From Kiritimatiellales bacterium (GTDB lineage: Bacteria > Patescibacteriota > Gracilibacteria > Peribacterales > Peribacteraceae), in NCBI GenBank assembly GCA_021734665.1, contig JAIPIN010000005.1, forward strand, positions 1-39,868: 39,868 nt of DNA, given 5' to 3'. This document shows positions 1-39,868 of this stretch, one piece after another. The notes beneath the pieces are model-generated. The model searched no databases, was not told the origin of the DNA, and saw nothing but the letters and a program-made list of their open reading frames with translations. Position numbers and translations under genes: made by a program. How positions within the stretch are numbered: the stretch's first letter is position 1; each line of letters begins with the position of its first letter.

Positions 1-373
1 ATGTCTTTGTTCTAGTAGACTGTCCACTCGCATCAATCATGTTGTATTCCACTTCGCCACCTTTTGCGATTGGGTAATCATACTGAGATATTTGAAATCC
101 CGGAGGAAGATCAGGATAAAAGTAGTGCTTACGATCAAAATGATTATCTTTTTGGATTTCACACCCAATTGCTAGTGATGCCCTCATGGCTTTTTTTATT
201 GCTTCTGCATTTGGGACAGGGAGTGTACCGGGGTGACCCATGCAAATAGGACACACTGTAGTATTGGGAGGTTTGCCGAATGCATCATTATCGCATGAGC
301 AGAACATCTTGGATTTGGTGCTCATTTGAGCGTGGACTTCTAATCCGATAATAGCTTCTAGTTCAACAGGCAT
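1..373 (-). CDS. gatB: Aspartyl/glutamyl-tRNA(Asn/Gln) amidotransferase subunit B (GatB), N-terminal part, truncated by window edge
   Basis: Reverse-strand translation from the ATG at 373: MPVELEAIIGLEVHAQMSTKSKMFCSCDNDAFGKPPNTTVCPICMGHPGTLPVPNAEAIKKAMRASLAIGCEIQKDNHFDRKHYFYPDLPPGFQISQYDYPIAKGG; characteristic GatB N-terminus (IGLEVHxQ, CPxCxGxPG, YPDLPxGYQISQ). Not in the supplied ORF track. Confidence 0.96.
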   Translation of the reverse strand, partial: MPVELEAIIGLEVHAQMSTKSKMFCSCDNDAFGKPPNTTVCPICMGHPGTLPVPNAEAIKKAMRASLAIGCEIQKDNHFDRKHYFYPDLPPGFQISQYDYPIAKGGEVEYNMIDASGQSTRTKT

Positions 374-541
374 AATTTCAATTCAAGAATAATAGATGAG
401 TAGGTCCTGAGTTTGCCGAAGGGCCGATGACGGCTTCTAGTTCTGGCATTGGTTGAATAGTAGCGTTTCATCCAACTTTTGGGCAAATAGAAGGGGATTA
501 ATTGTGTGATTGACAAATATGTAAATAATAGTAAATTATAA

Positions 542-1216
542 ATGATGGAAAATGCAAATTTAGCAGAAATTCAAGCGGCCAGTACAGATGAAGATCTATT
601 GCTCGCATACAGAAACGAAGGTGATCGCGCAGCATTCACAGCCCTTGTTGAACGTTACAGAAAAGAACTTCTAAATTACCTTAGGAGATATCTTGGTAAT
701 GCAGACATGGCAGATGATGTATTCCAAGCAACGTGGCTTCAGGTTCATCTTAAAAGTGAATTTTTTGAACCTGGCAGAAAGGTACGACCATGGCTATATA
801 CTGTCGCGACTAATCAGGCGATTGATGCCAAAAGGCGAAATAGTAGGCATCAGATATTAAGTATTGATCATATGTATGGTGATGATGAAGAGGGAGTGAA
901 CTTTCAGAATTTACTTACAGGAAAAGGCCACGATCCTATTGAGAATGCAGAATTGGTAGAGCAATGTCAGCTTGTACGTCTAGCAGTTGAAAGTCTGCCT
1001 GATATATATCGAGAAGTTGTAGAGCTTATATATTTTAAAGGTTTAAAATATCGTGAGGCAGCGGAAGAGCTCGCTATCCCAGTTGGCACGGTTAAGTCGC
1101 GTATTCACAGTGCAATACACAGATTGAATATTGCTTTAAACAAAGAACAGTTAAGTTTAGAACTGGATGAAGACGCAGAAACAATGGTTCTAAATAGTAT
1201 TACTAAGGCTGCGTAA
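542..1216 (+). CDS. RNA polymerase sigma-70 family (ECF-type) sigma factor
   Basis: Region 2 (FTALVERYRKELLNYLRRYLGNADMADDVFQATWLQV) and region 4 helix-turn-helix (LPDIYREVVELIYFKGLKYREAAEELAIPVGTVKSRIHSAIHRL). Confidence 0.93.
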   Translation: MMENANLAEIQAASTDEDLLLAYRNEGDRAAFTALVERYRKELLNYLRRYLGNADMADDVFQATWLQVHLKSEFFEPGRKVRPWLYTVATNQAIDAKRRNSRHQILSIDHMYGDDEEGVNFQNLLTGKGHDPIENAELVEQCQLVRLAVESLPDIYREVVELIYFKGLKYREAAEELAIPVGTVKSRIHSAIHRLNIALNKEQLSLELDEDAETMVLNSITKAA

Positions 1217-1661
1217 GTGGATTTTGGTAATCCACAATCAAAACATTATCTAGATGATCTACTTCGTGCTGGATAACACGAGCATCGTATCCGTTGAGTT
1301 TTCGTTCTTGTTCGTTTCCTTTTATATCCAAGTATCTAACTGTGATTTCGGTTGGTCGTTCTACTTTTACATCTATTCCCGGCAGGCTTAAACAACCCTC
1401 TTCCACAATATCTGTTTCTTTGCCTTTCCATGTTATCTCTGGATTGATCATTGCTGTGCACTTTCCGTTAAAAGTAGACCAGCACATTCTCAACGAGTAT
1501 CCAACTTGAGGAGCTGCTATCCCAATGCCGCCTTCTTCTTTCATTGTATCTTTCATATCCTTGAGCATTTTTAGGATATCTTTTGTGACTTTAGGAATTA
1601 GCTCCGTCTTCTTTCTTAGAATCGGATTATCGGCACCAGTCTGAATGGTAAGAGCTGCCAT
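1203..1661 (-). CDS. def: Peptide deformylase
   Basis: Motifs GIGIAAPQVG, EEGCLSLPG, QHEVDHLDN (HExxH). Confidence 0.95.
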   Translation of the reverse strand: MAALTIQTGADNPILRKKTELIPKVTKDILKMLKDMKDTMKEEGGIGIAAPQVGYSLRMCWSTFNGKCTAMINPEITWKGKETDIVEEGCLSLPGIDVKVERPTEITVRYLDIKGNEQERKLNGYDARVIQHEVDHLDNVLIVDYQNPLTQP

Positions 1662-1741
1662 ATGTAAAGTATCTAGTATCTAGTATTTAGTATCTAGTAT
1701 TAAACGGAAAAATTCTGTTGTTTTACCCTAAATACGAAATA

Positions 1742-2320
1742 CTAAATACGTGATACTTCTCTGCGTCCGGCTTTCTGTTTCAAAATATCTTCTGATTCTA
1801 TATTGCCGAGCTTAAGCATTTTAAGCAGCGCTTTAGCTGTTAGTAGAACATCAGGAAGTGCACGGTGACGATTATCAGGAAGTTCGAGCCCTAGGCGAAT
1901 CGCAAGGGCATCTAAGTTATGACGGAATTCCTGTGGGAACACACTCTGGCTTAGTCTCATTGTGCAAATTGCTTCAGGTATATCTATGTATCCCCAGCAG
2001 TGTTCTTTTTCTACTTCTAAGAAGCCAAGATCGAATGATGCATTGTGAGCCACCAAAAGTGAGTCTTGTGCGAAGTCCAAAAACATTGGAATCACCTGAT
2101 CAATCGTTGGGGCGCCGAGTACATCTTCATTATGGATGTGATTTATTTGTGCAGCTTCTGCTGGAATATCTCGTTCGGGGTTCACCAAAGAACTGAAAGG
2201 TGCATCTTCTTGGATTACTCCATTTTCGATACGCAGTGCGGCCAGTTCAATAATTTTATGACCGCGTTTTGGATCTAAGCCTGTTGTTTCTACGTCAAAA
2301 ATTGTGAAATTTGGAAGCAT
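1742..2320 (-). CDS. DnaQ-like 3'-5' exonuclease (DNA polymerase III epsilon-like)
   Basis: FTIFDVETTGLDP ExoI motif, LLVAHNASFDLGFL ExoII, HRALPDVLLTAKAL ExoIII. Confidence 0.92.
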   Translation of the reverse strand: MLPNFTIFDVETTGLDPKRGHKIIELAALRIENGVIQEDAPFSSLVNPERDIPAEAAQINHIHNEDVLGAPTIDQVIPMFLDFAQDSLLVAHNASFDLGFLEVEKEHCWGYIDIPEAICTMRLSQSVFPQEFRHNLDALAIRLGLELPDNRHRALPDVLLTAKALLKMLKLGNIESEDILKQKAGRREVSRI

Positions 2321-2476
2321 GGGTGTCGACTATACATGATGAGAATTCTTAATCGAGTGAGTTTACTTGACGCGCAACTGCGCAATGGATAATTGACAAT
2401 TGATAATTGATAATAACGAGCAGAAACTCTGAAAGAACATTATCAATTATTCATTATCAATTATCAATTTGCTCAT

Positions 2477-3118
2477 ATGAAGCAACTTACTATGCATGAG
2501 ATTCTAGAGAAACTTGAAGAGTTATACGATCCCCCCAAGTCATTTCTCGATTGGAATACGCCACTTGATCTATTGGTTGCAACTCTTTTGAGTGCTCAGT
2601 GCACGGATCTACGTGTGAATATTGTCACCAAAAAACTTTTTAAGCGCTGCCGCACGGCGCAAGACTATCGCGATATCCCACGGGATGAATTAGAGGCGCT
2701 TATTCATTCTTGTGGAACGTATCGTGTGAAGGCAAAACATATTCAGGAGCTTAGTCAGATTCTTATAGAGAAGCATCAAGGCAAGGTGCCCGATACCATG
2801 GAGGAGCTGATTGAATTACCGGGTATTGGACGTAAGACTGCCGCCATTATTCTGTATGCAGTATTCGATAAGCTGGAAGGAGTTGCAGTGGATACTCATG
2901 TGATGCGCTTGGCTCAACGTTTGGGGCTTTCAAAAAATAGTACGCCCGAGAAAATAGAAAAAGACCTGATGAAGATTGTTCCTAAGGAGCAATGGGGGAG
3001 GCTTAATACTTTGTTAATTAGTCATGGAAGGGCGGTGTGTACTGCGCGTAAGCGAAAATGTGGGAATTGTGTGTTTAAAGAGCAATGTCCTTCGTCTTTG
3101 TGTGGTAATGATACTTGA
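2477..3118 (+). CDS. nth: Endonuclease III
   Basis: HhH LPGIGRKTAAIIL, catalytic VDTHVMRLAQRLGL, C-terminal 4Fe-4S cysteines CTARKRKCGNCVFKEQC. Confidence 0.96.
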   Translation: MKQLTMHEILEKLEELYDPPKSFLDWNTPLDLLVATLLSAQCTDLRVNIVTKKLFKRCRTAQDYRDIPRDELEALIHSCGTYRVKAKHIQELSQILIEKHQGKVPDTMEELIELPGIGRKTAAIILYAVFDKLEGVAVDTHVMRLAQRLGLSKNSTPEKIEKDLMKIVPKEQWGRLNTLLISHGRAVCTARKRKCGNCVFKEQCPSSLCGNDT

Positions 3119-3150
3119 CACAATCTAGTACTATTCTATAATTTCACTCC

Positions 3151-3438
3151 ATGGATGAATCTCCACGTTGTGAGCTTGGCAAACTTGAACCTTTGGATAG
3201 AAGCTTGATTGGCAATGGGTTCTATACGCTTGGGATTGATCCAGAATTATATAATCAGCTTGGCATTACGCCTGATAGAATCTTTAAGGTGCAGACGGCT
3301 CCTGCAGCACGAATTTTAGAAGAAGTTCGAGCCAATCTGCATGTTGTAATTGTTGTGGACCTGGAGCCTCAAGAGATTTCGTTAGCTGAATGGCCTCTGC
3401 TGCCAGGTGATAGAGTGAAGTTGCGACCTCGTGACTAA
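3151..3438 (+). CDS. Hypothetical protein
   Basis: Uninterrupted ORF in a gap between nth and the thioredoxin-like gene; no family recognised. Confidence 0.55.
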   Translation: MDESPRCELGKLEPLDRSLIGNGFYTLGIDPELYNQLGITPDRIFKVQTAPAARILEEVRANLHVVIVVDLEPQEISLAEWPLLPGDRVKLRPRD

Positions 3439-3541
3439 GCTGTGTGAGTAAGGAAGTTTTTTGTAATCTCGATTACTAATGGTTGGGACGATTTTATCTA
3501 TAATTACGACGTACTTTTCTTATTTTCTCACACATAGCCAT

Positions 3542-4036
3542 ATGAGAGTTCAGCCCTTTTTATTACTGCTTAGTCCGATTGTGCTTGCGGCATGCACACT
3601 ACCTACTGTGATGGATCAGGATGATTCCATGATGAAAGATGATACTGAAATGATGAACGATGATTCCATGATGAAAAATGATACTGAAATGATGAACGAT
3701 GATGCGATTGTGGAAGACGATGACACCATGATGGCAAAGGCTGAATATCGAGCGTATCAAGACGGGGTGATTGGTAACGGCACTGCTTCTGTTCTGTTCT
3801 TCCACGCTGCGTGGTGCCCCATCTGTAAAACTGCAGATAGCGTCTTGCAATCTTGGTATCCATCTGCAGATCTGTTGCACATCTATAAAGTGAATTACGA
3901 CACAGAGCTCGAGCTTAAGAAGCGTTTTGGCATTGTCCAGCAGCATACGTTTGTACGCTTGGATGCACAGGGGAATGTTGAAAAGATTGTGACAGGTCCT
4001 TCGGATTCTGCACTCAGATCTTTCCTTGCACTGTAA
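3542..4036 (+). CDS. Thioredoxin-fold lipoprotein with Met/Asp-rich tandem-repeat linker (start probably 3542 rather than 3479)
   Basis: MRVQPFLLLLSPIVLAAC lipobox; FFHAAWCPICKTADSVL CxxC thioredoxin-like motif; (DDSMMK[DN]DTEMMN)x2. Confidence 0.82.
   Translation: MRVQPFLLLLSPIVLAACTLPTVMDQDDSMMKDDTEMMNDDSMMKNDTEMMNDDAIVEDDDTMMAKAEYRAYQDGVIGNGTASVLFFHAAWCPICKTADSVLQSWYPSADLLHIYKVNYDTELELKKRFGIVQQHTFVRLDAQGNVEKIVTGPSDSALRSFLAL
3620..3697 (+). repeat. Two 39-bp tandem repeats encoding DDSMMK(D/N)DTEMMN
   Basis: gatgattccatgatgaaagatgatactgaaatgatgaac followed by a near-identical copy with one substitution. Confidence 0.95.
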
Positions 4037-4052
4037 TACCATCCTTACACTT

Positions 4053-5885
4053 ATGAGTATCTACATTATCCTCTTCCTTGCAGGAGTGCTTACGATTCTT
4101 CTGCCTTGTATTCTACCTCTTATTCCAATTGTTCTGGGAGTAAGTATTGCCGGACGGAGTAAGTGGCGTCCACTACTTACTATTCTGGGGATGTTGGTGA
4201 GTTTTGTGGGGTTCACGTTCTTGCTGATTGTCGTCTTAAACCAATTTGTGGAAGTGGCGGATTACATGCGTATTGGAACGTATTACATCCTCTTACTTTT
4301 TGGATTGGGGTTCTTTACGCACAATCGTTTGTTACAATATGGAGGTGCCTTGCTTGGTGCATTCTTCTTTCTTGATAAAGGATTACCATCTGTAGTTGTT
4401 GCAGCACTTATTGGTGTCATTGCAATTCACGTAGGAGGCAAGGTTGCCACTGCGTTACAGAGTGTTGGGACGGACGTACAAACAAAAACGCGTGAAGGAT
4501 TGGGCGAAGCGCATCCGGCTACTGCGTTTATTATGGGATTAACCATGGGCTTGGTTTGGGTGCCCTGCGCAGGACCTGCTCTTGGTTTTGCATTTACACT
4601 TGTGCGTGAGCAACCGGGTCTCATGGCGCTCTTCTCCCTTACTGCATATGGGTTGGGGACAGCCGTTCCGCTCTTGTTGATCGGCTATGGGGGACAGGCC
4701 GCGGTGCATTCCGTACACGTACTCAACAAATACAGTGGCAGAATTAAACAGGTGGCGGGTGTTTTGCTGATTGTGACTGCCATCGCATTCCAGATGAACT
4801 GGTTTATCGGATTACAAACATGGCTGGTCGACAATACGAGTTTTGGAACATTAGGAACTGATCTAGAAGAAAAATTCTTCGGAGAAGATATGCCCGAGGA
4901 GGCGACTATGCCCGATGAGGATATGAAAGATACTTCTTTACCTACAAATAATATGAATCTTCCTACACTGCCTAAGCTTTCACGTGCTCCCGAACTTACA
5001 GGCCTAGGCCCTTGGCACAATTCCGATCCATTTACATTGGAAGAATTAAAAGGAAAAGTTGTTCTAGTAGATTTTTGGACCTATAGCTGTATCAATTGTA
5101 TTCGTACTATTCCTTATCTTCAGGAGTACACAGAAAGATTCAAAGATAAGCCTTTTGTGCTATTGGGAGTGCATTCTCCCGAGTTTGTATTCGAGAAGAG
5201 CGAGAAGAATGTTGCAGATGCTAATAAGCGACTAGGCGTAACTTGGCCAGTTGCACAAGATAATGATTTTGAAACATGGAAGGCCTTTGCAAACCGTTAC
5301 TGGCCTGCAAAGTATTTAATAGATGCAGAAGGATACATCCGTTATACACACTTTGGAGAAGGTGATTACGATGAAACTGATCTAGCCATACAAAGTCTAC
5401 TAAATGAGATTGGTGAGTTGGATGAACAGATGGATGTGGAAGAAGTTGCTACCACTCGTCGTCGAAATCAAACCCCAGAAACATATTTAGGAGAGAGAAG
5501 TTGGAATTCTCTTGGCAATAGCTCAGGATCTCCTACTCAAGAATTAGTATCTTACAAGGCTCCAGCAGATCTCAATCTGCATAGTTACTATCTAGTAGGA
5601 GATTGGCAGATGATGGATAGAGAGCGACAAGTATTAAAGAGTAAAGAGGGAGAAATCCGTATCAAATTCCTAGGATCAGAAATCAATCTAGTTCTAGGGC
5701 CCGAAGAAGGTACTAGTTCATCAAATGTAGACATAGAAGTTGATGGAGAGCATGTCTCATCTTTTAAAGTTGATAGATATGATCTATTTAATCTCTTCAC
5801 AGGAGAATATGGAGAACACGAGGTAATTCTACGGATCACCGGAGAAGGCGTTGCTGGATATGCGTTTACGTTTGGATCTAATTAA
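4053..5885 (+). CDS. CcdA-type transmembrane protein fused to thioredoxin and DipZ-like C-terminal domain (start probably 4053; ORF track gives 4026)
   Basis: CcdA motifs LPCILPLIPIVLG and VPCAGPALG; redoxin VVLVDFWTYSCINCIRTIPYL; C-terminal beta-rich region typical of DipZ. Confidence 0.92.
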   Translation: MSIYIILFLAGVLTILLPCILPLIPIVLGVSIAGRSKWRPLLTILGMLVSFVGFTFLLIVVLNQFVEVADYMRIGTYYILLLFGLGFFTHNRLLQYGGALLGAFFFLDKGLPSVVVAALIGVIAIHVGGKVATALQSVGTDVQTKTREGLGEAHPATAFIMGLTMGLVWVPCAGPALGFAFTLVREQPGLMALFSLTAYGLGTAVPLLLIGYGGQAAVHSVHVLNKYSGRIKQVAGVLLIVTAIAFQMNWFIGLQTWLVDNTSFGTLGTDLEEKFFGEDMPEEATMPDEDMKDTSLPTNNMNLPTLPKLSRAPELTGLGPWHNSDPFTLEELKGKVVLVDFWTYSCINCIRTIPYLQEYTERFKDKPFVLLGVHSPEFVFEKSEKNVADANKRLGVTWPVAQDNDFETWKAFANRYWPAKYLIDAEGYIRYTHFGEGDYDETDLAIQSLLNEIGELDEQMDVEEVATTRRRNQTPETYLGERSWNSLGNSSGSPTQELVSYKAPADLNLHSYYLVGDWQMMDRERQVLKSKEGEIRIKFLGSEINLVLGPEEGTSSSNVDIEVDGEHVSSFKVDRYDLFNLFTGEYGEHEVILRITGEGVAGYAFTFGSN

Positions 5886-5914
5886 CTTGTAGCTTCTAGC
5901 CCCTAGCTTGTAGG
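5884..5914. repeat. Short intergenic word repeat (cttgtagcttctagcccctagcttgtagg)
   Basis: Iterated TAGC/CTAGC words between dipZ-like gene and thyA. Confidence 0.5.
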
Positions 5915-5925
5915 ATAAGTCTCCT

Positions 5926-6825
5926 ATGAGACAATACCTAACACTCCTACAGAAGATTCTCGACGAAGGTGTTCGTAAAGACGATCGTACAGGCACAGGT
6001 ACGCTGAGCTTGTTTGGATATCAGATGCGTTTTGATCTGCAGGAAGGATTTCCGCTTCTTACAACTAAAAAGGTCTACCACCGCGGGATAACACATGAGC
6101 TTTTATGGTTTCTTAAGGGCGATACTAACATTAAATACTTAGTTGATCGCAATGTGCGCATATGGAACGAGTGGCCTTACGAGGGTTACAAGAAAAGTGA
6201 TGAATTTAAAGGCGAGACACTAGACGAGTTTGTAGAAAAGATAAAAGAAGACGATGCATTTGCACAAAAGTGGGGCGACTTGGGTCCTGTATATGGTAAG
6301 CAATGGATCAGGTGGGAAGGAAAAGATGGTAAACACATCAATCAAATTAAGAACGTGATTGAAGAGATCAAAAGTAATCCAACTTCACGGCGTCTTATTG
6401 TAAGTGGCTGGAATGTGTCGGATATTCAGGAGCTCATTCATGGTAAAAGTTCTGCTCCACCTCTTTGTCACACTGTCTTCCAGTTCTATGTGCTCAATGG
6501 AAAGCTTTCATGTCAGCTTTATCAGCGCAGTGCAGATGTATTTCTTGGTGTGCCATTTAACATTGCATCCTACAGTATGCTCACACACATGATTGCACAG
6601 GAATGTGGTTTGGAAGTGGGCGATTTTATTCACACATTTGGTGACGCGCATCTCTACCTTAATCATATGGACCAAGCTATTACACAATTAGAGCGCGAAC
6701 CACGTTCACTGCCTCAGCTCAAGCTCAATCCGGATGTGAAGTCTGTGTTTGATTTTACGTTTGAGGACATTGAGGTGATTAATTATGATCCCTGTCCTGC
6801 TATTAAAGCGCCGATAGCGGTTTAG
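5926..6825 (+). CDS. thyA: Thymidylate synthase
   Basis: [66 protein letters not shown]. Confidence 0.98.
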
Positions 6826-6884
6826 AGTAATAGAATAATGGAATATTGGAATATTAGGGAAAAATGTAGCACAATGATCAACTC

Positions 6885-7244
6885 ATGAAGTCTTTTACTG
6901 ATTTAGAGGCGTGGAAAGAAGCAATGAATTTTGTTGAAGAGGTATACAAAATAACAGCTGATTTTCCGAAATCTGAGCAATATGGGATCACAAATCAGTT
7001 GAGGCGTGCAAGCACAAGTGTTGTTGCGAATATTGCAGAAGGTTTTGGACGATATTCTTATGCTGAGAAAGCACAAAGATATGTAATAGCACGAGGTGAA
7101 TGTTCCGAAGTTAAGGCATTTCTTCTTGTGGCTACTCGAGTGAAGTTAATTTCAAAAGAAGAGATTCATCATTTATTGGAATTGAATGATAAAGTTGGCA
7201 GACTACTTTCAGGACTTATACAATCATCTCGCAATCGTTCCTAA
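6885..7244 (+). CDS. Four-helix-bundle protein (23S rRNA intervening-sequence protein family)
   Basis: FTDLEAWKEAMNFVEEVYKITADFPKSEQYGITNQLRRASTSVVANIAEGFGR is the family signature. Confidence 0.93.
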   Translation: MKSFTDLEAWKEAMNFVEEVYKITADFPKSEQYGITNQLRRASTSVVANIAEGFGRYSYAEKAQRYVIARGECSEVKAFLLVATRVKLISKEEIHHLLELNDKVGRLLSGLIQSSRNRS

Positions 7245-7278
7245 TATTCTATTATTCTAATATTCCAATATTCTTATA

Positions 7279-7764
7279 ATGCACATCTCCCTCGTCGCAG
7301 CGGCATCGGAAAATAACGTCATAGGCAAAGACGGCGGTATTCCTTGGGATTTGCCTGATGACTTTAAGCACTTTCATGATGCAACAGCAGGTAAGCCAAT
7401 TATTATGGGTCGCAAAACTCAAGACTCAATTGGGCGAGTGCTTCCGGGGCGTAGAAATATTGTAGTGACTAGACAGGATATGGAGATAGAAGGATGCGAC
7501 GTAGTACATTCCATAGAAGAGGCTCTGGCGCTTGTAAAAGATGAGCCAGAAGTTGCAGTGATTGGAGGAGGGGAGATTTATAAACAAGCTTTACCACATG
7601 CAAACATCATTGATCTCACTCGTGTACATACAACTATCGAGGATGGGAACGCATTCTTTCCTGAATTCTCGGATGATGAGTGGGAACAAGTATCTGCTGA
7701 GCGACATGAGGCGGATGAGCGACATGCGTTGCCGTTTACTTTCTTGTTGTATAGACGAAAATAA
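7279..7764 (+). CDS. folA: Dihydrofolate reductase
   Basis: ISLVAAASENNVIGKDGGIPWDLPDDFKHF, IIMGRKTQDSIGRVLPGRRNIVVTR, VIGGGEIYKQALP. Confidence 0.97.
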   Translation: MHISLVAAASENNVIGKDGGIPWDLPDDFKHFHDATAGKPIIMGRKTQDSIGRVLPGRRNIVVTRQDMEIEGCDVVHSIEEALALVKDEPEVAVIGGGEIYKQALPHANIIDLTRVHTTIEDGNAFFPEFSDDEWEQVSAERHEADERHALPFTFLLYRRK

Positions 7765-7785
7765 TCGTGATTTGTATTGCGTATG

Positions 7786-7813
7786 AGTTAAGCAGTTGCG
7801 CAACTGCTTAACT
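7786..7813. repeat. Perfect 28-bp palindrome (agttaagcagttgcgcaactgcttaact)
   Basis: Exact self reverse complement read from sequence. Confidence 0.9.
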
Positions 7814-8041
7814 AGTTCAGGCTTTTTATAAACATATATTTGCGCAAATATGTTAATGTTTTTTCTATTATACAAACATTTAACTAAATGTTTATAGGGT
7901 TAAAAAGAAGGGCAAAGTATATATGAAATGATTCTAAGAATGCTCGTATTTTTGCCTTTTGTAAGCCAAAAAGTAAGTGGGATCACACTTTTGTTGGCTC
8001 TTTGATTGTTCAGGATAAATATATCCGTATGCTTAGTGCAC

Positions 8042-8746
8042 ATGGCACTTTCTGAATCAGGATTGGCACACGATATAGTTTATACAAATGCACAAGAAGG
8101 TAACTCTGGTTACAGAGTTTCGGAAGGCATCAAGCGTGTGGCACGCGGGTTAGAAGATGTTCGTAGAGGTGTGCACACTCAGGCTGGAGGAGTAATGCCC
8201 GAGAGCGTGCAAGAATTTGTACGATCACCAGATGCAATTTCTACTATAGATGTACAAGCTGTAGAAACAACACTTAAGAAAACTGCGAGTGATATTCAGT
8301 CGTTAGTTGGTGGGGAAGAGGTTACCGAGCTAGAAGCTGGTGTTGCAGGTCAGGCGTATCAAGGCGTAGTAGGAAGCTCACAGATTGATATAACATCCTC
8401 TATAACTTCGGATGTAGAGGGTGGTTCTATTGTAGATACAACACAGCTTGATGATGTTGTTAAGCATGAGAAGAGGCATGAGGCTCAATCTTCCAGTTGG
8501 AACGCAGAAGAAGTATTAATTGAACAAGGTGGAAGTATCCTTACACTTACGCGCCGAGAGATTTCCGAAGCAGATTCAATGTTGGTTCAATCTACACTCG
8601 AGAATGTATCGGGTGAATATAGAGATATATTCCAGACTGTGACGGGCATTCTTTCTAATGAACAAATACGTTCCGTTGCTGAGTCGGGGGATTTGGCTGG
8701 GTTACAAGCCCAGATGCAAACAACAGCAGATACAACTACTGTTTAA
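8042..8746 (+). CDS. Hypothetical protein (start probably 8042; ORF track gives 8006)
   Basis: Long ORF in a gap between folA and secD; no family recognised. Confidence 0.65.
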   Translation: MALSESGLAHDIVYTNAQEGNSGYRVSEGIKRVARGLEDVRRGVHTQAGGVMPESVQEFVRSPDAISTIDVQAVETTLKKTASDIQSLVGGEEVTELEAGVAGQAYQGVVGSSQIDITSSITSDVEGGSIVDTTQLDDVVKHEKRHEAQSSSWNAEEVLIEQGGSILTLTRREISEADSMLVQSTLENVSGEYRDIFQTVTGILSNEQIRSVAESGDLAGLQAQMQTTADTTTV

Positions 8747-8765
8747 GCTTTGTTGCTTAAAAGTA

Positions 8766-11192
8766 TTAAGCTTGTGGTTCTTTAGGAGCCTTCACTCCAA
8801 ATAGTGCTGTATTCTCAGCCAGAGGAGACTTTGCGATGCGATGTAGTAACCACTTTGTTACAACAATTGCAGAGAACATAGAGATTAGTACTCCCATACC
8901 AAGAGTGGCAGCAAATCCACGAACAATAGATGTTCCAACCAAGAATAGGACAACACATGTAATGAATGTAGAAACGTTACCGTCACGGATAGAAGGCCAT
9001 GCACGTTGGAATCCAGTTTCTACAGCAGTTGTGAACATCTTGCCTTTTCTTAGCTCCTCTTTTATTCGTTCAAAGATAAGGATATTTGCATCTACTGCCA
9101 TACCAATACTCAAGATAATTCCGGCCATACCTGCAAGAGTTAGCACAATGTATTGTCCGGAGAACAGAAACAATGGAACCTTAAGTAAGGCTAAGAACAA
9201 AACAGCATATGCACATAATGCTATGTCTGCGATTAATCCTAATATCCTATACATCAAGATCATAAATAGCATAAGTATTGCTATACCAATTAGCGCAGCT
9301 TCTACAGAAGTATTAAGCGCTTGTGCACCAAGTGTTGCTTCTACTGTCCTTTGTCCTGCAAGATAAATAGGAGCGGGGATTGCACCTGTATTTAGATCCA
9401 CTGCTAGATTCTTGGCTTCTTCAAAGTTTTGGCTTCCTGTAATAACGGCAACTCCTCCTGAAATCTCGGTTTGCACAGTAGGTGCAGATACCAAAGTCCC
9501 TCCTACAAAGATTGCAATGCGCTTTCCAACATTATTCTTGGTAAGTTCATAGAATAGCTCGCCTCCTTCTGCATCAAATGTTATCTGTACTACTGGCAAG
9601 TTGGTTGTTGGATCTAGTGTTACAGTAGCAGAACGGAAATGTTTACCATCAAGAGTTGTATCTTTCCATCCAGTTGGTAGTAGAGAAAAGAAAAGAGATC
9701 GAATTGTAATGGCATCTTCATCTCTTTGTATTGCATTAGATTCTATATCGGTTGCAAATTTATCTGCACGTTCAAATGCGCCTTCTCCCTTAATGGTTAA
9801 TGCATCAAAACTTACGAGATCTGGCTTCTTTTCTGGTGCGATATCGGATTTTATAAGGTGATATCCAAATTGTGTTTCTGTTGGCTCACTTACTTCTCCT
9901 TCGGCTAGATCAAAAGAGACTGCCTCGAATGCTGGTACCATTGTTCCGCGTCCAAATTCGCCTAGACTTCCTCCTTCTACTCCAGAAGGTCCATCGGAGT
10001 ATTCTTTTGCAAGATCTGCGAATTCCTCACCTTCATCAATGCGAGTTTTTAGTTCCTGCGCAAGTGCCAATGCTTCTCCTGCAGTCCTAGTTACAGATTC
10101 ATCGGTAGATAGTGCACCTTCAAATGCAATTAGGATATGGCTTGCGGTCATTACTTCACTTCCTTCTGTTCTAGATCGCATGAATAAAATAGCCGCCTCT
10201 TCTTCTGTTACAGAAACAGGACGAATATCGCCTACGCTCATTTCTGATAGCGCATTTTCAACACTGTCATCGTTGATAAGAGCAACGTCATCATTAGTTT
10301 GATATGTAGCCCCGTCTTCTATATCTGCAATATGTTCAAGTGCAAGTTCTGGATTATCTATCACTCGTCCTTTTGATTCTCGTGGCTTAACAACTTCTGC
10401 TATAAAGATACCTGGAATTTCTTGAAATGTAATATTCCCATCACTGTCTTGTTGAGGAATGCTGATCGATCCATCAATCTTTTTAGCTCCAGAATCGATG
10501 TCATTCTCCCATAGCTTTTCTAGACCATCGAAGAGTTCATCGTAGAAGAATTCACGCTCATTATCGTAACCAACACCTAGTTCATCACTCATGTCTTCGC
10601 CGACAACTGCGAGCTCCTCGCCAGCTTGAATGCGTTCCATAATTGCATCTGCACGCGCGCGTACTTCTGAGTCATATTCATCTGTTGCTTCGGTGAATTC
10701 CTCTTTGAATTCCAGTTTAATGGTTTTCCCAACGGTATTTATACATTCTTGTGTATCTACTACTCCAGGACATTCAACTAAGAGATGTTTCTCATTTCCT
10801 ATATAAGATGGAGTGATCACAGCTTCGCTAACACCGAGTGCATTAATTCTGCGTTCCAGTACTGTGCGGATTGCTTCAACAATATTGCGTTGCTGATCGT
10901 CGATTGCTAGCTTTTGTGCACGCAATCCTGCAATACGATCTGGCGCAGCATCTTGGCTTTCTAGATCGGCGATTTGTTGGTCTAAGGCCTCAATCTGTTC
11001 TAGCATCTCTCTTTCAGAAATACGAAAATCTAATTGCGTTCCGCCAATAAGATCCAATCCGTAGTGCAGTTTCGCACTATGAAGGAAGGATGGAACAAAC
11101 TGTCGTTTGTCCTGAGGAATTGCGATAACAATTACCAATACTGCGATAACTACAGTAAGAATTGGCCAAGATTTAGAGCGTTTTATTGCCAT
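8766..11192 (-). CDS. secD: Protein translocase subunit SecD with parvulin-type PPIase insertion
   Basis: N-terminal TM + HYGLDLIGGTQLDFRI; P1 ERRINALGVSEAVI; C-terminal GMAGIILSIGMAVDANILIFERIKEELRKG; inserted TASHILIAFEG...EEFADLAKEYSDGPSGVEGGSLGEFGRGTMVPAFEAVSFDLAEGEVSEPTETQFGYHLIK parvulin motif. Confidence 0.95.
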   Translation of the reverse strand: MAIKRSKSWPILTVVIAVLVIVIAIPQDKRQFVPSFLHSAKLHYGLDLIGGTQLDFRISEREMLEQIEALDQQIADLESQDAAPDRIAGLRAQKLAIDDQQRNIVEAIRTVLERRINALGVSEAVITPSYIGNEKHLLVECPGVVDTQECINTVGKTIKLEFKEEFTEATDEYDSEVRARADAIMERIQAGEELAVVGEDMSDELGVGYDNEREFFYDELFDGLEKLWENDIDSGAKKIDGSISIPQQDSDGNITFQEIPGIFIAEVVKPRESKGRVIDNPELALEHIADIEDGATYQTNDDVALINDDSVENALSEMSVGDIRPVSVTEEEAAILFMRSRTEGSEVMTASHILIAFEGALSTDESVTRTAGEALALAQELKTRIDEGEEFADLAKEYSDGPSGVEGGSLGEFGRGTMVPAFEAVSFDLAEGEVSEPTETQFGYHLIKSDIAPEKKPDLVSFDALTIKGEGAFERADKFATDIESNAIQRDEDAITIRSLFFSLLPTGWKDTTLDGKHFRSATVTLDPTTNLPVVQITFDAEGGELFYELTKNNVGKRIAIFVGGTLVSAPTVQTEISGGVAVITGSQNFEEAKNLAVDLNTGAIPAPIYLAGQRTVEATLGAQALNTSVEAALIGIAILMLFMILMYRILGLIADIALCAYAVLFLALLKVPLFLFSGQYIVLTLAGMAGIILSIGMAVDANILIFERIKEELRKGKMFTTAVETGFQRAWPSIRDGNVSTFITCVVLFLVGTSIVRGFAATLGMGVLISMFSAIVVTKWLLHRIAKSPLAENTALFGVKAPKEPQA

Positions 11193-11198
11193 AGGAGA

Positions 11199-11858
11199 TT
11201 ATTGTACACGGGTAAAAGTAACGTACGCCCCAACATTAACATCATCAGCAAATACTTGTGCGAGTTCTGAGCTGGGGATACCAGAAATAATAATTTTGGA
11301 TTTGAATCCTCCTTCTTGAATTGTGTGTGCTGCTACCAATCCGCCACGAGCGAAGATCCCGACCTTCTTTTCTTTGTTTTCTTCTAATACCTGTGTCCAA
11401 ATTGCAGAACCTTCTTCTGTAAAGTTAATTTGAATGGTGCTCGTTCCATCTTGTAGGGCTTCAGCTTCTACCCATTCAACACTTTTTTCGGTAATTCCTA
11501 CTTCTTTAAATCTGCCAAAATTTTCATTTTCTAGATCAGCTTCTTCATCTTCGCCAGCTTCTATCATTACGCGAAACATAAGTGGCGTAGTGAGATTGAT
11601 TGCAAGCATATCTGCTGTCTCTTTGTTCTTAACTGTTACAGTCATTATTTTATCATCTCCTTTATCTTCCATAGAGATAGTTGGGATTTCTTCTTCAAGC
11701 GCAAATACCATACGTTCCACTACATTCTCGCTCGCAGCAGATAGCATGCTGAGCTTGCTAGGATCTTCTGTATCGAAAGATATATCCATTTTTAGTGATG
11801 ATCTTGCACATCCAGCTAATAGAAGTAATGCCGCTGATGAGAGGAGGATTTTTTTCAT
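11199..11858 (-). CDS. Lipoprotein resembling the SecD periplasmic (P1 head) domain
   Basis: Lipobox LLLLAGC; FTEEGSAIWTQVLEENKEKKVGIFARGGLVAAHTIQEGGFKSKIIISG aligns by eye with SecD FDAEGGELFYELTKNNVGKRIAIFVGGTLVSAPTVQTEISGGVAVITG; 6-bp gap upstream of secD. Confidence 0.8.
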   Translation of the reverse strand: MKKILLSSAALLLLAGCARSSLKMDISFDTEDPSKLSMLSAASENVVERMVFALEEEIPTISMEDKGDDKIMTVTVKNKETADMLAINLTTPLMFRVMIEAGEDEEADLENENFGRFKEVGITEKSVEWVEAEALQDGTSTIQINFTEEGSAIWTQVLEENKEKKVGIFARGGLVAAHTIQEGGFKSKIIISGIPSSELAQVFADDVNVGAYVTFTRVQ

Positions 11859-11944
11859 AAAACAACCTTATTGGTAAGTTGGGGTGAGTCTATGGAAGTA
11901 TTTGGCAGAGCGCAATTGAGCGGAGGTTTTTCTTTGAATTTGTA

Positions 11945-12036
11945 AGGAAACCAAGGAATCCGAGGAAATCGAAGAAATCAAAGAAAATTGCTCCTCAAAT
12001 TCGTCGATTTCCTCAAATTCGTCGATTTCCTTGGTT
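11945..12036. terminator. Long imperfect hairpin, arms containing an 18-bp exact tandem repeat (cctcaaattcgtcgattt x2)
   Basis: aaccaaggaat..gaggaaatcgaagaaat versus atttcctcaaattcgtcgatttccttggtt; lies just past the end of the minus-strand nucleotidyltransferase gene. Confidence 0.65.
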
Positions 12037-12042
12037 CTTTTG

Positions 12043-13002
12043 TTAATTCTCTTGCACCAACTTCGTATTCTCCCTAATCATCTTGCCCACCAAATCTACT
12101 CCTTTTAGCTCGCAATGATGATCTAAGATGCAATTTGTAAGCTCACAGTCTTCTACTGTGCAATCTTCGAAGAGAACGACGTTCTTGAGAGTACTTTTAG
12201 TGACTTTTGAACGTTGTCCAAGTACCACACTTTCTTCTATTTGAGTTTCACCATAGCTTGCTCCATCTTCAGCGATTATTCGATCGCCAACCAACGCTCT
12301 GGTTGCTTCTAGGTATGCATCAAACGATCCGATGTCAAACCACAGATCAGAGAAGGTAAAACATTCTACAGTCTGATTTTTTCTCAAAAGTTCCTCGAAG
12401 ATTCCTCCCACGTTATCGGGATGCTCCTTTGCATATTCGATGAGTATGGGAAGTGTGTTTGCTGGAAGGATCGAACAGCCGGTTGAGACGAGTGTGGATT
12501 TTGGGTTGGTGGGTTTTTCTTCAAATGAGGAAACGTTGCGCTTTCTGTTTTCATCAAGAATTACAGTGCCGAAAGATTTTGCTCGTTCTAAGTCTTTAAT
12601 GTCATGTGTTGCAAGGAGTGCATTGGATTTATAGGCCTTGATGAATTCTTTAAGATCAAAACCAATGTAGTTATCACCTGTAAGCAGAAGAATATCATCA
12701 TCAATATTCGCATCTTTGACCCACTGCGCAACTGCACCGAGTGCACCAAGTTTCTGGTCATCGTGATTTGTATCTTCAATCAATATTTCTATATTCGATC
12801 TATTAAGACTTTGTTTCCATTCTTCAAAACCTTCTTTAAAGACGGCGTTCGTACTTACCGTTACAGCGATATCTTCAGGAATCTTTTCTACTATATGTGT
12901 GAGGATTGGTTTTCCGGCTAGTGGAAGCAGAGGCTTGGCTCTCTTCTCCGTAAGAGGCCATAGTCTGGTGGCAAAACCGCCGGCGAGGATGAAGGCGTGC
13001 AT
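12043..13002 (-). CDS. NDP-sugar pyrophosphorylase / sugar nucleotidyltransferase
   Basis: MHAFILAGGFATRLWPLTEKRAKPLLPLAGKPIL; LLLTGDNY; left-handed beta-helix-like C-terminus. Confidence 0.94.
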   Translation of the reverse strand: MHAFILAGGFATRLWPLTEKRAKPLLPLAGKPILTHIVEKIPEDIAVTVSTNAVFKEGFEEWKQSLNRSNIEILIEDTNHDDQKLGALGAVAQWVKDANIDDDILLLTGDNYIGFDLKEFIKAYKSNALLATHDIKDLERAKSFGTVILDENRKRNVSSFEEKPTNPKSTLVSTGCSILPANTLPILIEYAKEHPDNVGGIFEELLRKNQTVECFTFSDLWFDIGSFDAYLEATRALVGDRIIAEDGASYGETQIEESVVLGQRSKVTKSTLKNVVLFEDCTVEDCELTNCILDHHCELKGVDLVGKMIRENTKLVQEN

Positions 13003-13094
13003 CGTTGGAGAATTGTAGGGTATTGCAGTCTTTTAAGCATTAAAATGTAAGAATCTTTTTATTCTTTTTTGTAACCAAAAAAGAACCAAAAAAG

Positions 13095-13230
13095 TTTCGC
13101 GCTGTGATTGTTCACGGATCAGCCTTAACCAAATGTTCCGCTGCAAAAATGATCCCCCTCCGCCTGCCTACTACATTTTTGCTATGCTCCACATTTGGAG
13201 GCTGAAACCGTTCACAATCAATGCGCGAAC
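13095..13230. repeat. ~136-bp extended inverted repeat (candidate MITE or structured RNA)
   Basis: tttcgcgctgtgattgttcacggatcagccttaaccaaatgttcc (13095-13139) versus reverse complement of ccacatttggaggctgaaaccgttcacaatcaatgcgcgaac (13189-13230); inner stem gcaaaaat/atttttgc. Confidence 0.75.
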
Positions 13231-13294
13231 ATTATTTTCTTCAGTTTTCATTCCCTTGTCTCCTTATGAGCCCTTTTACTCCTTTGTCTCTTCC

Positions 13295-14095
13295 TTAAAA
13301 GAACCACTTCCACCATCGTTTGTTTGCGCTAACCATAGTTACAGGTAATCCTTCTAGTGATTCGGTGTGCTCATCTCGTTCCACAATTCCAAGAACTGAT
13401 GGTAAGAGCAGGTATGTAATTTTGCGTTGTCTGCATGCACTCAGCAGATTAAGTGATTGTTCCAAATCACTACATTGAATTAAATGCGTGATCTTTTTTT
13501 GTTCCAATACCTCTTCTAGTTTGTTTAACTTTCCTAAAACTGGAACTCCGGCGATCTCTTTGTCTGGTGCTCCCCGTCCATCCAGAATTGCAACAGGGCA
13601 GAGGGGATTGCGTTTCTTTATCAGTGATTCAACTAGTTTCCTAGACTCTCGTGTTGCACCAACAATAAGAGTTGGGAATGCCGGCGACCCAGCACTTAAA
13701 ACTCTGCGTTGAATGTTTTGGAAAACAATGTGCCAGATGTATGTGGCAAAAGTTGTTAATATGAATGCGTATATAAGGAGGAGCCTGCTGAAAAATGTAG
13801 TGTATTTAAAGAAGTAAGTAAGTGAGAAGAGTGCCAATCCAACCAGCGCAGCATAAGAAATATAAGCAAGGTTCCTCATAGAAATCTGATTTCTGGTCAT
13901 ATGGAATGTACGAGTTGTTGCCAAAACAATTATCCAAAGAGGAGATACTATTGCAACAATTGTGATGTACTGACTGAATGGAAAGTCTGTAGAGAATATG
14001 AATCCAACACGTAAGAAGTATGCCAATGCGTATACTCCTATAAAGAGGGCTATATCACTCAGGAGCCAGAGGGTGAGGAGGATTTTGGGACGCAT
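13295..14095 (-). CDS. Polytopic membrane protein with CoA-binding-like domain, resembling the N-terminal half of polyprenyl-phosphate sugar phosphotransferases (WbaP/WcaJ type), lacking the C-terminal transferase domain
   Basis: Four to five hydrophobic TM segments, then PTLIVGATRESRKLVESLIKK...GVPVLGKLNKLEEVLEQKKITHLIQCS; ORF ends at ...GLPVTMVSANKRWWKWFF. Confidence 0.75.
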   Translation of the reverse strand: MRPKILLTLWLLSDIALFIGVYALAYFLRVGFIFSTDFPFSQYITIVAIVSPLWIIVLATTRTFHMTRNQISMRNLAYISYAALVGLALFSLTYFFKYTTFFSRLLLIYAFILTTFATYIWHIVFQNIQRRVLSAGSPAFPTLIVGATRESRKLVESLIKKRNPLCPVAILDGRGAPDKEIAGVPVLGKLNKLEEVLEQKKITHLIQCSDLEQSLNLLSACRQRKITYLLLPSVLGIVERDEHTESLEGLPVTMVSANKRWWKWFF

Positions 14096-14097
14096 GG

Positions 14098-14200
14098 GAG
14101 AATTAAGAATTTAGAATGCAGAATTAAGAATTAACTATTGTATAGCAAGACATATTGTAGCTTTAATTCTCAATTCTCAATTCTCAATTCTCAATTTTTT
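14098..14200. repeat. Word-repeat hairpin (aattctc x4 / gaattaagaatt)
   Basis: ttaattctcaattctcaattctcaattctcaa versus agaatttagaatgcagaattaagaattaa. Confidence 0.7.
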
Positions 14201-15065
14201 ATGAGTTCCACTGATATGCGAGTTTCGTAACATCCCAAGGCACTTCTCCTGTCCAATCATGTTCTCCTTCGGCTACAGTTTTGAATGTATTAAATACTAA
14301 CTCATTCATCCAACTATACTTAGCGGCCATTATTGGGTTTGTTTGCGCGCGCTCCTTGAAAGAATCATTCTGCAAAACAAAGTATGCAAAGGTTTCGGCA
14401 AAGTCTTCAAAAGGATCCCATGCTGCATAACCAGAGACAAAGTCTTCTGGTGATCCTGGGCGCTTATTCTTTGAATCTATCCAAGAGATTGAATAAAAAC
14501 TCACACTAGGGTCATCCATATATATAACTTCGGCACCATCTTTAAATGAGCTTGGTCTGTGAATGTCGCCACCTTGCATGCAGCCAAGATCGGTTACATG
14601 TCCGAACTCATGGACAAGTAAAGCTTTGAATTCATCATCGGGGACTTGTCCAGAAAGTATGATGGTGGTTTTTCCGGCAAGTCCTCTTCGTGAAGGGTTA
14701 TCGTAACGAACGTAGAAATTTTTAAGTTGAGATACACAGCTTTGTGGGAAGCTGCGCAAAACATCATTGGCAAGAATACGGTGACGCTGAAGGATGTCTG
14801 CTTGGTCTACAACTGGGAGTAGGGGGGCACTCTTCATAAGTCTTTGCTCACGTTGAGATTTTCTTAGCTGCATTGCAGCAATTGCTCTCTGTGTAATAGA
14901 GATATCTCTCTTTTGTGGGCGAAGTGATGCTTCGTGTTCCTCATTTTCCTCTTGGATTGTTGCGGTAGGCTGAGCTTGTGCTATGCTTACATTCGGTAGC
15001 ACAGGTGACAGGACACTACCCCTGAGGAGAAGGAAGCCGGTGAAGAGCAGGATTGGTGCTTTCAT
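14199..15065 (-). CDS. Secreted putative zinc metallopeptidase-like protein
   Basis: N-terminal signal-like segment; LLVHEFGHVTDLG (HExxH) and downstream AAWDPFEDFAETFAYFVL Glu-rich motif. Confidence 0.75.
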   Translation of the reverse strand: MKAPILLFTGFLLLRGSVLSPVLPNVSIAQAQPTATIQEENEEHEASLRPQKRDISITQRAIAAMQLRKSQREQRLMKSAPLLPVVDQADILQRHRILANDVLRSFPQSCVSQLKNFYVRYDNPSRRGLAGKTTIILSGQVPDDEFKALLVHEFGHVTDLGCMQGGDIHRPSSFKDGAEVIYMDDPSVSFYSISWIDSKNKRPGSPEDFVSGYAAWDPFEDFAETFAYFVLQNDSFKERAQTNPIMAAKYSWMNELVFNTFKTVAEGEHDWTGEVPWDVTKLAYQWNS

Positions 15066-15106
15066 GTCCTAAATAAAGTCGTTATTTATAAAGTAATTCT
15101 TGTAAT

Positions 15107-16654
15107 ATGTCAAGTATTGTTAACACAGATGAGCCCCAAGAGGGTGATTCAGTGAAGAAAAACACTTCTAAGGCCAAGAATGGCTCTGTTAAGCCAAATG
15201 ATGCTAAAACGGGTGATATTAGTCCCGTTCGGGCAGGTCAACAGCATACTGTTGCAATCGAAAAGCTCACCCATGGTGGTGCTGGCTTGGCTCACATAGA
15301 AGGCTTACCAATCTTCATTGCAGGAACGATTCCAGGCCAAAAGGTCGAAATAACAATAACCAAGAACAAGGGTAGTTACGCAGAAGCTAAGGTGCGTCAG
15401 GTTTTATCTAAATCTATAGATGAGATAATGCCTAAATGCAGCCACTGCCATGATTGTGGGGGGTGTGTTTGGCAGAACCTTCCTTATAACAAACAGATAG
15501 CATACAAGGAGGAAATAGTGCGTGAGACTTTGGAACATTTAACTCCAGTAGATGAGGAGATACGCTCTCAGCTTTCGGGGAGAGTTCTAAAAATTATACC
15601 AAGCCCACAGGTCTTCTATTATCGCAATAAGCTAGAACTTTCATTTGGATATGCAAATATGCGCGTGGAAGAAAAGGACGGGAAACGAAATTATTTTGAC
15701 GAAAATCCAACTATTGGATTCCATAAGCCTGGGCAGTGGGCGACAGTACTACCAATTAATGAATGCCACCTTTATGATGAGCAGTTGCCATCATTGCTTT
15801 CAGATGTTCGTGCATTTTTGAATTCCACAGGCCTTCCTGTTTACAATCCAAAGACTCACCAAGGATTACTTAGAACATTGTTAGTTCGACGTGGAGTGAA
15901 TACTGGTGAGCACATGATTGCATTTATTGTTAAAGCACGTAAGCGAGAACTTGAACCATTGTTCCAGCACTTCATGCGTTTTGGAGGACGATCTGGACTT
16001 AAGTCTCTTATGGTAATAGAGAACTTAGGAATTAATGACAAGCCAGAGCATCCAAAGGTTCATACTCTTGTTGGTGATCCTTTTATAAAGGAACGTCTCT
16101 TTGATTTGGAATTCGAAATCTCACCATTCTCCTTTTTCCAGACAAATACTGTTGGGGCCGAGAAACTCTACAAGGCTATTGCAGATGCAGCAGACTTGGG
16201 TCCGCGTGATACAGTTTTGGATGCGTACTGTGGAATGGGAACAATAGGACAATACCTTGCTCGTTTTTGTGAGAAGGTAGTAGGAATAGAGAGCAACCCA
16301 TCAGCAATAGAAGATGCTCTTAAGAGTGCTGGCAAAAATCGCATCGGAAATATTAGTTTTTACAAAGGAAGAGTGGAACAGGTATTGGATACTCAACTAA
16401 AAGCGGGTGAGAAGTATAAGTTCTCGGTGATTGTTGTAGATCCTCCTCGTGCAGGATTGCATCCAAAGGCACGGGAAGCGATTGTTGCGCATGCGCCAAA
16501 GAAGATAGTTTACGTTTCTTGTAATACAGCAACTTTTGCTCGTGACCTAGGATTCTTCTTAAAGGAGGGATATGAACTTAGGTCAGTGCAGCCTGTTGAT
16601 ATGTTTCCGCATACTGCGCATATAGAAACAGTGAGTGTTTTGCAGAGGAAGTAA
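15107..16654 (+). CDS. rlmD: 23S rRNA (uracil-C5)-methyltransferase, RumA/RlmD family, with TRAM domain
   Basis: TRAM: IEKLTHGGAGLAHIEGLPIFIAGTIPGQKVEITI; Fe-S CSHCHDCGGCVWQ; VLDAYCGMGTIGQYLA; VVVDPPRAGLHPKA; YVSCNTATFARD. Confidence 0.92.
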   Translation: MSSIVNTDEPQEGDSVKKNTSKAKNGSVKPNDAKTGDISPVRAGQQHTVAIEKLTHGGAGLAHIEGLPIFIAGTIPGQKVEITITKNKGSYAEAKVRQVLSKSIDEIMPKCSHCHDCGGCVWQNLPYNKQIAYKEEIVRETLEHLTPVDEEIRSQLSGRVLKIIPSPQVFYYRNKLELSFGYANMRVEEKDGKRNYFDENPTIGFHKPGQWATVLPINECHLYDEQLPSLLSDVRAFLNSTGLPVYNPKTHQGLLRTLLVRRGVNTGEHMIAFIVKARKRELEPLFQHFMRFGGRSGLKSLMVIENLGINDKPEHPKVHTLVGDPFIKERLFDLEFEISPFSFFQTNTVGAEKLYKAIADAADLGPRDTVLDAYCGMGTIGQYLARFCEKVVGIESNPSAIEDALKSAGKNRIGNISFYKGRVEQVLDTQLKAGEKYKFSVIVVDPPRAGLHPKAREAIVAHAPKKIVYVSCNTATFARDLGFFLKEGYELRSVQPVDMFPHTAHIETVSVLQRK

Positions 16655-16771
16655 TTACTAGGGGTTAGGCACTAGGCACTAGTTTATTTGTTGGATTCTA
16701 TAACTTGTTGTCGAATAACTAATACTAAGATCCTTTGCCTGTGCTTCTCCTTCCAGTAACATGCAATCACG

Positions 16772-18577
16772 ATGTCACGGAGAGTGCTATTAGCGTTGGC
16801 AATTGTTACGTTCCTGACGTATGCCCCTTCTTTGGGGAATGATTTTGTTACCTACGACGACGATCTACTTGTTTATCAAAACCCAAATGTACTTAGTTTT
16901 ACACCGCATACGATCGCTGCAGTTTTTACAACGTACGATCCAGAGCTCTATGTTCCAATAACATTAGTAAGCTACCAGATTGAACGTGTTCTCTTTGGGC
17001 TGAATCCATTCATTTTTCATCTAACAAATATTCTGCTTCATATTGGCTCTGCTCTTCTTGTTTTTTGGATTGCGCTTAAACTTGTATTGCACCGATCTCA
17101 GCAATACGCCTTTGAGATAGCTCTAACTACTAGTGTGCTTTTTGCGCTCCATCCAATAAATACCGAAGCAGTTGCATGGATTGCTGCGCGCAAGGATATT
17201 CTTTCTGGGTTTTTCTTTTTCGCATCATTCGCGTTATATCTTAAGTTTTCTGAATCTTGTAAGCGGCGTGATTATATAATGAGCATTATTGCATTTGCAC
17301 TTGCCTTGGGCTCTAAGGTATCGGTTGTATTTTTACCTTTTGTTTTGCTACTTACAGATTGGTTCACAGGAAAAGAATTAAATTTAAAAAATCTAAAAGA
17401 AAAATCACCATTCTTTCTACTCAGCTTAATCTTTGGATTAATTGCTCTTCTGGGTAAACAAGCTCAGATTGCAGTTCTCACATTGGTTGAGCAAATTCTT
17501 CTTTCTGCCAAAGGAGTTTCTTTTTACCTTTGGAAGCTGGTGTGGCCAACCGAGCTAAGCATCTTTCATCCGCAAAGTTATCCTATTAATACAATTGGTT
17601 TAGATCTTATTGTTCCTCTTATTTTAATTACTTTTCTTGTTGTAATTGCGCTTGTTTCTTTAAAAAGACGAGGAGTTATTTTCTTTAGTATTTCAACATT
17701 TCTGTTGATGCTTGTGCCTACTTTTGCAACCTTCTGGAAAAACGGTTTTGTGTACTTTGCATCCGAGCGCTATGCGTACAGCGCATTATTTGGAATATTT
17801 TTTCTATTAAGCTTTGTATTTATACCGACAATTATAAGGCTGACAGAAAAACGAAAGTGGATGGAAGTTCCAGTAAAGGCTGGCGGATTGTTGATTGGGC
17901 TGTTTCTTGCCTTCTTATCTATTGTGCAGGCAGATACGTTTAAAAATGGCGAGATACTTCTTAGGCATGCACTAGCATTCAATCCAGATTCCACTCACGC
18001 ACTTAATAATCTGGGTACTACGCTATATCAGAATGATCGTTTAGATGAAGCGCTGGAGATGTATGACAAGGCACTTGCTATAGATCCTCTGTTGCCGCAG
18101 GTTCATACCAATAGAGGTCTCATACTGTTGAAGCAGGGTAAGATAGAAGCGGATGAAGCATTTCGTAAAGCTATTTCATCTACGCCGCTATATCGAGATC
18201 TTTTGGAAGACGAGTTGCAATGTTATTTTTTCCTTTCCGAAATTATGTTGGAGCGTGGCAACAGCTCAGAGGCAACGCGATTTCTAAAGCAGGCCACAGA
18301 GGCGGGTCCTAACTATTTTTCCCCGCATTACAATTTGGGTATTCGATATCAGGGCTTAAGACAAAGTGAAAAGGCTTATGAGGAATTTGTGAAGGCGGCT
18401 GCTATTAACTCTCGTGATATAGATGCGAACTATAGGCTGGCTGCAGTTGCAGCGGAGACCGGCAGATTGCAAGAGTCTGTTGATGCTTTAAAAAAGGTGG
18501 TTCGTATGGATTCAGGATATGGAAAGTCTAAGGAGCATCTGGAGAATCTTGAAAAGGTTTTGGAGCAGACACAGTAG
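16772..18577 (+). CDS. TMTC-like multi-pass membrane protein with C-terminal TPR repeats (putative GT-C type glycosyltransferase)
   Basis: TYAPSLGNDFVTYDDDLLVYQNPNV, LFALHPINTEAVAWIAARKDILSGFFF, then TPR DSTHALNNLGTTLYQNDRLDEALEMYDKALAIDP. Confidence 0.88.
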   Translation: MSRRVLLALAIVTFLTYAPSLGNDFVTYDDDLLVYQNPNVLSFTPHTIAAVFTTYDPELYVPITLVSYQIERVLFGLNPFIFHLTNILLHIGSALLVFWIALKLVLHRSQQYAFEIALTTSVLFALHPINTEAVAWIAARKDILSGFFFFASFALYLKFSESCKRRDYIMSIIAFALALGSKVSVVFLPFVLLLTDWFTGKELNLKNLKEKSPFFLLSLIFGLIALLGKQAQIAVLTLVEQILLSAKGVSFYLWKLVWPTELSIFHPQSYPINTIGLDLIVPLILITFLVVIALVSLKRRGVIFFSISTFLLMLVPTFATFWKNGFVYFASERYAYSALFGIFFLLSFVFIPTIIRLTEKRKWMEVPVKAGGLLIGLFLAFLSIVQADTFKNGEILLRHALAFNPDSTHALNNLGTTLYQNDRLDEALEMYDKALAIDPLLPQVHTNRGLILLKQGKIEADEAFRKAISSTPLYRDLLEDELQCYFFLSEIMLERGNSSEATRFLKQATEAGPNYFSPHYNLGIRYQGLRQSEKAYEEFVKAAAINSRDIDANYRLAAVAAETGRLQESVDALKKVVRMDSGYGKSKEHLENLEKVLEQTQ

Positions 18578-18600
18578 TCCGATATATATTATCCAAATGA

Positions 18601-19005
18601 TTATGATTGTTTTCCTTTTATTCTTGTAATTTCGTCGTCTCTTGAATCATAAAGAGACGAGTCAAATTTTTCTGCAAAATGTTCTGCAAGTAATCCGCAT
18701 ATTTCCGATGCTTCTTGTTTGAATTTGGGTAATTCATCCTCCTGCAGTTTCACTGCGTATGTGTGAGGATATGCTTGTACTAAAGCTTCTGCAGGGGCGC
18801 ATGATCCACACCATTCTAAGCATACATTACCATCACTTATAATCGTCGCTTCGTTGGGCAATGGTAATTTTTGACAGAATATTTCATTACATATTACTCG
18901 AATTCTTGCACGAACCGCGTCGGGCATTGGTGGTCCTTTGGTATCTTGATCTAATACTTTTAGTATTTGTTTAGGTGAATGATACCTATCTGCTAGCCAT
19001 CCCAT
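18601..19005 (-). CDS. Hypothetical protein
   Basis: ORF without competing overlap; contains CLEWCGSCAPAEAL. Confidence 0.6.
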   Translation of the reverse strand: MGWLADRYHSPKQILKVLDQDTKGPPMPDAVRARIRVICNEIFCQKLPLPNEATIISDGNVCLEWCGSCAPAEALVQAYPHTYAVKLQEDELPKFKQEASEICGLLAEHFAEKFDSSLYDSRDDEITRIKGKQS

Positions 19006-19187
19006 ATCTTTATAGAGTAAGAAATCAGTTAGCTGATCGTAATGGATTTAAATTGCGAAACAAATGGATTATAGGCGTATTTTTCGTTGTTATCTCAGGG
19101 TCAAACTTGAGCATATTGTGCTTGTGAATCAACTTTGTAGGGTTCATTAGTTGCGCAGTATTTTATACTCCTTATACTTCTTTGCGC

Positions 19188-19262
19188 GGCCCGTTCGTCT
19201 AGTGGTTAGGACGCCAGGTTCTCATCCTGGTAACAGGAGTTCGATTCTCCTACGGGCTACCA
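19188..19262 (+). tRNA. tRNA-Glu (anticodon CUC at 19221-19223), 3' CCA encoded
   Basis: Cloverleaf: acceptor ggcccgt/acgggct, anticodon arm ccagg-ttctcat-cctgg, T arm aggag-ttcgatt-ctcct, then a-cca. Confidence 0.95.
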
Positions 19263-19305
19263 ATTTGCTTTCAGAAAAGCTGCTTTTGCGTTACCATCAC
19301 AAACC

Positions 19306-19872
19306 ATGCGAATCTTTGCTCTAGAAACGGACGTAAACAAGATCAAAAAGCGCTTCTGCGCGGAAGGTGAGGAGGAAATATTGCTAACGTATTATCATGG
19401 GCTCTCGTTCCTGTTCGCCATATTTCGTGAAATTTTTATTACTATGGGATTGGGGATTTTAGGCGCAATTGGTTGGCACTTTGATTGGCCGATGCTTTGG
19501 ACAGTTGGGATTATATTTCTCTTGTGGTTTGTTTTTGTATTCTTCAATTTGATGAAGGCATATATAGATTGGGCGTACGACTTTATTCTAATTACAACAG
19601 ACAAAGTAATTCTGTTGGATCAGACTTCATTCTTTAAGCGGGAAATTAAACCAATCCATATAGAAAATATTGGAGGAGTAAGTACCAAGACACAGTACTG
19701 GGATATATTCCCGTTTGGCATTCTCTGTATACATCTTAAAGAAGGATTAGGAGGACAAAGTATTACCAAGCATTACGTACCTCGCGCACGAAAAGTTGCT
19801 GGAATACTTTCGGATGTCATCACTAAATATCAGCGTCATCAGCCTACGGCTCAGGAGGTTCTACCAAGTTGA
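19306..19872 (+). CDS. Membrane protein with PH-like domain
   Basis: Two TM segments followed by DFILITTDKVILLDQTSFFKREIKPIHIENIGGVSTKTQYWDIFPFGILCIHL. Confidence 0.7.
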   Translation: MRIFALETDVNKIKKRFCAEGEEEILLTYYHGLSFLFAIFREIFITMGLGILGAIGWHFDWPMLWTVGIIFLLWFVFVFFNLMKAYIDWAYDFILITTDKVILLDQTSFFKREIKPIHIENIGGVSTKTQYWDIFPFGILCIHLKEGLGGQSITKHYVPRARKVAGILSDVITKYQRHQPTAQEVLPS

Positions 19873-20211
19873 TTCATCATCATTCGATATAGCATGATCG
19901 GTTCCTCTACATTGATTGGGCGTACAATGTTCGGTTCCTTTTGTGTAAGTTGCGTTATTTGAGGCGGCCACATTGCATATTGCAACGCAAATGCGAAGGG
20001 TATCTGTAGATAATGTTTCTAATCTATTTGGAATCTTTCGGTGTGCTGTAAGTAAACCAACAAGTTGTTCGCGTGTCGCATCACTTAAATCTCTGCATTC
20101 TCGCAAGACTGCAATTGCATCTGGATCATCTTCATCATAACAATCGATTGATACTTTAAGTAAGCTTGCAATATTACTAATGCCGGCAATTGTTAGCAAT
20201 TCTTCATCCAT
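19861..20211 (-). CDS. Hypothetical protein
   Basis: ORF convergent with the PH-like gene, 12-bp overlap; no family recognised. Confidence 0.5.
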   Translation of the reverse strand: MDEELLTIAGISNIASLLKVSIDCYDEDDPDAIAVLRECRDLSDATREQLVGLLTAHRKIPNRLETLSTDTLRICVAICNVAASNNATYTKGTEHCTPNQCRGTDHAISNDDESTW

Positions 20212-20244
20212 TGGTTCGCCACTATAGAACTGCTTTGCTCTACG

Positions 20245-22584
20245 TCAAATAGTTTCTCTCAAAGCTTCTAACTGAGATTCGGATAGTATTTGTGATAGTT
20301 CTATGTCTGATGCATTTCTAATCCCTTCCACCGATCCAAACCTTTCCATAAGCTCTTTCTTGGTCTTTTCTCCAATCCCAGTAACATCGTCTAGTGCAGA
20401 ATGAATCGCTGCTTTAGACCCCTTTTTCTCTCTTAAATGATTGGCAAATCTGTGGGCCTCATTTCGTAGTCTCATCAGTAAGAATTTGGCTTGGGAATCT
20501 TTTTGGAAGGAGATAGGGTGGCTAGAACTAGGGATGAATACTTCCTCTTCGCGTTTAGCGAGTCCTATAAGAGGAATTTCTAATTCAAGTTTTTTTAGAA
20601 CTGCAGCAATGGTGGAGACTTGTCCTTTTCCTCCGTCAATTACTAAGAGATCTGGCTTGGCGAGAAGAGATGAGTCATCTTTATGGTCCTTTAATGAGTA
20701 CATCATTACAGTTCTATCTTTTAGTTTCTTTTTTAGAGGAGCAGGTACATCTTTTATGTACTGGAATCCAAGTTCTCCGAAGAAATTTTCGTCTTCTTTC
20801 TTCATAATTGCATATACCTTTCCTTTTTTAATTCGATGCAATAGCTTTCGTGCCATTAGTGATACCAGAATAGGATCTTGCCACTTTTCATGTGTCCATA
20901 AGTGCTCAAGTTCAACTATCGCCCCTTTGTGTTCACGCATTGATCCGTAAGAAATGATTACATCTGCTTTGCGAGCGACTATGAAATCCTTAGGATCAAT
21001 TTTTTCTTTGGTTGTTTTTTCCAAAAACTCAATTTCCTTCTTTCTAACTTTGCCGAATGTGATGCCTTTTGCTTTCCACTTCTTTTCTTCCTCTTTAATG
21101 TTTTGAGTTAAGTACTTAAGCCGACGCTTCAAAGTTTCAGCAAGCGCCTTATAGTCATCCACTTCACCATCTTTTAGTGTGCGTATAGTAAATGAGCGAT
21201 ATTGATCGTTTGCAGCTTTGCCATTCTTAGCTACTGCCATGCTTCCTACGGTTTCGCTCCCGCTTAAATGAGAAATGTCATAGCATTCAATGCGCTTTGG
21301 TTTTTCGGCTAACTCAAGCGTATTTTGTAGTTCTTCCAGAGCATTTTCTATATTTGCAGCAGCAGTTTCCCACTTGGTTTCCATCTGTTTCATCTTTTCT
21401 TGTGCGTTCTTCTCGGCGAGCATTAGTAACTTCGATTTTTTTCCTCGTTCTGGGATTCGCAATTCTACTTTTTTGTCACGTTGATCTTCTAGCCACTGTT
21501 GCAGCAGTGAATGTTCTTCCAATTCTTCACCTATGACAATAACATTTGGAATGTCTGGTGTGGTCGAATAATATTGCGGTATAAATTGTGCAAGAGCTTC
21601 ACTAACATTTTCAGCTTCACCTGCGAGTGTAAGACTAAGATCATCAATCAGCTTTCCGTCACGCACTTTAAAGAGGACGACGAGTGCTTTTCCGTTCACA
21701 ACTGCCATGCCCAAGATATCGGTGTCTTCATTGGATGTGTCGGAGACAAGTTGGCTCTCCATATGCTCAATGGATTGAATGGTGTTTCGGAATTTGGCGG
21801 CCTTTTCGAACTTCTTTTCGGATGCTGCTTGTTTCATCTTTTCCGTGAGCTTATTTATTGCAGTTTTTCGCTTACCTTTGAGGAAATCAGAGACATTATC
21901 AATTATCTCGCAGTACTGTTTATGAGAAAGCATTCCTTTGCAAAGTCCGCAACATTCTCCTATCTGCAATTCCAAACACGGCTTGGAATCTTTGTTAAAT
22001 ATTTTTGATGTATCTTCACCTTTTTCCGCAGCACGATTGAGTGATTCGAGTGATTTTTTGCATGCTTTATAAGGAAAGACGGAGTGAAGCATGTCCATAG
22101 TCTTTCTAATATTGTCGGCGCCAATAAAAGGACCGAATCCAATTGTATTTGGCGCTGTGTTTCTTCGTACAACTTCTACAATTGGATATGGGTCGCGTGA
22201 AATCTGAACATATAAATAACTCTTATCATCTTTCATTAATACGTTGTACTTTGGTTTATTCTCTTTTATAAGATTTGTTTCCAGTACTAGGGCTTCTAAT
22301 TCAGAATTTGTAACCGTTACATCAAAGTCTGCTAGTTGTTTTCGCATTGCCAGCTTCCATGGCCCTAATTTCTTATCCTCTTTTTGGCCACCCCCCTTCG
22401 CTGAAGCTACGGGGGGCAAGTACGATTTCAATCGGTTTCTAAGATTCTTCGCCTTACCGATATATAGCACTTTCCCATTCTTATCGAGCCAGCGATAGAT
22501 CCCTGGGCTTTGAGGAGCTTGAGCAGCTCGTTTTCTTAGCTCTTCCAATGGATCATCTGCCTTTGATTTCTTGATGGATGGCAT
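20245..22584 (-). CDS. uvrC: Excinuclease ABC subunit C
   Basis: GIY-YIG SPGIYRWLDKNGKVLYIGKAKNLRNRLKSY; KPKYNVLMKDDKSYLYVQI; RIECYDISHLSGSETVGSMAV; LLVIDGGKGQVS; C-terminal HhH. Confidence 0.98.
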   Translation of the reverse strand: MPSIKKSKADDPLEELRKRAAQAPQSPGIYRWLDKNGKVLYIGKAKNLRNRLKSYLPPVASAKGGGQKEDKKLGPWKLAMRKQLADFDVTVTNSELEALVLETNLIKENKPKYNVLMKDDKSYLYVQISRDPYPIVEVVRRNTAPNTIGFGPFIGADNIRKTMDMLHSVFPYKACKKSLESLNRAAEKGEDTSKIFNKDSKPCLELQIGECCGLCKGMLSHKQYCEIIDNVSDFLKGKRKTAINKLTEKMKQAASEKKFEKAAKFRNTIQSIEHMESQLVSDTSNEDTDILGMAVVNGKALVVLFKVRDGKLIDDLSLTLAGEAENVSEALAQFIPQYYSTTPDIPNVIVIGEELEEHSLLQQWLEDQRDKKVELRIPERGKKSKLLMLAEKNAQEKMKQMETKWETAAANIENALEELQNTLELAEKPKRIECYDISHLSGSETVGSMAVAKNGKAANDQYRSFTIRTLKDGEVDDYKALAETLKRRLKYLTQNIKEEEKKWKAKGITFGKVRKKEIEFLEKTTKEKIDPKDFIVARKADVIISYGSMREHKGAIVELEHLWTHEKWQDPILVSLMARKLLHRIKKGKVYAIMKKEDENFFGELGFQYIKDVPAPLKKKLKDRTVMMYSLKDHKDDSSLLAKPDLLVIDGGKGQVSTIAAVLKKLELEIPLIGLAKREEEVFIPSSSHPISFQKDSQAKFLLMRLRNEAHRFANHLREKKGSKAAIHSALDDVTGIGEKTKKELMERFGSVEGIRNASDIELSQILSESQLEALRETI
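22388..22420. repeat. GC-rich palindromic element in frame inside uvrC
   Basis: gccaccccccttcgctgaagctacggggggcaa: CCACC..TTCGC-tgaa-GCT.CGG..GGCA; encodes PPVASAKGGGQ (minus strand). Confidence 0.7.
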
Positions 22585-22585
22585 G

Positions 22586-22656
22586 GCCTATTGGCATATT
22601 AGCAAATTAGAAGTTAGCTAGTAGCAAATTAGCTAAAAGCTAATAGCCAATAGCCC
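22586..22656. repeat. Word-repeat hairpin upstream of uvrC
   Basis: ggcctattggcatattagc...gctaatagccaatagccc with iterated TTAGCTA words. Confidence 0.65.
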
Positions 22657-22674
22657 CAAGATTGCGTCATACTA

Positions 22675-23013
22675 TTGAATATGTCTTCCATTCCTATAAA
22701 GATCAATCTATCAGAGTATGTTGATCAGCTTAATAAGCCGTGGTCACCTATAGATATTGCTCGTTTCAACGATCAAGTTCTTAGATTGGCAATGTTTGAA
22801 GGGGAATTTAATTGGCATCAGCATGAAGAAGATGAACTCTTTATGGTAGTTCGGGGAGAAATAACTATTCAAATGTGTGATCAGGCTGACATGGTTCTTA
22901 CAAATAATGAGTTTGGGATTATTCCAAAAGGCGTCGAGCATTGTCCTAGGAGTGATGGGCAATCTTTTGTATTAATGGTTGAGCCTGCAAGCTTACAATC
23001 ACAAGGAGATTAA
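22675..23013 (+). CDS. Cupin domain-containing protein
   Basis: MFEGEFNWHQHEEDELFMVVRGEITIQMCDQADMVLTNNEFGIIPKGVEHCP. Confidence 0.93.
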   Translation: MNMSSIPIKINLSEYVDQLNKPWSPIDIARFNDQVLRLAMFEGEFNWHQHEEDELFMVVRGEITIQMCDQADMVLTNNEFGIIPKGVEHCPRSDGQSFVLMVEPASLQSQGD

Positions 23014-23024
23014 CACTTTACTTT

Positions 23025-23852
23025 ATGATTCCTCTCGTATCTGTTCTTATATTAAATTACCGCACCCCGCTTAATACGGTGGAGTGTGTGAAGAATATTC
23101 AGAAGCAAACAGTTGCTGGGGATATGGAGATAATTGTGATAGATAATCATTCGGATGACGATTCAATCGGCATACTTAGGAATCGTCTCGAAGATTTTGC
23201 GAATGTTCGTATTGTAGAAGTTCCTAGGAACTTAGGATTTGGTAAGGGTAACAATATTGGAGAGCGATATGCAAAAGGGGAGTACATCGTAATCCTTAAT
23301 CCAGATACCGAGCCAGAGCCAGAAGCTATAGAGAAATTAATAAAGGTGTTAAAAGCAGATGAGTCTATTGGGATTATTGCTCCCAAGCTTGTTTTTCCAG
23401 ATGGCACAGCGCGTGATTCTTATAGAACATTCCCAACAATTCCTGATCTGATTATCAAACGCACTTTCCTAAAGCACATTTTTACAGGTCGACTCAAGCG
23501 ATATTTGCAGCATGAACGTGATCCTATATTTGTGCGTGATACGGATTGGGTAGTTGGAGCGTGCTTGGTTATAAGAAGAAGTTTGTTCGAAAAGTTGGAG
23601 GGATTTGATCCACGATTCTTTTTATTTTTTGAAGATACAGATCTTTGTAGGCGATGCTGGGGAATTGGCAAGAAGGTTTTATATTATCCAGAAGCAAGTG
23701 CAGGAGACAGAAAGCACAGGCTCAGTGGATCAAGCCTTTTGCCGTTGTTGACAAAAAGAGCGGGCAGAGCACACCTTGTTAGTTCATGCAGATACTTTTG
23801 GAAATGGAGTGGTATAAGGGGTCAAAAAGAGCAAAAGGAGTTAAAAGAGTAA
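23025..23852 (+). CDS. Glycosyltransferase family 2 (rhamnosyltransferase-like)
   Basis: SVLILNYRTPLNTVECVKNIQKQT, IVIDNHSDDDSIGILR, VEVPRNLGFGKGNNIG, VILNPDTEPEPEAI, FFLFFEDTDLCRRCW. Confidence 0.95.
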   Translation: MIPLVSVLILNYRTPLNTVECVKNIQKQTVAGDMEIIVIDNHSDDDSIGILRNRLEDFANVRIVEVPRNLGFGKGNNIGERYAKGEYIVILNPDTEPEPEAIEKLIKVLKADESIGIIAPKLVFPDGTARDSYRTFPTIPDLIIKRTFLKHIFTGRLKRYLQHERDPIFVRDTDWVVGACLVIRRSLFEKLEGFDPRFFLFFEDTDLCRRCWGIGKKVLYYPEASAGDRKHRLSGSSLLPLLTKRAGRAHLVSSCRYFWKWSGIRGQKEQKELKE

Positions 23853-23900
23853 AAGGAGGATTCTTTCCTTTTTGGTTTCTTTTGCCTCTTTATTCTTGAC
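23821..23900. terminator. Hairpin of iterated GAGTAAAAG-type words; contains the GT2 stop codon
   Basis: gtcaaaaagagcaaaaggag...cctttttggtttcttttgcctctttattcttgac. Confidence 0.65.
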
Positions 23901-23948
23901 CCAATAGATCAATTCTCGTAGCCTTTCTTGGCTATAAACATTCAGTAC

Positions 23949-24617
23949 ATGGATACTATTGCTCTTACAGTAACGGCAAGGACGACCGAACAGGTTGCTA
24001 AACACATTCGTAAGGAGGGGAATGTGCCGTGTGTTCTGTATGGTAATGATATAGAGAACACTTCTTTGCAGTGCACTCACAAGGATGTTTTAAAAGCTTA
24101 TTCAGAAGCAGGTAAAAGCACATTGGTTGAACTAGATACAGGGTCCAAGAAGGTTCCTGTTTTGTTCCATCAAATTGAATTTCATCCAGTATCCGACAAG
24201 ATACTTCATGTAGACTTCTTTGCAGTAGATATGAAGAGGGAGATTGAAGCGCAGGTTCCTATTATCCACAAGGGAGAGTCGCCAGCTGTTAAAGATCTTG
24301 GAGGTATTCTGATTACTCCTCATGATCACGTAACTGTTAAGTGTTTGCCAACTGCATTACCACACGAGATTGTAGTAAATATCGAAAAACTTGAAGAGTT
24401 TGGTGCAGCGTTAACCGTTGCTGATTTGGAAGTTGCCGACGGTGTTGTTATTGTGGAAGATCCAGAGACTGTAATTGCAACAGTTCAAGAACCACGCAAG
24501 GAAGAAGTAGTAGAGGCTCCTGTAGAGAGTGAAGCTGGGGCAGAGGGCAATGCCGAAGTAGAAGATAAAGCAGAAGGTGAAGGTGGAGAAGGAGAGAAGA
24601 AAGAAGAAGAAAAATAG
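23949..24617 (+). CDS. rplY: 50S ribosomal protein L25/general stress protein Ctc (start probably 23949; ORF track gives 23928)
   Basis: LTVTARTTEQVAKHIRKEGNVPCVLYG; HVDFFAV; acidic Glu-rich C-terminal tail. Confidence 0.93.
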   Translation: MDTIALTVTARTTEQVAKHIRKEGNVPCVLYGNDIENTSLQCTHKDVLKAYSEAGKSTLVELDTGSKKVPVLFHQIEFHPVSDKILHVDFFAVDMKREIEAQVPIIHKGESPAVKDLGGILITPHDHVTVKCLPTALPHEIVVNIEKLEEFGAALTVADLEVADGVVIVEDPETVIATVQEPRKEEVVEAPVESEAGAEGNAEVEDKAEGEGGEGEKKEEEK

Positions 24618-24637
24618 TTTGTTCCAACAAAATCTAA

Positions 24638-25684
24638 ATGGCTTTCTTTGAACGTATTTTACTGCTCATCGTCCTAGTACTCACATTAGGAGCAGGCCTT
24701 TTTCTCGCGAGTAATATTCCACAACATTCATTGTTCACAGTATTAGAGCCTTTGCCAGGCCCTGCCGATTTGTTGCCCCAAAAAGATACCCCTTTAGTTT
24801 CTCCATTTTCCGAAATTATCGCCAAGCTAAGCATGGTTCCTGGCATGAAAAAGGAAGTGCCAATGATTGCTGTTGTAATAGAAAATCACGAGGGAGCTCG
24901 TCCGCACCAGCAAGGACTAGAAGAAGCGCTAATGATTCAGGAGCATATTGTAGAAGGTTTGATCTCGCGCTTTGTTGTGATATTCAATGCCAAAAAGCTA
25001 CCTAAGATTGTGGGTCCAGTACGCTCACTACGTAATTACTTCATAGATGCTTTGCTTCCACATACAAATGTAATTTTACATGCAGGAGGTAGTCCAGATG
25101 CATTAGCAAGAGCTAATGGTAATGAAGGCATTATTGCAATCAATGGTCTTTATTATGATAATTCAAAAAGCGATGACAAATTCATACGAATAGATGATAT
25201 TCCAGCTCCTCATAATCTATTTACTGGCAGAGATTATATAAAAGAGCTTTTGCCTAAGTGGATAGAGCCAAATCAGTGGCCTCCATATGACATAGGCAGG
25301 GCTCAGTCGGAAACAGGAGCAATTGCAATTAAGATAAATTTCTTCAATCCGGTACATAATGTTCAGTACAAATATCTCTCTGGATCAAGAAGGTATGAGC
25401 GCACTAATGGTGGCATGATAAGCGAAGCACATCCGCGTAATGTATTAGTATTAGAGGTTCCAATTATCGGAGAACGGGAATACGGTCGTTTGGATATAGA
25501 TATGCAAGGAAGAGGCAAGATGCTGTTGTTCCAAGCTGGTAAGGTGATAGAAGGCACATGGAGTAAAAGTGCACCAAAGGAAATGTATGAGTTTAAAACT
25601 TTAGATGGTGATAGCGTTAAATTTGCTTCTGGCCAGACGTGGATGACGGTAGTGCCGTCTATTTCGAGGGTTGATTGGGAGTAA
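24638..25684 (+). CDS. DUF3048 domain-containing membrane-anchored/lipid-facing protein
   Basis: IAVVIENHEGARPHQQGLEEALMIQEHIVEGLISRFVVIF, VGPVRSLRNYFIDALLPH, FKTLDGDSVKFASGQTWMTVVP. Confidence 0.88.
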   Translation: MAFFERILLLIVLVLTLGAGLFLASNIPQHSLFTVLEPLPGPADLLPQKDTPLVSPFSEIIAKLSMVPGMKKEVPMIAVVIENHEGARPHQQGLEEALMIQEHIVEGLISRFVVIFNAKKLPKIVGPVRSLRNYFIDALLPHTNVILHAGGSPDALARANGNEGIIAINGLYYDNSKSDDKFIRIDDIPAPHNLFTGRDYIKELLPKWIEPNQWPPYDIGRAQSETGAIAIKINFFNPVHNVQYKYLSGSRRYERTNGGMISEAHPRNVLVLEVPIIGEREYGRLDIDMQGRGKMLLFQAGKVIEGTWSKSAPKEMYEFKTLDGDSVKFASGQTWMTVVPSISRVDWE

Positions 25685-25685
25685 C

Positions 25686-25800
25686 GAGGATGTTTATTAG
25701 GTTGGTTAAGTTTAGTAGGTTCATTAAGTTGATTAGGTTGTTCTTTTTTAAATAGAGAACCTAATAAACGTAATCAGCTTAATATACCTACTAAACCTTT
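25686..25800. terminator. Long word-repeat hairpin between convergent genes
   Basis: tttattaggttggttaagtttagtaggttcattaagttgattaggtt versus aacctaataaacgtaatcagcttaatatacctactaaacc. Confidence 0.7.
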
Positions 25801-25810
25801 TTGCTGTAGA

Positions 25811-28222
25811 TTATTCCCTCAAAAAATCTGGAATAAGAAGAGGCTTCTGCAAGTCTGGAAGTTTTTCTACAAGTTCCAAATCTTCCAGTGCAATTTTACC
25901 CACATACAATCGTTTAAGGTCTCCGCCATTCTCTAGGAATCGTTCAATTGCGCGCAGACCACGGAAGTACACTAGGCTCTTAGTGAATCCTCCATTCTCG
26001 GATGTATCACTTAAACCTCGCTTAATGGCGATAGCTTGAGTAATTGATTTCCCTTCTGAATAGCCAATCTCTTCTTCTAAATAAGCTCTCGTTTCCGCAA
26101 AAGAATGATTAAGACCAAATTCCAGTCCCAATACATTGCGAGGCGGGTTGTATCTACGATCATGATATGGGCTTAATACTTGATTCTGGTTGTAGATTGC
26201 TAACCCCTCCTGAGTATCTAAGTAGTTGGCACATCCTCGTCTTAATAGCGCAAAAGGTTGGTGGTCGCCATTCTCTGCTGTGAGTACATGCGTTTCTATT
26301 TCGTGTGCTATTAGAGATTGGACATGAGAAGGTTCAAAGAGAGCACCTTCGCGCAGATAAATATGCCGTCCGCCTACCGTGCAATCTGCCACCAGACGTT
26401 TACGCACTGCCACTTCCCATCCGTCCAAGACATAGTGTTCCAAGATCTCTTCGAACATCTTTTTTACGCGATCAGTAGAGAGTAGCGATTTTTGTGGTGG
26501 TGGCAATTCACATGCTTCCCTATGGTGCAGAGTTGCTTCGGCTGCACGTAAGATAGAAGAAGACGGTTGCCCGTATAGATTCTTGGAAGCTTGAGTAAAG
26601 GTTTCGGCATTTCCACGGGATTTAAGTAATTCAATTCGAGCCAAAAGTTCAATTCTTTTCTTTTCCAGTAATTGTCCGAGTGTGGAATCGTCTTGGATAG
26701 GCTGGTCCAGTTTTTTCTTGGCATCTTCTAGATTTATATTAGTTTCAGGATAATAGAAATTTGGGTTGTACTGGCGGTTTTCTTTGATTCTTTCGCGCTC
26801 CTCTTCTAGGTTAATAGGCTTTAGGAATTTTATTAGTAGCAACTCACGATCCATTGTTGAAAGCATGTTATCTACTGCACGTAGATCTACTTTTACAGAT
26901 GATTGCTTAATTGATTCAGATGCTTTTTTTGATGGATCGATCAAAAAGTCAGATAGATCTCTTTTGCCAATCACAGCTTGAACATCTTTGGTGCGAATTT
27001 CTTCTTTTGATACAAGTGTTTGAATTTTTTTCCCACCAAGTGTGAATTTTACGCGATATGTTTGGTTTGTTTTATCTTTTGCTTCCAATGCATCTTTTTC
27101 TATTAGCTTATCTATTAGTTCAGGAGAAAATATTGTGCTTTCTTTACTAGCTGCAATACGACATGGGACTTCTATAGTTGATCCTGCGCCTGTTATATAA
27201 ATAGTTTCATTCGTTCCCAATACAGGCTTGTCACCTTTTGATGTCGATTCTGTTTTCTTAACCTTTTCTCCAAATAGATCCTGACTCATGCGAACACCTT
27301 TCTCTGGTGAACTAACTTTAAGACCTTGTACACGTTCCAGTCTTGCGCGCAGTGGTGCAAGGTTCGCTAGCTGTACCATAAGCCCAGCGCGCGCATTTAC
27401 TTCCAAAAGAGCGGGCCCCATTTGTTCATCAATTGTCAGATCTACAGCTAAATATCCAATATTAGTAATTTGCTGAATGCGTGAACAAATCAAAAGAATT
27501 TCGTCCCAAAAAGGTATCTTTATTCCAGATGGAGATCCTCCATGTGGAAGGGTTTTTATAAGAGAATGGAATTGGGCTGCATGAGTGGTAACACCTTTTG
27601 CAATATCGATTCCTATTCCTATACCGCCAAGATGCACGTTCCCTTTGCCTTCACTCTCTTTGGTTGGAACTCTTAGCATTGCCATTACGGGAACCAGATT
27701 AAAAACAATCACACGGATATCTGGTAATCCAGCAGGTCTGAAACGAGCGAAGCAATCATGCTGAATAAGAATCTGCTCAAAGAATGCAGTATCTAGACGA
27801 CCTCCAAGGGAAAATTTCCCATCCAGAACATCTTCTATGTGTTCTTCTAGTTCACGATTTGTAATTGGATATTTACCTTGTTTTAAGAAGTTGCCATTTT
27901 TATCTCGCCCTTTTAGAACAATAATTCCTTCTCCTCCAAATCCGAAGTTCGGTTTTAGAACACATTCGTCAGGAAGTTTTTTGAAATCAAATTGTCGTAA
28001 TTGTTCGCGTGTTTCTATGCGAGCAAAAATCTTAGCTGCGGGGATTCCTCTGGTTGCAAGATATGCTTTTGTCTTCAACTTATTGTCTGCTAATGCTGTA
28101 GCTTTCTTGGGGTTAAATGGCTTCACATATAGAAGATTGCGAGCGTTGATTCCTAGGATGCCGGAGTTAAGGAATTGCTTGAGCATATAAAAGGGTTGGG
28201 GCTTGGGTTTGGGCTGGGCCAA
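25811..28222 (-). CDS. Fusion: alpha-L-glutamate-ligase-like ATP-grasp + RimK-associated retropepsin-like domain + DUF1704/QEGLA (MATCAP-like) metallocarboxypeptidase; start may be 28186
   Basis: ATP-grasp: NLLYVKPFNPKKATALADNKLKTKAYLATRGIP, CVLKPNFGFGGEGIIVL, LPDIRVIVFNLVPVMAMLRVPTKESEGKGNVHLGGIGIGIDIAKG, LLEVNARAG. Retropepsin-like: VKFTLGGKKIQTLVSKEE..DVQAVIGKRDLSDFLIDPSK. DUF1704: LIAHEIETHVLT (HExxxH, 26288-26305) and DTQEGLAIY. Confidence 0.93.
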   Translation of the reverse strand: MAQPKPKPQPFYMLKQFLNSGILGINARNLLYVKPFNPKKATALADNKLKTKAYLATRGIPAAKIFARIETREQLRQFDFKKLPDECVLKPNFGFGGEGIIVLKGRDKNGNFLKQGKYPITNRELEEHIEDVLDGKFSLGGRLDTAFFEQILIQHDCFARFRPAGLPDIRVIVFNLVPVMAMLRVPTKESEGKGNVHLGGIGIGIDIAKGVTTHAAQFHSLIKTLPHGGSPSGIKIPFWDEILLICSRIQQITNIGYLAVDLTIDEQMGPALLEVNARAGLMVQLANLAPLRARLERVQGLKVSSPEKGVRMSQDLFGEKVKKTESTSKGDKPVLGTNETIYITGAGSTIEVPCRIAASKESTIFSPELIDKLIEKDALEAKDKTNQTYRVKFTLGGKKIQTLVSKEEIRTKDVQAVIGKRDLSDFLIDPSKKASESIKQSSVKVDLRAVDNMLSTMDRELLLIKFLKPINLEEERERIKENRQYNPNFYYPETNINLEDAKKKLDQPIQDDSTLGQLLEKKRIELLARIELLKSRGNAETFTQASKNLYGQPSSSILRAAEATLHHREACELPPPQKSLLSTDRVKKMFEEILEHYVLDGWEVAVRKRLVADCTVGGRHIYLREGALFEPSHVQSLIAHEIETHVLTAENGDHQPFALLRRGCANYLDTQEGLAIYNQNQVLSPYHDRRYNPPRNVLGLEFGLNHSFAETRAYLEEEIGYSEGKSITQAIAIKRGLSDTSENGGFTKSLVYFRGLRAIERFLENGGDLKRLYVGKIALEDLELVEKLPDLQKPLLIPDFLRE

Positions 28223-28247
28223 ATCCTAGCCCTAGCCCTAGCCCTAT
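28192..28247. repeat. Word-repeat hairpin (gggcttgggtttgggctggg / ccctagccctagcccta)
   Basis: Arms of iterated GGGCT(T/A)G; overlaps the apparent N-terminus MAQPKPKPQP of the minus-strand fusion gene. Confidence 0.7.
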
Positions 28248-29734
28248 TCTTCCTGTAAATGACTAAACACCTCGCGGAACCTGAAGTATTCAACCAGTCT
28301 TAGTCCTGTCCATCTACCTAGCCCGATATCTACCAAAATAGTAAGAAGTATGATTTCTGGATATGCCAAGAGAACTGATTGCAATGCAGCCCAAGAGACT
28401 ATGAATACACAGATTAGTGCAGCAAGAATTGTTTCTCCAATTCCTATAACAGCACTAACAAGTCCTTCTTCAGTTTTTACTGCGAGGAAACTTTCCGACA
28501 ATGTAGACATGATCAGAAGAATAAAGATCGTGTCACGACCAAATGTAATATTAAATGACGCACCGATGCCAAGCAAAAGTAGCAGAGTTATACTTACTAC
28601 GGTTAACATGATTGCAACTTTTGGAACGTACAAAAGTCTCCATTTGCGCAGTAGTGCACGTGTCACATAACTTGTTATTAAAATGAATAGCAAGAAGGCT
28701 AGGCCCAATGTCCAACCAAGTGCCAAAAAGCTCAAGGCAACTACAGAAGGCGTGTAGAGTCCGAATGTAGTAATACCGATAACTTGTTTAAAGAAAGCCA
28801 AAATCATGGCAATGATTGGCAGAGTTAGTAGCAAGATAACAATCTGACTAGATACACCGTGTGTCAGCATGAAGTTCACAAGAGAGGAGAGTAAATTCCA
28901 TGGACGTATAACACCTGAAGATTCATCGACTACAAGAAAATCAATATCACGTTGTTCTATATCTGTTAGAAATGTGTCTGTATCAACTGCAGAAATCAGT
29001 GGATTAATAGCTTCCTTTCTGGTGATTACAATTCGATCTGGTTTGAGTACTGAGAAAGGTCCACGTGCAGTTCTCGCAAGAGTGTTAAGGCTGCTATCGG
29101 TAATAATCACAATGTTTTGATTTTCTATTCCTGCGAGTCGTGTTGGGTCGGCTTCTACTGCTCGTGTGAGAGCTTGTAATCCAGTGATACCATCAGTCCA
29201 AAGTACAATGGATTGAGCACCTGGCAGAGCAGTACTTTGTTCCGAAATTATATTGAATAGTGCTTCCTCTGAGCTTACGGGAAGGGTTGGACCTACAGGT
29301 TGTACAATGCGTAGATAAACTCCCTCATTTGCTGCCGTTTGTTGGTGAATTTGTAGCTTCTCTCGTTCTATATAACTATCAGCAATTATTGCTATTTTGC
29401 GTTCATATACAGTAATCATGCGCTGTGTTTCTGATTCTTGTACTTCGCCATCAATATCAGTTCGTACCACAAGTCGGACCACAATTGCATCTACAGATTC
29501 GGGTGTATATACAACTTCTACTGTTCGACTTATGGGTTGAGCAATTCCTTCAATGTACCATCTGTATTCTGTGTTCCCCCCCAACCCTTTACTAGAAGAT
29601 CCGTCCAACACAAGTGTACGGCCAACCATTATTTCTTCTGGTCCGGAGATAACAGGTGTTAGTGGTTCTGTGCCCTGAGCTAGGGCAACAGTTGCGCTTG
29701 TGAACAGCGCGCTAATGAATAATAAGATTCGCAT
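28244..29734 (-). CDS. 7TM protein of the kind usually fused to inactive transglutaminase, here with a PKD-like N-terminal ectodomain
   Basis: Signal peptide; PEEIMVGRTLVLDGSSSKGLGGNTEYRWYIEG PKD-like; C-terminal FKQVIGITTFGLYTPSVVALSFLALGWTLGLAFLLFILITSYVTRALLRKWRLLYVPKVAIMLTVVSITLLLLLGIG and following TM helices. Confidence 0.82.
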   Translation of the reverse strand: MRILLFISALFTSATVALAQGTEPLTPVISGPEEIMVGRTLVLDGSSSKGLGGNTEYRWYIEGIAQPISRTVEVVYTPESVDAIVVRLVVRTDIDGEVQESETQRMITVYERKIAIIADSYIEREKLQIHQQTAANEGVYLRIVQPVGPTLPVSSEEALFNIISEQSTALPGAQSIVLWTDGITGLQALTRAVEADPTRLAGIENQNIVIITDSSLNTLARTARGPFSVLKPDRIVITRKEAINPLISAVDTDTFLTDIEQRDIDFLVVDESSGVIRPWNLLSSLVNFMLTHGVSSQIVILLLTLPIIAMILAFFKQVIGITTFGLYTPSVVALSFLALGWTLGLAFLLFILITSYVTRALLRKWRLLYVPKVAIMLTVVSITLLLLLGIGASFNITFGRDTIFILLIMSTLSESFLAVKTEEGLVSAVIGIGETILAALICVFIVSWAALQSVLLAYPEIILLTILVDIGLGRWTGLRLVEYFRFREVFSHLQEE

Positions 29735-29757
29735 ATTGGGGATATCTTACCCTATTT

Positions 29758-29820
29758 TGGCTATTAGCAGTTAGCAAATTGGCTAATTAGCTAATTGCTA
29801 ACGAGCTAATTGCTATTTAG
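29758..29820. repeat. Word-repeat hairpin (TTAGCTAAT-type words)
   Basis: ttggctattagcagttagcaaattggctaattagctaattgctaacgagctaattgc. Confidence 0.65.
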
Positions 29821-30148
29821 GCATTTTGCCGAGCGCTCTTTTCAAGCTCTTATCCTTGTATTTTTTAATCTGTGGCTCAAGTTTTTCTACACAACGATCT
29901 ACAGCAATCAAAGGATCAACTCGACGCGACTCTGCTCGTAGTATTTTTTTAGGAAGTTCAACAGTGACTGTCACTTTCATTTGATCATTACCTTTCTTGG
30001 TACTTCGATTATTGGCTTCTATGCGGATTACAGAACTATCGTCTTTAACTTTTTTGCAATACGTCGCCAATTTTCCGACTTTGGATGCCATTAATAAGCG
30101 TTGTGCATCCGAGAATTCAAAGCCTTTTTCGAAGTGTTGAATGTTCAT
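29813..30148 (-). CDS. Ribosome hibernation promoting factor / RaiA family
   Basis: FEKGFEFSDAQRLLMASKVGKLATY, VTVELPKKILRAESRRVDPLIAVDRCVEKLEPQIKKYKDK. Confidence 0.82.
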   Translation of the reverse strand: MNIQHFEKGFEFSDAQRLLMASKVGKLATYCKKVKDDSSVIRIEANNRSTKKGNDQMKVTVTVELPKKILRAESRRVDPLIAVDRCVEKLEPQIKKYKDKSLKRALGKMPK

Positions 30149-30269
30149 ATCCTTGAGGGGTTAGAGGATAGAAAAGAGGAGGCTCATACTAGCATGAAAC
30201 GTGGCTACAGGACGTTGTTGCGATTGCTGTTTTCTGCTATAATATAAGAGAAATTACACACACAAATAT

Positions 30270-31241
30270 ATGACACATAAGTACAAGAATTTAGCCAAAA
30301 AACACCTATTTGGTGAGTCTAGATTTATTTATAAAAATGAAAAACTTGGTGATACGGCATCAGAGAGTTCCGAACAGGCGGAAGAGCCTGAACCATTTGA
30401 AGTTTCTGCAACAGAGCTTGTATCTCCAGCAGTGGTAATACCTCGTGTATCTGAATCGAGCCAAGATACTCTAGAAAAAACAGAGCAGCAGGTTCTGGTG
30501 CCACAAATTGCAGAGGATATTGCGCAGTCAGAGGAGCCTGAGACATCAGAAGACGACGAATCTTTAGAAGACTCTGAGAATCCAACAAATAATGAGAATA
30601 CAGAAAAGCCAATAATTACGCTTACAAAAATTGACGAGAAGCCAAAAGGCAAATTTGCATCTATCATTGCTTCTGCAACTGGAGGGCTTGGAGTTATGTT
30701 AGAAAAGTTTAAGCCGATTCTAGAAACATTTACAAAGTACTTTGATAAATTCCGTAATCAAATTGCAAGCTTCCTCGCTCCTTCTTACAAGAGTTACGAA
30801 GGAAATAAGTTTATGGGTGGGATTTTAGAGGCTTTGCGAGCATCACTGTTTATAGAGCCTGAGCGTATAGAGTTTTACGAGAAATTAGAAGAGCATTCAG
30901 TTCAGGTTAATGGCGAGAAGGTTCCAGATGCAACTGCATTTATATCAAAATACAGAAAGAAAAAGAAAGAGGGGAACATTATGACATTTGGACAGTTCTG
31001 TGATGAGACGGTGAATAATCTTGGCGGGCTTCTTAATCCTACTGAGGTGCAATTGTGGAATGCTGCTGATAGAGTAGTGGTAAAAGAAGCGCCTAAGCCT
31101 TCTACATCTGCAGTAGCTAATCAGCCTGCAGCACCAACCGCGGTTCCTGCAGCCCCTACGGCAGCAGCGCCTACGGTTCCAACTGAGGCTACAGATTCAG
31201 ATCAAACACAACCACCAGTCGAATTTACTACTAGTGCTTAA
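30270..31241 (+). CDS. Hypothetical protein with acidic N-terminal and Ala/Pro/Thr-rich C-terminal low-complexity regions
   Basis: Long ORF; structured middle MGGILEALRASLFIEPERIEFYEKLEE; tail AVANQPAAPTAVPAAPTAAAPTVPTEA. Confidence 0.8.
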   Translation: MTHKYKNLAKKHLFGESRFIYKNEKLGDTASESSEQAEEPEPFEVSATELVSPAVVIPRVSESSQDTLEKTEQQVLVPQIAEDIAQSEEPETSEDDESLEDSENPTNNENTEKPIITLTKIDEKPKGKFASIIASATGGLGVMLEKFKPILETFTKYFDKFRNQIASFLAPSYKSYEGNKFMGGILEALRASLFIEPERIEFYEKLEEHSVQVNGEKVPDATAFISKYRKKKKEGNIMTFGQFCDETVNNLGGLLNPTEVQLWNAADRVVVKEAPKPSTSAVANQPAAPTAVPAAPTAAAPTVPTEATDSDQTQPPVEFTTSA

Positions 31242-31261
31242 ATTTTTTTCTTAAATAAACA

Positions 31262-31717
31262 ATGTTCAAATTATTTAAATCAAGGGGCGATGAGGATAAA
31301 GATGGAGATGCAAACCCGCGTGAGCATATAACTAAGTATTTAGAACTGGTAGGAAAATTAGACGAAGAAGTTGTACGTGTTCAGGATGCAAAAGGTAATG
31401 TGGATACAGATAAGGGTGTGCTTAAAGTTCGAGATCAGGTAAATGAACTATTGGGTAGTCTTGATAGTAAAAAGCAGCATGATATTGCCAAGTATTGGGA
31501 GACAGAAAAGATTGCACGCACAATTGCGCAGAGTCGTGAAGAAGTACGCGGGAAGATGGCAGGCCGTGCTCAGATACCTGTAAGAATGTTAAAAGTATCC
31601 AGAAATCCTATTCAGCAATGTGCCAATCAGACCGTTCGTTTAGCGTCTGGTGTTGTTACTGGTAGCGTAAAGGGATTAGTGCAGGGGATTATTGATCCAT
31701 TCCGCCAAGCTGCTTAA
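31262..31717 (+). CDS. Hypothetical protein
   Basis: ORF in tight array between two lineage-specific genes. Confidence 0.75.
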   Translation: MFKLFKSRGDEDKDGDANPREHITKYLELVGKLDEEVVRVQDAKGNVDTDKGVLKVRDQVNELLGSLDSKKQHDIAKYWETEKIARTIAQSREEVRGKMAGRAQIPVRMLKVSRNPIQQCANQTVRLASGVVTGSVKGLVQGIIDPFRQAA

Positions 31718-31740
31718 TTATGTTTATCACTTTTTATACT

Positions 31741-34700
31741 ATGCAATTCCAATTTTCATCTCACGAAAGACGCTTAATTCATCAGAGATCTTCCGAAGCA
31801 AATGAAAAAGTTGAACAAGCTGTTGCGGTTTTGGAAGATGTAGACAAGGCAGATAAGTGGGAGAGTGCATATGATGTTTTGGAGCAGTCGGAAATGACAC
31901 CAGAGGAAAGAAAAGAAATAGACAAAAATTTACGCGAGCGTGCGATTGATATGAGCCAGGAACATCGTGATCGATTAAGCATTATTATTGGTCCAGTAAT
32001 TCCAGAGGATGAGCCAGTTGAAGACAAGAAAGAAGCAAAATCCCCAGAAGCTGTTGCGACAGATAGTTCAAAAGAACAAACTCCAGAAGCTCAGCCAGTG
32101 CCCGCAGAAGAGTTGTCTAAGTGGCAGCGCACAAAGAATTGGACTGGAGAGAAGGCTGACAAGATAGTCAGTTGGGTAAAGGAGAATCCAGGAAAGACCA
32201 CTCTAGCTGTCACGGCAACGCTCGGAGCTTTGGGATTGGTTGTATGGTTGCGAAATCGAAAGAAGGGAGAGAGATCTGGTTTGCCTTGGTGGGTGTGGGT
32301 GCCTGGCGTAGGAGCACTGGGGTATGGGTTGTATAAAGGATATGGATGGTTGAAAAAAAATAGTGATTGGTTTAATAATGCCGCTTCTGCACTAGAAAAA
32401 AAAGTTGACGAATCAATACCCAAAGAAGCTAAGGATATTGCTGATAAAAGTGCAGGTGTGGCAACAGGAACTTATGAAGGAATACAAGAAGGAAGTACCA
32501 AAGTCGGCGAACTATGGTCTGAGAATTTTGAAGGTGCTGACCTGAGTCATACCAGAGCAGTCGAAAAAAATAGAGATTCTTATCAAAGTAATCTGGAATA
32601 TAATGCAGCGTGGGTTGGAGCTTTTATGTTGGACGGGGGTGAAGTTGTGATATTCAATGGCGTGCCATATCTTTTTAATTCTGGAAAGCATCTTGTTGTC
32701 GATCGTATTCCAGCTTTGGGTGCAGCATGTCTAGAGGCGATCGAAAACCCAGATAAATTTAATCTGAAAGAAGTAGCAAGAGTTTGGGTTGGAGGAACAG
32801 CTGTGTATGCAAGCAGTGTTGGTGCTTTAGAATTATTCTTTCTAAGGAGTGATGTTGGACTCAAGCGTGGGGCTTGGGAGGTTACCAAGCGTTCAATTAG
32901 GTGGCCATATGAAGTGCTGTGGAATAAAAGTGGCAAGTATGCAATTGGAATTATTAGCCCAGGCGCAAAGGGCCGAGTAGTGCGTAGTGAGATTAAGGTT
33001 TTTGCAAAAAGATACCCATATCGTTTTAATAGAGCGCGTTATGCATTAGTTGGATCTACGGGATTGAAAGGTGGATGGACCGAGCCTAGATTGGAGGTTT
33101 TGTGGGAAGAATGGCAATCCTATAGGCGTATTGCTGCAAATTTGCGTGGGCACGATGGTGCAGAGCTAATTCAAAAAACTATTGACCGACGCTTAGGAAA
33201 TATTGAAAGACAAATGCGCAAAGGGGTTGCGACACTTTGGAAGAAACAAAAAATTATTCCAGAATTTATAAGAAATATTGGAGAAGGAAATGTGGTTCAC
33301 CAGATAAAGGCCGGATATAGAAGCATGAGCCCTAGTTACTTTAGTGAAAAATTAGAATCAGCGTACAACAATATTGCGAATAAAGTAGATGAGATAGCTG
33401 AAGTTGTGCCAGATAGTGCAGCATCTGGTTCAGCATCCAAGCCAAAACCAAAACCAGATCCAGATGCAGCACCAAAGCCAAAGCCTCGTCCAAGACCTAA
33501 AGGACCTGATACTTTTGATGATGGAGGTCCGGTGAAAAATCCAAAGCCAAAACCAGCACCAGAAGCTAAGGGGCCAGAATTAAAAATCTTTGATCCCGAC
33601 AGTAAGCTAGGTGCAGGGGCAGCTGACGAAGTGGCAGATGTTGCAAAGGGTAATCGTCTGGAGCAGATGCTTGCACGATCTGGGGCTTCGGATGAAGTAA
33701 TCGATGCTTTGAGGGTGAGTGGTTTTGATCTAAGTGAGAACCTTGCACGAGTTGCGAATGAGTCTCCTGAATTTGCATCAGCTGTAGCAAAATTCATTAG
33801 TAATGATCCTAATCCTGCAGCGAAGGTTAAGCTGCTTAATGAAGCATTTACAGGTATTGTTGATCCAAAACAGGCTACCAGGATGGCTAAGATTTTAAGT
33901 GACGAAAGGAAAGTTGCACGGGCACTCTCTGTCGCTGAAAAGGGTGGAGATGTAGCAAAATCATTCTCTAAAATGGCGAAAATTGGAAAAGTACTTAATG
34001 CACTTGGAGTTGTAGGAGATGCAGTGGCAATTTATGCAACAGTGTACGAGATAGCTGAGACGAAAAAACTCATTGAGAATACTGATAATGAGGAACTTAA
34101 GTCTCAGTATCAGCAACGGTACTTTTATCACACTGCCGAACTGGGCGTGGCGGGAACAGGCCTAGTTACATTTGGTGCGGGTGTTGCAGGAGTTGGAGGT
34201 GCAATAGCAACTCCAGTGGCTATTGCCACTATTCCAGTTTCTGTCGTTATATATGGAGCGTATGAGGGTCATAAATGGCAGGAGGACAAAACACGTACTT
34301 CGGAAGATTGGGCAAAAGAAAGAGGATTAGTCGATTTGATTACTGATACCCGATATTATGGTTTTGGAGAGCGAGTAGGCCACAACTGGGATGTTTCTAT
34401 GGGCAATGGTAGATGGTTGAGATCAATGGTACCTGGTTTACAGATGTATCATTTGTTTTCAGGTAATTTGGAGTTAGATATAAATCAATTAAAGGAAGAT
34501 ATTAAAAATGTAAATCATGAAAAAATTGAAGCAATTGTTGCTCATACAACCACTGTTTCTGTTCCGGAGAAAATGCTCGGAGAAGATGGTAAACCACGCA
34601 ATCTAACAAATGTAGAAATTGCGAATTACAAGAATGAGCTAAGTGTTTATGTAAAGAATAAGACAGATTTTATAATCAAACAGAGTCAGGATATTTTTCA

Positions 34701-35565
34701 CGCCATTAGTTCTGGTGCTGATGTACGAGAGCTCATGGAAAATGCAGAATATTATGCTTTGCGCGCCAAAGATGAGCCAAAATTGAGGCAAGAACTTATA
34801 GAAGCAAGAGAGCGTAATGATTTGGATTCTATTAAGACGTTAGAAGATTTATTAGATGATGATGCATCAGAGCAAGAGTTAGCTGTTAGGTACAAGAAGT
34901 ACAATCGTAAGAAACATATCGAGGGCTTGTATACACAATTCCTTGGTCAAGCAATATTATCTGAAGCTGGAATTGAATCTGCAAAAGAGCCTTTGGAAGG
35001 CGCTATTGTTCAAGAGCTTCAGAAACGAGCAGAGCCAGTTATTATTGAGTTCCGAGTTAGATGTAAAGAAGATAATTTTGTGGATTGGTGGATTGATGGT
35101 GGGGAATCGCAGGAATTACTAGCATATCTTACTGGTGAATATGAACATATTCTTAAAACGCAAAGTGCATCTATAGCTAGCACTATGTCAGAGAGGATAG
35201 GTGAGCAGACAAATGAGGACGAAGTTAAGATGCCACCAATAATTCAATTTGAACAATTATTAAAAGATGCCGAGCAGGAAATTAAAGATAATTTTCTTGG
35301 TCAGTCGCCAAGGAGTATGTTTAATAATCTGAAAGAAGATGCTAAGAAGTACGATAGGGTTAAAGAAGTGCTTTCAAAGCAAGAACGTCTTAGGCAGAAG
35401 AGGGAGCTAATTTCGAGTTTAGATAAGAAGTTAGTTCCGCATACGCATGCTGATTACAATACTACTAATCAAAAAATGTGGCGTAGAATGAAGAGAATGT
35501 TTGTTCAGGAAAAAGTTATCTTGGAAGATTGGTTGAGTAGAAATACTATTAGGTTGGAGTCTTAG
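31741..35565 (+). CDS. Very large hypothetical membrane protein with KP-rich linker and Gly-rich hydrophobic segment (start probably 31741; ORF track gives 31720)
   Basis: TM pair TTLAVTATLGALGLVVWL..PWWVWVPGVGALGYGLYKGYGWL; KPKPKPDPDAAPKPKPRPRPKGP linker; hydrophobic AELGVAGTGLVTFGAGVAGVGGAIATPVAIATIPVSVVIYGAYEG. Confidence 0.85.
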   Translation: MQFQFSSHERRLIHQRSSEANEKVEQAVAVLEDVDKADKWESAYDVLEQSEMTPEERKEIDKNLRERAIDMSQEHRDRLSIIIGPVIPEDEPVEDKKEAKSPEAVATDSSKEQTPEAQPVPAEELSKWQRTKNWTGEKADKIVSWVKENPGKTTLAVTATLGALGLVVWLRNRKKGERSGLPWWVWVPGVGALGYGLYKGYGWLKKNSDWFNNAASALEKKVDESIPKEAKDIADKSAGVATGTYEGIQEGSTKVGELWSENFEGADLSHTRAVEKNRDSYQSNLEYNAAWVGAFMLDGGEVVIFNGVPYLFNSGKHLVVDRIPALGAACLEAIENPDKFNLKEVARVWVGGTAVYASSVGALELFFLRSDVGLKRGAWEVTKRSIRWPYEVLWNKSGKYAIGIISPGAKGRVVRSEIKVFAKRYPYRFNRARYALVGSTGLKGGWTEPRLEVLWEEWQSYRRIAANLRGHDGAELIQKTIDRRLGNIERQMRKGVATLWKKQKIIPEFIRNIGEGNVVHQIKAGYRSMSPSYFSEKLESAYNNIANKVDEIAEVVPDSAASGSASKPKPKPDPDAAPKPKPRPRPKGPDTFDDGGPVKNPKPKPAPEAKGPELKIFDPDSKLGAGAADEVADVAKGNRLEQMLARSGASDEVIDALRVSGFDLSENLARVANESPEFASAVAKFISNDPNPAAKVKLLNEAFTGIVDPKQATRMAKILSDERKVARALSVAEKGGDVAKSFSKMAKIGKVLNALGVVGDAVAIYATVYEIAETKKLIENTDNEELKSQYQQRYFYHTAELGVAGTGLVTFGAGVAGVGGAIATPVAIATIPVSVVIYGAYEGHKWQEDKTRTSEDWAKERGLVDLITDTRYYGFGERVGHNWDVSMGNGRWLRSMVPGLQMYHLFSGNLELDINQLKEDIKNVNHEKIEAIVAHTTTVSVPEKMLGEDGKPRNLTNVEIANYKNELSVYVKNKTDFIIKQSQDIFHAISSGADVRELMENAEYYALRAKDEPKLRQELIEARERNDLDSIKTLEDLLDDDASEQELAVRYKKYNRKKHIEGLYTQFLGQAILSEAGIESAKEPLEGAIVQELQKRAEPVIIEFRVRCKEDNFVDWWIDGGESQELLAYLTGEYEHILKTQSASIASTMSERIGEQTNEDEVKMPPIIQFEQLLKDAEQEIKDNFLGQSPRSMFNNLKEDAKKYDRVKEVLSKQERLRQKRELISSLDKKLVPHTHADYNTTNQKMWRRMKRMFVQEKVILEDWLSRNTIRLES

Positions 35566-35590
35566 TATATCAAGGAGGTACAATATTCTT

Positions 35591-36433
35591 GTGCCCCTCT
35601 CATTCTCCCAACTATCAACCTATCGCCGATGTCCGCGAATGTTTGAGTATGCGAATGTAAAAAAGATCCCAAGAGGAATAAGTGAGGCGGAGAGTTTTGG
35701 TTCTAGTGTGCATAATTGTTTGAAAAGGTGGGGGGAATTGGAGATGGAAATAGGGCGTAGGGCGTTGGGCGTTGGTCAAGATCAAATGGTTCTATTCGAC
35801 AAAACTAGTCATGAATATAATGATGATAATCCCGACCCCCTACACCCCACCCCCAACACCCTACTCGAATTCTGGCATCAATCCTTCATCATTAATACAT
35901 ATGCTTCGCGAGTAGAAGCCGATTTTGCACGTGAACGTGGGGAAAGGCTTATGGAGCAGTTCTATGCATGGTCCCACCTTCGCTCTTCGAGCTTCGGCGG
36001 GCAGGGGAGTGGAGAAGTGTGGAAGGTAATTGCTGTTGAAAAAAGTTTTTCTATAGATGTGAATGGTTCGGTCCTAAAAGGAAGGTTCGACAGAGTCGAA
36101 TCGGATGGTGATTCAATCAGAGTAATCGATTTCAAAACGTCTCCTCCAAGATCTCAAGATCAAGTAGATGCAGATCTGCAGCTTTCTATTTACGCCATGG
36201 CAATTGAGGAAATCTATAAGCAGCCGTGCGGTGAGCTTATGTTTTTGTTCTTAAGTGACGAGGGAGTAGTGGAGCGAAGTACAACTCGTAGCGAGAATCA
36301 GCTTAATGATGCACGCAAGCAAATTAAGACAATCGAAGATAATATGGATAGTAAAGACTTCCATCCAACTCCATCTGCTGGAGTATGTAGATGTTGTCCT
36401 TATAAGGGGGTTTGTGATGTGGCGGCAGCTTAG
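35591..36433 (+). CDS. PD-(D/E)XK nuclease family protein (RecB-like), GTG start
   Basis: LSFSQLSTYRRCPRMFEYANV; VLKGRFDRVESDGDSIRVIDFKTSPP; QLSIYAMAIEE; C-terminal CRCCPYKGVCD cysteine cluster. Confidence 0.92.
   Translation: MPLSFSQLSTYRRCPRMFEYANVKKIPRGISEAESFGSSVHNCLKRWGELEMEIGRRALGVGQDQMVLFDKTSHEYNDDNPDPLHPTPNTLLEFWHQSFIINTYASRVEADFARERGERLMEQFYAWSHLRSSSFGGQGSGEVWKVIAVEKSFSIDVNGSVLKGRFDRVESDGDSIRVIDFKTSPPRSQDQVDADLQLSIYAMAIEEIYKQPCGELMFLFLSDEGVVERSTTRSENQLNDARKQIKTIEDNMDSKDFHPTPSAGVCRCCPYKGVCDVAAA
35755..35865. repeat. G-rich/C-rich word-repeat inverted arms inside the PD-(D/E)XK ORF
   Basis: tagggcgtagggcgttgggcgttgg ... ccgaccccctacaccccacccccaacaccctact. Confidence 0.6.
35973..36008. 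repeat. GC-rich palindromic element in frame inside the PD-(D/E)XK ORF
   Basis: cccaccttcgctcttcgagcttcggcgggcagggga; same layout as elements at 22388 and 39079. Confidence 0.7.
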
Positions 36434-36471
36434 GGCTTGGGATAGGGCTTGGGCTGGGTTACTATATTCGT

Positions 36472-36882
36472 ATGACCTACATCCAAAATCTAATTCACAC
36501 GTATATTTTTCTGATTCCTGCCGTTGTTCTTCTGTGTTCAGAGATTGTTAAGGTGATAAATCGCATTCGTGAGAAATCTGGTGGACGTATATTTTTCAGA
36601 CAAGGTGGAATGCCAAGCTCTCATTCTGCATTTGTTACATCACTCCTTATTATAGTTGGAGATAAAATGGGAATCGAATCTGTAGAATTTGCAATTGCCA
36701 CAGTATTTGCTGGAGTGGTTTGGTATGATGCAATTGCAGTCAGAGGCACTGTAGGCAAACAGTCTCGCACGCTTAATCTAATACAGAATATTCATCAATT
36801 TTCCGAGGAAGTAGGGCATTCCATACGTGAAGTTATTGCTGGTATTATTTTTGGGTTAATAATGACGCTGATTTTGATTTAG
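36472..36882 (+). CDS. Divergent PAP2 family protein
   Basis: FRQGGMPSSHSAFVTSLLIIVGDKMGIESVEFAIATVFAGVVWYDAIAVRGTVGKQ. Confidence 0.92.
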   Translation: MTYIQNLIHTYIFLIPAVVLLCSEIVKVINRIREKSGGRIFFRQGGMPSSHSAFVTSLLIIVGDKMGIESVEFAIATVFAGVVWYDAIAVRGTVGKQSRTLNLIQNIHQFSEEVGHSIREVIAGIIFGLIMTLILI

Positions 36883-36927
36883 ACCCCTTTGCTTCCATCC
36901 TACGGTTCTTCTTGCTACAGTTCCCGT

Positions 36928-38196
36928 ATGTTCATATCCGAGCTCTTCACCAAAACTTCAAAGGACAAAGTAGCTGACGCACAATGCATCAATGCAGATC
37001 TGTTGGTTCGGGCAGGATTCGTGCATAAAACAATGGCAGGTGTGTATTCTTTTCTGCCTCTCGGATTAAAAGTTCTAACCAAGGTTGCTCAAATAGTACG
37101 AGAGGAAATGGATGCAATTGGCGGGCAAGAGATTCTTATGTCTGCTTTAGCCCCACGTGAGTATTGGGAGAAGACGGGCAGATGGGATCCTAAAGTTTTT
37201 GAACCACTATTTCATGTTCCGGCTGCGGGTGATCAGGAATATGCGTTGAATCCAACACATGAAGAGGTGGTTGTGCCATTGGTACAAAATTTCATCCAGT
37301 CGTATCGCGATTTACCTTTTGGGTGTTACCAAATTCAGATGAAATTCCGTAATGAGCTGCGTGCCAAATCCGGTATTTTGCGTGGTAGAGAATTCCTTAT
37401 GAAGGACCTTTACTCATTTCATCCTGATATTGAGTGCTTGGATCGATATTACGAGAAGGTACAAGGAGCATATGACAAGATATTTGAAAGACTAGGGCTT
37501 GGGGAAATCACTTTTCTTACTTACGCATCAGGAGGTTCGTTCTCTAAATATTCACACGAGTATCAAGTAGTTCTTACCAATGGTGAAGATACTATTTATG
37601 TAAGCGAAGACGCAGAGAAGAAAGGTAAAAGGGTTGCGTTTAATGGAGAGATATATGAAGAAGGTAAAACCGAGTGCCCCGAAACTGGAGGAACAAAATT
37701 TAGAGCAGAGAAGGCATCCGAAGCTGCGAATATCTTTAAACTGGGTACTAAGTTCTCCGAGCCGTTTGATCTTACTTATGCTGACGAAAAAGGGGAGTCG
37801 CATCACATTATTATGGGATGCTACGGAATAGGGATTTCTCGTTTAATGGGAATTATTGCAGAGGCATTTGCAGATGATGACGGACTTGTATGGCCAGAAT
37901 CTGTTGCTCCTGCACAGGTACACATTGTACCAATTGCAAAGAAGGAAACCGATGAGCCTTACAAAAAAGCACTGTCACTGTACGAAGATCTGAAAGAAAA
38001 AGGGGTGCAGTGTTTGTTAGATAATCGTATAGATGCCTCTGTTGGGTCTAGGCTTGCAGATGCTGATTTGATTGGTATTCCAAAGAGATTGGTTATTTCC
38101 GAAAAGAGTTTGGCTGCTGGTGGCGTGGAAGTGAAGGAGCGGGCAAATGGCAAGACAGAAATTTTACCATTGGAGTCTTTTGTAAAAGCGAACTAG
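36928..38196 (+). CDS. proS: Prolyl-tRNA synthetase, short form (start probably 36928; ORF track gives 36889)
   Basis: LLVRAGFVHKTMAGVYSFLPLGLKVL, ALNPTHEEVVVPLV, FRNELRAKSGILRGREFLMKDLYSFH, MGCYGIGISRLMGIIAE, C-terminal anticodon-binding domain. Confidence 0.96.
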   Translation: MFISELFTKTSKDKVADAQCINADLLVRAGFVHKTMAGVYSFLPLGLKVLTKVAQIVREEMDAIGGQEILMSALAPREYWEKTGRWDPKVFEPLFHVPAAGDQEYALNPTHEEVVVPLVQNFIQSYRDLPFGCYQIQMKFRNELRAKSGILRGREFLMKDLYSFHPDIECLDRYYEKVQGAYDKIFERLGLGEITFLTYASGGSFSKYSHEYQVVLTNGEDTIYVSEDAEKKGKRVAFNGEIYEEGKTECPETGGTKFRAEKASEAANIFKLGTKFSEPFDLTYADEKGESHHIIMGCYGIGISRLMGIIAEAFADDDGLVWPESVAPAQVHIVPIAKKETDEPYKKALSLYEDLKEKGVQCLLDNRIDASVGSRLADADLIGIPKRLVISEKSLAAGGVEVKERANGKTEILPLESFVKAN

Positions 38197-38256
38197 ATGT
38201 TAGTTGGTATCTTGCAGGCAAAGCTCCTACCAGCTACAAGCTAGAAGCTCGTCTAG
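38193..38256. repeat. Word-repeat hairpin downstream of proS
   Basis: ctagatgttagttggta ... taccagctacaagctagaagctcgtctag. Confidence 0.55.
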
Positions 38257-38325
38257 CGCAACATATCCTTCTCGCATTTACACGCGTACTTTTGTATAAT
38301 CAGGACTACCTTTCCCCAAAACGTT

Positions 38326-38757
38326 ATGAAGAAATTTTCTCTTCTAGTTGGTGCACTCGGAGGTGCAACCGCAGGCTACTTACTCAGCAATAAAAAGCTG
38401 CGTGATGATTTATCTAAATGTAAAGATCCAGAAGATGCTGCAAAGTTGTTGGGCAAGCATCTGCAACGTGATGGGAAAAAATTAGCAAAGCATGTTCAGG
38501 AATTTGTAGATAGTGAAGATGTTCAAAAGAACATTAATAAGGCTAAGAAATTCACACAAAAGAAAGTAGATGAAGCAAAGAAAGAAATTAAAGATCTGGT
38601 AGGTGAGGGCAAGTCACAAGCAAAAAAAGTTGCTAAAAAAGGGGCGTCTAAAGCTAAGAAGGCAGTGAAGAAAGGTGCTGCAAAAGCTAAGAAGGCGGTA
38701 ACCCATACTAAAAAGAAAGTAACTAAGCCCAAAAAAAAGACTGCGAAGAAAAAATAA
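38326..38757 (+). CDS. YtxH-like/N-terminally hydrophobic protein with Lys/Ala-rich histone H1-like C-terminal tail
   Basis: MKKFSLLVGALGGATAGYLLSNKKLRDDL; tail KKGASKAKKAVKKGAAKAKKAVTHTKKKVTKPKKKTAKKK. Confidence 0.85.
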   Translation: MKKFSLLVGALGGATAGYLLSNKKLRDDLSKCKDPEDAAKLLGKHLQRDGKKLAKHVQEFVDSEDVQKNINKAKKFTQKKVDEAKKEIKDLVGEGKSQAKKVAKKGASKAKKAVKKGAAKAKKAVTHTKKKVTKPKKKTAKKK

Positions 38758-39021
38758 GTATCTAGCCAGATAGTCCATTTGACGGTTTTAGTCTTGGCGG
38801 TTGAGTAAGCTGTTATATGTTTTTGGTTCTGTATATAGCTGGTCAAATGGTCTCAGGTAACAGAATTTTATTGACTCTTTTACTGTAAATATTTTCTAAT
38901 AACCTAAAAAACTGGTTTTATGTATACATTGTGTGTTCGAACAAGCCAAACACGTATTGCTCTTTGTTGACTGTAGACATAATCTCTATCTCCTCTTTGT
39001 TATCTTCTCACTTAATTACCC

Positions 39022-39615
39022 ATGAATAAAACTCTAGTTTCATCAGTTTCTATTGCTCTCAGTCTTGGAGTAGTTGTCCCAGCCTTCGCCATGGCTTCGG
39101 CCGGCGAGCCAGCCTTCGCCATGGCTTCGGCCGGCGAGCCAGCCTTCGCATATGTACCAAATATGAGTTTTGAACGTCAATCTCATCGTGAAGAAGTTCA
39201 AGCCATTAAGGAGACTCGAGATGTTCGTAACATTAATAAGCCATCACGTCGTCAAATTCAAACAGCCGGTTTAAAAACTGATGCACTTCAAGAAAGAGCA
39301 GTAAGTTCTGTGAGAAGTGCAGATTCAGATCAGACCAAGAACACGCATCTAGAACGCACACGTCGTGTACGTGTATTGAGAAGATTCAGCAGGAGCCCAA
39401 AGCAAGGTTCAGATCGTTACCGTGTACTTAGACCAAACACACGCTCATTGCGACTTGAAGCAGAGAGTTCATACTTGCCACCAATGATTGTGCAGACAGG
39501 TCAAATTTCTTATGATCGTCCAACGCGCAGAGCTATTCGTGAGAACGGATACTTCTCAGGAATACTTGATCGTGATCGCGATGTGCTAAAAGAGATGAGT
39601 GAGAATAAAAGATAG
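39022..39615 (+). CDS. Secreted hypothetical protein
   Basis: Signal peptide MNKTLVSSVSIALSLGVVVPAFAMA; remainder basic, no family recognised. Confidence 0.75.
   Translation: MNKTLVSSVSIALSLGVVVPAFAMASAGEPAFAMASAGEPAFAYVPNMSFERQSHREEVQAIKETRDVRNINKPSRRQIQTAGLKTDALQERAVSSVRSADSDQTKNTHLERTRRVRVLRRFSRSPKQGSDRYRVLRPNTRSLRLEAESSYLPPMIVQTGQISYDRPTRRAIRENGYFSGILDRDRDVLKEMSENKR
39079..39138. repeat. Exact 30-bp tandem duplication of a GC-rich palindromic element at the signal-peptide junction
   Basis: ccagccttcgccatggcttcggccggcgag twice, followed by a partial third copy ccagccttcgc. Confidence 0.9.
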
Positions 39616-39637
39616 ATATTGTTTAGTCAGAATTTTT

Positions 39638-39666
39638 AAAAAGCCATCCTTAGGGGGTGGCTTTTT
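39638..39666. terminator. Rho-independent-type terminator
   Basis: aaaaagccatcc-ttaggg-ggtggcttttt hairpin with T tract. Confidence 0.85.
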
Positions 39667-39769
39667 AGGTGCTAGGAGATTAGGCACTAGGGGCTAGCAA
39701 TTAAGAACTATAATTCTATTCCCTAGCCCCAGTATTTTCTAATCCAAGAATGAGCCTGTAGAAGAGTCT

Positions 39770-39868
39770 TTAAGAATCACAGGACGAGGAGAGTGTAGCA
39801 GAAGAATCCAGAGCAATCTTGAGAACCTGCAATCTTGCTTCTTGAAATTCTCTGGCAGCTTCATTCGG
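39770..39868 (-). CDS. C-terminal end of an unidentified CDS entering from the right edge
   Basis: Open reverse frame ...PNEAAREFQEARLQVLKIALDSSATLSSSCDS*; too short to assign. Confidence 0.4.
   Translation of the reverse strand, partial: PNEAAREFQEARLQVLKIALDSSATLSSSCDS

Follow-up and report, generated by a model that had tools for sequence, protein, structure and literature searches.

A three-domain fusion of an ATP-grasp amidoligase, a degenerate retropepsin and a MATCAP-type metallopeptidase in Patescibacteria

Losing all three RloA retropepsins harms Pseudomonas aeruginosa, and deletion of rloB or rloC suppresses the hypo-osmotic growth defect of the rloA triple mutant, indicating that RloB and RloC oppose the action of RloA, a protease that cleaves poly-Glu (PMC12239564). 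Cell shape, biofilm and osmotic tolerance of Pseudomonas are all influenced by the rlo system. The retropepsin RimB trims poly-Glu from RpsF and additionally stimulates RimK approximately fourfold (PMC11957791), so that a retropepsin can be kept for a non-proteolytic role. The human MATCAP/TMCP enzymes TMCP1 and TMCP2 take polyglutamylation off tubulin (PMC10499314). In the literature searched, we found neither biochemical work on RloC ligases or bacterial QEGLA proteins nor a substrate for bacterial QEGLA/DUF1704 proteins. Among open-licence papers, none combined DUF1704 or Peregrinibacteria with ATP-grasp, and none described the fusion reported here, although an earlier mention elsewhere is possible.

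The window, by which we mean the whole analysed stretch of 39,868 nucleotides, contains an ORF at 25811..28222 on the (-) strand, on which the domains and the partner gene described below also lie. Counted from TTG, the ORF encodes 803 amino acids and contains all motifs quoted in the original prediction. The natural protein is probably 791 amino acids long because the majority of homologues start around residue 13, where an ATG (28186) is the probable start codon. Profile searches and fold comparison gave the domain order ATP-grasp amidoligase, retropepsin-derived domain, MATCAP/QEGLA metallopeptidase; two of the three domains on the chain, the ligase and the metallopeptidase, are conserved as catalytic domains. 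The full-length AlphaFold model had a pLDDT of 85 and a pTM of 0.50, the latter too low to place the domains relative to each other. The ORF is real and conserved, and a chance ORF, an ORF artefact or a misassembly is ruled out by the occurrence of the fusion at 37 loci in separate genomes and by 80 loci in a scan of named genomes.

The 37 fused loci were found among 114 ligase loci classified in a sample of 380 Patescibacteria genomes, a survey of domain architectures that the original prediction had proposed. Most non-fused loci encode a ligase plus retropepsin protein of about 430-510 amino acids, some of them with a separate QEGLA gene. The 80 named loci are nearly all labelled Peregrinibacteria, Peribacteria, Gracilibacteria or Patescibacteria, the remainder being a few unnamed bacteria and one genome labelled Nitrospirota. 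Matches at these loci span nearly the whole protein, except at contig ends and in L125, where the frame is split; the nearest named relative (L102) shares 87% identity. The fusion frame is also split in L068 (G106) at 5626-8152, giving two overlapping ORFs of 623 and 310 amino acids, either by a frameshift or by an assembly error. No relative was found in the viral contigs searched, and promoter and terminator scans returned no more sites than in shuffled sequences.

The ligase domain (27266..28186, residues 13-319) is RloC/TIGR02291-like and was recognised by Pfam, NCBIfam and Foldseek. PF14397 (ATPgrasp_ST) matched residues 28-299 with an E-value of 3.9e-58 and 197 bits against a cut-off of 31.4, covering positions 2-277 of 278. 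The match to TIGR02291 over residues 13-319 (E 5.5e-72) reached 242.4 bits and stayed below the curated cut-off of 314.2, which places the ligase as a relative outside the equivalog. Nine residues (K90, E149, D168, R170, R184, D261, E274, N276 and R278), whose roles in ATP/Mg and substrate binding are assigned from the family only, were invariant in 40/40 fused homologues. The full-length model matched the glutamate-handling ligases ArgX, LysX and RimK in Foldseek (E about 1e-7), and glutamate would, by family membership only, be the amino acid added.

The metallocarboxypeptidase domain of the MATCAP/QEGLA (DUF1704) family (25817..26872, residues 451-802) was identified by PF08014, TIGR02421 and Foldseek. 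PF08014 covered residues 480-789 (E 3.4e-51, 174.8 bits against a cut-off of 27), and both this match and the one to PF14397 bear out the original assignment of a ligase and a DUF1704 carboxypeptidase to one chain. TIGR02421 (QEGLA) matched residues 451-802 (E 2.6e-58), and its 198 bits fell short of the curated cut-off of 338.65, so that this domain, too, is a relative outside the equivalog. Conservation points to a metal-binding and catalytic role of the HEIETH motif (26288..26305, residues 640-645), of which H640, E641 and H645 were invariant in all 40 fused homologues, as was E672 in the TQEGLA motif (26198..26215, residues 670-675). TQEGLA aligns with TEEGLA of human MATCAP, and E672 is probably the third metal ligand. 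The best Foldseek match of the full-length model was human MATCAP (7z5g, E 2e-10). The original prediction had described ligase, retropepsin and peptidase as separate neighbouring genes in proteobacteria. This description holds for ligase and retropepsin, which adjoin each other and a 7TM gene, but the QEGLA genes examined lie elsewhere or beside a GshB-like ATP-grasp gene. On a Rhizobium gallicum plasmid (L202:3754-7571), ORFs resembling N-formylglutamate amidohydrolase, QEGLA and GshB-like ATP-grasp proteins, as judged by eye and from relatives, stand in a row. A Rhizobium tblastn match to residues 301-801 was rejected as an instance of the same fusion because, by eye from the translations, the QEGLA ORF lies between separate amidohydrolase-like and ATP-grasp-like ORFs.

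The fusion is the second gene of a two-gene unit. Its operon partner, which does not appear in the original prediction, encodes an RloB-like membrane protein (28244..29734) and lies 21 bp upstream on the same strand. This protein has a signal-like N-terminus, a weak PKD-like ectodomain and a PF14402 7TM domain (28268-28855; 82 bits against a cut-off of 25); PF14400, the inactive transglutaminase domain present in Legionella RloB, did not match it. A 7TM gene adjoins the ligase on the same strand within a few hundred bases at 104 of 115 ligase ORFs and is present at 73/80 named loci. Loci without an adjoining 7TM gene are mostly short contigs or N-terminal frame extensions, and in G335 and G369 the gene is located in another part of the genome. 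The 7TM gene and the ligase are the gene pair rloB-rloC. The RloB-like proteins of the window and of L063:3456-4982 have PKD-like ectodomains instead of the inactive transglutaminase domain, and many RloB-like relatives consist of the 7TM part only (about 220 amino acids). Three tandem GGGCTA units lie between the stop codon of the 7TM gene and the start of the fusion (28226-28245). An HPF/S30AE-like gene (29813-30148) is found upstream of the 7TM gene; it was rejected as a core part of the system since it is restricted to the Peribacteria-type loci, 26 of the 80 named ones. Unfused loci often carry one or two extra ATP-grasp genes, cyanophycin-synthetase-like or of the RimK family, adjoining the ligase-retropepsin gene (L061:7057-8052, L047:6910-7902, L040:7000-7959, L044:4013-4939, L185:6730-7659), which suggests multi-ligase clusters. 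At L048:4411-7176 (G076), a 922-amino-acid chain joins the ligase and a retropepsin with intact DTG to a second ATP-grasp domain (PF02655), and a QEGLA gene lies beside it on the opposite strand; judged by its length of 856 amino acids, L164:3212-5779 (G258) is possibly similar.

Between ligase and metallopeptidase, where the Pfam and NCBIfam scan of the window protein returned no match, lies a degenerate domain (26921..27229, residues ~332-434) that is, by profile alignment and predicted fold, a retropepsin by descent. This conclusion relies on three observations: hhalign aligned a profile of 35 fused-type middle domains to their DTG-bearing counterparts in unfused relatives (99.7%, E 2e-25); four of seven unfused relatives scanned exceeded the PF05618 cut-off (L032, L033, L037, L048); and the best PDB match of the middle-domain model (pLDDT 87) in Foldseek was the retropepsin RloA (9g58, E 6e-5, probability 1.00). 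A sequence search of the PDB with the degenerate middle-domain profile A3 returned nothing. Thereby, the retropepsin homology claimed in the original prediction is upheld, whereas the loss of the active site had been overlooked, and of the profiles it expected, TIGR02291, PF14397 and PF08014 matched but PF05618 did not match the window protein. The catalytic DTG is replaced by AAS (27146..27154, residues 357-359), and both the flap segment and the Arg of the RPxV motif are missing. Among the 37 fusions, the catalytic Asp is missing in 18, D[T/S]G is intact in four, the flap Gly is deleted in 36 and the RPxV Arg is found in none, compared to 67/72 of the loci set against them. The Asp position drifts freely in the same 40 homologues in which the ligase and metallopeptidase residues are invariant, and the GxRDL..LIDP core of the domain is conserved. 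When pairs of equal ligase identity are compared, the middle domains of fusions show lower identity than those of unfused pairs across most of the range, a modest sign of relaxed constraint. The middle domain is therefore very probably a pseudo-protease.

We consider it somewhat probable that the fusion works in the cytosol as a single-chain enzyme for amino-acid tagging, of the Rlo/Rim type, in which the metallopeptidase trims the product and the retropepsin, a former eraser, now has a structural or activating function. The N-terminal ATP-grasp domain would activate a carboxylate with ATP and join glutamate, or a different amino acid, to an acceptor connected with the 7TM RloB-like protein, and the C-terminal MATCAP/QEGLA domain would remove C-terminal residues from the product of this ligase. 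The central retropepsin may represent the ancestral eraser that was lost when its role was taken by the cis-fused metallocarboxypeptidase, and its remnant may stay on the ligase as a scaffold or activator. Taken together, the genetics of RloA, the dual role of RimB and the deglutamylation by TMCPs support a glutamate-adding ligase, a lost aspartic eraser and a metallocarboxypeptidase as replacement. The idea of a writer and an eraser on one chain is supported indirectly, by analogy to the suppression of the rloA-null phenotype in Pseudomonas and to tubulin deglutamylation by MATCAP/TMCP. We put forward only tentatively the wider proposal of reversible peptide tagging by one chain, in which the ATP-grasp domain writes, the cis-fused MATCAP-type metallocarboxypeptidase erases and an aspartic-protease eraser has been displaced in about three lineages.

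Alternatively, the metallocarboxypeptidase might expose the C-terminus of an acceptor to which the ligase then adds a residue, resulting in sequential biosynthesis of a modified peptide, an envelope component or a metabolite instead of a reversible cycle. Such a sequence of steps would fit the QEGLA genes that adjoin other ATP-grasp ligases in biosynthetic-looking clusters, as in Rhizobium, and the second ATP-grasp gene beside the ligase at several unfused Patescibacteria loci. However, the set of ligase, retropepsin and 7TM protein matches rloABC, whose genetics indicates opposing action (PMC12239564), and the loss of the catalytic Asp tracks close linkage of the metallopeptidase, which fits the replacement of an eraser better than the acquisition of a new upstream step. 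We regard processing followed by ligation as unlikely.

The pattern of Asp loss also bears on the question whether the retropepsin decayed by drift in one class, independently of QEGLA, with the fusion being a convenience of co-expression and the peptidase acting on an unrelated substrate. Among the ligase loci of Patescibacteria, D[T/S]G persists in 52/52 cases where the retrieved stretch has no QEGLA gene and in 17/17 where QEGLA is farther away or on the opposite strand, that is in all 69 loci without directly linked QEGLA, which argues against unrelated decay. Where QEGLA lies directly downstream, the motif is kept in three of eight loci (DTG in G020, G021 and G022), and the Asp is changed to Asn in the other five. 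With three adjacent loci and four fusions keeping the motif, the link between Asp loss and QEGLA proximity is not absolute, and these exceptions favour independent decay, as does the somewhat faster divergence of the middle domain in fusions at equal ligase divergence. Fisher's exact test for retention of D[T/S]G versus QEGLA linkage gave a p-value of 5e-19, which ignores relatedness. The ligase-domain tree contains two changes to fusion plus one separate lineage with adjacent QEGLA, and the loci with Asn (G047, G208, G302, G344, G378) group in a single supported clade that excludes the fusions. Asp loss occurred in approximately three independent lineages, which provide too few pairs for significance in an independent-pairs sign test, and this small number of events is a further point in favour of drift. 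In contrast, the f48/f137 lineage, which branches separately in the tree, has Asn in place of Asp exclusively at loci whose QEGLA gene follows directly downstream. Searches of 79 genomes of the class and of the own genome of the window (~83% complete) found no PF05618 retropepsin, indicating that no retropepsin acting in trans is seen to stand in. Decay unrelated to QEGLA appears rather improbable to us. That the middle domain is a working aspartic peptidase with a non-canonical active site, making three enzymes per chain, is highly improbable despite the retained retropepsin fold (pLDDT 87) and the conserved GxRDL..LIDP core, as the Asp is absent in 18/37 fusions, the flap in 36/37 and the RPxV Arg in all, and as RloA D48A and D48N, used as catalytically inactive controls (PMC12239564), and RimB D31E (PMC11957791) are inactive.

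If reversible tagging by one chain is true, the MATCAP family would originally have served to reverse amino-acid additions made by ATP-grasp enzymes, well before there was a tubulin code, and the fusion suggests that the tubulin-tail carboxypeptidases may have originated in bacterial ligase/peptidase pairs. With its dead eraser in the middle, the fusion would be a Rosetta-stone link between the substrate questions of QEGLA/DUF1704 and of the rlo system, both of which become testable with one soluble protein. Replacement of the eraser would also be a case in which parallel lineages have substituted one class of proteases for another.

Compared with known systems, the tubulin tyrosine ligase/detyrosinase cycle follows a like logic of ATP-dependent ligase versus metallocarboxypeptidase, but it consists of separate eukaryotic proteins and serves as an analogy only. 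Human MATCAP/TMCP (KIAA0895L, KIAA0895) belong to the same PF08014 family, with HExxxH and EGLA aligned and the best fold match, whereas they carry no ligase on the chain and act on tubulin tails. The proteobacterial QEGLA/TIGR02421 'flavohemoglobin expression-modulating' proteins are of the same peptidase family, and the one in Rhizobium lies beside an ATP-grasp gene; in contrast to the fusion, they are fused to or located beside N-formylglutamate amidohydrolase and GshB-like ATP-grasp proteins, the RloC ligase not being their partner. In the RimK/RimB system, an ATP-grasp (poly)glutamyl ligase is accompanied by a retropepsin that trims its product and stimulates it; in the own genome of the window, no canonical RimK reached the cut-off. 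The RimBK hybrid provides a precedent for a ligase-retropepsin fusion, with an active retropepsin N-terminal to RimK, whereas in the fusion the retropepsin comes after a ligase of a different subfamily, is inactive in most of the class and is followed by a metallopeptidase. With rloABC of Pseudomonas aeruginosa, also present on a Legionella adelaidensis plasmid in the order retropepsin, inactive-transglutaminase 7TM protein, ligase, the fusion shares the PF14397/TIGR02291-like ligase family, the adjoining PF14402 7TM_transglut partner and a retropepsin component. RloA, however, is a separate, secreted and active protease, whereas the retropepsin of the fusion is dead and would reside on the same side of the membrane as the ligase; RloB has an inactive transglutaminase domain, whereas PF14400 is unmatched in the 7TM partner of the fusion; and rloABC lacks the MATCAP-type metallopeptidase that the fusion adds to the same chain.
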